Assembly: GCF_009834545.1 (NCBI RefSeq)
Contig: NZ_CP019427.1
Location: 1,398,501 to 1,462,500 of the forward strand
From: Pseudomonas sp. S04
GTDB taxonomy: Bacteria > Pseudomonadota > Gammaproteobacteria > Pseudomonadales > Pseudomonadaceae
Direction: 5' to 3'
Length of the DNA stretch: 64,000 bases
The notes beneath the pieces are model-generated. The model was not told where the DNA came from and searched no databases. It worked only from the letters and a program-made list of their open reading frames with translations. Positions 1-64,000 of this stretch are shown here, in pieces. How positions within the stretch are numbered: the stretch's first letter is position 1; each line of letters begins with the position of its first letter. A program made the translations under genes and the position numbers.

Positions 1-72
1 TGCACCCGTTATTTGAGTCAGCGGCGCAGCGGCTCGCCGGAGTTATCGGTGGTACGCGCGGTGGTGAAGTAG
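1..72 (+). CDS. Possible 3' end of a gene that starts before the window
   Basis: Frame 1 is open from the first base to a TAG at 70-72 and would end in SPELSVVRAVVK. The residue style resembles the C-terminal tail of a regulator, but 23 residues are too few to name a family. Another forward frame is also open here, so the call rests only on position and plausible composition. A gap of 57 bp separates it from the next gene. Confidence 0.3.
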   Translation, partial: CTRYLSQRRSGSPELSVVRAVVK

Positions 73-129
73 GGCGGCGTGGTCTTTACTCTGAAGCGCG
101 TAATCTTTTAATCGCCAAGGAGCACGAGC

Positions 130-474
130 ATGTCTGGATGGTACGAATTGAGTAAAAGCAGCAATGGCCAGTTCCGCTTTGTGCTGAAAGCGGCCAACGC
201 CGAAACCATTCTCACCAGCGAGCTGTACACCACCCGGGCGGCCGCCGAGGGTGGCATTGCCTCGGTCCAGAGCAATAGCCCGCTGGATGAACGCTACGAG
301 AAAAAGTCCACCAAGGACGGCCATCCTTACTTCAACCTCAAGGCTGCCAACCATCAGGTCATCGGCAGCAGCGAGGCCTATTCCTCGGAGGCGGCGCGGG
401 ACAAGGGCATCGCCAGCGTCAAGACCAATGGCCCGACCACGGTCATCAAGGACAAGACCCTGCCGGTACTGTGA
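130..474 (+). CDS. YegP-family DUF1508 protein
   Basis: A 114-residue protein built of two similar DUF1508 units of about 50 residues. The first contains GWYELSKSSNGQFRFVLKAANAETI and the second DGHPYFNLKAANHQVIGSSEAYSS, each followed by a conserved GIASVQ/GIASVK strand. This is the usual two-repeat size of bacterial YegP proteins, small cytoplasmic proteins of unknown function. The ATG at 130 follows an AGGAGCACGAGC ribosome site. It appears to be a single-gene unit, with a REP-like hairpin just after the stop. Family is clear; role is not known. Confidence 0.85.
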   Translation: MSGWYELSKSSNGQFRFVLKAANAETILTSELYTTRAAAEGGIASVQSNSPLDERYEKKSTKDGHPYFNLKAANHQVIGSSEAYSSEAARDKGIASVKTNGPTTVIKDKTLPVL

Positions 475-478
475 AACC

Positions 479-510
479 TGTGTAGGCGCTGGCAAGCCAG
501 CGCCTACACA
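479..510. repeat. Perfect 15-bp inverted repeat, REP-like
   Basis: TGTGTAGGCGCTGGC and its exact reverse complement are separated by two bases, between the convergent ends of the DUF1508 and aldolase genes. The core GCTGGCAAGCCAGC resembles single Pseudomonas REP elements. No T-run follows on either strand, so it is a poor terminator although it may stabilise mRNA ends. Confidence 0.65.
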
Positions 511-521
511 TTTGCGCACTG

Positions 522-1409
522 TCAGCGCAGCGTATCGATCAACCCCTGCAACTGACTGCACCCCGCCTCAGCCAATGGGAACACCGGCAGGCGCGGGTCG
601 CCCGCTTCCAGGCCGGTCATGCGCAGGCCGGCCTTGATGGTCGCCGGCAGTCCGCCCTTGAGGATGAAGTCCAGCAGTGGCAGTTGGCGATAGAACAATT
701 GCCGCGCCTGGTCCAGGTCATTGGCCAGCACCGCCTGATACAGCGCGCCGTTGAGTTGCGGGATCAGGTTTGGCGCTGCCGTGCACCAGCCTTTGGCTCC
801 GGCGGCAAACGCCTCCAGCGCCAGCGGATTGCAACCGTTGTAGAACGGCACCTGGCCTTCACCCAGTATTTGCAGCTTGTGCATGCGCTGAATATCGCCG
901 GTGCTTTCCTTGACCATGGTCACGTTGGCCACGGCATGGAAGATCCGCAGGATCAACTCCACGGACATGTCGGTGCCGCTGGTGGCCGGGTTGTTGTAGA
1001 GCATGATCGGCACGCCGATGCTGTCGCCAATGGCGCGGTAGTGGGCAAGGATTTCCGCTTCGCTGAGTTTCCAGTACGACGCCGGCAGCACCATCACCAC
1101 GTCGGCGCCATGGGCCTCGGCAAACCGCGCGCGGCGCACGGCCTTGGCGGTGGTCAGGTCGGAGACGCTGACCACGGTCGGCACGCGCTTGGCGACATGC
1201 TGGATGCTGAACTCACTGACCTGATCCCACTCTGCGTCGCTCAGGTAAGCACCTTCCCCGGTGCTGCCGAGCGGGGCGATCGCGTGGACACCGCCGTCGA
1301 TCAGGCGGTCGATGGAACGCCCCAGGGCAGGCAGGTCGACCGCTTCGCCGTTGGCGGTGAAGGGGGTGATGGTGTAGCCGATGATGCCGTGAATGTTCGG
1401 GCTGGACAT
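522..1409 (-). CDS. Dihydrodipicolinate synthase-family aldolase/lyase
   Basis: A 295-residue TIM-barrel protein of the DapA/NanA family, which forms a Schiff base with a 2-oxo acid for aldol-type C-C cleavage or synthesis. GSTGE lies at 48-52, the conserved tyrosine in YNNP is Y138, and the probable Schiff-base lysine is K167 in VKES. ATG at 1409 is preferred over an upstream ATG because GGAGAG lies seven bases before it. It is downstream of, and probably co-transcribed with, the class II aldolase 31 bp away, opposite an XRE-cupin regulator. That context suggests catabolism of a hydroxylated carboxylic acid rather than lysine biosynthesis. Substrate unknown. Confidence 0.85.
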   Translation of the reverse strand: MSSPNIHGIIGYTITPFTANGEAVDLPALGRSIDRLIDGGVHAIAPLGSTGEGAYLSDAEWDQVSEFSIQHVAKRVPTVVSVSDLTTAKAVRRARFAEAHGADVVMVLPASYWKLSEAEILAHYRAIGDSIGVPIMLYNNPATSGTDMSVELILRIFHAVANVTMVKESTGDIQRMHKLQILGEGQVPFYNGCNPLALEAFAAGAKGWCTAAPNLIPQLNGALYQAVLANDLDQARQLFYRQLPLLDFILKGGLPATIKAGLRMTGLEAGDPRLPVFPLAEAGCSQLQGLIDTLR

Positions 1410-1440
1410 GCTGTCTCTCCAATTAGGCAAAAAAGTCGCT

Positions 1441-2223
1441 TCAGTTCAGGCAATCGGCGTGTTGGCGCAGGTTCTGCCGAGCGTAGTAGTTGAACGCAGC
1501 GCCGTGGCGCTTGGGTTTGGAGATCCAGTCATGGGCCTCGCGGCCGAGTGCCGGCAGGATTGGCTTGAGGGTGCCGGCGGCCATCGCCAGCAACTGCAGT
1601 TTGGCCGCACGTTCGATCAATTGAGCGATCACGCAGGCTTCCTCGATGTTGCGCCCGGTCGACAACTGGCCGTGGTGGGACAGCAGGATGGCGCGCTTGT
1701 CGCCCAGGGCCCCGGCGATGATTTCGCCTTCTTCGTTACCCACCGGTACCCCCGGCCAGGCTTCGAGAAACGCGCAGTCTTCGTACAGCGGGCAGAGGTC
1801 CATGTGGGAAATTTCCAACGGCACCTCGAGCATCGACAGGGCCGCGACGTGAGTCGGGTGGGTGTGGATGATGCAGTTCACATCCGCCCGGGCACGGTAT
1901 ACCCAACTGTGGAAACGATTGGCCGGATTGGCCATGCCGTGGCCTTCCAGGACTTCCAGGTCTTCGTTGACCAGCAGCAGATTGCTCGCGGTGATTTCGT
2001 CGAAACCCAGGCCCAGTTGCTGGGTGTAATAGGTGCCCGGCTGCGGGCCGCGGGCGGTGATTTGCCCCGCCAGGCCGGAATCGTGGCCGTTCTCGAACAG
2101 GATGCGGCAGGTCAGTGCCAGCTTTTGCCGGTCAGTCCACGTATTATCCGCCAGGCTGCTTTGCATCTGCGTCAGCGCCTGCTTGATGAGTTGGTCTTTG
2201 GGTAGTGCTAATGTCTTGGCCAT
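1441..2223 (-). CDS. Class II aldolase/adducin-family protein
   Basis: A 260-residue protein of the zinc-dependent class II aldolase fold, as in fuculose-1-phosphate aldolase. IIHTHPTH and LLSHHGQLSTG supply the usual metal-binding histidines, and FHSWVYRARADV precedes the first. The ATG at 2223 is chosen because AGGGA stands eight bases upstream; a longer reading to 2280 has no ribosome site. It leads a two-gene unit with the DHDPS-family enzyme, divergent from the XRE-cupin regulator with a palindromic operator in the shared gap. Probable sugar-acid or hydroxy-acid aldolase or decarboxylase; substrate unknown. Confidence 0.85.
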   Translation of the reverse strand: MAKTLALPKDQLIKQALTQMQSSLADNTWTDRQKLALTCRILFENGHDSGLAGQITARGPQPGTYYTQQLGLGFDEITASNLLLVNEDLEVLEGHGMANPANRFHSWVYRARADVNCIIHTHPTHVAALSMLEVPLEISHMDLCPLYEDCAFLEAWPGVPVGNEEGEIIAGALGDKRAILLSHHGQLSTGRNIEEACVIAQLIERAAKLQLLAMAAGTLKPILPALGREAHDWISKPKRHGAAFNYYARQNLRQHADCLN

Positions 2224-2299
2224 ATCGGTGTCCCTGTAAAGCTCAATGGACGTCGGATGTGGTTCTCCCGCTGCTCGCAAGGTCGTCGGGGGTAATCAC

Positions 2300-2335
2300 A
2301 TGACACATAAGAGCCTATATGACACTTTGTGTCAT
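2300..2335. promoter_or_regulatory. Candidate operator: ATGACAC half-site plus 17-bp palindrome
   Basis: ATGACACTTTGTGTCAT (2319-2335) is a perfect 7-bp inverted repeat with a 3-bp centre. A third ATGACAC copy lies at 2300-2306. Both are in the divergent intergenic region 50 bp or less before the XRE-cupin regulator and about 80-120 bp before the aldolase operon. Position and symmetry suggest binding by that regulator; inferred only. Confidence 0.5.
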
Positions 2336-2380
2336 TGGCAAGGACTAATCGTTGCCTCCTTGATGGATTAACCGCTGCAC

Positions 2381-2923
2381 ATGTCTATCCGTTTGAAATT
2401 ACTGCGAAAAAAACTTGGTGTGACGCTTGAGGCGCTGGCCGAGAAATCCGGCATGACCAAGAGCTATCTGTCGAAAGTCGAGCGTGGCCTCAACACGCCG
2501 TCGATCGCGGCCGCGCTGAAACTGGCCAAGGCGCTGAACGTCAAGGTCGAGGAGCTGTTTGCCGAGGACGCTATCAGCCTGGACAGCTATAGCTTGGTGC
2601 GCGCCCACGAGCGCCAGTCGCTGGCCGCCAACGACCAGGCCCCCGGCTACGCGGTGTTGGCTCATCAGGTCAGCGAGCGCAGCCTGCTGCCGTTCATCAT
2701 TTACCCGCCCAGGGAGTTCAGCGACAAGACCTTCAAGGAGCACCTGGGGGAGGAATTCCTGTTCGTCCACGAAGGCCAGGTCGAGGTCGATTTCATGAAC
2801 GAGCGGGTGATCCTCGATCGCGGGGATGCGCTGCACTTCAACGCCCAGAAACCCCATCGCCTGCGCTCGGTGGGCGAGGTGCAGGCGCAGTTGCTGGTGG
2901 TGGTACACAGCAGCGAGGAATGA
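2381..2923 (+). CDS. XRE-family regulator with C-terminal cupin domain
   Basis: A 180-residue transcription factor. Residues 1-65 form an XRE/Cro helix-turn-helix (TLEALAEKSGMTKSYLSKVE), and residues 100-178 form a small cupin barrel with FLFVHEGQVEVDF and GDALHFNAQKPHRL, typical of effector-binding domains. This architecture usually regulates an adjacent catabolic operon. It is divergent from the two aldolase genes, with a perfect palindrome in between, so local control and autoregulation are likely. The ATG at 2381 lacks an obvious Shine-Dalgarno sequence, but it begins at the normal first residue of the helix-turn-helix family. Confidence 0.9.
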   Translation: MSIRLKLLRKKLGVTLEALAEKSGMTKSYLSKVERGLNTPSIAAALKLAKALNVKVEELFAEDAISLDSYSLVRAHERQSLAANDQAPGYAVLAHQVSERSLLPFIIYPPREFSDKTFKEHLGEEFLFVHEGQVEVDFMNERVILDRGDALHFNAQKPHRLRSVGEVQAQLLVVVHSSEE

Positions 2924-2965
2924 GTCGGCGCCAGAGCATCGTGAGCAAGGTCTAGCGAAACCGCC

Positions 2966-2992
2966 CCTGTGGGAGCGAGCCAGCTCGCGATG
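2966..2992. repeat. REP element
   Basis: CCTGTGGGAGCGAGC followed by CAGCTCGCGATG is a single Pseudomonas-type REP hairpin in the convergent gap between the XRE-cupin and DUF4917 genes. Confidence 0.7.
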
Positions 2993-3006
2993 CTTTCAGC
3001 CCAGGC

Positions 3007-4038
3007 CTAGACCTCGACCGGCACCGAAAGACTCGAACTGCCCAGGGCATGGGTCTTGGAATCAAAAAAGCGCAGTGCCACCCCGGTGTCTGCAAACAGC
3101 TTTGCGTAGTGGCGCTTCTGGCTCTGGATGAACGCCGCACTGCGCGGATAAATCGAGATCGCCAGGGTTTTTGGCTTGGCCTGGCACAGTGCATGGACCA
3201 GGTGCGCATCCTGCTTGCCGAGGCTGTGGCCGAAGATGCACAAGGCGTCGTGTTGCTGCAGCAACTGGTCGTAGCAGAACGACAGGTAGTCCGAGCTGCG
3301 GATGGTCTTGAGCTTGTCTTCGCTGCTGCCTTCGTTGACGAACAACGGCACGTCGTCCAGGGTCTTGAGCGTGTTGTTGATGGCAAAACTGCCCAGCAGC
3401 GTGCCCTCGGTGGAGGTCAGCTTACGGGCGGTGCCGTCCTGGTTGCGCACCAGGTGCAGGCCACCGTGCAGGTACAGCAGGCGGGTTTTGTCGGTGGCGC
3501 TGGCGCTCAGCTCGAAGCGCGGTTCGCTGCCCTGGAACAGGTCGTCGATGGCCGTGCCCTGGTGCTGGACCGCCCAGTAGTTGAGCAGGTCGTAGTTACT
3601 GGTGAAGACCGTCCGATAACGGCCCAGCTCCTGGCTGATGCTCGCCAGGCTGGTGGCTTGCACCAGGCGCCAGGGGATGTGCACCGCGTGTACGGTGTTG
3701 ATCAACGCTTCCTTGATCGCATAGTAGCGATTGCGCGGTGCCGCCGAGCTTACCGCCAAGGCCTTGTTGACCCGGCTGGTGGTTTTCAGGGCGCTGAGCA
3801 CCTGCTCGAAACTGCGGGTGTGCAGGGCGTCGAACACGCTCAGCTCGGACTGGCTTAAGGGTTTTTCTTCGACACTGCGGGCGTTCTCGAACAGCGAGTC
3901 GTAGCCAAAGTCATCCCACACCGCGCGGCTGGCGCCGTTACCCACCAGCAGGGCGCTGAACGGGGTGGTTGCGCGCAACGCGTTCCAGTCTTCTAAGTGG
4001 GCATCAACATCCTGGAAATCGCTCATTGCGTCAGTCAT
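3007..4038 (-). CDS. DUF4917 protein with SIR2-like motifs
   Basis: A 343-residue protein that reads as DUF4917. It carries the motif order of SIR2-like Rossmann NAD-binding proteins: VGNGAS at 32-37, TSNYD at 146-150, LHGG at 190-193 and [12 protein letters not shown] from 269. SIR2-like domains hydrolyse NAD or deacylate proteins, and several stand-alone or fused forms act in phage defence, but DUF4917 itself has no established reaction that I can cite. The ATG at 4038 or the one at 4026 could be used; neither has a strong ribosome site. It is convergent with the XRE-cupin gene and divergent from the iron alcohol dehydrogenase, with no partner gene, so it would be a single-gene unit. Confidence 0.75.
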
Positions 4039-4180
4039 CTCAAGCAGGTGGGGTACAGGGCGCAGACTTTATCACGACCGGCTGTTGAGCCAGATCAAGA
4101 TGCACGCGGCGCGATGGGGTGATCCTTGGGTTATCCGCCGACGCCAAGGGTCGGTTCGGCCCCATTGCAGAGGACTCGCC

Positions 4181-5329
4181 ATGACCAGCACATTCTTCAT
4201 TCCTGCCGTCAACATCATGGGCATCGGCTGTCTCGACGAAGCCATGGACGCCATCGGCAAATACGGCTTTGCCAAGGCGTTGATTGTCACGGACAGCGGG
4301 TTGGCCAAGGCCGGCGTGGCGGCAATGATCGCGGAAAAACTGGCGCTGCAGGACATCGAGTCGGTGATTTTCGACGGGGCCAAGCCCAACCCCAGCATCG
4401 CCAACGTACAGGCCGGCCTGGTGCTGTTGCAGCGCAGCGGGTGTGATTTTGTGGTGTCCCTGGGCGGTGGTTCGCCCCATGACTGCGCCAAGGGCATCGC
4501 CCTGTGCGCCACCAATGGCGGGCAGATTGGCGACTACGAAGGCGTCGATCAGTCGCCCAAGCCGCAACTGCCGCTGATTGCGATCAACACCACGGCCGGT
4601 ACTGCCAGCGAAATGACCCGCTTCTGCATCATTACCGACGAAGCGCGGCACGTGAAAATGGCCATTGTCGACCGTAACGTCACGCCGCTGTTGTCGGTCA
4701 ACGATCCGGCCTTGATGGTGGCCATGCCCAAGTCGCTGACCGCCGCCACCGGCATGGATGCGCTGACGCATGCAATCGAGGCCTACGTCTCCACCGCTGC
4801 CAACCCGATCACCGACGCCTGCGCCCTGAAAGCCATCGAACTGATCAGCCTCAACCTGCGCGTGGCGGTGCGTGATGGCAGTGACCTGCTGGCCCGGGAA
4901 AACATGGCCTATGCGCAGTTCCTGGCCGGCATGGCGTTCAACAACGCGTCCCTGGGGTTTGTGCATGCCATGGCGCATCAGTTGGGTGGTTTCTACGACT
5001 TGCCCCACGGCGTGTGCAATGCGGTGCTGCTGCCCCATGTGCAAAGCTTCAACGCCAAGGTTTGTGCCGAACGCCTGACGGTAGTGGCGCAGGCGCTGGG
5101 CGTGGACATCCAGGGGTGCAGCCCGGAGGAGGGGGCCGAAGCGGCGATCGCGGCGATCCGCACGCTGGCCGCGGACGTGGAAATTCCCGCCGGTTTGCGT
5201 GACCTCGGAGCCAAGCTGCAGGACATCCCGATCCTCGCCGCCAACGCCCTCAAGGATGCCTGTGGCCTGACCAACCCGCGGGCGGCAGACCAGCAGCAGA
5301 TCGAGGAGATCTTTCGTAACGCGTTCTGA
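4181..5329 (+). CDS. Iron-containing alcohol dehydrogenase
   Basis: A 382-residue group III dehydrogenase, probably NAD(P)-dependent and Fe2+-requiring, oxidising or reducing an alcohol/aldehyde pair. Visible are the cofactor motif [13 protein letters not shown], the [14 protein letters not shown] segment, and the metal-site regions [13 protein letters not shown] and [16 protein letters not shown]. Length fits the YiaY/AdhB branch. ATG 4181 is preceded by GAGGACTCGCC; the frame is open further upstream but lacks family residues. It ends 12 bp before the convergent exporter gene. Substrate cannot be told from sequence alone. Confidence 0.9.
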
Positions 5330-5341
5330 TCCCGCGCGCCC

Positions 5342-5830
5342 TTAGCCGGAAGTCACCAGGGACCGGCCCGGGGTGGCGCTGAATTGAATCAACGCGACCC
5401 CGGCGATCAACAGCACGGCACCGAGCAGGCGCGGTAACGTCAGGTGCCGCTCCACCAGCCCGAACAGCCCGAAGTGGTCGAGCACCAGCGATGCCACTAC
5501 CTGCCCGGCCAGGGCCAGGGCGATAAAGCCTGAGGCCCCGAGCTTGGGCAGCAGCATCAGGGCCAGGGCGATAAAACACACGCCAAAGGCGCCCCCGGCC
5601 CACATCCACAGCGGCGCCTTGCTGATTAACCCCAGCGACGGCAATGGCAGGCGCAGGCTGATAACCACAGGCAGCAATACCAGCACACTCACCAGCAGCG
5701 AGGCGAGGGTGGCCCATAACGGGTGACCGAGGCCGCGACTCAGGTTGGCGTTGATTGCGCTCTGAAAGGGCACCACGGCGCCGGCGACTACGGCCAGCAC
5801 CGACAAACCGGCCCACTGCAAGGTACTCAT
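5342..5830 (-). CDS. YdcZ/DUF606-type DMT-superfamily transporter
   Basis: A 162-residue membrane protein with five predicted helices, beginning with the family's typical VVAGAVVPFQSAINANL segment. DUF606 proteins are half-size members of the drug/metabolite transporter superfamily and probably work as dimers. ATG 5830 follows GAGAGACTT. It is divergent from a LysR regulator 78 bp away, a common exporter-regulator arrangement. Substrate unknown. Confidence 0.85.
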   Translation of the reverse strand: MSTLQWAGLSVLAVVAGAVVPFQSAINANLSRGLGHPLWATLASLLVSVLVLLPVVISLRLPLPSLGLISKAPLWMWAGGAFGVCFIALALMLLPKLGASGFIALALAGQVVASLVLDHFGLFGLVERHLTLPRLLGAVLLIAGVALIQFSATPGRSLVTSG

Positions 5831-5879
5831 AAGTCTCTCTCCAAGAGGTTTTACTGGACTCTAGGTCATTCGTCGCGCA

Positions 5880-5899
5880 GATTGAAATTCCGATTAATC
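5880..5899. promoter_or_regulatory. Possible LysR-type binding box
   Basis: GATT and AATC, 12 bp apart, form an AT-rich imperfect dyad in the exporter-LysR gap. LysR proteins commonly bind T-N11-A dyads in such positions. Weak evidence from one short dyad. Confidence 0.25.
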
Positions 5900-5908
5900 A
5901 TCCAGAAC

Positions 5909-6820
5909 ATGCATCAGATGAATGATCTACGCCGTATCGATTTGAACCTGCTGGTGGTCCTCGACGCCTTGCTCAGCGAGCAGCACGTGACCCGTGCGGC
6001 CGAGCGCCTGCACCTCAGCCAACCGGCTGTCAGCCATGCCCTGGCGCGCCTGCGCGAGATGCTCGGCGATCCGCTGCTGGTGCGCGCCGGTGCCGGCCTG
6101 GTCGCCACTGCGCGCGCGCAGGAACTGATGGCGCCCCTGACTGAAGCACTGGCCAGTGTCCAGGCCTTGCTGGCGCCCAATACCTTTGACCCAGCCTCGG
6201 CCAAGCGCCGGTTCCGCCTGGCGATGTCCGACTATGGCGCGGCGATTGTCTTGCCCGGCTTGATCGCGCGCTTGCGCCAGGAGGCGCCGGGGATCGACCT
6301 GCAGATCAGCCACGCGAGCCGCGAAGGCATGCTGGAAGGCGTGCTCAACGGCGACATCGACCTGGCGGCCGGGGTCTTTCCCGAACTGCCCCATGAGCTG
6401 CGCTGCACGCCGCTGTTCGAAGAGCAGTTCGTGTGCCTGGTGGACGCCCGGCGTTTGCCGGCCAGTGGCGTGCTGGATTTGCCGACTTACCTGGCCCGGC
6501 CCCACGTATTGCTGGAGATGCGCGGCAGCGGCACCCCGGAGATCGAGCGGGCGCTGACCGCCATTGGCCAGCGTCGCCACGTGGCAGTCAGCCTGCCGCA
6601 CTGGAGCGTGGCCCCGCAGTTGATCGCCGGTACCGACCTGATTCTCACCGTGGCGGCCCGCGGCTTGCAGGGTGTCGATCAACCGCAGTTAAGCGTTGTG
6701 CCACCGCCATTTCCCATCCCCTCGTTCAACTTCGTCCTGGCCTGGCATGTGCGTCGGGGCGGTGACCAGGCGTTGAACTGGTTGAATCGGCAGATCGCTC
6801 AGGCGATAGTGCACGGCTGA
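5909..6820 (+). CDS. LysR-family transcriptional regulator
   Basis: A 303-residue regulator (300 if the second ATG at 5918 is used). The winged helix-turn-helix occupies residues 5-65 with RIDLNLLVVLDALLSEQHV and LHLSQPAVSHALARLREML, followed by a LysR substrate-binding domain to the C terminus. The NodD-like start RRIDLNLLVV is typical. An upstream reading to 5723 is rejected because it runs into the divergent gene. It faces the YdcZ-type exporter and probably controls it. No strong ribosome site is visible. Confidence 0.9.
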   Translation: MHQMNDLRRIDLNLLVVLDALLSEQHVTRAAERLHLSQPAVSHALARLREMLGDPLLVRAGAGLVATARAQELMAPLTEALASVQALLAPNTFDPASAKRRFRLAMSDYGAAIVLPGLIARLRQEAPGIDLQISHASREGMLEGVLNGDIDLAAGVFPELPHELRCTPLFEEQFVCLVDARRLPASGVLDLPTYLARPHVLLEMRGSGTPEIERALTAIGQRRHVAVSLPHWSVAPQLIAGTDLILTVAARGLQGVDQPQLSVVPPPFPIPSFNFVLAWHVRRGGDQALNWLNRQIAQAIVHG

Positions 6821-6853
6821 GTTTTTCACTTCGATGGACACAAGGAACACGGA

Positions 6854-7594
6854 ATGACCTTGAAATACCGCTGGCTGGGATGTGTGGCAATGAGTGGCGC
6901 GCTGGGCGCGACCCAGGCCTATGGCGCGTGCGCACAGCCGCCGCTGCCCGAGGGCGTGCCGGGGTACTCGGTGTGCAAGGACTGGCCGGCCTACGATGGC
7001 CAGACCATTACCGCGCTGTCGCAGATCGAGCCGGACCCGACCTTGAGCGATGCCCCCGATGGCACCGGCATGTACGACCTGAAACTGGCGGTGGTCTCCA
7101 ACATCGATGGCAAGCCCCTGGCCCGTTACGCCCAGGCCTCGGTGTACAGCTCCGACGCCGTGCGCTTCGATGGCCTGAGCATCGACACCGCCCGCTACAA
7201 ACTCACCTCCGACCTGCGCGCATTCGGCGTACGTGCCGGCTTCACCGGTTCATCGCGAGCCAATCCGTTCGAACAGGCGGTGCTGTCGCTGTACGTGCGC
7301 GAAGGCAACACCTTGCGTCCGGTGCTCGAGCAGTTGGTGATCGAATCCAGCAATGGTGAATGGGATACCAACTGCACCGGCGAATTCAGCCACACCAAAC
7401 GCACCCTGGACCTGGCCAAGACCAGCAGCCACGGCTTCGCCGACCTGATTGTCAGATCGGTGACCACCGACACGCAGAGCAGCGTGGGCAAAGATGATTG
7501 CCAGTCCAAGGACGTCGTGGGCAATACGGTGTCGACGACTTTGCGTTACGACGGGCGCCAGTACGTGGTGCCCAAAGAGCTGCAGGGCGTGTAA
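6854..7594 (+). CDS. Secreted protein of unknown function
   Basis: A 246-residue protein with a signal peptide (hydrophobic LGCVAMSGALGATQAYG, likely cleaved near residue 24) and four cysteines in the mature part (C26, C37 and a pair near residues 174 and 216), which suggests periplasmic disulfides. I recognise no family; the mature part appears beta-rich with alternating charged strands. ATG 6854 follows AAGGAACACGGA. It sits 33 bp after the LysR gene in the same orientation, so co-transcription is possible, though its link to the exporter is unclear. Confidence 0.7.
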   Translation: MTLKYRWLGCVAMSGALGATQAYGACAQPPLPEGVPGYSVCKDWPAYDGQTITALSQIEPDPTLSDAPDGTGMYDLKLAVVSNIDGKPLARYAQASVYSSDAVRFDGLSIDTARYKLTSDLRAFGVRAGFTGSSRANPFEQAVLSLYVREGNTLRPVLEQLVIESSNGEWDTNCTGEFSHTKRTLDLAKTSSHGFADLIVRSVTTDTQSSVGKDDCQSKDVVGNTVSTTLRYDGRQYVVPKELQGV

Positions 7595-7732
7595 GCCGGG
7601 CCAACGCCAGGCATGACCTGCAGTCATGCGGCTCTGCACATTTATGGTTACAGTCATCGCAAAACCTTGTGATACAAAAGCCCACCGCAGTCTGACGATA
7701 GGGCCTGGCAGCCCGACATGGAGCTTTACCGC

Positions 7733-8371
7733 ATGACCTCATCTTTATTGCTGGCCGTCCTTGCCTCCGGTTTTATCTACGGCATCACCCCGGGCCCGGG
7801 CGTGCTCGCGGTGTTTGGCATTGGCGCAGCCCGCGGGCGGCGGGCCGGGGCGGGTTTTCTGTGTGGGCACCTGTTAGGGGATGTGGTCTGGTGCAGCACC
7901 GCATTGATTGCCATCGTCGGCGCGCGGGAAATTGGCAGCAGTGCCTTTGATGTGCTCGGCGTGCTCAGCGGCCTGTACCTGTTCTGGCTGGGCATGCGGG
8001 CGATCCGCAGCCGTCGCAGCAGCGGCGACGCACCTCAGGGCGCGGCGCGGCAACCGTTCTGGCACGGGATCATGTTTGGCCTGACCAACCCCAAGGCTTA
8101 TCCGGTGGCAGTGGCGACCTTTACCGCCCTGTTGTCCAGTCGCGCCGAGTTGCTGCAGTGGTCGATGCTGCCCTGGTTGATCTTTCTGAGCTTCCTTGGT
8201 GGCGTTTTGGCATACGCTATTCTGATTGGCATTGTGGGCGCTCGTCGGGTACGCACGTTGTATCAGCGCCATGAGCTGGCTATTACCCGGATTTGCGGGG
8301 TAATGTTCATCGGTTTCGCCATCAATGCCTTGCTGCACGCGGTGCCGGGGTTGCTGGCCAACAAGAGTTGA
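7733..8371 (+). CDS. LysE-family amino-acid exporter
   Basis: A 212-residue inner-membrane protein with about six helices and the LysE/RhtB signature TPGPGVLAVFGIGAARGRRAG near the N terminus, plus the conserved GLTNPKAYP segment. The family exports amino acids or related metabolites. ATG 7733 is preferred over 7718 because GGAG lies nine bases upstream of it and none precedes the earlier ATG. It appears monocistronic. Substrate unknown. Confidence 0.9.
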   Translation: MTSSLLLAVLASGFIYGITPGPGVLAVFGIGAARGRRAGAGFLCGHLLGDVVWCSTALIAIVGAREIGSSAFDVLGVLSGLYLFWLGMRAIRSRRSSGDAPQGAARQPFWHGIMFGLTNPKAYPVAVATFTALLSSRAELLQWSMLPWLIFLSFLGGVLAYAILIGIVGARRVRTLYQRHELAITRICGVMFIGFAINALLHAVPGLLANKS

Positions 8372-8480
8372 GGCTGCTTGCAGGGCTGCGGCAGCGGCTT
8401 GCGGCCAGCGCGGTGTAGCGCGCAGGCCAGGTCCATGGATAGCTACTCACGGCGGTATTTTTTGACAGTATCCATTCACG

Positions 8481-9824
8481 ATGAGCACTGCAAACTCCGC
8501 GCCATTGGCCAGCTACATCGATCTGCTGCTCGACGTCGTCTGTGCCGTCGACGGACAGGGACGGTTCGTGTTTGTCAGCGCGTCCTGCGAACAAGTGTTC
8601 GGCTACACCCCGGATGAGCTGATTGGCCAGCCGATGATCGAAATGGTGCACCCGGCCGATCGCGAGCGGACCCTGGACGCCGCCCGGGAAATCATGCGCG
8701 GCAAACCCAACCCGAACTTCGAGAATCGCTACCTGCGCAAGGATGGCCAGGTGGTGCATATCCTCTGGTCGGCGCGCTGGTCCGAGGTCGACCAGCTGCG
8801 CATCGCCGTGGCCCGCGACATCACCGAACGCAAACAGGCCGAATCGCGCCAGGCTGCGCTCTACGCGATTTCTGAAGCGGCCCATGCCGCCGAGGATCTG
8901 CTGGCCTTGTTCAAGCGCATTCACCAACTGATCGGTGAATGGCTGCCGGCGCTGAATTTCTCGGTGGCGCTGTACGATGAGCACTGCGAGCAATTGAACT
9001 TCCCGTACCACGTCGACGATCACGAGCGTGATCCCGAGTTCAGCGTGACTGGCCGGCTGTGTGCCGAAGTGGTCCGTAGCGGGCAGCCGGTGCTGCTGAC
9101 CCCCGACCAGCCGTTTGCCTTGCCGGGACTGGCCGGGCTGATCGACGCGCAGGATTGCCCTTGCTGGCTGGGGGTGCCGCTCAATTCGCAACGGGGCACC
9201 ATCGGGGCGCTGATCGTCAAGAGCATGCCTGGCGGCGAGCGCTACACCGAACGCGACAAGGAGCTGCTGCAATACGTCTGCGCCCAAGTGGCGGCAGCGA
9301 TCGAGCGCCGGCAATTGCACAGTCGCCTGCAGTACATGGCGCAGCATGACTACCTGACTCGCCTGCCCAATCGCGAATTACTCCGCGAGCGCCTGAGCGC
9401 GGCCTTGCTCAAGGCCCGCCGGGACAACGGGCGCATGGCCCTGCTGTACGTGGACCTGGACCATTTCAAGCAGGTCAACGATACCTACGGCCACGGCATC
9501 GGCGACATGCTGCTGCAAGCCGTGGCCAATCGGCTGCAAGGTTGCGTGCGCGAGAGCGATACCGTCGCGCGGATTGGTGGCGATGAGTTTGTGGTATTGC
9601 TCGACAGTATCCAGGCCGCAGAAGACGCGGCGCGGGTGGCACTGAAAATTCGCCAGGTGCTGGGCCAGCCCATCCGGCTGGACAGCCACAACCTGAGCAT
9701 TCTGCCGAGCATTGGCGTGGCCTTGTACCCGGAGCACGGCCTCGAGGAAAAGCAGCTGTTCAAGCACGCCGATGAAGCCATGTATGCCGCCAAGCGCCTG
9801 AGTGGACGCCTGGACCGGGCGTGA
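8481..9824 (+). CDS. PAS-GAF-GGDEF diguanylate cyclase
   Basis: A 447-residue cytoplasmic signalling protein. A PAS domain (about 8-115) ends in the typical DITERKQAE linker, a GAF-like domain follows (about 120-285), and a GGDEF domain (287-447) carries an intact active site GGDEF. An RESD inhibitory I-site lies five residues upstream, so product inhibition by cyclic di-GMP is expected. No transmembrane segment is visible, so the signal must reach PAS or GAF inside the cell. No EAL domain. Monocistronic; it follows the LysE gene by 109 bp. Confidence 0.93.
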   Translation: MSTANSAPLASYIDLLLDVVCAVDGQGRFVFVSASCEQVFGYTPDELIGQPMIEMVHPADRERTLDAAREIMRGKPNPNFENRYLRKDGQVVHILWSARWSEVDQLRIAVARDITERKQAESRQAALYAISEAAHAAEDLLALFKRIHQLIGEWLPALNFSVALYDEHCEQLNFPYHVDDHERDPEFSVTGRLCAEVVRSGQPVLLTPDQPFALPGLAGLIDAQDCPCWLGVPLNSQRGTIGALIVKSMPGGERYTERDKELLQYVCAQVAAAIERRQLHSRLQYMAQHDYLTRLPNRELLRERLSAALLKARRDNGRMALLYVDLDHFKQVNDTYGHGIGDMLLQAVANRLQGCVRESDTVARIGGDEFVVLLDSIQAAEDAARVALKIRQVLGQPIRLDSHNLSILPSIGVALYPEHGLEEKQLFKHADEAMYAAKRLSGRLDRA

Positions 9825-9943
9825 GCCGGGGCACCACTCGTCGATGTTTGGACAGCTTTTTTAAACCTTTGCGCGCTTTGGCCTTCGAATGACAGGCGGG
9901 ACGTACCGTTGCATTCATTTGTCTGTTCAAGGAGGGCGCGACC

Positions 9944-10447
9944 ATGAAACCTGTGGCCAGCCGATTATCGACCATCAGCTTTGCCGTGTTGCTGAGCCTT
10001 GGCGCCAGCAGCGCTTTTGCCCAGTCGCCGGCCGACTTCATCAACGACGCCTCGGCCAAAGGCATGGCGGACATCGAAGCCAGCCGCCTGGCACACCAGA
10101 AGACCGAGTCCAAGGCGGTCAAGGACTACACCATCGTGGTGATCAACGACCGCACCACGGCCAACCAGCACCTGGCGAAAATCGCCAAGAAGCTCGACCT
10201 GCCCGTCGCCCCTCGGGAAGAGGTGATGAACAAGGCCAAGACCCTGATACCCGCCGTCGCGGATGGCGAGTCCTTCGACTCGGCCTATGCCGCCAGCCAG
10301 GTAAAAACCACCGAGCAGGCCATCGAGCAATTGCAGCAGGAGGCCCGGACCACCGACGTGCCCGAGCTCAAGGCATTCGCCGAAGAGACCCTGCCCAAGC
10401 TCGAACAACACCTGCAAATGGCCAGGGCCCTGCAAGCCAGTCGTTGA
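9944..10447 (+). CDS. DUF4142 periplasmic protein
   Basis: A 167-residue exported protein with a signal peptide (ISFAVLLSLGASSAFA, cut before QSPADF) and a DUF4142 helical domain. DUF4142 proteins are ferritin-like four-helix bundles common in Pseudomonas; their activity is not established. The segment GMADIEASRLAHQKTESKAV is characteristic. Start chosen from AAGGAGGGCGCGACC before ATG 9944. It converges with the PF04120 gene, with only six bases between the stops. Confidence 0.85.
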   Translation: MKPVASRLSTISFAVLLSLGASSAFAQSPADFINDASAKGMADIEASRLAHQKTESKAVKDYTIVVINDRTTANQHLAKIAKKLDLPVAPREEVMNKAKTLIPAVADGESFDSAYAASQVKTTEQAIEQLQQEARTTDVPELKAFAEETLPKLEQHLQMARALQASR

Positions 10448-10453
10448 CCGGCT

Positions 10454-10864
10454 TCAGCATTGATTCAAGTCCTGCTGCTGCCCGTCGGCAGCAGGTGTAC
10501 CCTCTAGCACAATCGACTCACCCTCACCTAGGTTGCGGTACTGCTTTCTCAGCGCTTCGAGTTGCTTGAGATCGAGTGCTTCGAGGCCAAGCATGGCGTT
10601 TTGCGCATCTTTGGTCACCCGCAGCAATTCGTCGATCTTCAGGTGCAGGATGTCGGTGTCCCGGTTCTGCGTGTTCTGGATCAGGAACACCATCAGGAAG
10701 GTGATGATGGTGGTCGAGGTGTTGACGATCAATTGCCAGGTATCGTTGAAATCAAACAGCGGCCCGGTCAGCGCCCAGGCAACAATCAGCACAATGGCCA
10801 TCAGGAACGTCCGCGGACTCCCGGCCCACAACGCCAGCTTCTGTGACACCTTCGCGAATTTCAT
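10454..10864 (-). CDS. PF04120 small membrane protein (low-affinity iron permease family)
   Basis: A 136-residue protein with two predicted membrane helices (about 18-36 and 46-64) followed by NTQNRDTDILHLKIDELLR, the signature of PF04120, and a charged helical tail. The family name comes from yeast Fet4; iron transport by the short bacterial members is not proven. It converges with the DUF4142 gene. The last 20 residues (TPAADGQQQDLNQC) are low-complexity. Confidence 0.8.
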   Translation of the reverse strand: MKFAKVSQKLALWAGSPRTFLMAIVLIVAWALTGPLFDFNDTWQLIVNTSTTIITFLMVFLIQNTQNRDTDILHLKIDELLRVTKDAQNAMLGLEALDLKQLEALRKQYRNLGEGESIVLEGTPAADGQQQDLNQC

Positions 10865-11062
10865 TGCCGTTTACCTTCTAAGGGATGGACCTGAAGTTCA
10901 GACCGCGACGGTGCGCAGGAATTGCTTTTGCCGACTCTGGTTCATTCCCTGCCGGGATCGCCTGCGGCTCTTCTTTCTTTGTGCCGGTTTGTGACTAGTA
11001 TCAATGGCAATCAATTTGCCAGCATGTACAAACACGGATCTGAAACGGGGAAGAGGTCACTC

Positions 11063-12148
11063 ATGGAATTTATCGAAAAGCTTTCAAGTCTCTCGGCCAA
11101 AGTCCGGCTGCAAGGCGCCACCATCCAGACAGAAGAAGCCACCAAAAATGCTTTCGTCATGCCATTTATCAGCACTGTCCTGGGGTACGACGTTTTTGAT
11201 CCGTCTGAGGTGATCCCGGAATTTGTTTGTGATGTTGGCACAAAGAAGGGGGAGAAAATCGACTATGCGATCATGAAAGACGGCGAGGTCCAGATCCTCA
11301 TCGAGTGCAAGAAAATCGGCGAGCCTCTGCACATCAATCATGCATCGCAACTGTTTCGCTATTTTCATGTCACGAGCGCGCGAATTTCGATTCTGACTAA
11401 CGGCCAGGTCTATAAGTTTTTTACCGACTTGGACGCTCCCAACAAAATGGATGAAAAACCCTTCCTGGAACTCGATCTACTCGACATCGACGAGTATTCG
11501 GTTCCGGAACTGACAAAGCTGACCAAGTCAGCATTCGATGTAGATTCGATCATCAATGCAGCCGGTGAGCTGAAATACGTCAGCCAGATCAAAAAAGTCA
11601 TTGCCGCGCAGGTCAGTAAACCCGACGACGATTTCGTCAAAGTGTTCGCCTCCCGGGTCTACGACGGAGTGATCACGCAAAAAGTCCGGGAGCAATTCCA
11701 GGAGTTGACCAGAAAGGCCGTTGTGCAATTTCTCAATGATCAAATCAATGATCGACTCAAGTCTGCAATGAGTGGGGCTATTCAGCCCAGCCTGCTGTCC
11801 CTGCCATCGGCAGGCTCAAGTCCTGATGTTGTGGATGATCGCGATGAGTCAGATGACAAGGTGTTGACCACTCTGGAGGAGCTTGAGGGGTATCACATCG
11901 TCCGTGCAGTGGTGAGATCTGTCGTTGATGCCAAACGTATTGTGCAACGTGATACACAGAGCTACTTCGGCATCCTGTTGGACGACAATAACCGTAAGCC
12001 AATCTGCCGCCTGCACTTCAACCGCTCGCAGAAGTACATCGGTATCTTCGACGAAGAGAAAAACGAAACGCGGCATCCGATCAACTCGGTCGATGATATC
12101 TATGAGTATTCAGATCGCCTGAAAAAGACAGTTGGATACTACGAGTAA
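11063..12148 (+). CDS. Stand-alone HsdR-N-type (PD-(D/E)XK) nuclease-like protein
   Basis: A 361-residue protein. The N-terminal half matches the type I restriction HsdR N-terminal domain: a helix with KNAFVMPFISTVLGYDVFDPSEV, then D67 in KIDYAIM and E81-x-K83 in LIECKK, the PD-(D/E)XK catalytic set. The C-terminal third (about 280-360, YHIVRAVVRSVVDAKRIV and CRLHFNRSQKYIGIFD) is a separate domain, possibly DNA- or nucleotide-binding. No helicase motor, HsdM or HsdS is nearby. ATG 11063 follows AGAGG; an upstream reading to 10922 looks non-coding. Lower GC than its neighbours. A restriction or repair role is inferred, not shown. Confidence 0.75.
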   Translation: MEFIEKLSSLSAKVRLQGATIQTEEATKNAFVMPFISTVLGYDVFDPSEVIPEFVCDVGTKKGEKIDYAIMKDGEVQILIECKKIGEPLHINHASQLFRYFHVTSARISILTNGQVYKFFTDLDAPNKMDEKPFLELDLLDIDEYSVPELTKLTKSAFDVDSIINAAGELKYVSQIKKVIAAQVSKPDDDFVKVFASRVYDGVITQKVREQFQELTRKAVVQFLNDQINDRLKSAMSGAIQPSLLSLPSAGSSPDVVDDRDESDDKVLTTLEELEGYHIVRAVVRSVVDAKRIVQRDTQSYFGILLDDNNRKPICRLHFNRSQKYIGIFDEEKNETRHPINSVDDIYEYSDRLKKTVGYYE

Positions 12149-12316
12149 CGTTAGTTCTGACGGTTGAGCCCTCAGCGCCGTGGGCTCAACTGCCAGTTAA
12201 AAAGCGCCTGTGTTGGTCAGTGCAGGCATTGAGGGAATGCCTGCCACCCAAGAGAGCCGGGTGGCGTTGCGCTTTTTCGCGATGCCAAGGACGACGATTT
12301 ATCCTGAACACACGCC

Positions 12317-13045
12317 TCAGCGTTCCACTGCCACCAGCAACATCATCGGTCGCTCCCGTTCTTCGGCGAGTGCCGGTTGCGCTTCCACCTGTTTCGCAGT
12401 GGGTCCCCATTCATTGACATGGGTGATCCGCAAGCCGGCGGCGATCAATTGGTTCAACAAGGTTCCCAGCGTGCGGTGCTGTTTGATCACGCCGTCGGCC
12501 AGCCAGTGGGTCACCCGTTCGCCTTCGCGCTGATAACTGTCCAGCGGCCAGCTCTTGCGGCCTTGGGCGTCGATGATCCAGCCGGGGTTGCGCGGGGCCA
12601 TGAAGATCGGGTGCTCGATGGAAAATACCAAACGCCCGCCGGGCCGCAACGCGGCGTGCAGTTGGGTGAACAGGCCGGGCAGGTCCTTGATGTAGTGCAG
12701 GGCCAGGGAGCTGTAGGCCAGGTCGAAACTGTCGGCAGGAAGATCAAGGTGTTCGAGGTCCGCGTGGCGGTAGCTGATGTTGCCAGCATCGGTCGTTGTC
12801 CTGGCGCGTTCGAGCATCTTATGCGAGACATCCAGTCCCAGTACTTGTTGCGCACCTTGCTCGCTGGCCCAGCGGCAAAACCAGCCGTAGCCGCAGCCGA
12901 GGTCTACCACCTGCAAGTTTGCCATGGGCGGCAGCAAGGCTTGCAGCGCGGGCCATTCCGGCGCGGCGTCGAGGCCGCCGATGGAGCGCCCCAACTGGCT
13001 GTAGCCCTGGAAAAAACCAGGGTCGTCGTAGATGTTCTGAGTCAT
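12317..13045 (-). CDS. Class I SAM-dependent methyltransferase
   Basis: A 242-residue protein with the Rossmann methyltransferase motifs: VVDLGCGYGWFCRWA (motif I, near 45-60), GLDVSHKMLERA (acidic motif II), DLAYSSLALHYIKDL (motif IV) and LRPGGRLVFSIEHP (post-II strand). This is the UbiE/Methyltransf_11 type; substrate not predictable, small molecule likely. ATG 13045 follows GAGGAGAAG. It is divergent from tam 158 bp away. Confidence 0.85.
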   Translation of the reverse strand: MTQNIYDDPGFFQGYSQLGRSIGGLDAAPEWPALQALLPPMANLQVVDLGCGYGWFCRWASEQGAQQVLGLDVSHKMLERARTTTDAGNISYRHADLEHLDLPADSFDLAYSSLALHYIKDLPGLFTQLHAALRPGGRLVFSIEHPIFMAPRNPGWIIDAQGRKSWPLDSYQREGERVTHWLADGVIKQHRTLGTLLNQLIAAGLRITHVNEWGPTAKQVEAQPALAEERERPMMLLVAVER

Positions 13046-13202
13046 CGACACTTCTCCTCGATCAACCTGGGCAGGGGGCAGATGTTTCAACCCGTGACCG
13101 CGTCTTGACGCAGTCCCCAAGCTCGTCGCTTACTGGCGCCCCACGAGCGAAACGCACAGTCTAGCGTGGCGCTCCCATCCTGATTGGTTATAGGAGTATG
13201 CG

Positions 13203-13973
13203 ATGAGCTGGTCTGCCCAACAGTATGTGGCATTCGAAGATGAGCGCACCCGCCCGGCGCGTGACTTATTGGCCGCGATCCCCGCGATTGATGCACGTTC
13301 GGTGATCGACATCGGCTGCGGCCCAGGCAACTCCACCGAGTTGCTGGTACAGCGTTTTGCAGGTGCCGCGGTACGCGGTATCGACAGCTCCGCCGACATG
13401 ATCGACGCCGCCCGCAAACGCCTGCCGGGCGTACGTTTCGACACCAGCGATATTGGCGCCTGGAACGAACCCGGGCCGTTCGACGTGATCTTCGCCAACG
13501 CGGTGCTGCAGTGGTTGCCCGAGCATGCCACGCTGTTGCCCGCGCTGGTCGACAAGCTCACGGTAGGCGGCAGCCTGGCGATCCAGATGCCGGACAACCT
13601 CGAACAGCCGTCCCATCGGATGATGCGCGAAGTCGCGGCCAATGGCCCTTGGGCAGACAAGCTGGCTCCGGTCGCCGGGCAGCGCACGACCCTGGACGAC
13701 GCCAATACCTATTACCAGATGCTGTGTACCTGCAGCGCACGGGTGGATGTGTGGCGCACCACCTACCATCACCCGCTGGCGGGCGGCCCGGCGGCGGTGG
13801 TCGAGTGGTTCAAGGGCAGCGGCCTGCGGCCGTTTTTGCAGCCACTGAACGAGGTGGAGCAAACCCAATTCCTGGCGCAGTACCTGGAAGCCATCGAACC
13901 CTACTTCCCGGTTCTGGCCGACGGCTCGGTGCTATTGCCGTTCCCGCGACTGTTCATCGTCGCTACGCGCTAA
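13203..13973 (+). CDS. tam: Trans-aconitate 2-methyltransferase
   Basis: A 256-residue SAM-dependent methyltransferase that esterifies trans-aconitate, a spontaneous by-product that inhibits aconitase. The start MSWSAQQYVAFEDERTRPA and motif I VIDIGCGPGNSTELL are characteristic of Tam, as are FANAVLQWLPEH and IQMPDNLEQPSH. Length equals that of known Tam proteins. ATG 13203 is preceded by AGGAG. Monocistronic, convergent with hicB five bases later. Confidence 0.93.
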   Translation: MSWSAQQYVAFEDERTRPARDLLAAIPAIDARSVIDIGCGPGNSTELLVQRFAGAAVRGIDSSADMIDAARKRLPGVRFDTSDIGAWNEPGPFDVIFANAVLQWLPEHATLLPALVDKLTVGGSLAIQMPDNLEQPSHRMMREVAANGPWADKLAPVAGQRTTLDDANTYYQMLCTCSARVDVWRTTYHHPLAGGPAAVVEWFKGSGLRPFLQPLNEVEQTQFLAQYLEAIEPYFPVLADGSVLLPFPRLFIVATR

Positions 13974-13978
13974 GGGGA

Positions 13979-14386
13979 TCAAGCCTGCTGCAATACCTTC
14001 AACGCCGCCGAGGCCAGAAAGCCGGAGCGGCTTTTTTCTTCCGGGTGGTGCAGCACGTATTCGTCGATGCGAGTCAGCAGATAGGCGGGCAGGGTGATAT
14101 TGAGTTTCTGCGCCTTGCCCAGGTATTTGCTGACGTCGATGTCGACCAAGGCCCAGGTCACGCCGGCATATTGCGGGTTGCGCGCATGGTGGGTCACCCT
14201 GTTGGCTGGCGGAATCGCCGAACCGTCCTCGGCCAGGATCTCGAAGTGCCCCTCGATGGCTTCACGTGCCATGGCGATGGCGTCGTCCAGGTCATCACCG
14301 GCCGAGAAGCACCCCGGAATATCCGGCACTTCCACGCCCCAGGCGTGCTGGTCATCGCCTTCTGAAATGGCAATTGGATAAAGCAT
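13979..14386 (-). CDS. hicB: HicB antitoxin
   Basis: A 135-residue antitoxin of a type II toxin-antitoxin pair. The N-terminal HicB domain (about 1-70, VEVPDIPGCFSAGDDLDDAI) is a partly degraded RNase-H-like fold that masks HicA. The C-terminal segment LNITLPAYLLTRIDEYV reads as a ribbon-helix-helix DNA-binding domain, which normally represses the operon. It follows hicA by 31 bp on the same strand, with its own AGAGGACAATCAAC ribosome site. Confidence 0.93.
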   Translation of the reverse strand: MLYPIAISEGDDQHAWGVEVPDIPGCFSAGDDLDDAIAMAREAIEGHFEILAEDGSAIPPANRVTHHARNPQYAGVTWALVDIDVSKYLGKAQKLNITLPAYLLTRIDEYVLHHPEEKSRSGFLASAALKVLQQA

Positions 14387-14417
14387 GTTGATTGTCCTCT
14401 GGTTTTAGTGCGTCAAC

Positions 14418-14600
14418 TCATGACAACAGGGCCTGTTGCAGGATGCTCACTGCCGTCTTGGTCAGCAGATCCTTCTTCGGGTGCGGAACCGTCACCAATC
14501 CAGGTTTGGTTGGATGTTTGAAATGATGGTGACTGCCCCGGACCCGCACCAGATACCAGCCGTCTGCAACGATTTGGCTGATCAAATATCGACTGTTCAC
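14418..14600 (-). CDS. hicA: HicA mRNA interferase toxin
   Basis: A 60-residue toxin with the compact HicA double-stranded RNA-binding-like fold. DGWYLVRVRGSHHHFKHP contains the catalytic histidine region, and GLVTVPHPKKDLL is the conserved second half. I place the start at GTG 14600 because the family begins at NSR-LI and AGGGA lies seven bases upstream; a frame to ATG 14678 would add 26 residues unlike the family. First gene of the hicAB unit, with an inverted repeat upstream. Confidence 0.9.
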   Translation of the reverse strand: MNSRYLISQIVADGWYLVRVRGSHHHFKHPTKPGLVTVPHPKKDLLTKTAVSILQQALLS

Positions 14601-14621
14601 ATCACGTCCCTGTGCTGTGTA

Positions 14622-14669
14622 GGTGGTTACTATACCTACTGGATTGGTCTTATCAACACTATAACCACC
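14622..14669. promoter_or_regulatory. Candidate hicAB operator (GGTGGTTA / TAACCACC)
   Basis: An 8-bp perfect inverted repeat with a 32-bp spacer lies 22-69 bp upstream of the hicA GTG, in the promoter zone. HicB proteins with ribbon-helix-helix domains bind such repeats in other bacteria. Binding here is inferred from position only. Confidence 0.35.
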
Positions 14670-14807
14670 AATTCGCATGGGTCAGGTGATGAGTGGTTGA
14701 GATCAGTGTAGGAACCGCTGTTGAAACGGGAAGGCACGTTACCGGCGAAAGTATTGCGCGATGGTGCAGGACGCTTTTGTGCGGGGCCCTACGGAATTGC
14801 AGGCATA

Positions 14808-14837
14808 AAAAAACCGGTCACTGTGGACCGGTTTTTT
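14808..14837. terminator. Strong Rho-independent terminator, bidirectional
   Basis: AAAAAACCGGTC and GACCGGTTTTTT form a perfect 12-bp stem with a six-base loop, with A- and T-tracts for either strand. It lies 45 bp beyond the tRNA-Gly 3' end on the minus strand and so most likely ends that transcript. Confidence 0.85.
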
Positions 14838-14881
14838 GTCGTCTCCCGTCAGGAAGCTACCTGGCGCAAGACTGAAATTAG

Positions 14882-14955
14882 TGGAGCGGGTGAAGGGAAT
14901 CGAACCCTCGTTATCAGCTTGGGAAGCTGGAGTAATGCCATTATACGACACCCGC
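14882..14955 (-). tRNA. tRNA-Gly (anticodon CCC)
   Basis: On the minus strand GCGGGTG pairs with CACCCGC as the acceptor stem, GGTTCGATTCC forms the T arm, and CCA is encoded. The anticodon loop TTCCCAA between CAGC and GCTG gives CCC, reading GGG. Length is 74 nt including CCA. A perfect terminator follows on the same strand. Confidence 0.95.
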
Positions 14956-15052
14956 TCGGAACGGCTGACTTTGTACCAGATGTGGCGACGGATTTGAAGT
15001 TTTTCTTTGCTGGATCTGCATTTACGTAGTTTTTTACACGCAAGGCGCGGTC

Positions 15053-15078
15053 TGTCGCGGGCAAGCCTGCTCCTACAG
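15053..15078. repeat. REP element
   Basis: TGTCGCGGGCAAGCCTGCTCCTACAG-type hairpin, a single Pseudomonas REP copy just beyond the 3' end of phaG. Confidence 0.65.
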
Positions 15079-15124
15079 GTAGAGGATTACCTAAGGTGGC
15101 GAGGCTGCTCGCGAGGACGCTGTT

Positions 15125-16009
15125 TCAAATGGCCAGTGCATGGTGGTCCTGGGTTACGTGGGAACGCGTCCGGCCTTCGTGGGGCGCCGGTTTCAGGAAG
15201 CCCAGCAGTACCTGGCGGCTGTCTCTGCAGGCGGCTTTGTGCTCCATGTCGAGAAAGTGCCCGGTGGCCTGGATGGTGCTGAAGGTGCTGTGTTGCACGT
15301 GGTTGCCAAACAACCGGGCATCGCTGGCGGCGGTGTACTCGTCCCATTCACCGTTCATGAACAGTACGGGCACATCGATCTGCTTGGCGGCCTTGAGGTA
15401 GCACAGGCGGTCGCTGTTGAGCACGTGGCTGATGTGAAAGTGCATCTGCCCGTATTCATGTTCGGCCAGGGTGCTGACGTGGCGGTAGTTGAAGCGCTTG
15501 AACAACGACGGCAAGTGCTTGCCGATGGTGTCGTTGACCAGGTGCCCGACACGGTCGCGATCAAGGTTGCCGAGGTAGTCGACACCCCGCTCCAGGTAGT
15601 CGCGCATCGGTTCGTTGATCACTGGCGAGAACGAGCTGATCACGGCCTTTTCGATGCGTCGCGGGCGATGCGCGAGGGCGATCATCGTGGCGGCGCCACC
15701 CCACGAAAATGACATCACGTGCTCGGCGGCGAAGTGGTCGATCAGCTCCAGGAGGATCTGCCCCTCGACTTCCTTGGTGAGCATTTTTTCATGCTGGTTG
15801 TGGGCTTTTGACCGGCCCGCGTAGGGTTGGTCGTAGAGCACCACGTTGAACTGTGGATGGAGATTTTTCACGGTCTGTGCAAACGACGCCGTGGTGGCCA
15901 TCGAGCCGTTGACCAAAATGATGGTCTTCTCTGCGGCATCTGCGCGATAGAACTCCGTGTAGACCCGATACTGACCTTGTATGTCCAGCACAGCGATTTC
16001 TGGCCTCAT
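15125..16009 (-). CDS. phaG: PhaG, (R)-3-hydroxydecanoyl-ACP:CoA transacylase/thioesterase-type enzyme
   Basis: A 294-residue alpha/beta-hydrolase that diverts (R)-3-hydroxyacyl chains from fatty-acid synthesis to medium-chain polyhydroxyalkanoate. The N terminus MRPEIAVLDIQGQYRVYTEF and the FSWGG nucleophile elbow (S102) match my memory of P. putida PhaG; RhlA, the rhamnolipid enzyme, is a paralogue with a similar fold. NGEWDEYT and GHFLDMEHK supply the acid and histidine regions. Start at 16009 gives the known length; a longer frame to 16189 is low-complexity. Monocistronic, as phaG usually is. Confidence 0.92.
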   Translation of the reverse strand: MRPEIAVLDIQGQYRVYTEFYRADAAEKTIILVNGSMATTASFAQTVKNLHPQFNVVLYDQPYAGRSKAHNQHEKMLTKEVEGQILLELIDHFAAEHVMSFSWGGAATMIALAHRPRRIEKAVISSFSPVINEPMRDYLERGVDYLGNLDRDRVGHLVNDTIGKHLPSLFKRFNYRHVSTLAEHEYGQMHFHISHVLNSDRLCYLKAAKQIDVPVLFMNGEWDEYTAASDARLFGNHVQHSTFSTIQATGHFLDMEHKAACRDSRQVLLGFLKPAPHEGRTRSHVTQDHHALAI

Positions 16010-16320
16010 GTCGTAAGACTCCTGGCAAGCGTGTAGGCGCGCAACTGAGTGTGCACGGGCTTTATGACAGGTAGGCATACGCCTGGAAGGTGAGGGCCCA
16101 TGTCGATCCGTTAATGTCTGGTCGACGGGTGTTGTTATAGGCGGGCAGTCTGTCGGGAGAGGTGGAGACGGGAGGCGCTCAACCGACAAAAAGTTTCTTA
16201 GAGGTATGGTATGACTTGGCGGTCACATTTCGGCCGACGGTTTGATTCAAGCAGGGTGCTGGCTATCGCGCAAGTGCCGTTGGCGAATTGTTCGACAATG
16301 TCTGCCCGGCGGTCGCGCAA
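16010..16320. other. phaG upstream region without genes
   Basis: The 311 bp between the phaG start and the rsuA stop should hold the phaG promoter. I see no convincing operator, repeat or short gene; short open frames here have poor codon use. Confidence 0.5.
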
Positions 16321-17013
16321 TCAGATCAAGGCGATCTCGGCAGCGCTCAGTGGGCGGTATTCGCCCGGCTTCAAGCGGCTGTCCAGCGTCAACGGGCCCA
16401 TCTGTTCGCGATGCAAACGCATGACCTTGTTGTCGAAGTGGCCGAACATCCGTTTCACCTGGTGGTAGCGGCCCTCGATGATGGCCAGGCGCGCAGCCCG
16501 GGGCGCCAGCAACTGCAGGTCGGCGGGTTGGGTGGTGAGGTCTTCGAAGGCGAAGTACAGGCCGCGGGCAAAGGTTTCGGCGTACTCGGGCGTAATCAAT
16601 TGCTCGGTTTCGACGTAGTAGATCTTCGCCAGCTTGGTCTGTGGTTGGGTCAGGCGGCGTGACCAGCTGCCGTCGTTGGTGATCAGCATCAAACCGGTGG
16701 TGTTGAAATCCAGGCGGCCGGCGATGTGCAGGTCGAGCTTGTCGGGTTCATGGATCAGGTCGAGGACGGTCGGGTGCTCGGGGTCACGGGTGGCACTGAC
16801 GCAACCGGCGGGTTTGTGCAGCATGAAGTAGCGCGCGGCCTTGCCGGCTTGCAGCACCTCGTCGTCGCATTCGACGCGGCTGAACTCGCGCACCTCGGTG
16901 TGCGGGTCGCTGACGATCTGCCCGTCGACCTTGATCCGCCGCTCGACCAGCGCCAGGCGCACCTGTTGGCGGTTGAAACGCGGCAAGTTGCTGAGGAAAC
17001 GGTCAACGCGCAT
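16321..17013 (-). CDS. rsuA: RsuA-family 16S rRNA pseudouridine synthase
   Basis: A 230-residue enzyme expected to isomerise U516 of 16S rRNA. An S4 RNA-binding domain (about 1-55, MRVDRFLSNLPRFNRQQVR) precedes the catalytic core, with the catalytic aspartate in AGRLDFNTTGLMLITNDG and the family motifs FMLHKPAGCVSATRD and KIYYVET. Length fits RsuA. ATG 17013 begins the S4 domain; the longer frame upstream overlaps the CWC gene out of frame. It lies 32 bp downstream of the CWC gene and is likely co-transcribed with it. Confidence 0.92.
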   Translation of the reverse strand: MRVDRFLSNLPRFNRQQVRLALVERRIKVDGQIVSDPHTEVREFSRVECDDEVLQAGKAARYFMLHKPAGCVSATRDPEHPTVLDLIHEPDKLDLHIAGRLDFNTTGLMLITNDGSWSRRLTQPQTKLAKIYYVETEQLITPEYAETFARGLYFAFEDLTTQPADLQLLAPRAARLAIIEGRYHQVKRMFGHFDNKVMRLHREQMGPLTLDSRLKPGEYRPLSAAEIALI

Positions 17014-17045
17014 GGGAGTCGGCAGGTCGGCAAGGGGCGCGCATC

Positions 17046-17264
17046 TTACGCGACACAGACGCCGTTTGCCTGCAGTTGTGCCTCGACCTGGGCGCAGCCG
17101 GGGCACAGGCACGACAGGTCGCGCAGTTCGGCGGGCAAGGCCGCCAGCACCGCCGGGTCGATGGTCACGGTGTAGCACCAGCAACTGTGCTGGGCGGTGC
17201 GCGGGTCGGCCAGGCTGCAAGCGTTGCTGGCGCCGCAGGCCGGGCAGAGGTCGGGTTTATGCAT
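17046..17264 (-). CDS. Cysteine-rich CWC-family protein
   Basis: A 72-residue protein with paired cysteines: CPACGASNAC near the start, CWCY in the middle and CLCPGC near the end, ten in all. This is the pattern of the PF14375 cysteine-rich CWC family, presumably binding zinc or another metal. Function unknown. Its ATG at 17264 overlaps the last codons of the cyclase gene by eight bases, which indicates translational coupling; rsuA follows 32 bp later. Confidence 0.85.
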   Translation of the reverse strand: MHKPDLCPACGASNACSLADPRTAQHSCWCYTVTIDPAVLAALPAELRDLSCLCPGCAQVEAQLQANGVCVA

Positions 17265-18744
17265 AGCTGGAGTGAGGCATCTGGGTACAGGTCCGGTTGC
17301 GGCCAAGTTGTTTGGCTCGATACATCGCCTGGTCGGCGCGCGACAGCAGGTCGTGCAAGGTGTCATCCGCCTGCAGGGTGGTCAAGCCGATGCTCAGGGT
17401 AATTTGCAGGGATTTGCCTTCATAGCGGTAGTGCTTGTGCTCGATCATCTGGCGAATTTTCTCGGCGATCTTCAGGCCGGTGCTGGCGTCGGTGTCCTTG
17501 AGCAAGACGATGAACTCCTCGCCACCCCAGCGACAGACGATGTCGGACTGGCGCAGGCAGCTTTCCAGGTCACGGGCGAAACCGGCCAGCACCAGGTCGC
17601 CGGCGAGGTGACCATGGCTGTCGTTCAGGCGCTTGAAATGGTCCAGGTCCAGCAGCAAGGCGGTCAGCGGCTTGGGTTCGCGCTGGGCTTCCTGCATGGC
17701 TTGCGCTGCCAGCAGGTCGAAGCCGCGGCGGTTGGGCAGGCCGGTGAGGCTGTCGAGGGTGGTCTGGGCTTCGATGCGGCCCTGGAAACGCGTGATCACC
17801 CGATGGAGCAGGGCCAGCACGCTCAGGGTGACGATCAGGCAGATCAGCAGGTTCAGGTACAGCGACTGGCGCACCTCGTGCAGGGCGCTGCCTTCACGTT
17901 TGTCGACGAACAGGTACCAGTTCAGTTCCGGGATAAACCGTACGTTGAGGAAATGCCCCTGGCCTTGGGTCATATATTCGTAGCTGCCGCTGTGGGGTTT
18001 GGGCAGCGTGGCCAGAAGATCGCGCATGCTGTCCAGCTCGCTCAGCGCCGTGCCGACCCGCGCGCCTTGCGGGCCGCCGTCGGCACCGGTGAGGACGATG
18101 CGACCCTCGGTGTCGACGAAATACACGCTGCGCTGGTAACGCTGCTGGTAGGTGTCGATCAGCTTGATCACGGCATCGACGGTCAGGCCGACGCCCGCCG
18201 CGCCAATGAAGTTGTCCTGGTAGTCGTAGACCTTGTAGTTGATGAAGAAGGTCAGGCTGTCCTGGTTGGCCATGTCCACGTCCACGTTGATCTCGTAGGG
18301 CGGGGCCATGTCGCGGACGCGGAAGTACCAGGTGTCGCGCGGTTCGCTAAGGCTGACTTTTTTCAGCACGCCCTTGGCCTGGTAGTAGGTCAGGCTGTTG
18401 TTGGAGACGAAGAAGGCGGTGTAGGCGCCGTAGTGGGTCATGACCTCGTTGAGGTAACGGGTCATTTGCCCGGGATCGCGCTCGCCGGCCACCACCCAGT
18501 CACGCAGGAAGGTGTCGCGCGACATCATCGAGGAAATCAGGATTGGCCGGACCAGGTCTTTCTGGATCTCCGAGTAGACGGTGTCGGAGGTCAGCGGCAG
18601 TTCGGTGTTGACGATGCTGTCGCGAATCGAGGCGCGCGAGGCGTAGTAACTGAGCAGGGAAGTGGCCAGGAAGCCGGCACCCAGCAGGGCGATCAAGGTG
18701 AGGACCAACGAACGTTGCGAAAACAGCGCAGAGCGAAGCGGCAT
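17257..18744 (-). CDS. Cache-domain GGDEF diguanylate cyclase, membrane-bound
   Basis: A 495-residue protein. One membrane helix (about 12-35) leads into a periplasmic double-Cache sensor (about 40-290, with DTWYFRVRDM and FINYKVYDYQDNFIGAAGVGL), followed by a second helix (about 295-315, LYLNLLICLIVTLSVLALL) and a GGDEF domain. The active site is GGEEF, with an RQSD inhibitory site five residues before it. It should convert a periplasmic small-molecule signal into cyclic di-GMP. First gene of a unit with the CWC protein and rsuA. Confidence 0.93.
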   Translation of the reverse strand: MPLRSALFSQRSLVLTLIALLGAGFLATSLLSYYASRASIRDSIVNTELPLTSDTVYSEIQKDLVRPILISSMMSRDTFLRDWVVAGERDPGQMTRYLNEVMTHYGAYTAFFVSNNSLTYYQAKGVLKKVSLSEPRDTWYFRVRDMAPPYEINVDVDMANQDSLTFFINYKVYDYQDNFIGAAGVGLTVDAVIKLIDTYQQRYQRSVYFVDTEGRIVLTGADGGPQGARVGTALSELDSMRDLLATLPKPHSGSYEYMTQGQGHFLNVRFIPELNWYLFVDKREGSALHEVRQSLYLNLLICLIVTLSVLALLHRVITRFQGRIEAQTTLDSLTGLPNRRGFDLLAAQAMQEAQREPKPLTALLLDLDHFKRLNDSHGHLAGDLVLAGFARDLESCLRQSDIVCRWGGEEFIVLLKDTDASTGLKIAEKIRQMIEHKHYRYEGKSLQITLSIGLTTLQADDTLHDLLSRADQAMYRAKQLGRNRTCTQMPHSSYA

Positions 18745-18974
18745 GACGAGTCCGTTGATCGATGTTGAGTCAGAGCATTCTAGTGGGACTTAGGGGAAAT
18801 GACGCGGGCATTTGCGCCGTTACGCGGCAAGCCAGTCGACGAATGACATGTATCAATCTGTTGCCGCTGCGCACCAGATTGCCAATTCGCTGTCAGATAT
18901 CACGTCAGGCAGATTATTTGGCTGATGCCCGCCCGCGTCGCTGGTGTGGCTCTTTAGCGGTCCAGGAGGCCGCC

Positions 18975-19433
18975 ATGTATCGCCGACTTGTTCTGATTAC
19001 TTCGATGAGTTTGAGTCTTGCCGCGTGCGTTCCTTATTACGACGGAGGTTCCAGCTACTACCGTTCAGACATCTATTCTTCGCCGGCTCCGGTCTACTAC
19101 GGGGGCGGCTCTTATTATTCCTACCCACGCAGTTACTACTCGCAGCCCTCGCGGTATTACCCTTCGGCGCGTTATTACCAGGCGGCGCCGCGTTACTATC
19201 AACCTTCACCCCGTTATTACCAGGCCCCGTCCCGGGCCTACCGCCCAACCCCCAGCCATGGCTGGGACGGTCATCGCAACCAGGGGTGGGGCAATAACTA
19301 CGGCCAGAGCAACCAGCGCTGGGAACAGGGTGGGCGGGGCGGGCGCGATCACGCTGACCGGCGCGGCGATCGACGTGGTGATCGGCATGGCGAGCACAAT
19401 GGTCGTGGTGAGCGCGGCGGGCGCAACCGTTAG
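18975..19433 (+). CDS. Tyrosine-rich lipoprotein with RG-rich tail
   Basis: A 152-residue low-complexity protein. Residues 1-17 form a lipoprotein signal with LAAC as the lipobox (C18), so it is probably membrane-anchored. The middle (about 20-92) is tyrosine-rich with recurring RYY and SYY every 7-12 residues (SARYYQAAPRYYQPSPRYYQ). The last 50 residues are Gly/Arg/Asp/His-rich (RGDRRGDRHGEHNGRGERGG). AGGAGG stands five bases before ATG 18975. Probably disordered; function unknown. Confidence 0.8.
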   Translation: MYRRLVLITSMSLSLAACVPYYDGGSSYYRSDIYSSPAPVYYGGGSYYSYPRSYYSQPSRYYPSARYYQAAPRYYQPSPRYYQAPSRAYRPTPSHGWDGHRNQGWGNNYGQSNQRWEQGGRGGRDHADRRGDRRGDRHGEHNGRGERGGRNR

Positions 19434-19448
19434 ATCCGGCAACCGGCA

Positions 19449-19474
19449 AGCGGCGCATCCAGCGCCGCTTTTTT
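19449..19474 (+). terminator. Rho-independent terminator
   Basis: AGCGGCGC-ATCCA-GCGCCGCT followed by six Ts, 16 bp after the lipoprotein stop. Confidence 0.85.
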
Positions 19475-19486
19475 GTGCCCGGGGAT

Positions 19487-20599
19487 TCAGTAGTCCGACA
19501 GGTCCGCCAGCGGGTGCCGGCCTTCCCAGGCCTTGTGAAAGTGCGCATCGACCACCGCCTGGGGGATCGTATTGACGTCCGGCCAGTGCCAGCGAGGCTT
19601 GTGGTCCTTGTCGATCAGGCGCGCCCTGACGCCCTCGCTGAACTCCGGATGGCGGCAGCAATTGAGGCTCAGGGTGTATTCCATCTGGAACACTGCGGCC
19701 AATGACAGGTGGCGGGCACGCTGAATCTGCTCCCAGACCAGATGGGCGGTCAACGGGCAGCCGTCGTGCAGGTTTTTCGCAGCGCGGGCCAGCAGCAGGT
19801 CAGGGTGATCCCGCAATAGGCTGATGGCGCGCCAGGCACAGCGCACATCGCTGACGTCCAGCAGCTCGTCGATCTGCTGGCGGCGCGGCAACCATTGCGC
19901 CTCGGGCATTTGCTCGATGGCTTCTTGCTGCAGGGCTTTGAACAGGCTGTTGAGTTGCATCGCGGTCTGCTCCTGCCAATTGAGTTGCAGCAGACCTTCG
20001 ATCAATTGCTCCTGCTGCTCATCGAGCAGGAAGCGGTCAGCCAGATCCAGGTCGAGGGCATCGCGGGCGTTTATCTGGGCGCCGGTCAAACCAAGGAACA
20101 GCCCCAGCTTGCCGGGCAGGCGCGAGAGGAACCAACTGGCGCCGACATCCGGGTACAGGCCGATACTGATCTCGGGCATGGCCAGGCGGCTGCTGGGGGT
20201 GACGATGCGGGTGCTCGCGCCCTGCAACAAGCCCATGCCACCGCCGAGCACATAACCATGACCCCAGCAGATCAGCGGCTTGGGGTAGGTGTGCAGGCGG
20301 AAATCCAGGCGGTATTCCGCAGCGAAAAATTGCGCGGCCAGCGGCGGTACTTCGCCGGGTTGGGTGCGACAGGCCTGGGCCAGGCTGCGCACTTCGCCGC
20401 CGGCGCAAAATGCCTTGGTGCCGTTGCCGCGCAGCAGGACGCAGACCACCTGCGGTTCTTTGGCCCAGCTGTCCAATTGCTCGGTCAGGGCGCGGATCAT
20501 CGGCAGGGACAGGGCATTGAGGGTGCTTTCGGCATCCAGGCTGGCGATGCCGATGCGTGCGCCATCTGTGCCGGTGAGTTCTTCGAAGTGCAGATTCAT
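19487..20599 (-). CDS. 3-hydroxyisobutyryl-CoA hydrolase-type crotonase
   Basis: A 370-residue crotonase-fold protein. The length and motifs KAFCAGGEVRSLA, GYVLGGGMGL and MPEISIGLYPDVGASWFL point to 3-hydroxyisobutyryl-CoA hydrolase of valine degradation rather than a 260-residue enoyl-CoA hydratase. The extended C-terminal region (about 240-370, AWRAISLLRDH and FSEGVRARLIDKDHKPRW) is typical of the hydrolase. TCGAGGT precedes ATG 20599. No other valine-pathway genes are adjacent, so the substrate assignment is by family only. Confidence 0.82.
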   Translation of the reverse strand: MNLHFEELTGTDGARIGIASLDAESTLNALSLPMIRALTEQLDSWAKEPQVVCVLLRGNGTKAFCAGGEVRSLAQACRTQPGEVPPLAAQFFAAEYRLDFRLHTYPKPLICWGHGYVLGGGMGLLQGASTRIVTPSSRLAMPEISIGLYPDVGASWFLSRLPGKLGLFLGLTGAQINARDALDLDLADRFLLDEQQEQLIEGLLQLNWQEQTAMQLNSLFKALQQEAIEQMPEAQWLPRRQQIDELLDVSDVRCAWRAISLLRDHPDLLLARAAKNLHDGCPLTAHLVWEQIQRARHLSLAAVFQMEYTLSLNCCRHPEFSEGVRARLIDKDHKPRWHWPDVNTIPQAVVDAHFHKAWEGRHPLADLSDY

Positions 20600-20731
20600 C
20601 GTGACCTCGATTGCGGATTCAAGGGTTCATTATGAGCGTTGTGCAGGAAAGTGCCGGATCTGCGTCAGATCAATTGACAAGCGTGACGGGCTTTCCTAGG
20701 GTTCGCCCCATTGTTTTTGCCGGATGTAACC

Positions 20732-21424
20732 ATGACTGCTGACGACCGTATCAAACTCGAACCGAGCTGGAAGGAGGCACTGCGTGCCGAATTCGACCAG
20801 CCCTACATGGCAGAGTTGCGCAACTTCCTGCAACAGGAACGTGCGGCAGGCAAGGAGATCTATCCACCCGGCCCGATGATTTTCAACGCGCTCAACTCCA
20901 CGCCGTTGGACAAGGTCAAGGTGGTGATCCTCGGCCAGGACCCCTACCACGGCCCGGGCCAGGCCCATGGCCTGTGTTTCTCGGTGCAGCCGGGCGTGCC
21001 GGCGCCGCCGTCGCTGGTCAACATCTATAAGGAATTGAAACGCGACCTGAACATCGACATCCCCAGTCACGGCTGCCTGCAAAGCTGGGCCGACCAGGGC
21101 GTGCTGATGATCAACACCACCATGACCGTGGAGCGGGCCAATGCCAACGCCCATGCGGGCAAAGGCTGGCAGTTCTTTACTGACCGGATAATCGAAGTGG
21201 TGAGCGAGCATCAGCCCCACCTGGTGTTTCTGCTGTGGGGCGCCCATGCGCAGAGCAAACAGAAACTGATCGACGCCACCAAGCACCTGGTGTTGACCTC
21301 GGTGCACCCCTCGCCATTGTCTGCCTATCGCGGTTTCCTCGGCTGTGGGCACTTCAGTCGTACCAACAAGTACCTTGAGCAGAATGGCGAGACGCCGATC
21401 GAATGGCGATTGCCGCCAGTCTGA
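20732..21424 (+). CDS. ung: Uracil-DNA glycosylase
   Basis: A 230-residue family 1 uracil-DNA glycosylase that starts base-excision repair of deaminated cytosine. The catalytic water-activating motif [14 protein letters not shown], the [20 protein letters not shown] region and the leucine-loop motif [17 protein letters not shown] are all present. ATG 20732 begins the conserved [21 protein letters not shown] at 20711 could extend it by seven residues but is unlikely. It converges with the AbrB gene, the PAO1-like order PA0750-PA0751. Confidence 0.96.
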
Positions 21425-21437
21425 CGCCATAACCTCG

Positions 21438-21455
21438 CGCGCCCGATCGGGCGCG
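21438..21455. repeat. 18-bp perfect palindrome between ung and the AbrB gene
   Basis: CGCGCCCGATCGGGCGCG is fully self-complementary and lies in the 38-bp convergent gap. No T-run; it may act as an RNA hairpin at both mRNA ends. Confidence 0.5.
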
Positions 21456-21462
21456 ACACGGT

Positions 21463-22506
21463 CTACTGCTCTGAATCCGGTTGCCGGTCCCAGTGCCGGA
21501 ACAACGGTTCGGCCAGAAACAGCACGAACAGCAAGCGCATCACCTGCATCGCGGTCACCAGTGGCACCGACAGTTGCAGGGTTTCGGCGGTCAGGCTCAT
21601 TTCAGCGATGCCGCCGGGCATCATGCCCAGGGTCAATGAGCGCAGGTCCAACTGGGTCAGGGCGCTCAGGCACAACGCGGCCAGGGTGGCGATCAGCATG
21701 GTCAGAGCCGTGCCGATCAGGGTGCGGCCCATGAAGGAGGGCGCGCGGCGGAAGAACTGCCGGTTGAAGTGACAGCCCAGGCCACTGCCGATCAGCCATT
21801 GACCGACCTGGCTGCCGCCATCGGGCAGGCCGATGTGCAGGTCCAGGCTGATACTCACGGCGGCACTCACCAGCAAGGGACCGAACAGCCACGGATTGGG
21901 TTGGCGCAAGCGCTGCCAGAGCCAGGCACACAGCGCGCCCGCCGGGAACAGCAGGGCCAGCCAGCGCCAGTCGACGCTGGTCGGATGCAAGGCCGGCACG
22001 CCTTCGCCCAGCAGGTACTTGAAGGCGGCTGGCACACACAGCACCACCACCAGCACCCGCAGGCTTTGCCCGGCCGCTACTCGGCTCAGTACGGCGCCGT
22101 TGCGAGCGCCGAGGTTGACCATTTCACCGGAGCCGCCCGGCATGCTGGAGAAAAATGCGGTGGCGCGATCCTCGCCGGTGCGCCGCAGCAGCCAGACCCC
22201 GACCACGGCCGAAAGACTGGTCACCAGCGCGCCGAAGAAGATCAGCCCGAAATGACTCATGACCTGCTCCATCACCACGGGAGTGAAGTGCAGGCCAATG
22301 CCGATGCCGACGATCCACTGGCCGCACTTGCGTCCGCCCGGGATCTCGGCCAATTGCCAAGGGGTCAAGCAGCGTACCAGGATGATCGCCAGCAACGAGC
22401 CGACCATCCACGGCAGCGGCCAGCCGATCTGACTGGCGAGGTAACCGCCCAGCAGACCGACCAGCGGTGTTCCCCACCAGGTTTTCCAGGACCGGCGATC
22501 AGACAT
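21463..22506 (-). CDS. AbrB-family membrane protein
   Basis: A 347-residue polytopic protein made of two repeated halves of about five helices each, with duplicated signatures GGYLASQIGWPLPWMVGSLL/MPGGSGEMVNLG and IGSGLGCHFNRQF/MMPGGIAEMSLTAE. This is PF05145, named after B. subtilis AbrB-operon proteins, not the AbrB DNA-binding protein; the activity is unknown. ATG 22506 overlaps the tctA stop by eight bases, so it is translated with the tct operon and may help transport or handle its substrate. Confidence 0.85.
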   Translation of the reverse strand: MSDRRSWKTWWGTPLVGLLGGYLASQIGWPLPWMVGSLLAIILVRCLTPWQLAEIPGGRKCGQWIVGIGIGLHFTPVVMEQVMSHFGLIFFGALVTSLSAVVGVWLLRRTGEDRATAFFSSMPGGSGEMVNLGARNGAVLSRVAAGQSLRVLVVVLCVPAAFKYLLGEGVPALHPTSVDWRWLALLFPAGALCAWLWQRLRQPNPWLFGPLLVSAAVSISLDLHIGLPDGGSQVGQWLIGSGLGCHFNRQFFRRAPSFMGRTLIGTALTMLIATLAALCLSALTQLDLRSLTLGMMPGGIAEMSLTAETLQLSVPLVTAMQVMRLLFVLFLAEPLFRHWDRQPDSEQ

Positions 22507-24013
22507 CGGCAATTGCGCGACGGGCCACGGAGCGCTTGCGCCAGATGCGCAGGAGCGGGAGCAGCAACATCAATGCGGTCAGCACCCAGACCCCGAAGGT
22601 GATCGGGCTCGACCAGAGGATTTCCAGTGCACCATCGGAGATCGATAGCGCGCGTCGCAGGTTCTGCTCCATCAGGCCGCCGAGGATGAAGCCCAGCAGC
22701 ACCGGCGACAACGGGAAGTCCAGCTTGCGCAGGATGTAGCCGAAGATACCGATGCCGATCATCAAGAACAGATCGAAGGTGGTGGCATGCACGGCGTAGA
22801 CACCAATTGCGGTGATGATGGCGATCACCGGCACCAGTGCCCAGTTCGGTACCGCGAGGATACGGGTGAACAGGCGGATCATCGGGATATTGAGGATCAC
22901 CAACATAATGTTGGCGATAAACAACGAGGCGATCAGGCCCCAGACGATGTCCGGTTGCTGTTGGAACAGCAATGGACCCGGAGTGATGTTGTACAGCGAC
23001 AAGGCGCCGATCATCACCGCCGTGGTACCTGACCCCGGAACCCCCAGCGTCAGCATTGGCACCAGGGCGCCGCAGGCCGACGCGCCAATGGCGGTTTCCG
23101 GGGCGGCCAGGCCGCGCATGTCACCTTGACCAAACCTGCCGCTGGCGCCCGCCATGCGTTTTTCGGTCATGTAGGCGACGGCTGATGCCAGTGTCGCCCC
23201 GGCGCCTGGCAAGACCCCCATGATGAAACCCAGCAGGCCGCAACGAATGTTCACCGTAAACACCGACGCGGCTTCCTTGAAGTTGAACATCATGCGGCCG
23301 GTGGCTTTCACCGCTTCCTGGCCACGGTGGGTTTTTTCCAGCAACAGGAGAATCTCGCTGATGGAAAACAGGCCCAGCACCAGCACGACGAACTGGATGC
23401 CATCGGACAGGTGGATGTTGTCGCCGGTGAAGCGGTACACGCCGCTATTGGCGTCGATCCCGACCGCCGACAGAAACAAGCCGATCAAGGCCGCGACAAA
23501 GGTCTTCAGGGGTTTGTCACCGGCCATGCCGCCGAGGCAGACAATGGCGAACACCATCAGCACGAAATATTCCGCCGGGCCAAAGGCAATCGCCCACTTG
23601 GCCAGCAGCGGGGCGAACAGCACCATGCCGCAGGTGGCGATAAACGCCCCGATGAACGAGCTCCAGGCCGACAGCGACAACGCGACGCCTGCCTGGCCTT
23701 TGCGGGCCATCGGGTAACCGTCCAGAGTGGTCATGACGGTGGAGGCTTCGCCGGGAATGTTCAGCAGGATCGAGCTGATCCGCCCGCCGTACTCGCACCC
23801 CAGGTAGACCGCGGCCAACAGAATCAGGGCTGACTCCGGTGGCAGGCCCAGGGCGAAGGCGATGGGAATCAACAGGGCCACGCCGTTGATCGGCCCCAGT
23901 CCCGGCAGCAGGCCGACCACCGTGCCGATCAATGTGCCACACAGTGCGGTCACCAGGTTGTACGGGCTCAGCGCGACGCCGAACCCCTGGCTCAAATAAC
24001 CAAAAGTATCCAT
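22499..24013 (-). CDS. tctA: Tripartite tricarboxylate transporter large permease TctA
   Basis: A 504-residue inner-membrane protein with about twelve helices. The family start GFGVALSPYNLVTALCGTLIGTVVG and the conserved GLLPGLGPINGVALLIP and GVLPGAGATLASAVAY repeats mark TctA. It translocates citrate-type tricarboxylates delivered by TctC using the ion gradient. Its ATG lies one base after the tctB stop, indicating tight coupling. Confidence 0.96.
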   Translation of the reverse strand: MDTFGYLSQGFGVALSPYNLVTALCGTLIGTVVGLLPGLGPINGVALLIPIAFALGLPPESALILLAAVYLGCEYGGRISSILLNIPGEASTVMTTLDGYPMARKGQAGVALSLSAWSSFIGAFIATCGMVLFAPLLAKWAIAFGPAEYFVLMVFAIVCLGGMAGDKPLKTFVAALIGLFLSAVGIDANSGVYRFTGDNIHLSDGIQFVVLVLGLFSISEILLLLEKTHRGQEAVKATGRMMFNFKEAASVFTVNIRCGLLGFIMGVLPGAGATLASAVAYMTEKRMAGASGRFGQGDMRGLAAPETAIGASACGALVPMLTLGVPGSGTTAVMIGALSLYNITPGPLLFQQQPDIVWGLIASLFIANIMLVILNIPMIRLFTRILAVPNWALVPVIAIITAIGVYAVHATTFDLFLMIGIGIFGYILRKLDFPLSPVLLGFILGGLMEQNLRRALSISDGALEILWSSPITFGVWVLTALMLLLPLLRIWRKRSVARRAIADV

Positions 24014-24014
24014 G

Positions 24015-24473
24015 TCAGTTCTCCAGGACGTCGAGCAGGCCGAGGGGCAGGGGAACGTCCATGACTTTATCGAAAAGCAGATAAAGGCCGACGCTCATCA
24101 AGCTGATGATCACTGCAGAGGGCAGCCAGCGGCCGCCGTACAGATGCGCCATCGGCACCCCGATCAGGATGCTGCTGAGGATGAAACCCAAGGGTTCGAA
24201 AGTGCCGGCAAATACCAGGAGCAGCGCCACGCAGGTGCCAATCTTGACCAGCGTCTGGCGGTCCAGCGGCGGTTCTTCTTCACTGTGTCGGGTCGGCTGT
24301 GGACGAAACAGCATGTAGATCAGCGCGAGGCCCATCAGTCCGAGCATCAGCAGCGGGTACGCCCGCGGCCCGACGGGTTCGTAGGAAAACGACGCCTGAT
24401 AGGGCCAGGCCATCAGCGCCAGGCCGGCACAGGCCAGCAACAGCACCGAAGCAAAAATGCGTTGTAACAGCAT
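24015..24473 (-). CDS. tctB: Tripartite tricarboxylate transporter small permease TctB
   Basis: A 152-residue protein with four predicted membrane helices, the small TctB subunit that pairs with TctA. The GPRAYPLLMLGLMGLALIY segment is typical of the family. ATG 24473 follows CAGGAGTTTGTC; an ATG six codons earlier has no such site. It lies between tctC (60 bp upstream) and tctA. Confidence 0.93.
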   Translation of the reverse strand: MLLQRIFASVLLLACAGLALMAWPYQASFSYEPVGPRAYPLLMLGLMGLALIYMLFRPQPTRHSEEEPPLDRQTLVKIGTCVALLLVFAGTFEPLGFILSSILIGVPMAHLYGGRWLPSAVIISLMSVGLYLLFDKVMDVPLPLGLLDVLEN

Positions 24474-24533
24474 GACAAACTCCTGGGCCACGCCCCGATT
24501 GGTGCCAGGGCGGTGGCCGTGAGAACGAGGCGA

Positions 24534-25523
24534 TTACTGGATCAGGCCGAACTCTTTGGCCAGCAGCTTGTAGTCCGCTACCTGTTGCTTCACGTAGGTG
24601 TCCAGCTCGACCCCGGTCATGGCGAACGGGAACAGTTCACGCTGGTCACGCAGCTTGGCGAACTCTTCGGAAGCCAGCAGTTTGTCGAAGGCGTTTTTCC
24701 ACCAGGCGTATTCGGCATCGCTGACCTTTGGCCCAAGGTAGAAGCCGCGCACCACCGGCCAGACGATGTCGTAGCCTTGCTCCTTGGCGGTAGGGATATC
24801 CTTCATTTCCGGCTCGTCCAGGCGCTCGTTGGCGAACACGGCGAGCAGGCGCATGTCACCGCTCTGGATGTGCGGCATGGAGTCGGAGATGTCGGTACTG
24901 CCGACCTGGATGTGACCACCGAGCAGGGCAGTGGCAATTTCGCCACCGCCTTCGAGTGCCACGTACCGCAGGTCACGAGGGTTGATCCCGGCAGCCTTGG
25001 CGATCAGGGCGGTTTGCATCCAATCCTGGCTGCCCACCGTGCCGCCGGAACCTATTACCACTTTGCTCGGGTCTTTCTTCAGCGCCTGCACCAGGTCGTC
25101 GAGGTTCTTGTAGGGCGAATCGTTTTTCACGGCGATGGCGCCATAGCTGGTGCCGACTGCCGCCAACCAACGCACGGCGTTTTCATCAAAACGGCCGAAC
25201 TTGCCCTGGGCCAGGTTCAACAGCGAACCGCTGGACCAGGCCACCAGGGTCCCGGCATCGGCGGGGCGCTGGGCGACCACCGCGTTGTACGCCACGGCGC
25301 CGACACCGCCGGGCATGTAGGTCACGCGCATCGGCTTGGACAGCAGCTTTTCGTTGACCAGCGCGCTCTGCACCAGCTTGCAGGTCAGGTCGAAACCACC
25401 GCCGGGCGACGCCGGGGCAATGCATTCCGGACGCTTGGGCTCAGTGCTGTCGGCGGCGAGCAGGGGGGCGGTGACCAGTAGGCAACTGGCGGCGAGAGCA
25501 AGGTTACGCAGCGAAAAATTCAT
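24534..25523 (-). CDS. tctC: Tricarboxylate-binding periplasmic protein TctC
   Basis: A 329-residue extracytoplasmic solute receptor with a signal peptide (LALAASCLLVTAPLLAA). The substrate-loop motif CIAPASPGGGFDLTCK, with a PGGGxD signature, and GVGAVAYNAVV are typical of TTT receptors. It captures citrate or a similar tricarboxylate after entry through the adjacent OpdH-like porin. The leader holds an A-rich AATAACAAC motif suggestive of Hfq-Crc control. Confidence 0.95.
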   Translation of the reverse strand: MNFSLRNLALAASCLLVTAPLLAADSTEPKRPECIAPASPGGGFDLTCKLVQSALVNEKLLSKPMRVTYMPGGVGAVAYNAVVAQRPADAGTLVAWSSGSLLNLAQGKFGRFDENAVRWLAAVGTSYGAIAVKNDSPYKNLDDLVQALKKDPSKVVIGSGGTVGSQDWMQTALIAKAAGINPRDLRYVALEGGGEIATALLGGHIQVGSTDISDSMPHIQSGDMRLLAVFANERLDEPEMKDIPTAKEQGYDIVWPVVRGFYLGPKVSDAEYAWWKNAFDKLLASEEFAKLRDQRELFPFAMTGVELDTYVKQQVADYKLLAKEFGLIQ

Positions 25524-25540
25524 CGGTCGTCTCCACAGGA

Positions 25541-25549
25541 GTTGTTATT
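25541..25549 (-). promoter_or_regulatory. Candidate Hfq/Crc motif before tctC
   Basis: On the minus strand AATAACAAC lies 18-26 bases before the tctC ATG, next to CTCCTGTGGAG. It fits the AANAANAA catabolite-activity motif through which Hfq and Crc block translation of secondary carbon-source genes in Pseudomonas. Confidence 0.4.
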
Positions 25550-25577
25550 GGAGTGGCACGGTTGCGGCTTGAGTCCA

Positions 25578-26870
25578 TTACCAGAGGGCAACGCTGTAGC
25601 TCACCAGCACCCGCACTTCATCAGCGTCGCGGGCCGAATAGTTCGAACGATAGGTGGCATTGCGCAGGCGCAGGGCGACGTCCTTGAGGGCGCCGCTTTG
25701 CACCACGTACTTGATCTCGGTGTTGCGTTCCCATTCCTTGCCGGTCTCGCCATTGTTGAGCTTGATGTTGTCACCGCTCAGGTAACGGCTCATGAAACTC
25801 AGGCCGGGCACGCCCAGCTTGGCGAAGTCGTAATCGTAACGGGCCTGCCAGGAGCGTTCTTCGGCGCCGGCGAAGTCGTTGATCTGCACGAAGTTGACCA
25901 GGTAGGGATCGGAGCCGTCGACATAGGGGAAGGCGCTGTCGCCCGACATGTGCTGGTAACCGGCGCTGAATTTATGCCCGCTCAAGGCGTAGCTCAACAG
26001 GCCGTTGAGGGAGTTGTTGTCGATCTTGCCGCCGCGGGCCTGACCGGAATCGTCGCTGACCGCCAGGCGCAGGTCGGCGGCGAACGTCCCCGGACCTGCC
26101 GGCTGTGATGCCAGCAAACCGAGGAAGTGCTGGTTGTAGACCTCACCCAATTGAGCGAAGTGGTAGCTGGCGGTGATCTTGTCGGTGAACTTGTAGTCCA
26201 GGCCGCCGAAATCGAAATGGCTGCCCGCGACGGTGCCGGCGAAACGGCTGTTCTTGTTGTTCAGGGCGACGTCTTCGAAGTTGGTGCTGTCGCGGTCCTT
26301 GGCTTTGTCCAGGCGCCCGCCGGTGAAGGTCAGGTTCTTGATCTCCCTGGAGGTCAGCAGGCCGCCTTCGAAGGTCTGGGGCAGGATGCGTCCGTCGTTG
26401 GCCTTGAGGATCGGCAACTCGGGAATCAGGCTGCCGATCTTCAGCTCGGTGGCGGAGATCTTCACCTTGCCGGTGAGGCCTAGCTTGGAATATTCGTCGG
26501 CCGCGCGCCCGTCGTCATGGGTTGGCAACAGGCCAGTACCGGTACGGTCGGGGCTGGAGTCGAGCTTGATCCCGAGCATCCCCAGCGCGTCGACCCCGAA
26601 CCCGACGGTGCCGTCGGTGTAACCCGACTCGAGGTTGAGCATGAAGCCCTGGGCCCACTCGTCACGCTTGGATTGCTGGGCGCTGGTGCCACTGCGAAAG
26701 TCGCGGTTGAAGTACATGTTGCGGGTTTCCAGGGTCGCGCTACTGTCTTCGAAGAAGGCGGCATGACTGGCAGGCGTAAAGCCGGCTAGGGCGGCGGCAC
26801 TGGCAAGGGCGGTGGTACCAAGGCGGGAAAAACGAACAGGCAGGTAAGCCTGGGGCTGCGTAGACAGCAT
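25578..26870 (-). CDS. opdH: OprD-family porin, OpdH-like
   Basis: A 430-residue outer-membrane beta-barrel with a signal peptide ending near ASHA and the OprD start FFEDSSATLETRNMYFNRDF. The last residues (VRVLVSYSVALW) form the C-terminal strand needed for barrel insertion. Its place between tctC and tctD is that of PAO1 opdH, the tricarboxylate porin; that context, more than the sequence, suggests the name. ATG 26870 follows GGAG by nine bases. The leader carries an A-rich candidate Crc site. Confidence 0.9.
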   Translation of the reverse strand: MLSTQPQAYLPVRFSRLGTTALASAAALAGFTPASHAAFFEDSSATLETRNMYFNRDFRSGTSAQQSKRDEWAQGFMLNLESGYTDGTVGFGVDALGMLGIKLDSSPDRTGTGLLPTHDDGRAADEYSKLGLTGKVKISATELKIGSLIPELPILKANDGRILPQTFEGGLLTSREIKNLTFTGGRLDKAKDRDSTNFEDVALNNKNSRFAGTVAGSHFDFGGLDYKFTDKITASYHFAQLGEVYNQHFLGLLASQPAGPGTFAADLRLAVSDDSGQARGGKIDNNSLNGLLSYALSGHKFSAGYQHMSGDSAFPYVDGSDPYLVNFVQINDFAGAEERSWQARYDYDFAKLGVPGLSFMSRYLSGDNIKLNNGETGKEWERNTEIKYVVQSGALKDVALRLRNATYRSNYSARDADEVRVLVSYSVALW

Positions 26871-26880
26871 CGTGAAGCAC

Positions 26881-26899
26881 TCCATTTATTGTTCTTATT
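26881..26899 (-). promoter_or_regulatory. Candidate Hfq/Crc motif overlapping the opdH ribosome site
   Basis: On the minus strand AATAAGAACAATAAATGGA gives six consecutive A-R-N/A-A-N triplets running straight into the GGAG. This is the kind of site bound by Hfq-Crc under preferred carbon sources. It is the strongest such motif in the window. Confidence 0.5.
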
Positions 26900-27104
26900 G
26901 GGGCGAAAACGCATCGGGGCGTTTTTCGTTCACTACTCTCAAGGACACGGCAGTCGAAACTGTCCGTGGCTGGACTCTAACGGGCCAACCTTTCGCTAAC
27001 CTTTCAGAATACTTTCACCGGTTACGGGCTTCACAGCGGCGGATGCGGCTGTAAACTCCGCGCCGAAGAATGGCGTCGACCATCCCCACCTGAGGTAAAG
27101 ATCC

Positions 27105-27776
27105 ATGCGCGTGCTTCTCGTCGAAGACCATCTGCAGCTGGCCGAAAGTGTCGCCCAGGCGCTCAAGAGCACAGGGCTGACCGTGGATGTGCTGCACGAT
27201 GGGGTGGCGGCCGACCTGGCCTTGAGCAGCGAGGACTACGCGGTGGCGATCCTCGATGTGGGCCTGCCGCGCATGGACGGTTTTGAAGTACTGGCGCGCT
27301 TGCGCAGCCGTGGCAAAAACCTCCCGGTGCTGATGCTGACCGCCCGCAGCGACGTCAAGGATCGGGTCCATGGGCTCAACCTCGGTGCCGACGACTACCT
27401 GGCCAAACCCTTCGAATTGACCGAGCTTGAAGCGCGGGTCAAGGCTCTGCTGCGCCGCAGCGTGTTGGGTGGCGAACGCCAGCAGCGTTGCGGGGGGCTG
27501 GTGTATGACCTCGACACCCGGCGCTTCAGCCTCGGTGACGAACTGCTGACCCTGACCTCCCGCGAGCAGGCCGTGCTCGAGGCGCTGATTGCCCGTCCTG
27601 GGCGGGTGATGAGCAAGGAGCAATTGGCCTCCCAGGTGTTCGGTCTCGACGAGGAGGCCAGCCCCGACGCCATCGAAATCTACGTGCACCGCCTGCGCAA
27701 GAAACTCGACGGGCACTCAGTGGCCATCGTCACGTTCAGGGGGTTGGGCTACCTGTTGGAAAGCCGTGATGCATAA
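27105..27776 (+). CDS. tctD: Response regulator TctD
   Basis: A 223-residue OmpR/PhoB-type regulator. The receiver domain (1-115) has the acidic pair ED at 6-7, the phosphoacceptor aspartate in AILDVGLPRMDGFEV (D51) and the conserved lysine in LAKPF. The winged-helix DNA-binding domain follows (about 125-220, LTSREQAVLEALI and YVHRLRKKL). It is divergent from opdH and should activate the tct genes in response to tricarboxylates. GAGGTAAAGATCC precedes its ATG. Confidence 0.95.
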   Translation: MRVLLVEDHLQLAESVAQALKSTGLTVDVLHDGVAADLALSSEDYAVAILDVGLPRMDGFEVLARLRSRGKNLPVLMLTARSDVKDRVHGLNLGADDYLAKPFELTELEARVKALLRRSVLGGERQQRCGGLVYDLDTRRFSLGDELLTLTSREQAVLEALIARPGRVMSKEQLASQVFGLDEEASPDAIEIYVHRLRKKLDGHSVAIVTFRGLGYLLESRDA

Positions 27777-29154
27777 GCCCAGGAGTCTGCGCTGGGGGTT
27801 GCTGGGCAACCTCGCGCTGTTGCTGGTGGTGCTGATGATCGCCAGCGGCCTGAGCGCCTACTGGAATGGCCGGGAAGCGGCCGACACCGCCTATGACCGG
27901 ACCTTGCTGGCTTCGGCGCGGACCATCGCCGCCGGCCTGTCCCAGCGTGACGGCAGCCTCAGTGCCGATGTGCCGTACGTGGCGCTGGACACCTTCGCCT
28001 ACGACAGTGCCGGGCGCATCTACTACCAGGTCAACGACATCCACCAGAAGCTGATTTCCGGTTACGAAAACCTCCCGGGCCCGCCGCCCGGCACCCCGCG
28101 CACCGACGACTATCCGGCGCTGGCACGCTTCTACAACGCCACTTACCTGGGCCAGAACGTGCGGGTCGTCAGCCTGCTCAAGGCCGTGAGCGAACCGAAC
28201 ATGAACGGCATGGCGGAAATTCGCGTGGCGGAAACCGACGAGGCGCGAGTGAGCATGGCCCGCAGCCTGATGGCCGATACCTTGCTGCGCCTGGGCATGC
28301 TCGCCGGAGGCGCCTTGCTCCTGGTGTGGTTTGCCGTGAGTGCCGCGTTGCGTCCGCTGGAGCGCTTGCGCACCGCGGTGGAAGAGCGCCAACCGGATGA
28401 CTTGCGGCCGCTGCCGTTGGTCCAGGTACAGCGTGAATTGTGGCCCCTGGTGCGCGCCCTCAACCATTTCACCGAGCGCCTGCGCGGCCAGTTCGAGCGC
28501 CAGGCGCAATTCATTGCCGACGCCGCCCACGAGTTGCGCACCCCGCTGGCGGCGCTCAAGGCGCGCCTTGAACTGGGCTTGCGCGCCACTGAGCCGCAGA
28601 CCTGGCGCAGCACCCTGGAAAGCGCCGCCCAAGGCACCGATCGCCTGACGCACCTGGCCAATCAACTGCTGTCGCTGGCCCGTGTCGAGAATGGCGCGCG
28701 GGCGATTGCCGAGGGCGGGGCGCAGTTGCTCGACCTGAGCCAACTGGCACGCGAACTCGGCATGGCCATGGCACCTCTGGCCCATGCCCGGGGGGTTGCC
28801 CTGGCGCTGGAAGCTGACGAACCGGTGTGGTTGCGCGGTGAGCCGACACTGCTCAACGAGTTGCTGAGCAACCTGGTGGACAACGCCCTGGCCCACACGC
28901 CAGCAGGTGGCAACGTGATCTTGCGCGTCAGCGCGCCGGCAGTGCTGGAGGTTGAAGATGACGGGCCGGGGATTCCGCTGGAGGAGCGTGACCGGGTGTT
29001 CGAACGCTTCTACCGCCGCAACCAGCAAGTCGCAGGGTCTGGCTTGGGGTTGGCGATTGTCGGGGAAATCTGCCGCGCGCACCTGGCCCACATTACTCTG
29101 CACGACGGTGCACAGGCTGGGCTGAAGGTTCGGGTCAGTTTTATCGCGGGCTAA
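27769..29154 (+). CDS. tctE: Sensor histidine kinase TctE
   Basis: A 461-residue membrane kinase. Two helices (about 12-32 and 168-188) flank a periplasmic sensor domain. The HisKA helix has the phosphorylated histidine in DAAHELRTPLAALKARLELG. The ATP-binding domain shows the N box NLVDNALAHTPAGG, G1 VEDDGPGIP and G2 GSGLGLAIVG. ATG 27769 overlaps the tctD stop by eight bases; a GTG one codon earlier is possible. It partners TctD to sense extracellular tricarboxylates. Confidence 0.95.
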   Translation: MHKPRSLRWGLLGNLALLLVVLMIASGLSAYWNGREAADTAYDRTLLASARTIAAGLSQRDGSLSADVPYVALDTFAYDSAGRIYYQVNDIHQKLISGYENLPGPPPGTPRTDDYPALARFYNATYLGQNVRVVSLLKAVSEPNMNGMAEIRVAETDEARVSMARSLMADTLLRLGMLAGGALLLVWFAVSAALRPLERLRTAVEERQPDDLRPLPLVQVQRELWPLVRALNHFTERLRGQFERQAQFIADAAHELRTPLAALKARLELGLRATEPQTWRSTLESAAQGTDRLTHLANQLLSLARVENGARAIAEGGAQLLDLSQLARELGMAMAPLAHARGVALALEADEPVWLRGEPTLLNELLSNLVDNALAHTPAGGNVILRVSAPAVLEVEDDGPGIPLEERDRVFERFYRRNQQVAGSGLGLAIVGEICRAHLAHITLHDGAQAGLKVRVSFIAG

Positions 29155-29163
29155 AAACAACTA

Positions 29164-29183
29164 AGCCCGGCCGAGGCCGGGCT
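29164..29183. terminator. GC-rich hairpin between tctE and the repeat-peptide gene
   Basis: AGCCCGGCC-GA-GGCCGGGCT is a perfect 9-bp stem in the 48-bp convergent gap. On the minus strand it is followed by TAGTTGTTTTT, so it should end the repeat-peptide transcript; on the plus strand it lacks a T-run. Confidence 0.65.
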
Positions 29184-29202
29184 GTGAGCAGAGATTCAGC
29201 AC

Positions 29203-29409
29203 TTAGCTGAGGTTGGCCGAACCGGTGCGATCGAAGCCATCAGCGGCGAGGGTGGCGGAACCGGTGCGATCGAAGCCATCAGCGGCGAGGGTAGCGGACC
29301 CGGTGCGATCAAAACCATCAGCGGCAATCGTGCGGTCATAACCGTCGGCGGCGAAGGTGTTGGCGGCCAGGACGGAGAGGGTCAGGGCGAGGATCAGTTG
29401 GGTTTTCAT
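29203..29409 (-). CDS. Small exported protein of tandem AADGFDRTGSATL repeats
   Basis: A 68-residue protein. Residues 1-20 form a classical signal peptide (LILALTLSVLAANTFA), and the rest is four copies of ADG(Y/F)DRT, three of them in perfect or near-perfect 13-residue units AADGFDRTGSATL (residues 29-67). The mature peptide is about 48 residues, acidic, with no cysteine. I have a vague recollection of related short repeat proteins in Pseudomonas, without a proven role. A ribosome site GGAGTCACCACC precedes ATG 29409. The DNA repeats are also near-identical, so copy number may vary. Confidence 0.8.
   Translation of the reverse strand: MKTQLILALTLSVLAANTFAADGYDRTIAADGFDRTGSATLAADGFDRTGSATLAADGFDRTGSANLS
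29209..29352. repeat. 39-bp tandem repeats inside the small exported gene
   Basis: Three units of 39 bp plus a diverged fourth. The two copies nearest the 3' end of the gene differ at very few positions, more alike than needed for protein conservation alone. This suggests recent expansion or conversion. Confidence 0.85.
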
Positions 29410-29662
29410 GGTGGTGACTCCGAGGTGTTGAGGATGTTGTGTGGGGTTGAAGCTGATACTACTCGGATGAATTTGATTAAAAAGCGCAAATAAACGCTCA
29501 AATAAATCGAATTATTAGATGTGATGGCCTTCAGGCCTATTCAAGCAATACAGGCGGTAGAGGGTGGGGCCGCAGGCTCCAGATCTGGTGCGGCGGGCGT
29601 TTTTGCCGCAAGAACGATTTCCTGCGGCCGATGTTCGAAAGCACTTTTAAGTGCGGGGTGGG

Positions 29663-29926
29663 TCAGCCGTTAGAGCAACCATTACCCATGACGCTGTAAC
29701 GCAGGATATGCCGTTGACCGCTCGAGTCTTCATATTCCATGCGCGCTGGCACAACTTCGCAAACACTGGGTATTTCGCTCATGGAGATAACTTTGGCGAT
29801 ATCCAGGTGGGTGGAGTAAGTGTATTCCTCTACCGCTACTGTATTGCCTGCAACATCAGTCGGGACCTCGTCTGCCATGGCGGTAACGCACAGACTGCTG
29901 AGGGCCAGAACCAATAAAGCTTTCAT
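29663..29926 (-). CDS. DUF2790 small periplasmic protein
   Basis: An 87-residue exported protein with a signal peptide (LLVLALSSLCVTAMA) and the DUF2790 pattern HLDIAKVISMSEIPSVCEVVPARMEYEDS, ending in YSVMGNGC, with two cysteines likely to form a disulfide. DUF2790 proteins are found mainly in Pseudomonas, often in several copies; the function is unknown. A 253-bp gap separates it from the repeat-peptide gene. Its start is preceded by AAGGTAAATTTCAA. Confidence 0.88.
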   Translation of the reverse strand: MKALLVLALSSLCVTAMADEVPTDVAGNTVAVEEYTYSTHLDIAKVISMSEIPSVCEVVPARMEYEDSSGQRHILRYSVMGNGCSNG

Positions 29927-30299
29927 TTGAAATTTACCTTTCTGAGGTCGAGAGGGGTCACGCAGCCTTTGTGGGGCTGCGTGTATATCTGGATTTAGTT
30001 ACTGTGGATTAACTGCCTTCGTGGGGGCTGCAACTGGGTTAATCACATTGCCGAGTTGGCGAGGCGGATTTTAGGCGTGGGGCGCGGATTCATATAGCCG
30101 CGCTTTTGATAAACACTGTTGACAGATCTTGTAACAATCCCCGAAACATCGGCTACCTGGAACGTCCGTACGGCTATGCGCCGGGAAATCTGGACGATTT
30201 GTAGGGGCTTGTTACTACCATCGTCGAATGGTTCTATAGGCCCGCCTCGGGCTACAACGGGGTCATACAAAAACAACTATTTCACCGAGGTAAAGAAAG
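29927..30299. promoter_or_regulatory. acs upstream region with candidate Crc motif
   Basis: This 373-bp gap holds the divergent promoters of the DUF2790 gene and acs. ACAAAAACAACTA at 30267-30279, seven bases before the GAGG ribosome site of acs, fits an AANAAN Hfq/Crc target. A minus-strand open frame at 30043-30276 is judged spurious. I see no clear sigma-54 box. Confidence 0.4.
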
Positions 30300-32255
30300 A
30301 TGAGTGCGGCTTCTCTGTATCCCGTTCGTCCCGAGGTTGCGGCCAATACCCTGACTGACGAGGCGACCTACAAGGCCATGTACCAGCAGTCGGTCGTCAA
30401 CCCGGACGGCTTCTGGCGCGAACAAGCCAAGCGCCTCGACTGGATCAAGCCTTTCACCACGGTGAAGCAGACCTCGTTCGACGACCACCATGTCGACATC
30501 AAGTGGTTCGCCGACGGCACCCTGAACGTTTCCTACAACTGCCTCGACCGTCACCTGGCCGAGCGCGGTGACCAGATCGCGATCATCTGGGAAGGCGATG
30601 ACCCTTCCGAGAGCCGCAACATCACCTACCGCGAGCTGCACGAACAAGTCTGCAAGTTTGCCAACGCCCTGCGTGGCCAGGATGTGCACCGCGGCGACGT
30701 GGTGACTATCTATATGCCGATGATCCCCGAAGCCGTGGTCGCCATGCTGGCCTGCACCCGGATCGGCGCGATTCACTCGGTGGTGTTCGGCGGCTTCTCG
30801 CCCGAAGCCCTGGCCGGACGGATCATCGACTGCAAATCGAAAGTGGTGATCACCGCTGACGAAGGCCTGCGTGCCGGCAAGAAAATTTCCCTCAAGGCCA
30901 ACGTCGACGACGCGCTGACCAACCCGGAAACCAGCAGCATCCAGAAAGTCATCGTGTGCAAGCGCACCGGTGGCGACATCAAGTGGAACCAGCATCGCGA
31001 TATCTGGTACGAAGACCTGATGAAAGTCGCGGGCACCGTCTGCGCGCCGAAAGAAATGGGCGCCGAAGAAGCGCTGTTCATCCTCTACACCTCCGGCTCC
31101 ACCGGCAAGCCAAAGGGCGTTCAGCACACCACCGGCGGCTACCTGCTGTACGCGGCGCTGACCCATGAGCGCGTGTTCGACTACCGTCCGGGCGAAATCT
31201 ACTGGTGCACCGCCGACGTCGGCTGGGTCACTGGCCACACCTACATCGTCTACGGCCCGCTGGCCAATGGCGCGACCACCCTGCTGTTCGAAGGTGTGCC
31301 GAACTACCCGGACATCACCCGGGTGGGGAAAATCGTCGACAAGCACCAGGTCAATATCCTCTACACCGCGCCGACCGCGATCCGCGCGATGATGGCCTCC
31401 GGCACTGCCGCCTGCGAAGGCACCGATGGCAGCAGCCTGCGCCTGTTGGGTTCGGTGGGCGAGCCGATCAACCCAGAAGCTTGGGACTGGTACTACAAGA
31501 ACGTCGGACAATCGCGTTGCCCGATCGTCGACACCTGGTGGCAGACCGAAACCGGCGCCACCCTGATGAGCCCGCTGCCGGGCGCTCACGCCCTCAAGCC
31601 AGGCTCTGCGGCGCGTCCGTTCTTCGGCGTGGTGCCGGCGCTGGTGGATAACCTGGGCAACATCATCGAAGGTGCGGCCGAAGGCAACCTGGTGATCCTC
31701 GACTCGTGGCCAGGCCAGGCCCGTACCCTGTACGGCGACCATGACCGTTTTGTCGACACCTACTTCAAGACCTTCCGCGGCATGTACTTCACCGGCGACG
31801 GTGCTCGTCGCGACGAAGACGGCTACTGGTGGATCACCGGCCGGGTGGATGACGTGCTCAACGTCTCCGGCCACCGCATGGGCACCGCCGAGATCGAAAG
31901 CGCGATGGTCGCCCACCCGAAAGTCGCCGAGGCCGCCGTAGTCGGTGTGCCGCACGACATCAAGGGTCAGGGGATCTATGTCTACGTCACCCTCAACGGT
32001 GGCGAAGAGCCGAACGAAGCGTTGCGCCTGGAACTGAAGAACTGGGTGCGCAAGGAGATCGGTCCGATCGCCTCGCCGGATGTCATCCAGTGGGCGCCAG
32101 GGCTGCCGAAAACCCGTTCGGGGAAAATCATGCGCCGCATCCTGCGCAAGATTGCCACGGCTGAGTACGATGGCTTGGGTGACATCTCGACCCTGGCCGA
32201 CCCGGGTGTGGTGCAGCATTTGATCGATACTCACAAGACGATGAATGTTGCGTAA
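30300..32255 (+). CDS. acs: Acetyl-CoA synthetase
   Basis: A 651-residue AMP-forming ligase that turns acetate, ATP and CoA into acetyl-CoA. The adenylation P-loop [20 protein letters not shown], the TWWQTETG motif, [15 protein letters not shown] and the C-terminal [13 protein letters not shown] with the regulatory acetylated lysine (about K609) are all present. Full length. GAGGTAAAGAAAG precedes the ATG. A strong terminator follows 20 bp after the stop. Confidence 0.98.
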
Positions 32256-32275
32256 GCGCTGATTCTGAGTCACTG

Positions 32276-32311
32276 AAAGCCCCGTCAGGTGTGAGCCTGG
32301 CGGGGCTTTTT
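32276..32311 (+). terminator. Rho-independent terminator of acs
   Basis: AAAGCCCCG-T-CAGG and CCTG-G-CGGGGCTTT pair with a six-base loop, followed by a T-run. Confidence 0.9.
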
Positions 32312-32347
32312 CATGCCTGACGTTTTTGTGGTGACTGCACTGGTCTC

Positions 32348-32439
32348 TTCGCGGGCAAGCCCGCTCCCACAGGGGGTTTCGGTGTGCACGCGATCTGAGT
32401 CACGCCACAAAAACTGTGGGAGCGGGCTTGCCCGCGATG
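32348..32439. repeat. REPIN: two inverted REP elements
   Basis: TTCGCGGGCAAGCCCGCTCC and its near-exact reverse complement (32414-32439) are 41 bp apart. This is the typical Pseudomonas REP doublet thought to be mobilised by RAYT transposases; no RAYT gene is in the window. Confidence 0.85.
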
Positions 32440-32955
32440 ACGATCTGTCAGGCACCACTTAAACACCGGCCAATAATTATCGGCTTCTATCCTCGGAACA
32501 TTCTTACTGTTACCCGCGTTCTTTCAAGTTACTGAATGTGTAACCGCATCACGCCGATCCGGGGCGTAGGGAAACGCCGCGCTCCAAATCAGGGGCTCAA
32601 ACGCCCCCCATAAAAATAAGACCCCACGCTGCGCTTGCCGGATTAGAAGGGTTTGCCAATAATAGGCCCGCAATTTGCAGTATTGATCGGTTCACTGTCT
32701 TTTTCTCTTGCATGATTTTGCAGGGCTGTCAACGTGCCTAAACGGCTTTCTCGGTGCTTCTGTAATTTGTTGTCGCATTGAAGAAATATCGACTTCGGGC
32801 CTGTCGTTAGAATGCCGATCACTCGCTCGTCGTTGTCCGCGTTGAAAACAACGCGCGCCGACCAGGACGCAGCAACGTTTTTTACGTTTAACCCATTCGC
32901 ATATTGGGCTGATGCTCACTCTGCCGTTTTCGCCCTTTACCGATGGAGTCCTAAG
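32440..32955. other. Gene-free leader and promoter region of the aot operon
   Basis: This roughly 500-bp stretch has no credible coding sequence. It is AT-richer than the flanks, holds the ArgR-type half-sites listed separately and presumably the aot promoter(s). A plus-strand frame running into aotJ from 32812 lacks a ribosome site and looks non-coding. Confidence 0.5.
32727..32786. promoter_or_regulatory. Candidate ArgR operator upstream of aotJ
   Basis: TGTCGC-N8-AA, the published Pseudomonas ArgR half-site, is matched exactly at 32771-32786. Weaker copies lie exactly 22 and 44 bp upstream (TCTCGG at 32749, TGTCAA-N8-AA at 32727), giving a phased direct-repeat array about 170-230 bp before the aotJ ATG. 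Confidence 0.5.
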
Positions 32956-33729
32956 ATGAAGAAACTCGTGCTTCTTGGCGCCCTGGCACTGTCCGTGCTG
33001 TCCCTGCCAACGTTCGCCGATGAAAAGCCTCTGAAAATTGGTATCGAGGCGGCTTACCCTCCGTTCGCGTCCAAGTCGCCGGACGGCAGCATCGTTGGTT
33101 TCGACTACGACATCGGCAACGCCTTGTGCGAAGAGATGAAGGTCAAGTGCGTTTGGGTCGAGCAAGAGTTCGACGGCCTGATCCCGGCACTCAAGGTGCG
33201 CAAGATCGACGCCATCCTGTCGTCCATGTCGATCACCGAAGATCGCAAGAAGTCCGTGGACTTTACCAACAAGTACTACAACACCCCGGCACGCCTGGTG
33301 ATGAAGGCCGGCACCCAGGTTGGCGACAACCTGGCCGAGCTCAAGGGCAAGAACATCGGTGTGCAGCGTGGTTCGATTCACGAGCGTTTCGCTCGTGAAG
33401 TCCTGGCCCCGCTGGGTGCGGAAATCAAGCCATACGGTTCGCAGAACGAGATCTACCTGGACGTGGCTGCCGGTCGCCTCGACGGCACCGTGGCAGACGC
33501 TACCCTGTTGAATGATGGCTTCCTGAAAACCGACGCTGGCAAAGGCTTCGCGTTTGTTGGCCCGGCCTTCACCGACGTCAAATACTTCGGCGACGGCGTG
33601 GGTATCGCAGTACGCAAGGGTGATGCGTTGAAAGACAAGATCAACACCGCGATCACTGGCATTCGCGAGAATGGCAAGTACAAGCAAATCCAGGACAAGT
33701 ACTTCGACTTCGACATTTACGGCAAGTAA
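32956..33729 (+). CDS. aotJ: Arginine/ornithine-binding periplasmic protein AotJ
   Basis: A 257-residue periplasmic receptor with a signal peptide ([18 protein letters not shown]). The mature start [23 protein letters not shown] and the [19 protein letters not shown] motif identify the Lys/Arg/Orn/His-binding family. First gene of aotJQMOP-argR, the arginine/ornithine ABC importer operon of Pseudomonas. A hairpin with T-run after its stop probably lowers read-through, so the receptor is made in excess. ATG 32956 follows GGAGTCCTAAG. Confidence 0.96.
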
Positions 33730-33750
33730 ATCGTCGCAGCGACAAGTCCG

Positions 33751-33794
33751 AAATGGCGCAAGCAACAGGATCTCTGAGGTTTGCGCCATTTTTT
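33751..33794 (+). terminator. Intra-operon attenuator/terminator between aotJ and aotQ
   Basis: AAATGGCGCAA and TTGCGCCATTT form an 11-bp perfect stem ending in six Ts, within the 91-bp gap. Such partial terminators after a binding-protein gene are common in ABC operons. Confidence 0.85.
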
Positions 33795-33820
33795 CATCCC
33801 AATTTTCGAGGACCTGAATC

Positions 33821-34510
33821 ATGTTGAAAGGCTACGGGGCTGTCATCCTCGATGGCGCATGGCTGACGCTTCAGCTCGCCTTGTCGTCCATGGCCCTGGC
33901 CATTGTTCTGGGTCTGATCGGGGTCGCATTGCGCCTGTCGCCGGTACGCTGGCTGGCCTGGCTGGGCGATCTGTACTCCACGGTAATCCGCGGTATTCCC
34001 GACCTGGTACTGATCCTGCTGATTTTCTACGGCGGTCAGGACCTGCTCAACCGCGTAGCGCCGTTGCTTGGTTATGACGACTACATCGACCTGAATCCGC
34101 TGGTCGCCGGTATCGGCACCCTGGGCTTCATCTTCGGTGCGTACCTGTCGGAAACCTTCCGCGGTGCCTTCATGGCGATCCCCAAGGGGCAGGCCGAAGC
34201 GGGCATGGCCTACGGCATGAGCAGCTTCCAGGTGTTCTTCCGGGTCCTGGTGCCACAGATGATTCGCCTGGCGATTCCCGGCTTTACCAACAACTGGCTG
34301 GTATTGACCAAGGCCACTGCGCTGATTTCGGTGGTGGGTCTGCAAGACATGATGTTCAAGGCCAAGCAGGCGGCAGATGCCACCCGCGAGCCTTTCACCT
34401 TCTTCCTCGCGGTGGCGGCAATGTACCTGGTGATCACCAGTGTCTCGTTGCTGGCATTGCGTCACCTTGAGAAGCGCTACTCGGTAGGCGTAAGGGCGGC
34501 TGATCTATGA
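33821..34510 (+). CDS. aotQ: Arginine/ornithine ABC permease AotQ
   Basis: A 229-residue HisQ/GlnP-type permease with about five helices. The EAA loop AFMAIPKGQAEAGMAYGMSSFQVFFRVLVPQ contacts the ATPase AotP. Its stop overlaps the aotM start as ATGA. Confidence 0.95.
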   Translation: MLKGYGAVILDGAWLTLQLALSSMALAIVLGLIGVALRLSPVRWLAWLGDLYSTVIRGIPDLVLILLIFYGGQDLLNRVAPLLGYDDYIDLNPLVAGIGTLGFIFGAYLSETFRGAFMAIPKGQAEAGMAYGMSSFQVFFRVLVPQMIRLAIPGFTNNWLVLTKATALISVVGLQDMMFKAKQAADATREPFTFFLAVAAMYLVITSVSLLALRHLEKRYSVGVRAADL

Positions 34511-35205
34511 TCTTCGACTACAACGTCATCTGGGAGGCACTGCCGCTGTACCTCGGCGGTCTGCTGACCACTTTGAAACTGCTCGGGCTGTCGCTGTTCT
34601 TCGGCCTGCTGTGCGCCTTGCCCCTGGGCTTGATGCGGGTGTCCAAGCAGCCGGTCATCAACATGACCGCCTGGCTCTACACCTACGTGATCCGCGGCAC
34701 GCCGATGCTGGTGCAGCTGTTCCTGATCTACTACGGGCTGGCCCAGTTCGAAGCCGTGCGCGAGAGTTTCCTCTGGCCATGGCTGTCGAGCGCGACCTTC
34801 TGCGCGTGCCTGGCCTTTGCCGTCAACACCAGCGCCTACACCGCCGAAATCATCGCCGGCAGCCTGCGGGCCACGCCCAATGGCGAGATCGAAGCGGCCA
34901 AGGCCATGGGCATGTCGCGCTTCAAGATGTACAAGCGCATCCTGCTGCCATCGGCGTTGCGCCGGGCGCTGCCGCAGTACAGCAACGAAGTGATCATGAT
35001 GCTGCAGACCACCAGTCTGGCGTCCATCGTGACCCTGATCGACATCACCGGTGCCGCGCGTACCGTCAACGCCCAGTACTACCTGCCGTTCGAAGCCTAC
35101 ATCACCGCCGGCGTGTTCTACCTGTGCCTGACGTTCATCCTGGTGCGCCTGTTCAAGATGGCCGAGCGCCGCTGGCTGGGCTACATGGCCCCACGGAAGC
35201 ACTGA
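34507..35205 (+). CDS. aotM: Arginine/ornithine ABC permease AotM
   Basis: A 232-residue HisM-type permease with about five helices and the EAA loop GSLRATPNGEIEAAKAMGMSR. It pairs with AotQ to form the channel. Its ATG overlaps the aotQ stop by four bases, and the next gene begins one base after its stop, so the three are translated as a block. Confidence 0.95.
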   Translation: MIFDYNVIWEALPLYLGGLLTTLKLLGLSLFFGLLCALPLGLMRVSKQPVINMTAWLYTYVIRGTPMLVQLFLIYYGLAQFEAVRESFLWPWLSSATFCACLAFAVNTSAYTAEIIAGSLRATPNGEIEAAKAMGMSRFKMYKRILLPSALRRALPQYSNEVIMMLQTTSLASIVTLIDITGAARTVNAQYYLPFEAYITAGVFYLCLTFILVRLFKMAERRWLGYMAPRKH

Positions 35206-35206
35206 T

Positions 35207-36319
35207 ATGGAACGTATCGACCATCAGTTACCGTGGAGCCACCTGGGTAGCGAGCGCCATGTTTCGGTGTTCCGCTTCGGCGCTGGCGAGCGCAAGGCCT
35301 ATATCCAGGCCAGCCTGCACGCCGACGAGTTGCCGGGGATGCGCACGGCCTGGGAGCTGAAAAAGCGCCTGGCCGAACTCGAAGCCCAAGGTGCCCTCAA
35401 CGGGGTGATCGAGCTGGTACCGGTGGCCAACCCGCTGGGCCTTGGGCAGTTGCTCCAGGGCAACCACCAAGGTCGTTTCGAGGCGGGCAGCGGCAAGAAT
35501 TTCAACCGCGATTTCGTCGAGCTGAGTGCGCCGGTGGCCGCCCAGCTCGAAGGTCGCCTGGGGGATGATCCGCACGCCAATGTCCAGTTGATCCGCCAGG
35601 CCATGAGTGATGCGCTGGCCGCATTGCCCGCGCCCAGCAGTCAATTGCAGGGCATGCAGCGGATCTTGCTGAGCCATGCCTGCACTGCCGACGTGGTGCT
35701 GGACCTGCATTGCGACGCCGAAGCCGCGCTGCACATGTATGCCTTGCCGCAGCACTGGCCGCAGTGGCGTTCGCTGGCCGCGCACTTGAATGTGCGGGTC
35801 GGGTTGCTGGCGGAAGACTCCGGCGGCAGCTCCTTTGATGAAGCCTGCTCGTTGCCGTGGCTGCGTTTGGCCCGGCAGTTTCCCCAGGCACAAATTCCCC
35901 TGGCGTGCCTGGCGACCACCATCGAGCTGGGCGGTCAGGCAGACACTGGGCGTACCCAGGCCGAAGCTCACGCCGAGGGCATCCTGGCGTTCCTTGCCGA
36001 GCAGGGCCTGATCAAGGGCCAATGGCCGGCCCCGTTGCACGAAGCCTGCGAAGGGCTGCCGTTCGAAGGCACCGAGCTGCTGTTTGCGCCGCATCCGGGT
36101 GTGGTGAGTTTCTTGCGTGAGCCGGGCGAGTGGGTCGAGGCCGGTGAGCAGATTTTTGAAGTGATTGATCCTTTGGCTGATCGGGTCAGCACCGTGTGTG
36201 CTGGTACGGCCGGCGTGCTGTTTGCCGTTGAACGGCTGCGGTATGCCCAACCCGGTTTCTGGCTGGCCAAGGTGGCGGGGCGCGAAGCGCTGCGTCACGG
36301 GCGCTTGCTCAACGACTGA
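35207..36319 (+). CDS. aotO: AotO, succinylglutamate desuccinylase/aspartoacylase-family protein
   Basis: A 370-residue zinc carboxypeptidase-like protein of the AstE/AspA family. ASLHADELPG supplies the first zinc ligands (H..E) and LDLHCDAEAAL the third; TTIELGG is the later catalytic-glutamate region. Its place inside the aot operon matches PAO1 aotO, a gene without a known role in transport. It might deacylate an N-acyl amino acid brought in by the system; inference only. Confidence 0.88.
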   Translation: MERIDHQLPWSHLGSERHVSVFRFGAGERKAYIQASLHADELPGMRTAWELKKRLAELEAQGALNGVIELVPVANPLGLGQLLQGNHQGRFEAGSGKNFNRDFVELSAPVAAQLEGRLGDDPHANVQLIRQAMSDALAALPAPSSQLQGMQRILLSHACTADVVLDLHCDAEAALHMYALPQHWPQWRSLAAHLNVRVGLLAEDSGGSSFDEACSLPWLRLARQFPQAQIPLACLATTIELGGQADTGRTQAEAHAEGILAFLAEQGLIKGQWPAPLHEACEGLPFEGTELLFAPHPGVVSFLREPGEWVEAGEQIFEVIDPLADRVSTVCAGTAGVLFAVERLRYAQPGFWLAKVAGREALRHGRLLND

Positions 36320-36342
36320 CTGTTTTTGTGAGAACCGACAGC

Positions 36343-37107
36343 ATGTACAAACTTGAAGTCCAAGACCTGCATAAACGCTATGGCAGTCACGAAGTGCTCA
36401 AGGGCGTGTCCCTGAAGGCAGCGGCAGGCGATGTGATCAGCATCATCGGCTCCAGTGGCTCCGGCAAAAGTACCTTCCTGCGCTGCATCAACCTGCTGGA
36501 GCAGCCGCACGCGGGCAAGATCCTGCTCAACAACGAAGAGTTGAAGCTGGTGGCCGGCAAGGACGGCGCGATGAAGGCGGCCGACCCCAAGCAACTGCAA
36601 CGCATGCGTTCGCGCCTGTCGATGGTGTTCCAGCATTTCAACCTGTGGTCGCACATGACCGCGCTGGAAAACATCATGGAAGCGCCCGTGCACGTGCTGG
36701 GCATGTCCAAGGCCCAAGCGCGGGAAAAGGCCGAGATGTACCTGGCCAAGGTCGGCGTGTCCCATCGCAAGGACGCCTACCCGGGCCATATGTCCGGTGG
36801 CGAGCAACAGCGCGTGGCGATTGCCCGGGCGCTGGCGATGGAGCCTGAGGTGATGCTGTTCGACGAACCGACGTCGGCGCTCGACCCGGAGCTGGTTGGC
36901 GACGTGCTCAAGGTCATGCAGGCCCTGGCCCAGGAAGGCCGGACCATGGTGGTGGTGACCCACGAGATGGGTTTTGCCCGGGAAGTCTCGAACCAGTTGG
37001 TGTTCCTGCACAAAGGTGTGGTCGAGGAAAGTGGCAACCCGCGCGAAGTGCTGGTCAATCCACAGTCCGAACGCCTGCAGCAATTCCTCTCCGGCAGCTT
37101 GAAATAG
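36343..37107 (+). CDS. aotP: Arginine/ornithine ABC ATP-binding protein AotP
   Basis: A 254-residue HisP-type ATPase: Walker A GSSGSGKS, Q-loop VFQHFNLW, ABC signature LSGG-like MSGGEQQRVAIARAL, Walker B EVMLFDEPTSALD and H-loop VVVTHEMG. ATG 36343 begins MYKLEVQDLHKRYG; an in-frame ATG five codons earlier has no ribosome site. It ends the transport part of the operon; a REPIN separates it from argR. Confidence 0.96.
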   Translation: MYKLEVQDLHKRYGSHEVLKGVSLKAAAGDVISIIGSSGSGKSTFLRCINLLEQPHAGKILLNNEELKLVAGKDGAMKAADPKQLQRMRSRLSMVFQHFNLWSHMTALENIMEAPVHVLGMSKAQAREKAEMYLAKVGVSHRKDAYPGHMSGGEQQRVAIARALAMEPEVMLFDEPTSALDPELVGDVLKVMQALAQEGRTMVVVTHEMGFAREVSNQLVFLHKGVVEESGNPREVLVNPQSERLQQFLSGSLK

Positions 37108-37125
37108 TCAAGGCTGCTGTCTCGC

Positions 37126-37228
37126 CCTGTAGGAGCGAGCTTGCTCGCGAAGATCGTCAACGATAACGCGGGAAGCCTGATGCTCCGTGGCGTTCTCAGG
37201 TTTTTCGCGAGCAAGCTCGCTCCTACAG
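37126..37228. repeat. REPIN: two inverted REP elements
   Basis: CCTGTAGGAGCGAGCTTGCT and its inverted copy (37204-37228) are 53 bp apart between aotP and argR. This variant core (TAGGAGCGAGC) differs from that near acs (GGGAGCGGGC). Confidence 0.85.
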
Positions 37229-37325
37229 AGGAGCGGGTCTTCATCGTTTTTTGAGATTTGTGTTGGTTTACGGGCTAGCATTGGCCTTTGTCTTCATTAC
37301 TGTTACTGGCTTCGGATAGCATTCC

Positions 37326-38306
37326 ATGACCGCCCACAAAATTGGTTTCCTGATTTGGCCCAGCACTAAAGCCTTGACGCTAGCGCTGGCCGAGGAGGCC
37401 TTGCGTGTTGCTCAGCGCGTGCATCCGGAAGTGGTTTACGAACTGGTGTTCCTGCAGGCCGAACCCCCGAGCGAGGGGGCCTGGCAATTGCCTGGCGAGG
37501 CCTGGAGCGGCAAGCTGGAAAACTTCCAGAAGCTGTTCCTGCTCGCCGACGAGCCACCCACCGCGCTGGCACCGGCCCTGAGCAGTGCGCTCAAGCAGTT
37601 GGTGCGCGCCGGTTGTGTGATTGGCGGTCTGTCGGCTGGTGTCTATCCCCTGGCGCAATTGGGTCTGCTCGATGGTTACCGCGCTGCGGTGCACTGGCGT
37701 TGGCAGGACGATTTTGCCGAGCGCTTCCCCAAGGTGATTGCCACCAGTCATCTGTTCGATTGGGATCGCGATCGCCTGACGGCGTGCGGCGGGATGTCGG
37801 TGCTTGACCTGTTGCTGGCAGTTTTGGCGCGAGACCATGGGGCCGAGCTGGCCGGAGCAGTGTCGGAAGAGTTGGTGGTCGAGCGGATTCGTGAAGGAGG
37901 TGAGCGTCAGCGCATTCCCTTGCAGAATCGCCTCGGCTCCAGCCATCCAAAACTCACGCAAGCCGTGTTGCTGATGGAAGCCAACATCGAAGAGCCGCTG
38001 ACCACCGACGAAATCGCCCAGCATGTGTGCGTGTCCCGTCGGCAGTTGGAGCGGATTTTCAAGCAGTACCTCAACCGCGTGCCGAGCCAGTATTACCTCG
38101 AGCTGCGCCTGAACAAGGCACGGCAGATGTTGATGCAGACCAGCAAGTCGATCATCCAGATCGGCCTGTCCTGTGGTTTCTCCTCGGGCCCGCACTTCTC
38201 CAGCGCCTACCGTAACTTCTTCGGCGCCACGCCGCGTGAAGACCGTAACCAGCGGCGCAGCAGCAGCCCGTTCGAACTATCGTCCGTGCCGTCGGAACGC
38301 GGCTAG
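37326..38306 (+). CDS. argR: Arginine regulator ArgR (AraC/XylS family)
   Basis: A 326-residue regulator: an N-terminal DJ-1/PfpI-like domain (1-190, GGLSAGVYPLAQLGLLDGYRAAVHW) and a C-terminal AraC helix-turn-helix pair (about 215-310, TTDEIAQHVCVSRRQLERIF and IIQIGLSCGFSSGPHFSSAY). In Pseudomonas this protein, unrelated to E. coli ArgR, activates aot and aru on arginine. It closes the aot operon and precedes, after the LRR gene, the aru genes it should control. Confidence 0.95.
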   Translation: MTAHKIGFLIWPSTKALTLALAEEALRVAQRVHPEVVYELVFLQAEPPSEGAWQLPGEAWSGKLENFQKLFLLADEPPTALAPALSSALKQLVRAGCVIGGLSAGVYPLAQLGLLDGYRAAVHWRWQDDFAERFPKVIATSHLFDWDRDRLTACGGMSVLDLLLAVLARDHGAELAGAVSEELVVERIREGGERQRIPLQNRLGSSHPKLTQAVLLMEANIEEPLTTDEIAQHVCVSRRQLERIFKQYLNRVPSQYYLELRLNKARQMLMQTSKSIIQIGLSCGFSSGPHFSSAYRNFFGATPREDRNQRRSSSPFELSSVPSERG

Positions 38307-38363
38307 ACCACGGTTGGCCATGGGGAGCGCGAGCTCCCCATGGCCTGACTCAATAGCGAGTAC

Positions 38364-41300
38364 TCAGGTTTCAATATCTGTATCAGGCGCCGGATCAATG
38401 GGGGCGGGTAGGTCGGTTTGCTCGAACCCCAGGTCATTTTCGGTTGCGTGGTAGTAAGCGGCGATGCGTTGCATGCTTTGCTCGGTGAATGGATTGCCAC
38501 TGAAGTCAAAGCTTTCACCGACATCGGGATCGACCTCCATGAGCTCGACGGGCATCTCGGTAATGGCGTTGTAGCTCAGGTCGACATCCGTCCAGGTATT
38601 GATGCTCAGCACGCCTCTCGGGATTTCGGTGATGCCGGTATGGCTCAGGTCCAATGACGATATCTCCGTCATCTGGCTGAGATCAGGGCTAAGGCCTAGC
38701 GGATTGTTCCGCAGGTTCAAGTGGTCAAGATTATTCATGCCCGCCAATCCATCGACGGTTTCCTGGGTCAGGGTGATCCTGCATTCAGACAAGCTCAGTA
38801 CTGTCAGCCTGCGCATTCTGAAGACGCCATCGGGGATGTTATCCAGTTGGTATCCGCGCACGGTCAGGCTGTCCAGGTTCGGAAAAGCGTCGAGGAATCG
38901 ACTCAGCCGTGGGGCGATGTCGCCTGCACTCGTCAGATACATTTCAGGCACATGGCCGAAGTCCGCTGTCAGTACCGGCAAGTCGCCCATGATTGCCAGG
39001 TGTGAGGTGAGTCCATACTCGCTGACAGCGATGCTTTCGGTCGGTATCTGCCGCCAGCACCGTTCCAGCTTTTGCTTGAATTCATCTCTTTTGACGTGCT
39101 CGGCAAACAGCTCGTCGGCCGTCAGGGGGGCGCCAGTAACCGGGTGGGCGGCGGGCACGTTGGCCGTCCATAGACTCAGGTCGTTACGGAGTCTAGTGAA
39201 CTCAAGTTCGCGACGTGTCAGGTCGGCTCGACCGTCTGTCAGTGTTCCGGGTAAGCGATAGATGAAATCACTGGCTTCTTCATTGTCCAGGCTGGGATAC
39301 AGGGCTTTGGCTCGATCGATATCGGCCTGTTCGGCATAGACCCCAAAGTCTTTCTCGGTCCGGCTGTAGTGAATCTTTACACGTTCACGGGTGAGCGGGG
39401 ACAGTGGGTTGTTGCCAAAATCAAATCCCTCACTGATGTTGCCGGGAAGGTCGAAGAGGGCAGCGGGTAATTCGGTGATCTGGTTGTTATTGAAAATGGC
39501 TGTTCGAATGTGAGGGTGATTCACCAGCCCGTCTGGAATGCTGGAAATTCCGGTGTTGGAAAGGTCGATGTAGGTCAGCTCAGGCATGGTGGCCAGATTG
39601 GGTGTGAGCCCCAATGGATTGTTGTACAGGTCCAGAACGGAAAGCTTGCTCAGCGATGACAGTGTTGCCTGGCTTTCGGCGGTGAGTACAAGGCCGCAAT
39701 CGCTCAGTACCAGTTCCTCGAGTTCCGGCAGCGCATTGATCGGCTGCGGTAGTTCCAGCAGGGTAAAGTTGCGCAGTTCCAGCTGGCGCAGACCCGGGAA
39801 GCGTTCCAGGAAAGGGCCAATGGAGTGTGCGCTCGCGCTGTTCTGGAGCGAAATGGAGGAAACATGGCTGAAGTCGGCGCTCAGGATGGGGAGATCGCCG
39901 ATGATCGGCTGGGAAAACTTGAAGACATGCCCGCCCTCGGCTCCCAATGCGTCATCAAAGAGCGCAGTCTCCCGACGCCAGCAGCGGAGTATTTGCTCCC
40001 TGAGCAATCGGCGGTTTTGTGTTTCTATCAGTAATTCCTGTTCGCTGAGTGCAACGTTGGTTATCGGGTGTACGGCGGGCGGATTGTTGGCCCAGATATG
40101 CAGGTCCTCCTGCAGTTGGTAGTACTCGTTGCGCAGGCGTGAGAGTTCCGCGCGCGGGCCGTCGGGGTGGCTTTGCAGTCGTTGGAGCAGGGTCTGGATC
40201 TCTTCGGGGGGAAGGTTGGGATAAAGCTCTCGTGTGCGATCTTCCAGTGTGCGTGGTTGGTCGCCGGTACTGCGGCGATAGCCTTCGGACCCGAGCAGGC
40301 GGAGGGTCTCAATGACCGGTTTGGGTGTGGGGGGGAGTGACAGGGCTGTTCGTAACTCGGCTCGTTCCAGGGGGAAGTCCCGGATTGCCTGTTTCAGTTT
40401 TCCGCTTTCGCCGATATGAATGTCCAGGCTGTTTCGCTGGGCATCCGGCAAGGCTTGCAGTACGGCGCCATAGAGATCGGTGGCAGCGGAAAGTTGCAAG
40501 CCTTCGTCATCGTAGGCCTGGTACCGGCCATCGCTGGTCAGCACCAGCACTTTGCGGATAGAGGCCTGGGCGCCACCTATGCCGTCGACCTGCGGGCCTT
40601 CAAAGGCCTGGTCATGGATGTCGATCCGCACATCGGATGACCAGCCGGGTAACCGTTCGAGCGAGCGCAGGGCCAGTCTTTCGGTGTCCGCCGAGTCAGG
40701 CGAATCCAGATACAACCCTTCATACGCACGCGTGACTCGCACCTCTTCATTGGCCTGTTGTGCAAGGTCCTCCAGGCGCTTCGGCAGGTGCCCGTTATCG
40801 ATTTCCTTAAGCTCGTCGCCGCTGGCCAGGCTCAGCAACTCTCGGGCAACGCTCCGGGGTAGCCCCGGTGTCGCCTCAATGATTGTTTGGGCGTGAGGGT
40901 CTTGCGTAGCCTCCTGTCCTCTGTAGCGTGACTCGAAAAGCGTGGCACGTTTGTCTTTGGCGATTTGCCCGAGCTTTTTTCTCAGGTGACTGGCACGAAT
41001 GTCGAGATTGATCGTCGGGGCACCGAAGCTTTCGCCGAACATGGTCTTGATCTCACTCTGGTCGAGGGATTCCAGTACGGTTTTAAGCAAGTCACCATTG
41101 TTCAATTGGGCTTCGTGTATCTGTATGACTGGCAGGTGCTCCTTCGCGGAGAACTCCCAGACTGGCTGTCCATCGGCGTCGAGAAAACGGAGTGCTTTGG
41201 TTGCTGGCCATAGACCGTCGCTCGTCAGCAATTGCAACTGGGCTTGCGGATCGGCTTTGCGATACACCAGGGGGTCATCACTGTTGAGCTGATCGATCAG

Positions 41301-43394
41301 GCCCTGAATCGCTTTTTCAATTCGCATGCGTTCAAGGGTGTCTGTCAGAAGTGGCGGTTCAGACTCACTATGGACATGCATCTTGCGCAGCATGTTTTCA
41401 TGGCCGTTGCTGATGTCCAGGGCCTGGTCGAGTTCAAGATCGGTGAAGGCATCGACGTTGTGGCCGAGACGGCGAACCAGTCTTGCTTTGTCCCAGTGCA
41501 GAGGATGATCGAGCTCGGTTTTCCATGCACCTGAACCATTGTGTTTCAGCGGTGATCGATAGGCCTCGGGTCGTGTGGGGTGTTGCAGGTAGCAGGCGTT
41601 GGTGTCGGCCGCTGTTTGCACTGAGTAGTGTTTGCCCTCGATCTGCACGACGCGCTTGCCTTGATGCTGATAGAAGCCTTGGGCGTCCGGTTTCGAGCCT
41701 TCTGGTAGCTGGGTTTTCAGCTCGTAGGCGCTCAGGTCGGGTTTCCAGTACCGGGTTTTGCCACCGTGTGCCGAGACCGGTTTGAATTGATCGATGAAGG
41801 TGACAATTTCCTTGGGTAGCAGGGTGCGGAATTCGCCCGCCGCGACCACGCCACCGGCGGCAAAGGTACCCAGCTGGATGACCGACTCGACCACGCCCAT
41901 GAAATGCTCGAAGGCTTCACTTTTCAGGCCTTGGGCCCACTCAATGACGCTTTCGAATGTCTCGTCCAGTAATTGATAGGCCATGTAGGCCATCATCAAC
42001 TCCCCCGCAAAAGGTACGAAGGGGGCTACCACGAGCACTGCGATCTCGAGGATCGAGGTCGCGATGTTGACGAAAGAGTCCCACAGCGCCCAGCGGGCTT
42101 TCTGATCGGTTGTTGCGGTTGATACGGCCATGACCCGTGCATCATTGAGGATTTTGTTCAGCTTGCCCTGGTAGAGGTGTTGCCACAGTCTGCGCCTGAT
42201 GGGGGTGGCGGAGAACTGGAGGTCGGGATTGTCGATGGCGGATTCGCGCCATGAGGCCTGTGGGTCGCCCTGTTGGTGTTGATGCCATGTGACTTCCGTG
42301 AGGCGATTGGCAAGGTTGCCAAAGAAATAGCCTCGGTGTTCGTGGGCAATGAACCGGCTGAAGAATGTTCGATAGTCGGTATCGCGCAGTTGTTCAGTCA
42401 GCCTTCGCATGAAATCAGCGGTCGACGGGTACTCCCTGATCGGGTGATTGGGATCATCCGGGACATAGGCCACCACTCGCACCGGCCTGCGGCTCTGCTC
42501 AAGGTTCGGGGCAAACAGCACAATGCCGGTGAGCGTCGAGGACATTATCCTGAGGTCGTGACAGTGCACGGCTTCACCTTTCATCCTCATGCCCCGTACG
42601 CCCTGGAGCATGCCCTGAATCAGCAGGAAATAATCCGACTGAATATGGCCACTCATCCATGCAAATCGCAGTGCCGCCTTCAGCGCGGCTTTCTGGCTCT
42701 GGATGACCTTGGGTTGGAGAATCGCGGCGGCGACCGGATTGGAGACGCCCAGGTTGTCTTCGAGGTAAGTCTTGTACTGGGCGCCAATATCCAGTTCCCG
42801 GCACAGTCGGGTAAAGGCTGGGATGCCGATCGTTGCCTTGAGTGCGGGCAGGGTGGTGAACTGCCCCGTGGCCGAGGGTTTAGTGATGAAGGTTGAGTCA
42901 GGTTCGTAGGCGTCGGCTTCGGTTTCCTTGCTTTCAAAGTTGTGCAGCGCCGCGTCCAGCAACGAAACCGTCCAGGTCCGGGCGGCTCCAGACTGAATCG
43001 GGAACCAGGGGATTGTCGCGGGGATATACAGACGCAAGAAGGTTTTCTTGACGTCCACCTCCAGGTTGAAGCGGGTTTTCAGCGCATTCCTGAGTAAGGG
43101 TTCGGCGAAGCTGTTGACGTCTTGCAGGCGTTCCAGCGCCTGGTCCACAGCATTTTGTGCGCTCCAGTGAGCGGCGTTGAGAGTGTCGAGCTCGGTATGC
43201 TGGTCGGCCGGTGCCGTGGTCAAGCGGTCGGGCAACTGTGGTCGTGTGCGTTTGAGGGCCTGGCGCCTGGCGGGTGATGCCTTGGCGAGCCAGTCGGGAA
43301 CGGCGTTTCTTAGGGGCAGATAGTGGCTGTCGGGGTGTTCTGAGTGGTGGGTGTTGAGTGTGGTTGCGGAGTGTTGTCCTTCAGGTAATGACAT
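38364..43394 (-). CDS. Giant DUF6543/LRR toxin-like protein without visible NEL domain
   Basis: A 1,676-residue protein. Residues 20 to about 430 read like the dermonecrotic-toxin-type N-terminal domain of Pseudomonas effectors. Two hydrophobic stretches follow (about 430-470 and 505-525), then a long helical middle region. The C-terminal third holds two copies of a 310-residue module: a helical linker starting at LYPNLPPEEI (about 1056) or LYPSLDNEEA (about 1368), then a leucine-rich-repeat block with SLPEL-type strands. NEL E3-ligase domains normally end this family; here the chain stops 35 residues after the second LRR block and I see none. ATG 43394 follows AAGGA. It is inserted against the strand between argR and aruC. 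Confidence 0.75.
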   Translation of the reverse strand: MSLPEGQHSATTLNTHHSEHPDSHYLPLRNAVPDWLAKASPARRQALKRTRPQLPDRLTTAPADQHTELDTLNAAHWSAQNAVDQALERLQDVNSFAEPLLRNALKTRFNLEVDVKKTFLRLYIPATIPWFPIQSGAARTWTVSLLDAALHNFESKETEADAYEPDSTFITKPSATGQFTTLPALKATIGIPAFTRLCRELDIGAQYKTYLEDNLGVSNPVAAAILQPKVIQSQKAALKAALRFAWMSGHIQSDYFLLIQGMLQGVRGMRMKGEAVHCHDLRIMSSTLTGIVLFAPNLEQSRRPVRVVAYVPDDPNHPIREYPSTADFMRRLTEQLRDTDYRTFFSRFIAHEHRGYFFGNLANRLTEVTWHQHQQGDPQASWRESAIDNPDLQFSATPIRRRLWQHLYQGKLNKILNDARVMAVSTATTDQKARWALWDSFVNIATSILEIAVLVVAPFVPFAGELMMAYMAYQLLDETFESVIEWAQGLKSEAFEHFMGVVESVIQLGTFAAGGVVAAGEFRTLLPKEIVTFIDQFKPVSAHGGKTRYWKPDLSAYELKTQLPEGSKPDAQGFYQHQGKRVVQIEGKHYSVQTAADTNACYLQHPTRPEAYRSPLKHNGSGAWKTELDHPLHWDKARLVRRLGHNVDAFTDLELDQALDISNGHENMLRKMHVHSESEPPLLTDTLERMRIEKAIQGLIDQLNSDDPLVYRKADPQAQLQLLTSDGLWPATKALRFLDADGQPVWEFSAKEHLPVIQIHEAQLNNGDLLKTVLESLDQSEIKTMFGESFGAPTINLDIRASHLRKKLGQIAKDKRATLFESRYRGQEATQDPHAQTIIEATPGLPRSVARELLSLASGDELKEIDNGHLPKRLEDLAQQANEEVRVTRAYEGLYLDSPDSADTERLALRSLERLPGWSSDVRIDIHDQAFEGPQVDGIGGAQASIRKVLVLTSDGRYQAYDDEGLQLSAATDLYGAVLQALPDAQRNSLDIHIGESGKLKQAIRDFPLERAELRTALSLPPTPKPVIETLRLLGSEGYRRSTGDQPRTLEDRTRELYPNLPPEEIQTLLQRLQSHPDGPRAELSRLRNEYYQLQEDLHIWANNPPAVHPITNVALSEQELLIETQNRRLLREQILRCWRRETALFDDALGAEGGHVFKFSQPIIGDLPILSADFSHVSSISLQNSASAHSIGPFLERFPGLRQLELRNFTLLELPQPINALPELEELVLSDCGLVLTAESQATLSSLSKLSVLDLYNNPLGLTPNLATMPELTYIDLSNTGISSIPDGLVNHPHIRTAIFNNNQITELPAALFDLPGNISEGFDFGNNPLSPLTRERVKIHYSRTEKDFGVYAEQADIDRAKALYPSLDNEEASDFIYRLPGTLTDGRADLTRRELEFTRLRNDLSLWTANVPAAHPVTGAPLTADELFAEHVKRDEFKQKLERCWRQIPTESIAVSEYGLTSHLAIMGDLPVLTADFGHVPEMYLTSAGDIAPRLSRFLDAFPNLDSLTVRGYQLDNIPDGVFRMRRLTVLSLSECRITLTQETVDGLAGMNNLDHLNLRNNPLGLSPDLSQMTEISSLDLSHTGITEIPRGVLSINTWTDVDLSYNAITEMPVELMEVDPDVGESFDFSGNPFTEQSMQRIAAYYHATENDLGFEQTDLPAPIDPAPDTDIET

Positions 43395-44921
<1,527 letters not shown>

Positions 44922-44984
44922 TAGACCCTTCGGCGCCTGATCATTCAGGTGTCGAACCCAATTTTTGTTCCGGCCCCGCTTTTC

Positions 44985-45012
44985 TGTAGGGGCGAGCAGG
45001 CTCGCTCCTACA
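44985..45012. repeat. REP element between aruC and aruF
   Basis: TGTAGGGGCGAG and CTCGCTCCTACA form a single imperfect REP hairpin in the 139-bp gap. Confidence 0.75.
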
Positions 45013-45060
45013 AGGGGCCGGCTATTTTCCTCAAAGAGTTTTCAAGAAAGGAGTGACACC

Positions 45061-46080
45061 ATGCTGGTGATGCGCCCTGCGCAAATGGCTGATCTGGGCG
45101 AGGTACAGCGTCTGGCTGCGGACAGCCCGATTGGTGTCACTTCCCTGCCGGATGACGTTGAACGCCTGAGCGACAAGATCGCCGCGAGCGAAGCCTCGTT
45201 CGCCGCCGAAGTCAGCTTCAACGGTGAGGAGAGCTATTTCTTCGTGCTCGAAGACAGCACCACCGGCAAGCTGGTGGGCTGCTCGGCCATCGTTGCCTCG
45301 GCCGGTTATTCGGAACCTTTCTACAGCTTTCGCAATGAAACCTTCGTCCACGCCTCCCGCGAGCTGAAGATCCACAACAAGATCCACGTGCTCTCCCAGT
45401 GCCATGACCTGACCGGCAACAGCTTGCTGACCAGCTTCTACGTGCTGCCGGAGCTGGTGGGTTCGGCCTGGTCGGAACTCAACTCCCGCGGTCGCTTGCT
45501 GTTCGTCGCCAGCCACCCCGAGCGGTTCGCCGATTCGGTGGTGACCGAGATCGTCGGCTACAGCGATGAACAGGGTGACTCACCGTTCTGGGACGCCATC
45601 GGCCGCAATTTCTTTGACCTCAACTACGCCGCCGCCGAACGCCTGTGCGGGCTCAAGAGCCGCACGTTCCTGGCCGAGCTGATGCCGCATTACCCGATCT
45701 ATGTCCCCCTGCTGCCGGACTCCGCTCAAGAAGCGATGGGCCAGGTGCACCCGCGGGCGCAGATCACCTTCGACATCCTGATGCGCGAAGGCTTCGAGAC
45801 CGATCATTACATCGACATCTTCGACGGTGGCCCGACCCTGCACGCGCGCGTCTCGGGGATCCGCTCGATTGCCCAGAGCCGTGTGGTGCCGGTGAAGATC
45901 GGCGAGCCGGTCAAGGGCGCTGGCCGGCAGTACCTGGTGGCCAATGCCCAGTTGCAGGATTACCGCGCGGTCATGCTCGAGTTGGACTACGCGCCGGGCA
46001 AACCGGTGGTCCTGGATCTGGAAGCCGCCGAGGCCCTGGGCGTCGGCGAGGGTGCCAGCGTGCGCCTGGTGGCGGTTTAA
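45061..46080 (+). CDS. aruF: Arginine N-succinyltransferase, alpha subunit
   Basis: A 339-residue AstA-family acyltransferase. It transfers succinyl from succinyl-CoA to the alpha-amino group of arginine (and ornithine), the first step of the AST pathway. The start MLVMRPAQMADLGEV, LSQCHDLTGNSLLTSFYV and GRNFFDLNYAAAERLCG are conserved. Pseudomonas uses a heteromer with AruG, the next gene. AAGGAGTGACACC precedes the ATG. Confidence 0.96.
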   Translation: MLVMRPAQMADLGEVQRLAADSPIGVTSLPDDVERLSDKIAASEASFAAEVSFNGEESYFFVLEDSTTGKLVGCSAIVASAGYSEPFYSFRNETFVHASRELKIHNKIHVLSQCHDLTGNSLLTSFYVLPELVGSAWSELNSRGRLLFVASHPERFADSVVTEIVGYSDEQGDSPFWDAIGRNFFDLNYAAAERLCGLKSRTFLAELMPHYPIYVPLLPDSAQEAMGQVHPRAQITFDILMREGFETDHYIDIFDGGPTLHARVSGIRSIAQSRVVPVKIGEPVKGAGRQYLVANAQLQDYRAVMLELDYAPGKPVVLDLEAAEALGVGEGASVRLVAV

Positions 46081-46159
46081 CGCTTTTACGCCTGATAAAG
46101 GCTGCAGAGCAGCGAGTTTTGCGGGTGGCCGTTACCGGCCGTCCGTTTGAGGAGATAGC

Positions 46160-48651
<2,492 letters not shown>

Positions 48652-48656
48652 TGCCT

Positions 48657-48749
48657 ATCGCTGGCAAGCCAGCTCCCACAGGGTACTGCGTCGATCACAA
48701 AAACTTGTGATCACTGCTGAGCCTGTGGGAGCGGGCTTGCCCGCGATGG
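48657..48749. repeat. REPIN with internal GATCACAA palindrome
   Basis: Two inverted REP copies (48657-48681 and 48722-48749) flank a GATCACAA-AAAC-TTGTGATC hairpin at 48692-48711 between aruD and aruB, so a long structured RNA lies inside the operon. Confidence 0.85.
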
Positions 48750-48785
48750 CCGCACCGCAGCCTAAAAGAATTGTTACCTGAGCCT

Positions 48786-48795
48786 ATAACAACAG
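48786..48795 (+). promoter_or_regulatory. Possible Hfq/Crc motif before aruB
   Basis: ATAACAACAG lies 21 bases before the aruB ATG and 9 bases before its GTGGAG site; it fits an AANAAN pattern loosely. Confidence 0.25.
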
Positions 48796-48815
48796 ATTCT
48801 CGTGGAGCCTCGCTG

Positions 48816-50162
48816 ATGAAATCCTATGAAGTCAATTTCGACGGTCTAGTGGGGCCGACCCATAACTACGGCGGTCTGTCCTTCGGCAACGTTGCGTCCC
48901 AGAGCAACAGCCAGCAGTCTTCCAACCCCAAGGAAGCAGCGCTGCAAGGCCTGGCGAAAATGAAAGCGCTGATGGACATGGGTTTTGTCCAGGGCGTGCT
49001 GGCGCCCCAGGAACGTCCGGATGTCGGCGCATTGCGCAGCCTGGGCTTTAGCGGCACCGATGCCCAAGTGATCGAGCAGGCCGCCAAAGAGGCCATGCCA
49101 CTGTTGGTCGCCAGTTGCTCGGCGTCGAGCATGTGGGTGGCCAACGCCGCCACTGTCAGCCCGAGCGCCGACACCGCCGACGGCCGTGTGCACTTCACCG
49201 CCGCCAACCTCAACTGCAAGTACCACCGCAGCATCGAGCACCCGACCACCAGCCGCGTGCTGGGGGCGATGTTCGCCGACCAGAAGCACTTCGCCCATCA
49301 CGCGGCCTTGCCGGCCGTGGCGCAGTTCGGTGACGAAGGCGCGGCCAACCACACCCGTTTCTGCCGTGACTACGGCGAAGCCGGGGTCGAGTTCTTTGTG
49401 TTCGGTCGCAGTGCGTTCGACCCCCGTTACCCGGCGCCCCAGAAGTACCCGGCGCGCCAGACCCTGGAAGCCTCGCAAGCGGTCGCACGTTTGCACGGCC
49501 TGAGTGATGACGGCGTGGTCTATGCTCAGCAGAACCCGGCGGTGATCGATCAGGGCGTGTTCCACAACGACGTGATTGCGGTGGGTAACGGTGAGGCGCT
49601 GTTCTATCACGAGGACGCCTTCCTCGACACCGAGCAGATGCTGGCTGAACTGTCGGCCAAGCTCGCCAAGCGGGGTGGTCAGTTCAAGGCGATCTGCGTG
49701 CCGCGTGCGCAGGTTTCGGTCGAGGACGCCGTGCGTTCCTACCTGTTCAACAGCCAACTGCTGTCGCAGGCGGACGGTTCGATGTTGCTGATCGTGCCGC
49801 AAGAGTGCCAGAACAACGAACGCGTCTGGCAGTACCTGCAGACCCTGACCAGTTCCGGTGGGCTGATCCGCGAGGTCAAAGTCTTCGACCTCAAGCAGAG
49901 CATGCAGAACGGTGGTGGCCCGGCGTGCCTGCGTCTGCGCGTGGCGTTGAATGAAACCGAGCTGGCGGCCGTCAACCCAGGGGTTATCATGACCGCGCCG
50001 CTGTATGGCACGCTGACCCAGTGGGTTGAAAAGCACTACCGTGACCGCATGACCGAAAACGATCTGGCGGACCCACAATTGTTGCTTGAGTGCCGGGCGG
50101 CACTGGATGAACTGACGCAAATCCTTAAACTGGGCGCGGTTTATCCATTCCAGATCAATTGA
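48816..50162 (+). CDS. aruB: N-succinylarginine dihydrolase
   Basis: A 448-residue AstB-family enzyme that hydrolyses N2-succinylarginine to succinylornithine, carbon dioxide and ammonia. The start [20 protein letters not shown] is diagnostic; catalytic residues lie in the HHAALPAV and [10 protein letters not shown] regions (the C of GGPACLRLR is the nucleophile). GGAG precedes ATG 48816 by eight bases; a longer frame to 48771 is not conserved. Operon position as in PAO1. Confidence 0.96.
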
Positions 50163-50225
50163 AAGCCCGCGGCCGGCTCCTGATGAGTCGGGCGCGCTGC
50201 TTTATCTCCAGATGAGAGCGAAAAA

Positions 50226-50513
50226 ATGAGCGATACCCTGCAGCTGATCCTTGAAGACACCGACGGCACTCAACTGGAAACCTCCTGCACTCGCGTAGCG
50301 GTGATCTGGCAGGGCAAGGAACTGTGGATCCAGCACGACGGCCGCGGCCAACTGCTGATCGGCGTTGACGTCGAAGAAGGCGATGCCGAATACGCCAACC
50401 TGCTGCTGCGCCCATTGGCGACTAATCTGGTAAGCCTGCAACTGGAAATGGAACCGGCTGAAGTCGGCGACGAAGACCACGTGCATGGCCCGGATTGCAA
50501 TCACGACCATTAA
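50226..50513 (+). CDS. Conserved small protein of the aru operon, His-rich tail
   Basis: A 95-residue protein lying between aruB and aruE, the position of PAO1 PA0900. A beta-rich body with two GQLLIGVDVE-type strands precedes a C terminus HVHGPDCNHDH that could bind a metal such as zinc or nickel. No catalytic motif. Its link to arginine catabolism is only by location. Spacing of 63 and 12 bp to its neighbours supports co-transcription. Confidence 0.85.
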   Translation: MSDTLQLILEDTDGTQLETSCTRVAVIWQGKELWIQHDGRGQLLIGVDVEEGDAEYANLLLRPLATNLVSLQLEMEPAEVGDEDHVHGPDCNHDH

Positions 50514-50525
50514 GGAAATCGTTCT

Positions 50526-51536
50526 ATGCTCGCCCTCGGCAAACTGCTTGAACTGACCCTCGCCGGCCGTGAACCGGCGGAGAAGACTCAACTGACTGTC
50601 GAAGGCGTGCGGATGCGCTGGCTGAGTGAAGGTGCGCTGGAAGTCCGGCCACCGCAAGCTCGCGACAACGGCCTGGACTTGCTGTTGTCGGCCGGCATCC
50701 ACGGCAACGAAACAGCGCCGATCGAGTTGCTCGATCGCCTGTTGCACGACATTGCTCGCGGTGACTTGAAGCCGTGCGCACGCATTCTGTTCCTGTTCGG
50801 CAACCCCGAGGCCATGCGCCGCGGTGAGCGTTTTGTCGAGCAGGATGTCAATCGGCTGTTCAACGGCCGGCATGAATTGAGCAGTGGCTGCGAGGCGCTG
50901 CGCGCCTGTGAACTGGAGCGCCTGGCGGCGAGTTTTTTCAGCTTGCCGGACCGTGAGCGCCTGCACTACGACCTGCATACCGCTATTCGTGGTTCGAAGA
51001 TCGAACAGTTTGCCCTGTACCCCTGGAAAGAAGGCCGCCAGCACTCGCGTCGCGAACTGGCCCGGCTACGGGCGGCAGGCATGGAGGCGGTGCTGTTGCA
51101 GAGCAAGCCGTCGATCGTGTTCAGTTCCTACACCTACGACAAGCTGGGCGCTGAGGCCTTCACCCTGGAGCTGGGCAAGGCCCGGCCATTTGGGCAGAAC
51201 GATGGGGTCAATGTTTCACGCCTGGAAACCCGCCTGAAGCAGATCATCGAGGGCAGCGAGCCGCCCTTGGCAGACGCCGGCCTGGACGGCCTGCAACTGT
51301 TCAGCGTGGCGCGGGAAATCATCAAGCACAGCGATAGCTTCACGCTGAACTTGCCGGCGGACATCGAGAACTTCTCACCGCTGGGCGTGGGTTATGTGCT
51401 GGCTGAAGACATCGCGCAGACGCGCTGGGTCATCGAGGAGGAGGGTGCGCGAATCATCTTCCCCAACCCCAAGGTGAAGAATGGCTTGCGGGCCGGCATC
51501 TTGATTGTGCCAACCACGGGCGAAAACCTGGCCTGA
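50526..51536 (+). CDS. aruE: Succinylglutamate desuccinylase
   Basis: A 336-residue zinc-dependent amidohydrolase of the AstE family. It hydrolyses N-succinylglutamate to succinate and glutamate, the last AST step. Zinc ligands H and E lie in [17 protein letters not shown], the third histidine in [12 protein letters not shown], and the catalytic glutamate region in [21 protein letters not shown] precedes the ATG. Last gene of the operon, followed by a terminator. Confidence 0.95.
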
Positions 51537-51548
51537 TTCAACCTCTAG

Positions 51549-51583
51549 AACCTGTGGCAGCAAGCATGCTCCCACAGGTTTTT
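51549..51583 (+). terminator. Rho-independent terminator, REP-derived
   Basis: AACCTGTGG-CAGCA and TGCTC-CCACAGGTT pair and are followed by five Ts. It closes the aru operon; the sequence resembles a decayed REP. It also sits 8 bp beyond the ribH2 stop on the other strand. Confidence 0.75.
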
Positions 51584-51590
51584 GCCTGGC

Positions 51591-52100
51591 TTAAACGGCT
51601 ACCGCGCGAGGCTCGTTACGACGCAGTGCGCGGATCTTGTGCAGGGTATCGGCACAGGTCTTCGCCGCTTCCTGGCCCTTGTGCACAAAGTGCTCGAAGA
51701 AGAACTTCTGGTGTTCTTCGCCGGCATGGAAGTGATGGGGCGTCAGGGAGACCGAGAACACCGGCACTTCGGTTTCGAGCTGGACCTGCATCAGGCCACT
51801 GACAACTGCTTGGGCGACGAACTCGTGACGGTAGATGCCGCCATCGACCACCAAGGCGGCCGCGACGATGCCGGCATAACGGCCGGACTTGGCCAGCAGC
51901 TTGGCGTGCAGCGGGATTTCAAAGGCACCGCCGACTTCAAAAAAGTCGATCTCCGATTCCTGATAGCCCTGGGCGATCATCTCGCTGACGAAGCCCTTAC
52001 GGCTCTGGTCAACAATATCCTTGTGCCAGCAGGCCTGGATAAACGCTACGCGCTCGCCCTGATGGTTTTTGCTTTTGCTGTCGATTGCGGTGGGTTGCAT
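51591..52100 (-). CDS. ribH2: Type II 6,7-dimethyl-8-ribityllumazine synthase
   Basis: A 169-residue lumazine synthase, penultimate enzyme of riboflavin synthesis. RVAFIQACWHKDIVDQ begins the fold, and FEVGGAFEIPLHAKLLAKSGRYAGIV and SLTPHHFH are the active-site regions. Its composition and the VVSGLMQVQLETEVPVFSVSLTPHHFH segment fit the decameric type II branch known from rhizobia, a paralogue distinct from the ribH in the rib operon. ATG 52100 is chosen by family; the longer frame runs into the riboswitch. An FMN riboswitch lies 122 bp upstream. Confidence 0.9.
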   Translation of the reverse strand: MQPTAIDSKSKNHQGERVAFIQACWHKDIVDQSRKGFVSEMIAQGYQESEIDFFEVGGAFEIPLHAKLLAKSGRYAGIVAAALVVDGGIYRHEFVAQAVVSGLMQVQLETEVPVFSVSLTPHHFHAGEEHQKFFFEHFVHKGQEAAKTCADTLHKIRALRRNEPRAVAV

Positions 52101-52222
52101 CTGTTCTGACTCCTGTTTGTGTGAAAAACAGGGCGTTATGAATCGAATGGGATTTAAGGGTGCGCAACGGGTAAGCGTGCATTGACTGCACCTCTCCCGT
52201 GGACGGCCCTTTGGCGCCAATC

Positions 52223-52391
52223 CCGTTCTCTCTTCATCCGGACTATGACCGTCGGCCCCGGGATCACACCGGGTCTGCTGACCTTGCCATCATTCACAAC
52301 CAGCGGCTGCGGTGACACCAAGCGCTCGCGGGCTATGCGCATTGCGCGCAATTACCGCCGGTGGGGAGTTGCACCCCGCCCTGAGAACGTT
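52223..52391 (-). promoter_or_regulatory. FMN riboswitch (RFN element)
   Basis: On the minus strand the six-helix RFN element is readable: a 5' AACGTTCTCAGGGCGGGG, CAACTCCCCACCGGCGGTAA, AGCCCGCGAGCGC, GTCAGCAGA, GTGTGATCCCGGGGCCGAC and 3' CCGGATGAAGAGAGAACGG. Ends GTTCTC and GAGAAC pair. It sits upstream of ribH2 in the right orientation, so flavin mononucleotide should repress that gene, with about 120 bases for an expression platform. Confidence 0.93.
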
Positions 52392-52589
52392 TTGCCGACA
52401 GATTGTCTGGCGGCGCAGCGTTTTTAACACATATTTCACAGCTGTGCATTGCTGCTATCTGCTGATTGTCATCGACTTTTTATCGGGCGCCTGCCGCCTT
52501 TTCCTGGCGCAAGGGTTGATTATTGCCCGGCATGCCCGCAGTAATTCACACCTGTAAGGGATTCTCCCCTGTCTACCGAGGCCTGATTC

Positions 52590-53594
52590 ATGAGCGTTAT
52601 CGATCTTCGCAGCGACACCGTCACCCAACCAACCGCAGGGATGCTCGACGCAATGGCCAGGGCGGCCACCGGTGACGATGTCTATGGTGAGGATCCTACG
52701 GTCAATCGACTCGAGGCCGAGCTGGCCGGGCGCCTGGGATTTGCCGCCGCACTGTTCGTGCCGACGGGCACCATGAGCAACCTGCTGGGCTTGATGGCCC
52801 ACTGCGAGCGCGGTGAGGAGTACATCGTCGGCCAACAGGCGCACACCTACAAATACGAAGGCGGTGGCGCCGCGGTGCTGGGCTCGATCCAGCCGCAGCC
52901 ACTGGAGGTCCAGGCTGACGGTTCGCTGGACCTGGCGCAGGTGGCGGCGGCGATCAAGCCGGATGACTTCCACTTCGCCCGTACTCGCCTGCTGGCCCTG
53001 GAAAACACCATGCAAGGCAAAGTGCTGCCGCTGGAGTACCTGGCCCAGGCGCGAAGCTTTACCCAGGCGCATGGCTTGCAGTTGCACCTGGATGGCGCGC
53101 GGTTGTACAACGCGGCGGTCAAGCTGGGGGTGGATGCACGGGTGATCACCAAGCATTTCGACTCGGTGTCAGTGTGCCTGTCCAAAGGCCTGGGCGCGCC
53201 AGTGGGCTCGGTGCTCTGTGGTTCGGTGGAGTTGATCGCCAAGGCGCGGCGATTGCGCAAGATGGTCGGTGGCGGAATGCGCCAAGCCGGCTATCTGGCG
53301 GCGGCCGGCCTGTATGCGCTGGATCATCACGTGCAACGCCTGGCCGAGGACCATGCCAACGCCGAGTACCTGGCGCAAGGTCTGCGTGCGGCGGGTTTTA
53401 CGGTCGAACCGGTGCATACCAACATGGTTTACCTGCAGATCGGCGACAAAGCCGACGCAATCAAGGCTTTTGCTGCAGAGCGGGGCGTCAAGCTCAGCGC
53501 CGCTGCCCGTTTGCGCATGGTTACCCACATGGATGTCGGTCGGGCCCAGATCGACCAGGTAATCGCGACATTCGTCGAGTTTTGCGCTAAATGA
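52590..53594 (+). CDS. ltaE: Low-specificity L-threonine aldolase
   Basis: A 334-residue PLP enzyme that cleaves threonine or allo-threonine to glycine and acetaldehyde. The start [29 protein letters not shown], the PLP lysine in [16 protein letters not shown] and [14 protein letters not shown] are diagnostic. GAGG precedes the ATG. It is divergent from ribH2; the 200 bp between the riboswitch and this start hold its promoter. Confidence 0.95.
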
Positions 53595-53740
53595 TCTTGC
53601 AGGCCGTCCAATTGACGGTTTCTATCGTATAAACACGCTGTACCGCGCGCGCAGGGCCGATATAATGCGGCCCTTTGCCGTCGCTTCGTCCGTTGACGAA
53701 TCGCACAGGCCTTTGGCCGCAGCCTCCGTGGAAGAACCTA

Positions 53741-56359
53741 ATGAAAAGCGCAGAAATCCGTGAAGCCTTCCTTCGCTTCTTCGAAGAGCAAGGCCACACC
53801 CGTGTAGCCTCCAGCTCTTTGATTCCGGGCAACGACCCAACCCTGCTGTTCACTAACGCGGGGATGAACCAGTTCAAGGACTGCTTCCTGGGCCAGGAAA
53901 AGCGCGCGTATACCCGCGCCACCAGCAGCCAGAAGTGCGTACGCGCCGGCGGCAAGAACAGCGACCTGGAAAACGTCGGTTACACCGCCCGTCACCACAC
54001 GTTCTTCGAGATGCTGGGTAACTTCAGCTTCGGCGACTATTTCAAGCACGACGCAATTACTTTCGCCTGGACCTTCCTGACCGGTGTCCTGCAGCTGCCG
54101 AAGGAAAAACTCTGGGTTACCGTCTACGCCTCCGACGATGAAGCGTATGACATCTGGACCCAGCAGATCGGTGTGCCGGTCGAGCGCATGATCCGCATCG
54201 GCGACAACAAGGGCGCGCCTTACGCTTCCGACAACTTCTGGACCATGGGCGATACCGGCCCGTGCGGCCCATGCACCGAGATTTTCTACGATCACGGCGA
54301 CCACATCTGGGGCGGCCCACCGGGTTCGCCGGAAGAAGACGGCGACCGTTACATCGAGATCTGGAACAACGTCTTCATGCAGTTCAACCGCACCGCCGAT
54401 GGCGTGTTGCATCCGTTGCCAGCGCCGTCGGTGGATACCGGCATGGGCCTGGAGCGGATCAGTGCGGTGATGCAGCACGTCAACTCCAACTATGACATCG
54501 ACCTGTTCAAGAACCTGCTCAAAGCCTCGGCTGAAGCAATCGGCTGCGAAAATGGCGATCAGTCTTCGCTCAAAGTGGTTTCCGATCACATCCGTTCCTG
54601 CGGTTTCCTGATTGCCGATGGCGTGCTGCCGTCCAACGAAGGCCGTGGCTACGTGCTGCGCCGGATCATCCGTCGCGCCTGCCGCCACGGTAACAAGCTG
54701 GGCGCCACTGGCAGCTTCTTCTACAAGATCGTCGCGGCGCTGGTGGCCGAGATGGGTGAAGCCTTCCCGGAACTCAAGCAGCAGCAGGCCAATATCGAGC
54801 GCGTGCTCAAGGCCGAGGAAGAGCAGTTCTCCAAGACTCTGGAGCACGGCCTGAAGATTCTCGAGCAGGACCTGGCCGAACTCAAAGGCACCGTAGTGCC
54901 GGGCGACGTGGTGTTCAAGCTGTATGACACCTATGGTTTCCCGATGGACCTGACCGCCGACATCGCCCGCGAGCGCGAGCTGACCATCGACGAAGCCGGT
55001 TTCGAGCGCGAAATGGAAGCCCAGCGCGTGCGTGCACGTTCGGCCAGTTCGTTTGGCCTGGACTACAACACCCTGGTCAAAGTCGACGTGGCCACCGAGT
55101 TCACCGGCTACACCGATACTCGCGGTTCGGCGAAAATCGTTGCCCTGTACAAGAACGGCCAGTCGGTCGACGTATTGAGCGAAGGCGACGAGGGCGTGAT
55201 CGTTCTCAACCAGACCCCGTTCTACGCCGAGTCCGGTGGCCAGGTCGGTGACTGCGGTTACCTGCAGGCCGGTACTGCACGTTTCGACGTGCGCGATACC
55301 ACCAAGACCGGTGGTGCCTTCCTGCACCACGGTGTGCTGGCATCGGGTAGCCTGATCGTTGGTGCGCCGGTTGAGGCCCAGGTGGATGCCGAGGTGCGTC
55401 ACGCTACTGCGTTGAACCACTCGGCGACCCACTTGCTGCACGCAGCCTTGCGCCAGGTGCTGGGCGAGCACGTCCAGCAGAAGGGTTCGTTGGTCGACAG
55501 TCAGCGCCTGCGCTTTGACTTCAGCCACTTCGAAGCCATCAAGCCTGAGCAGATCAAGGCGTTGGAAGAAATCGTCAACGCGCAGATTCGCCAGAACTCG
55601 GCGGTAGAGACTGAAGAAACCGACATCGACACCGCCAAGCAAAAAGGCGCCATGGCGCTGTTCGGCGAAAAGTATGGCGACAGTGTGCGCGTGCTGAGCA
55701 TGGGCGGTGATTTCTCCGTCGAGCTGTGCGGCGGTATCCACGCCAACCGTACTGGCGACATCGGCCTGCTGAAGATCATCAGCGAAGGCGGTGTGGCTTC
55801 GGGCGTACGGCGTATCGAGGCAGTGACTGGCGCAGCAGCGCTGGCCTACCTGAACGCGGCAGAAGAGCAACTCAAGGAAGCGGCCAGCCTGGTCAAGGGC
55901 AGCCGCGACAACCTGATCGACAAGCTGTCGGCTGTGCTTGAGCGCAACCGTCTGCTGGAAAAGCAACTCGAGCAGTTGCAAGCCAAGGCTGCCAGTGCGG
56001 CGGGTGACGACCTGTCGGCCCAGGCCCAGGACGTCAAGGGCGTGAAGGTGCTGGCCGTGCGTCTCGACGGTCAGGATGGCAAGGCGCTGCTGGCGCTGGT
56101 CGATCAGTTGAAGAACAAACTCGGCCGCGCAGTGATCCTGCTCGGCAGTGTCCATGAGGAAAAGGTCGTGCTGGTTGCCGGTGTGACCAAAGACCTGACT
56201 GGCCAACTCAAAGCCGGTGATTTGATGAAGCAAGCCGCTGCGGCAGTGGGCGGGAAGGGCGGTGGTCGTCCGGACATGGCGCAAGGCGGTGGTATTGACG
56301 CTGGCGCACTGGACGCGGCCCTGGCCCTGACCGTACCGTTTGTCGAACAGGGTATTTAA
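53741..56359 (+). CDS. alaS: Alanyl-tRNA synthetase
   Basis: An 872-residue class II synthetase. The catalytic core begins [18 protein letters not shown], and the editing domain has the zinc histidine pair [13 protein letters not shown] and the [13 protein letters not shown] motif. The C-terminal domain has a coiled coil ([15 protein letters not shown]) and a glycine-rich [15 protein letters not shown] end. ATG 53741 is the conserved start; frame upstream not coding. Gene order alaS-lysC-rsmA as in PAO1. Confidence 0.98.
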
Positions 56360-56449
56360 GGCTGTATGCCGGGCCTCTCGTCTAGTGGTGGGTCCGGCTG
56401 CTGTTTGAGTGACTAATGGGCGCCCTTCATGGGCAGAGGCGGCTTTGAA

Positions 56450-57691
56450 ATGGCTTTGATCGTACAGAAATTTGGAGGCACCTCGGTCGGCACTGTCGAG
56501 AGAATCGAGCAGGTCGCCGACAAGGTTAAGAAATTCCGCGATGCCGGCGATGACCTGGTGGTCGTGCTGTCTGCAATGAGCGGCGAAACCAACCGTCTGA
56601 TCGATCTGGCCAAGCAAATCAGTGGCGATGAGCAACCGGTTCCGCGTGAACTGGATGTAATTGTCTCCACCGGCGAGCAGGTGACGATTGCATTGCTGGC
56701 CATGGCGCTGATCAAGCGCGGCGTGCCAGCGGTGTCGTACACCGGCAACCAGGTGCGGATCCTGACGGACAGCGCGCACAATAAAGCGCGTATCCTGCAG
56801 ATCGATGACCAGAAGATTCGCGGTGACCTGAAGGCTGGCCGCGTGGTTGTGGTGGCCGGTTTCCAGGGCGTCGACGAGCACGGCAACATCACCACCCTGG
56901 GCCGTGGCGGCTCCGACACCACTGGCGTGGCGCTGGCAGCGGCCCTGAAGGCCGATGAATGTCAGATCTATACCGACGTGGACGGGGTGTACACCACCGA
57001 CCCGCGCGTGGTGTCCGTGGCCCAGCGCCTGGACAAGATCACCTTCGAAGAGATGCTGGAAATGGCCAGCCTCGGTTCCAAGGTGCTGCAGATCCGTGCG
57101 GTCGAGTTCGCCGGCAAGTACAACGTCCCGCTGCGCGTACTGCACAGCTTCAAGGAGGGGCCAGGCACCCTCATTACTATTGATGAAGAGGAAACCATGG
57201 AACAGCCGATCATTTCCGGCATCGCTTTCAATCGCGATGAAGCCAAGCTGACCATCCGTGGCGTGCCAGACACCCCGGGCGTGGCATTCAAGATTCTCGG
57301 CCCGATCAGTGCCGGCAATATCGAAGTCGACATGATCGTGCAGAACGTTGCGCACGATAACACCACCGACTTCACCTTCACCGTCCACCGCAATGACTAC
57401 CAGGCGGCCCAGACCGTGCTGGAAAACACCGCTCGCGAGATCGGTGCCCGTGAGGTGGTGGGTGACACCAAGATCGCCAAGGTCTCGATCGTCGGCGTTG
57501 GCATGCGTTCTCACGCAGGTGTTGCCAGCCGCATGTTCGAAGCCCTGGCCAAGGAAACCATCAATATCCAGATGATCTCCACTTCGGAGATCAAGGTGTC
57601 GGTGGTGATCGAAGAGAAGTACCTGGAACTGGCTGTGCGCGCACTGCACACGGCGTTCGAACTGGACGCACCGGCTCGCCAAGGCGAGTGA
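56450..57691 (+). CDS. lysC: Aspartate kinase
   Basis: A 413-residue enzyme that phosphorylates aspartate for lysine, threonine and methionine. The kinase domain starts MALIVQKFGGTSVGTVERI and has GRGGSDTTGVALAAAL; two ACT domains (about 265-410) mediate feedback inhibition. A putative internal start for a beta-like subunit may exist near the ATG of the METPUT-like segment METEP-type region at 57197 (MEQPIISGI), but this is not shown. A strong terminator follows 12 bp after the stop. Confidence 0.96.
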   Translation: MALIVQKFGGTSVGTVERIEQVADKVKKFRDAGDDLVVVLSAMSGETNRLIDLAKQISGDEQPVPRELDVIVSTGEQVTIALLAMALIKRGVPAVSYTGNQVRILTDSAHNKARILQIDDQKIRGDLKAGRVVVVAGFQGVDEHGNITTLGRGGSDTTGVALAAALKADECQIYTDVDGVYTTDPRVVSVAQRLDKITFEEMLEMASLGSKVLQIRAVEFAGKYNVPLRVLHSFKEGPGTLITIDEEETMEQPIISGIAFNRDEAKLTIRGVPDTPGVAFKILGPISAGNIEVDMIVQNVAHDNTTDFTFTVHRNDYQAAQTVLENTAREIGAREVVGDTKIAKVSIVGVGMRSHAGVASRMFEALAKETINIQMISTSEIKVSVVIEEKYLELAVRALHTAFELDAPARQGE

Positions 57692-57703
57692 TGTGGTCCC
57701 GAG

Positions 57704-57734
57704 GGGCGCGGTCTGACCGCGCCCTTTATTTTTT
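57704..57734 (+). terminator. Rho-independent terminator of lysC
   Basis: GGGCGCGG-TCTGA-CCGCGCCC followed by TTTATTTTTT. Confidence 0.92.
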
Positions 57735-57874
57735 GAGTGGCGTGGGCAAGGCTGTTCTTTTGCATGCGCTGGTCAATACTTAAGCGTGTAGAGCTGCGAT
57801 CGTTCCGGTCGCCGTTCGAGCGCTTTTTTTTTGCAGACTGTTGTCCCTGAACTGAAATGCGTAAGGAGAAAGGT

Positions 57875-58063
57875 ATGCTGATTCTGACTCGTCGGTGTGC
57901 AGAAAGCCTGATTATCGGTGATGGCGAAATCACCGTAACCGTGCTCGGCGTCAAAGGAAATCAGGTGCGCATAGGCGTTAACGCACCCAAGGAGGTAGCT
58001 GTACACCGTGAGGAAATCTACCTGCGTATAAAGAAAGAGAAGGACGAAGAACCAAGCCATTAA
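57875..58063 (+). CDS. rsmA: RsmA/CsrA translational regulator
   Basis: A 62-residue RNA-binding dimer. [18 protein letters not shown], the [23 protein letters not shown] strands and the RNA-contact arginine in VHREEI are conserved. It binds GGA motifs in 5' leaders and is titrated by Gac-controlled sRNAs. ATG 57875 follows AAGGAGAAAGGT; an ATG six codons earlier (57857) is discounted. It has its own 183-bp upstream region after the lysC terminator and lies 62 bp before tRNA-Ser. Confidence 0.97.
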
Positions 58064-58125
58064 TTTTTATCGCTTTTTATGTTTGCAAACGGGGAAAAGG
58101 TTGGTTAAGATACGCCCCGTGTTGC

Positions 58126-58216
58126 GGAGAGCTGGCCGAGTGGCCGAAGGCGCTCCCCTGCTAAGGGAGTACACCTCAAAAGGGTGTCGGGGGTTCGAAT
58201 CCCCCGTTCTCCGCCA
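58126..58216 (+). tRNA. tRNA-Ser (anticodon GCT)
   Basis: GGAGAGC pairs with GTTCTCC, there is a long variable arm as expected for serine, the anticodon loop CTGCTAA gives GCT, and CCA is encoded; 91 nt. First of a four-tRNA cluster. Confidence 0.96.
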
Positions 58217-58323
58217 TTATTTGTGTAGAGCGTTGTAATCAGGCTTTTTCGGTAAGTGATTGAAATTACTAGAAAAAGTGCTTGGAAAAAAGATTCGACG
58301 AACTATAATGCGCGGCAACAAAT

Positions 58324-58400
58324 GCACTCGTAGCTCAGCTGGATAGAGTACTCGGCTACGAACCGAGCGGTCACAGGTTCGAATCCTGTCGAGTGCACCA
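58324..58400 (+). tRNA. tRNA-Arg (anticodon ACG), copy 1
   Basis: GCACTCG pairs with CGAGTGC, anticodon loop CTACGAA gives ACG (A34 normally converted to inosine), CCA encoded; 77 nt. Confidence 0.97.
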
Positions 58401-58472
58401 ATTAAGGGTTGTTTGAAGTGATTCAAGCAACCTTGTTTCAATCAGTTGTGATCTGGTTTAAAAGCACACATT

Positions 58473-58549
58473 GCACTCGTAGCTCAGCTGGATAGAGTAC
58501 TCGGCTACGAACCGAGCGGTCACAGGTTCGAATCCTGTCGAGTGCACCA
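58473..58549 (+). tRNA. tRNA-Arg (anticodon ACG), copy 2
   Basis: Base-for-base the same 77-nt gene as copy 1, 72 bp further on. Confidence 0.97.
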
Positions 58550-58620
58550 TTTAAGGGTTGTTTGCAGTCATGCAGGTAACCTGGCTTCAACCAGTTGTGA
58601 TCTGGTCTAAAAGTACAACT

Positions 58621-58697
58621 GCACTCGTAGCTCAGCTGGATAGAGTACTCGGCTACGAACCGAGCGGTCACAGGTTCGAATCCTGTCGAGTGCACCA
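58621..58697 (+). tRNA. tRNA-Arg (anticodon ACG), copy 3
   Basis: Identical to copies 1 and 2, 71 bp after copy 2; a terminator follows seven bases later. Confidence 0.97.
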
Positions 58698-58703
58698 AAC
58701 ACC

Positions 58704-58732
58704 AAAAAGCCTGCGTCTAACGCGGGCTTTTT
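58704..58732 (+). terminator. Rho-independent terminator of the tRNA cluster
   Basis: AAAAAGCCTGCG-TCTAA-CGCGGGCTTTTT pairs with one G-T wobble. On the minus strand it also covers the last codons of the DUF4124-like gene. Confidence 0.9.
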
Positions 58733-59064
58733 GCTGTCTGGGATTTGGCTTTCTGCCGAACCCGTCTTTGCTCGTCAAATCTGCTCGGCGCGCTTTTCAT
58801 CTTCTTTACCTTGATCGCCCGGTCGGCTGCTTGCAGGTGTTCGGCTTCGGGCAGGACTGCCGTGTCGGCGTATACCTCGGTGTTGCTGCCGGGCAGGTAG
58901 GTGCGGACTTGCTGCAGGCTCGGATGCTCTCCGGTCTTGCAGGCCGTGCTGGTGAATGTGATGCGACCGTTGGCTGCCTCACAGCGCTGCACAGTCATTA
59001 CTTGCGCGCTGGCCGCTGGGCAGAGCAGGGTGGTCAGTAACAAACAGCGTATCCGCGATGGCAT
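58717..59064 (-). CDS. Small exported DUF4124-like protein
   Basis: A 115-residue protein with a short signal peptide (CLLLTTLLCPAASAQ) and a VQRCEAANGRITFTSTACKTGE segment that looks like DUF4124 (two cysteines around a beta hairpin). The tail is Lys/Arg-rich. Function unknown. It converges on the tRNA cluster and its final codons and TAG lie inside that cluster's terminator stem. Confidence 0.7.
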   Translation of the reverse strand: MPSRIRCLLLTTLLCPAASAQVMTVQRCEAANGRITFTSTACKTGEHPSLQQVRTYLPGSNTEVYADTAVLPEAEHLQAADRAIKVKKMKSAPSRFDEQRRVRQKAKSQTAKSPR

Positions 59065-59382
59065 TCAGCGCCCTCCCTGGCGATCCATTTGAAGGTTAGC
59101 CGGACATTTTGCGATGGCCCTGTGTTTTCTTTTCGGGATAAGTCGTCGCACTCTCATGGATCAGGACAGCGCTCAGGTTTGTCGTGCAAGCGCTTGTTTC
59201 AGCCGCGATTTTTAACGTTTAAAAGCGTCAGGCGGTGTATCATTGCGCCCGTCAGCCCCGCCGGGGCTTGTGGAATACCTCCATGGACTTACCCAGTAGT
59301 TACTCAGTACCCCGTTTTTCCAATCATGAATTGACTGATTGATCCTTCCGGCGTGCCCCGCTGCTGGGAGTGGAGTTCGCCT
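59065..59382. other. mgtE upstream region
   Basis: This 318-bp gap holds the divergent promoters of the DUF4124-like gene and mgtE. AGCCCC-GCC-GGGGCT (59254-59268) is a small hairpin about 115 bases before the mgtE ATG, without a T-run. I do not recognise an M-box or other known magnesium riboswitch. No gene seen. Confidence 0.4.
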
Positions 59383-60825
59383 ATGACTGAAGTAGAAGTA
59401 AAAAAGACTCAAGAAAGCTTGCAGGACCGCCTTGCTCAAGTCATTGAGCTGCTGCAGCGCCAGCGGGTGGTCGAAGACCTGACTCACCGCCAGGAAGGTC
59501 CTCATCACGACCGGGTCGAGAACCTGGTCCACCGGCAGAACCTCGTCGAGCTGCAACGCAAGCTCGATGACCTGCACTCCGCTGACGTTGCCTACATCCT
59601 TGAAGCATTGCCGCTGAACGATCGCCTGACGGTCTGGCAGTTGGTCAAGGCCGAGCGTGACGGCGACATCCTGCTTGAAGTGTCTGACTCCGTCCGTGAA
59701 ACCCTGATCGCCGACATGGACGATCACGAGCTCCTGGCAGCCGCCAAGGAGATGGACGCCGACGAACTTGCTGACCTGGCCCCTGAGCTGCCGCGAGACG
59801 TCGTCCATGAGCTGATGGAGACCCTCGATGGCCAGCAGCGTGAGCGCGTGCGCTCCGCGTTGTCCTATGACGAGGAGCAGGTCGGTGCATTGATGGACTT
59901 CGAGATGGTGACGATCCGTGAGGACGTCAGCCTCGAGGTGGTCTTGCGCTACCTGCGGCGCCTCAAGGAGCTGCCGGGCCATACCGACAAATTGTTCGTG
60001 GTCGACTACGACGGTGTGCTCAAGGGCGTCCTGCCGATCAAGCGCCTGTTGGTCAACGATCCGGACAAGCAGGTCTCGGAAGTCATGGCCAGCGACCCGG
60101 TGAGCTTTCACCCGGACGAAGATGCCTATGACGCGGCGCAGGCGTTCGAGCGTTATGACTTGATCTCGGCCCCGGTGGTCGACAAGAACGACAAGCTCAT
60201 CGGCCGTCTGACCATCGACGAGATGGTCGACCTGATTCGTGAAGAGAGCGAAAACGAAGTCCTCAACATGGCGGGTCTGCGTGAAGAGGAAGATATTTTC
60301 GCTTCGGTGTGGAAGTCCCTGCGTAACCGTTGGGCGTGGTTGGCCATCAACCTGATTACCGCCTTCGTTGCCTCGCGGGTGATCGGCCTGTTCGAGGGGT
60401 CTATCGAGAAGCTGGTGGCCCTGGCGGCGCTGATGCCGATTGTTGCCGGCATTGGTGGCAACTCCGGTAACCAGACCATCACCATGATCGTGCGCGCCAT
60501 GGCGCTGGACCAGGTCAGTACCGGCAATACCTCGCGCCTGATGCGCAAGGAGCTGGCCGTGGGCCTGATCAATGGCCTGGTGTGGGGTGGAGTGATTGGC
60601 GTAGTGGCCTTCCTGCTGTATGGCAGTTGGTCGCTCGGCGTCGTGATGACGGCCGCCATGACCCTGAACCTGCTGCTGGCGGCGCTGATGGGGGTGCTGA
60701 TCCCAATGACCCTGGCGCGCGTCGGGCGTGACCCGGCAATGGGTGCAAGCGTGATGATCACGGCCGTAACCGATAGCGGCGGCTTCTTCATCTTCCTTGG
60801 CCTCGCCACGATCTTCCTGCTCTAG
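59383..60825 (+). CDS. mgtE: Magnesium transporter MgtE
   Basis: A 480-residue channel. An N-terminal superhelical domain (about 30-150), two CBS domains (about 155-280, VMASDPVSFHPDEDAYDAA) and five C-terminal helices (about 310-480) are in the usual order, with GIGGNSGNQTITMIVRAMAL and the SVMITAVTDSGGFFIFLGLA pore-lining region. Mg2+ binding to the cytoplasmic domains closes the pore. ATG 59383 follows GGAGTGGAGTTCGCCT. Same relative position as PAO1 PA0913. Confidence 0.95.
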   Translation: MTEVEVKKTQESLQDRLAQVIELLQRQRVVEDLTHRQEGPHHDRVENLVHRQNLVELQRKLDDLHSADVAYILEALPLNDRLTVWQLVKAERDGDILLEVSDSVRETLIADMDDHELLAAAKEMDADELADLAPELPRDVVHELMETLDGQQRERVRSALSYDEEQVGALMDFEMVTIREDVSLEVVLRYLRRLKELPGHTDKLFVVDYDGVLKGVLPIKRLLVNDPDKQVSEVMASDPVSFHPDEDAYDAAQAFERYDLISAPVVDKNDKLIGRLTIDEMVDLIREESENEVLNMAGLREEEDIFASVWKSLRNRWAWLAINLITAFVASRVIGLFEGSIEKLVALAALMPIVAGIGGNSGNQTITMIVRAMALDQVSTGNTSRLMRKELAVGLINGLVWGGVIGVVAFLLYGSWSLGVVMTAAMTLNLLLAALMGVLIPMTLARVGRDPAMGASVMITAVTDSGGFFIFLGLATIFLL

Positions 60826-60945
60826 GCCTGTGCTGCGCGACCTGGCCCAATGGCCGCGTCGCGCATCTGGGATTAATCAAACTGTCTGATGTCGATGGCC
60901 TGCGTGCGAATCATCGCGAAGATGCCTGGGCGGACTGTTTCAGGC

Positions 60946-60972
60946 AAAAAAAAGCCAGCGCGAGGCTGGCTT
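60946..60972 (-). terminator. Rho-independent terminator of the Arc-type gene
   Basis: On the minus strand AAGCCAGC-CTCGC-GCTGGCTT is followed by a run of six further Ts, 18 bp after the stop. Confidence 0.88.
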
Positions 60973-60989
60973 GAACTTTCGGGGTGTAA

Positions 60990-61316
60990 TCAGGACGGGT
61001 TTGCGGCCATTTCAGCGTCATGGGCAATCAACGACACCAGTGCATTTTGCTGGCGGTGGGATAGCTGGCGGAAGCGTTGCAGCAATTCACGTTCGTGCAG
61101 CGACAGCTCGGGGCTGTCCAGGCGCATGCTCAACTCTTCACCCAGCGCGCCTTCCTGAATAAGACTCTGCTCCAGGCGCGCGATGATTTCGGAGTTCATG
61201 CTGCGATGATGGTTGCGTGCCACCTCGGCAATGCGTTCACGCATTCCGTCTGGCAGGCGTACGACGAACTTGTCAGCCGTACGGCTGGAATAAATTGCCT
61301 GTTTCAATGGGCGCAT
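60990..61316 (-). CDS. Arc-family ribbon-helix-helix DNA-binding protein
   Basis: A 108-residue protein with an N-terminal ribbon-helix-helix: [22 protein letters not shown] and [17 protein letters not shown]. The C-terminal half is helical ([27 protein letters not shown]) and may mediate oligomers. Related to Arc/AmrZ-type regulators, but targets unknown. Monocistronic with a clear terminator; divergent from phnN by 385 bp. Confidence 0.9.
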
Positions 61317-61701
61317 ATATTTAACCGGTTAGTTCAGGGGAGCGGTTCTCGGAATTGGCCGCAGGATGTCTTTAGGACAAGCAAGGCAGCCAAATGTTCA
61401 ACCTGAATTGATAAGAGGCCCGCATCATGCCTCAAGCAAGCCAGATCCTTGGCGCCAATTCTGTGACAAATATTGAGCCTGAGGCAGGCGTTATGCCAGC
61501 ACCAATTATCAGAAATGCGGACTGGTTTGAAAACTTAAATCCGCTCCGGGTGCATGGCCTCGCCCTTTTGCCCAGTGGACAGGGGGCTGCGCGTCCTTGT
61601 GTGCAAGCCGTGTACGCTTGCACGCCACTCCTCTACGTATACAGCGTAGTGGCAAATGGCCGATTTACTAGGGGTGAATACATCATGAGGGGATATTGCG
61701 G
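61317..61701. other. Gap between Arc-type gene and phnN
   Basis: A 385-bp stretch. A plus-strand frame (61427-61705) runs through it and its stop overlaps the phnN GTG, but its translation looks non-biological, so it is treated as leader. It contains GCCTGAGGCAGGC (a short dyad near 61480) and no identified RNA. Confidence 0.35.
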
Positions 61702-62286
61702 GTGAGTGGCAGACTGGTTTATCTCATGGGCCCCTCGGGCTCTGGCAAGGACAGCCTGATCGATGCGGCCCGCGATGCTCTGGCGCAACTCGACTGCGTG
61801 GTGGCGCGCCGGGTAATTACCCGCTCGGCAGAGTCAGTCGGGGAGGCTGCCCTGGGGCTCACGCCCCAGGCATTTGCCGAATTGGCGCGTGAGGGCGGTT
61901 TTGCCCTGAGTTGGCATGCCAACGGGCTGGATTACGGAATTCCGGTGCAGATCGATCAGTGGCTGGCGCAAGGGCTGCATGTGCTAGTCAACGGTTCCAG
62001 GGGGCACTTGCCTCTAGTGAAAGAGCGCTACCCGCAGTTGTTGCCCATCCTGTTGACGGTGAATACCGATGTCCTGCGTGAGCGCCTTCAGCGCAGGGGG
62101 CGTGAAAGCAGCAAAGAGATCGAGACCAGGTTGGCGCGTAATGCCTTGTTTGCCCGTGGTACGGCGGAGGACGAGTCTGGCGGTATTTTCCTACTGGATA
62201 ATTCCGCCGAGTTGTCGACAACCCTGGCTCGCTTGCTGGCGTTGCTTGGCAATGAAGGTATCGTGGAAAAACCCCGTTCGGCGTGA
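61702..62286 (+). CDS. phnN: Ribose 1,5-bisphosphate phosphokinase PhnN
   Basis: A 194-residue P-loop kinase that phosphorylates ribose 1,5-bisphosphate to PRPP, an end step of phosphonate breakdown by C-P lyase. Walker A is MGPSGSGKDSL, with VVARRVITRSAE and the glycine-rich lid region following. No other phn genes are in the window, so it is an orphan here. GTG 61702 is preferred (family start SGRLVYLMGPSGSG; AGGGG upstream) over TTG 61696. Confidence 0.92.
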   Translation: MSGRLVYLMGPSGSGKDSLIDAARDALAQLDCVVARRVITRSAESVGEAALGLTPQAFAELAREGGFALSWHANGLDYGIPVQIDQWLAQGLHVLVNGSRGHLPLVKERYPQLLPILLTVNTDVLRERLQRRGRESSKEIETRLARNALFARGTAEDESGGIFLLDNSAELSTTLARLLALLGNEGIVEKPRSA

Positions 62287-62396
62287 GCGGGCCATTGCCT
62301 ACACTTAATAAGCCGTACAGACGACATGACAAACGCGGGGCTGCCCGTTAACATGCTCGCCGTCCATCGCGCCGCAGCTCCTTGCGGCCGGTCTGT

Positions 62397-62473
62397 GTCT
62401 CAGTAGCTCAATTGGATAGAGCATCCCCCTCCTAAGGGGAAGGTTGCAGGTTCGAACCCCGCCTGGGACACCA
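62397..62473 (+). tRNA. tRNA-Arg (anticodon CCT)
   Basis: GTCTCAG pairs with CTGGGAC, anticodon loop CTCCTAA gives CCT, CCA encoded; 77 nt. The T stem GCAGG/CCCGC has an A-C mismatch that a bacterial tRNA would not normally show; the 3' half may have been altered when a neighbour integrated. It is a likely integration site. Confidence 0.93.
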
Positions 62474-62728
62474 TATAATTCAATGCTTCTGCGCCTTTTA
62501 GACTGACTGCTGAAGTTGGCGTGACAGCAGGGTGGCAGCAACAGCTGAAGTTTTGGTCAATCAAAGCCCTCAGCCTGCTTCCCTATTCCGCTTCCCATCT
62601 GGGGTTCTCCAGACAAAATACAAAGACCAGCCGATATTTTTCTGGGCTGGCGCTCCCTCCTGCGACTCCGTGGGTTTAGCACCGTCTAGAATGTCTGACT
62701 TGACCGTTTATCAATGGATAGGTATCGA

Positions 62729-63736
62729 ATGGACAGTGTGCGGGATATCGAGGAGCGCATGATTAGCTTCCTCCACGGCCAAGACCATGTAACCCCTCTC
62801 GACGGTCATGTTCCTCAGCCTGATGGCGTCAAGATTGCCGATTATCTGTTTTTCCACAGGCAAGCGGTTGTCGAGCTCAAAACCCTAAAGATCGATCCGA
62901 AAGATAAGATTTTGGATGGCGCTAAATCGCTGATGGAGTCTGACGATTTCCCTCTGATCTTTGGTGACTATGACCTTGAAGCCGCGATGAAGAACACACC
63001 GGGAGGGCAAGAGCACCTAAACAAAATTTTCTCTAGCGCAACCAGGATGGTGGAGGGGGTGCTTAGAAATGCCAAACAACAGATCGCCTCTTCCAAGAGA
63101 CTGCTTAGCCTTGATCCCGACACCCCTGGGATCGCGCTCATATTGAATGACACGGTTGAGAGCATTCCTGCAGCCCGGCTCGCTGACAGGTTCAGCACCC
63201 GGCTCACGGGTGATGGTAAAAATCCGGGCCGCTTCTCGGAGATTGATTTTATAGTTTTGATCCAGACCACCTACCGGCTAAGACAAGCTGGCGGAGGATC
63301 GACACGCCTGCCGACTTTCATTATAAGCAATCCCTTCAATGCTCATCGCCATCATAAAATTGAGCAAGAAATTCAGTTTTTTTTGCAGGCTTGGGCCCGC
63401 TCGCAGGGTCACAATTTTGAAAGTACGAGTGCAACGTCTGGCCTTCACTTTGAGCACAACCAAGATCCTCGCCCTGGCCCCCAGTCGTTGCAGGAATTCG
63501 TAGAGGAGCAATATCGGGCACGCAGATATATGAGCGAGTGGAGCGAAGAGAAGCTAATTGCTCACGGCAAGAATGTGATTCAGAAGATGCTACCAATATT
63601 TCTCAAAGGTGCAGAAAAACCTTCAGAAGCCGACTCTCATTTCTTCATCAAGCAATTCACGGAACTGCTTGAGGAGGGTCGGATAAGGGGATTTGACTTG
63701 AGGAAAGTATTGAAAGAGATCCCTAGGCCCAGGTAA
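62729..63736 (+). CDS. Unrecognised island gene, possible PD-(D/E)XK nuclease
   Basis: A 335-residue protein in DNA of visibly lower GC than the flanks. Near the N terminus GVKIADYLFF (D38) and VVELKTLK (E49-x-K51) match the D...(D/E)-x-K pattern of PD-(D/E)XK nucleases; the rest is charged and helical (NAKQQIASSKRLLSLD, FLQAWARSQGHNF). I know no family that fits. ATG 62729 has AGG seven bases upstream; ATG 62714 is possible. Only gene of the tRNA-bounded tract, with no partner gene. Confidence 0.65.
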   Translation: MDSVRDIEERMISFLHGQDHVTPLDGHVPQPDGVKIADYLFFHRQAVVELKTLKIDPKDKILDGAKSLMESDDFPLIFGDYDLEAAMKNTPGGQEHLNKIFSSATRMVEGVLRNAKQQIASSKRLLSLDPDTPGIALILNDTVESIPAARLADRFSTRLTGDGKNPGRFSEIDFIVLIQTTYRLRQAGGGSTRLPTFIISNPFNAHRHHKIEQEIQFFLQAWARSQGHNFESTSATSGLHFEHNQDPRPGPQSLQEFVEEQYRARRYMSEWSEEKLIAHGKNVIQKMLPIFLKGAEKPSEADSHFFIKQFTELLEEGRIRGFDLRKVLKEIPRPR

Positions 63737-63813
63737 TTACTCTTCGTCTATTTTTTTAAATCAACATGTTGGCCATGATGGATGTTTGGAGGTAAGAGGT
63801 TGCTCCAGATAAC

Positions 63814-63838
63814 GGTTCGAACCTGCCTTGGGACACCA
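63814..63838. repeat. Partial copy of tRNA-Arg(CCT) 3' end (att-like)
   Basis: GGTTCGAACC-TGCCTT-GGGACACCA repeats the T loop and CCA end of the tRNA at 62449-62473 with four mismatches. Compatible with an attachment site left by integration. Confidence 0.6.
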
Positions 63839-63921
63839 CTCACATTGAGTATCTTCAGTTGATGTCGATTACCGCCGGCGTCCCTCGTCCATGGGGCAAG
63901 GCAATCATGCTGCTGATGCTG

Positions 63922-63959
63922 AAAAAGCCCCGCTCTGGCCCTGCCTGGCGGGGTTTTTT
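63922..63959 (+). terminator. Rho-independent terminator
   Basis: AAAAAGCCCCGC and GCGGGGTTTTTT pair around a 15-base loop; 185 bp after the island gene and beyond the att-like repeat, it may originally have ended the tRNA-Arg transcript. Confidence 0.75.
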
Positions 63960-64000
63960 CATTTCAGTGGTAGCTGCACCTGGTTAGAGGGTAGGTGGCT

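Follow-up and report, generated by a model that had tools for sequence, protein, structure and literature searches.

The tract behind the tRNA-Arg(CCT) gene of Pseudomonas sp. S04 is probably the stranded left end of a tRNA-Arg(CCT) integrative island, and the one gene left there, presumably by decay of that island, most likely codes for a stand-alone PD-(D/E)XK nuclease acting against phages. Sequence comparison shows a remnant of an island, a cargo slot in common with related islands, conserved nuclease-type residues, purifying selection, and a homologue in a published antiviral hotspot. The DNA analysed, here called the window, is a stretch of 64,000 nucleotides (bases 1398501-1462500 of the 6.10-Mb chromosome), and all positions below are counted from its first base.

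The tract beside tRNA-Arg(CCT)

The features of the tract are as follows.

62397..62473, plus strand: tRNA-Arg(CCT) gene (Rfam, 64.1 bits), an integration hotspot that ends in the 25-base proximal repeat
62474..62728, plus strand: island left end, which matches the island of P. extremorientalis at 242 of 255 nt
62521..62540, plus strand: 20-bp end motif GTGACAGCAGGGTGGCAGCA, a putative integrase arm site; with up to 3 mismatches allowed, it occurs nowhere else in the genome
62729..63736, plus strand: nuclease-like cargo gene, 335 aa; a longer ORF runs from 62714 (340 aa)
62840-62842 (D38), 62873-62875 (E49) and 62879-62881 (K51), plus strand: codons of the putative PD-(D/E)XK site, numbered from 62729
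62750-62752 (E8) and 63080-63082 (Q118), plus strand: further conserved codons, numbered from 62729
63737..63751, minus strand: remnant of a serine-recombinase gene (its last 15 nt), then the break; exact 15-nt run against locus L006, 9009-9023
63752..63812, no strand assigned: 61 bp of other origin, ending in CCAGATAA; possibly the right end of another element, one that inserts into the T-loop
63814..63838, plus strand: distal imperfect copy of the tRNA 3' end
63937..63955, plus strand: terminator-like hairpin 3' of the distal copy

The tRNA is thus followed by 255 bp, the gene, 77 bp and the 25-bp imperfect copy of its 3' end. The initial annotation had described an imperfectly copied tRNA 3' end, a lone gene of lower GC content and a tract without an integrase, and all of this was borne out: positions 62449-62473 and 63814-63838 agree at 21 of 25 bases, the gene has a GC content of 49.9% (49.2% for the tract) against 60.4% for the window, and no integrase ORF lies in the tract. 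With up to 3 mismatches allowed, the window contains two occurrences of the repeat pattern, and 100 shuffles contained none, a result that shows only the absence of a third copy because the pattern was derived from both copies. A search for sigma-70-like promoters between 62380 and 64000 found none, against 1.4 expected.

The parent island

The left 1.28 kb of the tract is about 95% identical to the left end of an island of 14.0 kb in P. extremorientalis, and from the start of the tRNA to near the end of the gene 1267 of 1330 nt are the same. In P. extremorientalis and in Pseudomonas sp. WS 5079, where the island measures 13.0 kb, the gene has behind it a serine-recombinase gene of opposite orientation (Pfam Resolvase for L006) and then further genes, and a tyrosine integrase and the far repeat lie 12-13 kb from the tRNA. 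The same integrase was found at both far ends (95% in P. extremorientalis, with one stop in the aligned stretch, and 87% in WS 5079). With genome G160, which has a complete island of 15.1 kb and an integrase identified by Pfam, three complete islands of 13-15 kb present the same order: tRNA, one variable cargo gene, serine recombinase, further genes, tyrosine integrase and a long tRNA-derived repeat. In genome G053 the two ends lie 32.9 kb apart with other cargo and with the recombinase present.

The 20-bp motif, or its sister type, was located near both ends in all four islands for which both ends were found (up to 3 mismatches), and it may be an arm site of the integrase. The repeats of these islands extend into the anticodon stem-loop (CCTAAGGGG...). 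The DNA past the far repeat of P. extremorientalis resembles the DNA following the tRNA in genomes G017 and G031 (111/151 and 105/154 identical positions, versus 73/160 and 70/158 for the island left end), and so the site looks empty in these two genomes. Compared with the same two loci, the flank of the WS 5079 island (78/182 and 84/180) and the distal flank of the window (73/162 and 68/158) were at background level, and an empty site corresponding to the window itself was not found. The island of G160 carries an anti-phage dCTP deaminase gene (L086, reverse complement 8115-9890; NF041025 at 466.4 bits with a cut-off of 400; PADLOC dCTPase).

Truncation of the window copy

The window shares with these islands the left end and the cargo slot next to the tRNA; it lacks the recombinase and the integrase, the long far repeat and the far motif. 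Identity to P. extremorientalis continues for exactly 15 nt past the stop codon of the cargo gene, into the 3' end of the recombinase gene, and ends at 63751. These 15 nt are what remains of the recombinase, which had no match at E <=1e-60 in the genome of the window. The same genome has no close integrase either, the integrase matches being distant (24-35% over parts of the protein). The end motif is present once in the window, at 62521, and once in the whole genome (up to 3 mismatches), the distal copy lacks the anticodon-region part found in the island repeats and has no far-end motif, and the right-hand 264 bp gave, among the matches listed, only short ones (up to about 57 bp) outside their own genome.

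Judged by homology, the tract is not one unit, as the match to the parent island stops at 63751. The initial annotation had taken it for a tRNA-flanked element with a single cargo gene. That description was not supported: what we found instead is a truncated left end without recombinase or integrase, joined to a distal repeat that lacks the island-repeat part and is more like ends of another class. A gene with a tRNA-end repeat on either side is therefore not necessarily a single element with its two ends.

The distal repeat and an interrupted tRNA

The distal copy is closer to the commonest type of tRNA-Arg(CCT) 3' end in Pseudomonas (23/24) than to the tRNA beside which it lies (21/25). This commonest type was exact in 40 of the 49 Pseudomonas genomes examined, the 49 rows being the tRNA loci of 23 matching genomes and 30 fetched loci, one per genome. 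The 3' type of the window's own tRNA is also present in G033, G034 and G098, with a terminator close behind. We considered that the distal copy might be the displaced native 3' end of the tRNA, since its CCTGC half pairs with GCAGG of the tRNA T-arm, and this was rejected on the finding that the window's tRNA type occurs in these three genomes with no island end beside it.

The sequence CCAGATAA precedes the distal copy and is similar to sequences of genomes G383 and G377. The end region at 63752-63812 is about 91% identical to both over 35-36 bp, of which only 8-9 bp lie outside the repeat. In G383 the tRNA-Arg(CCT) gene is interrupted in the T-loop, with GGCAGTTC followed by TTATCTGGGG on the left side and, about 77 kb away, CCCCGGATAA followed by CAGTTCGAACC on the right side. 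Right ends of similar appearance are seen in G377 and in the window. From these likenesses we suggest, with modest confidence, that the distal copy may be the scar of a T-loop insertion like that of G383.

The insertion of about 77 kb in G383 (L133, L087) has inverted ends, TTATCYGGGG, and a 6-bp duplication, CAGTTC. Two genes beside its right end, of 756 and 243 aa, gave no Pfam or NCBIfam match, and consequently this second element is left unnamed. GInt islands, considered as a possible source of the distal scar, are described as having a ginABCD operon at one end (PMC5385486).

A cargo slot between the tRNA and the serine recombinase

Of 398 genomes, 70 had a match to the serine recombinase at E <=1e-60, and 30 loci from the upper part of the list were fetched. 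At 21 of them a tRNA-Arg(CCT)-type 3' end was located 623-1287 bp from the recombinase with one listed ORF (at least 100 aa) in between, 14 being beside an intact tRNA and 7 beside a repeat-like copy. The remaining nine comprised one locus with another tRNA, seven without such an end within reach and one in which the script found no recombinase. At L094, L095, L097, L109, L112, L114 and L117 the slot is bounded by a far-end-like repeat in place of the tRNA, which suggests islands stacked in tandem.

The nuclease-like gene occupied two of the 21 slots, those of P. extremorientalis (G342) and WS 5079 (G191). From the other 19 slots we selected ten cargo proteins for scanning. One had AbiJ_NTD4 together with PDC-S32, one DUF2971 together with PDC-S31, one a SEC-C motif with weak matches, and one DUF6680; the others had no match above the curated cut-off. 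Against candidate-defence models, two of the ten matched (E 2.3e-11 and 7.7e-7), one did so weakly by its SEC-C motif and seven did not. Because the slot beside the recombinase holds other genes in other islands, the nuclease-like gene is exchangeable, and this slot of about 0.6-1.3 kb beside a conserved recombinase is a source of further candidate defence genes.

On a plasmid of Skermanella rosea (L136, 5325-6720), a gene distantly homologous to that of the nuclease shares its strand, and some of its length, with one annotated "recombinase family protein". The pairing of nuclease and recombinase thus recurs outside Pseudomonas.

Occurrence of the gene

The gene was present in 4 of 298 Pseudomonas genomes including its own and, in a wider sample of the class, in 2 of 369 (its own and that of a short relative). 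A scan of named genomes gave four loci, in P. extremorientalis (96% identity), Pseudomonas sp. WS 5079 (59%), ICMP22404 (57%) and Irchel 3E13 (64%, best segment). In three of the four (L006, L007 and L009) the gene is the next one after tRNA-Arg(CCT), at a distance of 150-260 bp, and no tRNA was found at the fourth (L008). The copy of Irchel 3E13 (L009, 8001-9001), beside the same tRNA, is split into two frames, and the ORF list showed no recombinase beside it. A split copy without a recombinase suggests that decay at this site may have occurred more than once.

Among the 48 other tRNA loci, 18 lack the end motif and have a terminator no more than 75 bp from the tRNA; 21 of 49 loci belong to neither class of pattern. 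These loci, and the presence of the gene in only 3 of the 297 other Pseudomonas genomes, show that it is not conserved in place. The mobile origin that had been proposed for the gene was supported. Its occurrence, with both repeats, at the same place in all related strains had been named as the pattern that would speak against such an origin, and this pattern was not found.

Start, conservation and selection of the cargo gene

Most relatives in the first alignment (A1, 39 members: the window protein and 38 relatives) begin at residue 6 of the longer ORF, and therefore the start at 62729, giving 335 aa, is the likely one. Identity to these 38 relatives is 51-96%. The comparison with P. extremorientalis gave a dN/dS of about 0.12 (0.018/0.149), indicating purifying selection, a value that is averaged over both lineages and cannot date the truncation.

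Typical of the PD-(D/E)XK superfamily is a conserved D...(D/E)-x-K triad, to which the first helix often adds an acidic residue. D38, E49, K51 and Q118 are invariant in A3 (10 sequences) and in A4 (58 sequences), and E8 is invariant in the former and conserved in at least 90% of the latter. At the level of sequence, D38/E49/K51 plus E8 correspond to the triad and its acidic residue, so the PD-(D/E)XK-type signature proposed initially for D38, E49 and K51 is retained in all 58 sequences. The same residues, E8, D38, E49-x-K51 and Q118, are kept as far out as ORF226 of P2-EC67.

Family and fold searches

The window protein matched no family in Pfam, NCBIfam 20.0 or PADLOC 2.0.0, in agreement with the initial remark that no family was recognised. 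Four relatives likewise had no PADLOC match, and the short L132 protein had a single weak one (E 0.028). Searched against Pfam, the members of A1 hit 13 mutually unrelated families, each in 1-5 of the 39 members (best E 0.0025). Sequence searches of solved structures returned cystathionine beta-synthase (E 0.53) and Alba1 (E 0.0026, over residues 266-335), with no sequence match to NucC or BsmI. No relative of the protein was found in viral contigs, and no phage carried the full-length protein.

The PD-(D/E)XK core has the order alpha-beta-beta-beta-alpha-beta. The predicted strands and helices of the window protein follow this order; D38 adjoins strand 39-41, E49/K51 lie within strand 46-53, and the order was seen in two analyses, the second with a pLDDT of 90. 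Foldseek found nothing at E <=0.001 in PDB and BFVD, with one BFVD row (E 0.035) named PD-(D/E)XK. In the VIA lists of the fold searches no single family was clear of the others: nucleases are among the weak matches, and unrelated folds score as high or higher. A second look at the fold placed, again among weak matches, an acetyl-CoA carboxylase domain above the nucleases and dehydrogenases near them. The C-terminal helical domain has a weak resemblance to MazG-like nucleotide pyrophosphatases, which are all-alpha and have an acidic motif that binds metal.

A homologue in the P2 hotspot

A short relative (P0043) led to ORF226 of P2-EC67 and to a gene of phage vB_EcoM-720R8 (28.5% identity over 61% of the query, E 5e-6 and 6e-6). 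In hhalign, the profile of the Pseudomonas family matched ORF226 with 97.2% probability over 143 columns. The family phrog_20483, of unknown function, was matched by 12 of 12 members of A2, and ORF226 is presumably itself a member of it. ORF226 copies at least 95% identical are present in 27 of 5426 E. coli genomes, and close copies lie between the replication gene gpA and the portal gene in one phage (vB_EcoM-720R8) and two prophages; the P2-EC67 record is too short to show the position. The position between gpA and the portal gene of P2 is a hotspot with diverse anti-phage systems (Rousset et al. 2022, PMC9122126). Among the literature matches listed, judged by title and abstract opening, none described this tRNA site or this nuclease family; ORF226 may stand in the tables of PMC9122126.

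ORF226 and phrog_20483 share with the window protein a homologous core with the same E8, D38, E49, K51 and Q118. Unlike the window protein, ORF226 has 226 aa, lacks the C-terminal helical domain and has its close copies in P2-type phages and prophages, where they are sited between gpA and the portal gene instead of beside a tRNA. Behind the ORF226 homologue of the P2-type records L134, L135, L137 and L138 comes a gene of opposite orientation for a 313-aa protein (ORF313 in L134), without a match to any PADLOC model.

Probable origin of the tract and proposed function of the gene

These comparisons lead us to propose an order of insertion and deletion for the tract, as well as an activity, a target, a trigger and a defensive role for the protein. 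Elements would have become stacked at the tRNA-Arg(CCT) site, and a later deletion would have removed the recombinase and the integrase, so that only 15 nt of the recombinase, behind the left end and the cargo gene, adjoin what appears to be a foreign end. The retained protein would consist of an N-terminal core with E8/D38/E49-x-K51/Q118 and a C-terminal helical domain. It may act as a single-protein nuclease against phages (or other mobile elements), cleaving nucleic acid once infection has begun, and the helical domain might serve to sense the trigger. Several results speak against this account: the lack of family-model and Foldseek matches, the higher score of a carboxylase domain, the absence of a sigma-70-like promoter, the split copy in Irchel 3E13, the seven of ten slot cargos with no candidate-defence match, and the failure to find an empty site for the window.

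It is very improbable that the tract is instead a true minimal element with copies of the tRNA 3' end on both sides and no integrase of its own, moved in trans by the integrases of related islands. Two repeat copies do flank one gene, and the genus does have islands with the same left end. However, the end motif is on the left only, compared with both ends in the four islands, the distal copy lacks the CCTAAGGGG anticodon part and is preceded by CCAGATAA as in ends like those of G383 and G377, island homology breaks off 15 nt into the recombinase gene, and the genome has no close cognate integrase.

For the cargo gene, a service to the island itself, as a helper in recombination or maintenance or as a nuclease against competing mobile elements and not phages, seems unlikely, although the gene adjoins the recombinase gene in P. 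extremorientalis and WS 5079 and the Skermanella homologue overlaps such a gene. Against it, the slots of other islands hold other genes, as expected of exchangeable cargo, and no serine recombinase is annotated near the homologue in the P2-type phage and prophage stretches shown. We give somewhat less credence still to a reading in which the conserved residues belong to some fold or site that is not PD-(D/E)XK, the gene having a role unrelated to nucleic-acid cleavage. The absence of a family match and the weak fold comparison, with a carboxylase domain above the nucleases and dehydrogenases near them, would fit such a protein. That the gene is a defence gene had been offered initially as inference, and its context makes it likely defence cargo, given the AbiJ-like, PDC-class and dCTP-deaminase genes in related islands and the homologue in the P2 hotspot.

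More tentatively, the protein might belong to an unnamed family of single-protein anti-phage nucleases, with the core alone in P2-type prophages and joined to the C-terminal helical domain in Pseudomonas, Kerstersia, Vibrio, Shewanella and Catenovulum, and the slot might be a further antiviral hotspot of Pseudomonas. As the helical domain is weakly MazG-like, nucleotides whose levels shift in infected cells could possibly gate the nuclease. For NucC the activator is a cyclic nucleotide; the window tract contains no partner gene. A gene that had stood alone becomes part of a testable family that connects a tRNA island of Pseudomonas to the antiviral hotspot published for P2.

Exchangeable cargo of the defence type on tRNA islands is already known as a kind, and the present tract is a further example. 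The integrase-only defence islands of Hochhauser et al. 2023 (PMC10121019) combine an integrase with defence cargo and use a tRNA or tmRNA gene for insertion, and islands I23, I44 and I55 of SBW25 are inserted in tmRNA with a 14-bp repeat from the tmRNA end (PMC12595487). As far as these two sources describe them, such islands are like the present ones in having an integrase, insertion at a tRNA or tmRNA gene and defence cargo; they differ in the insertion gene (tmRNA for I23, I44 and I55) and in gene content, and the window copy is truncated. The P2 and P4 hotspots are small loci of high turnover between two conserved genes with diverse anti-phage systems, as presented in PMC9122126, and one of them holds a homologue of the window protein. 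The Pseudomonas slot, unlike these hotspots, has tRNA-Arg(CCT) on one side and a serine recombinase on the other and belongs to an island with an integrase, and the defensive role of its cargo is the one proposed here.
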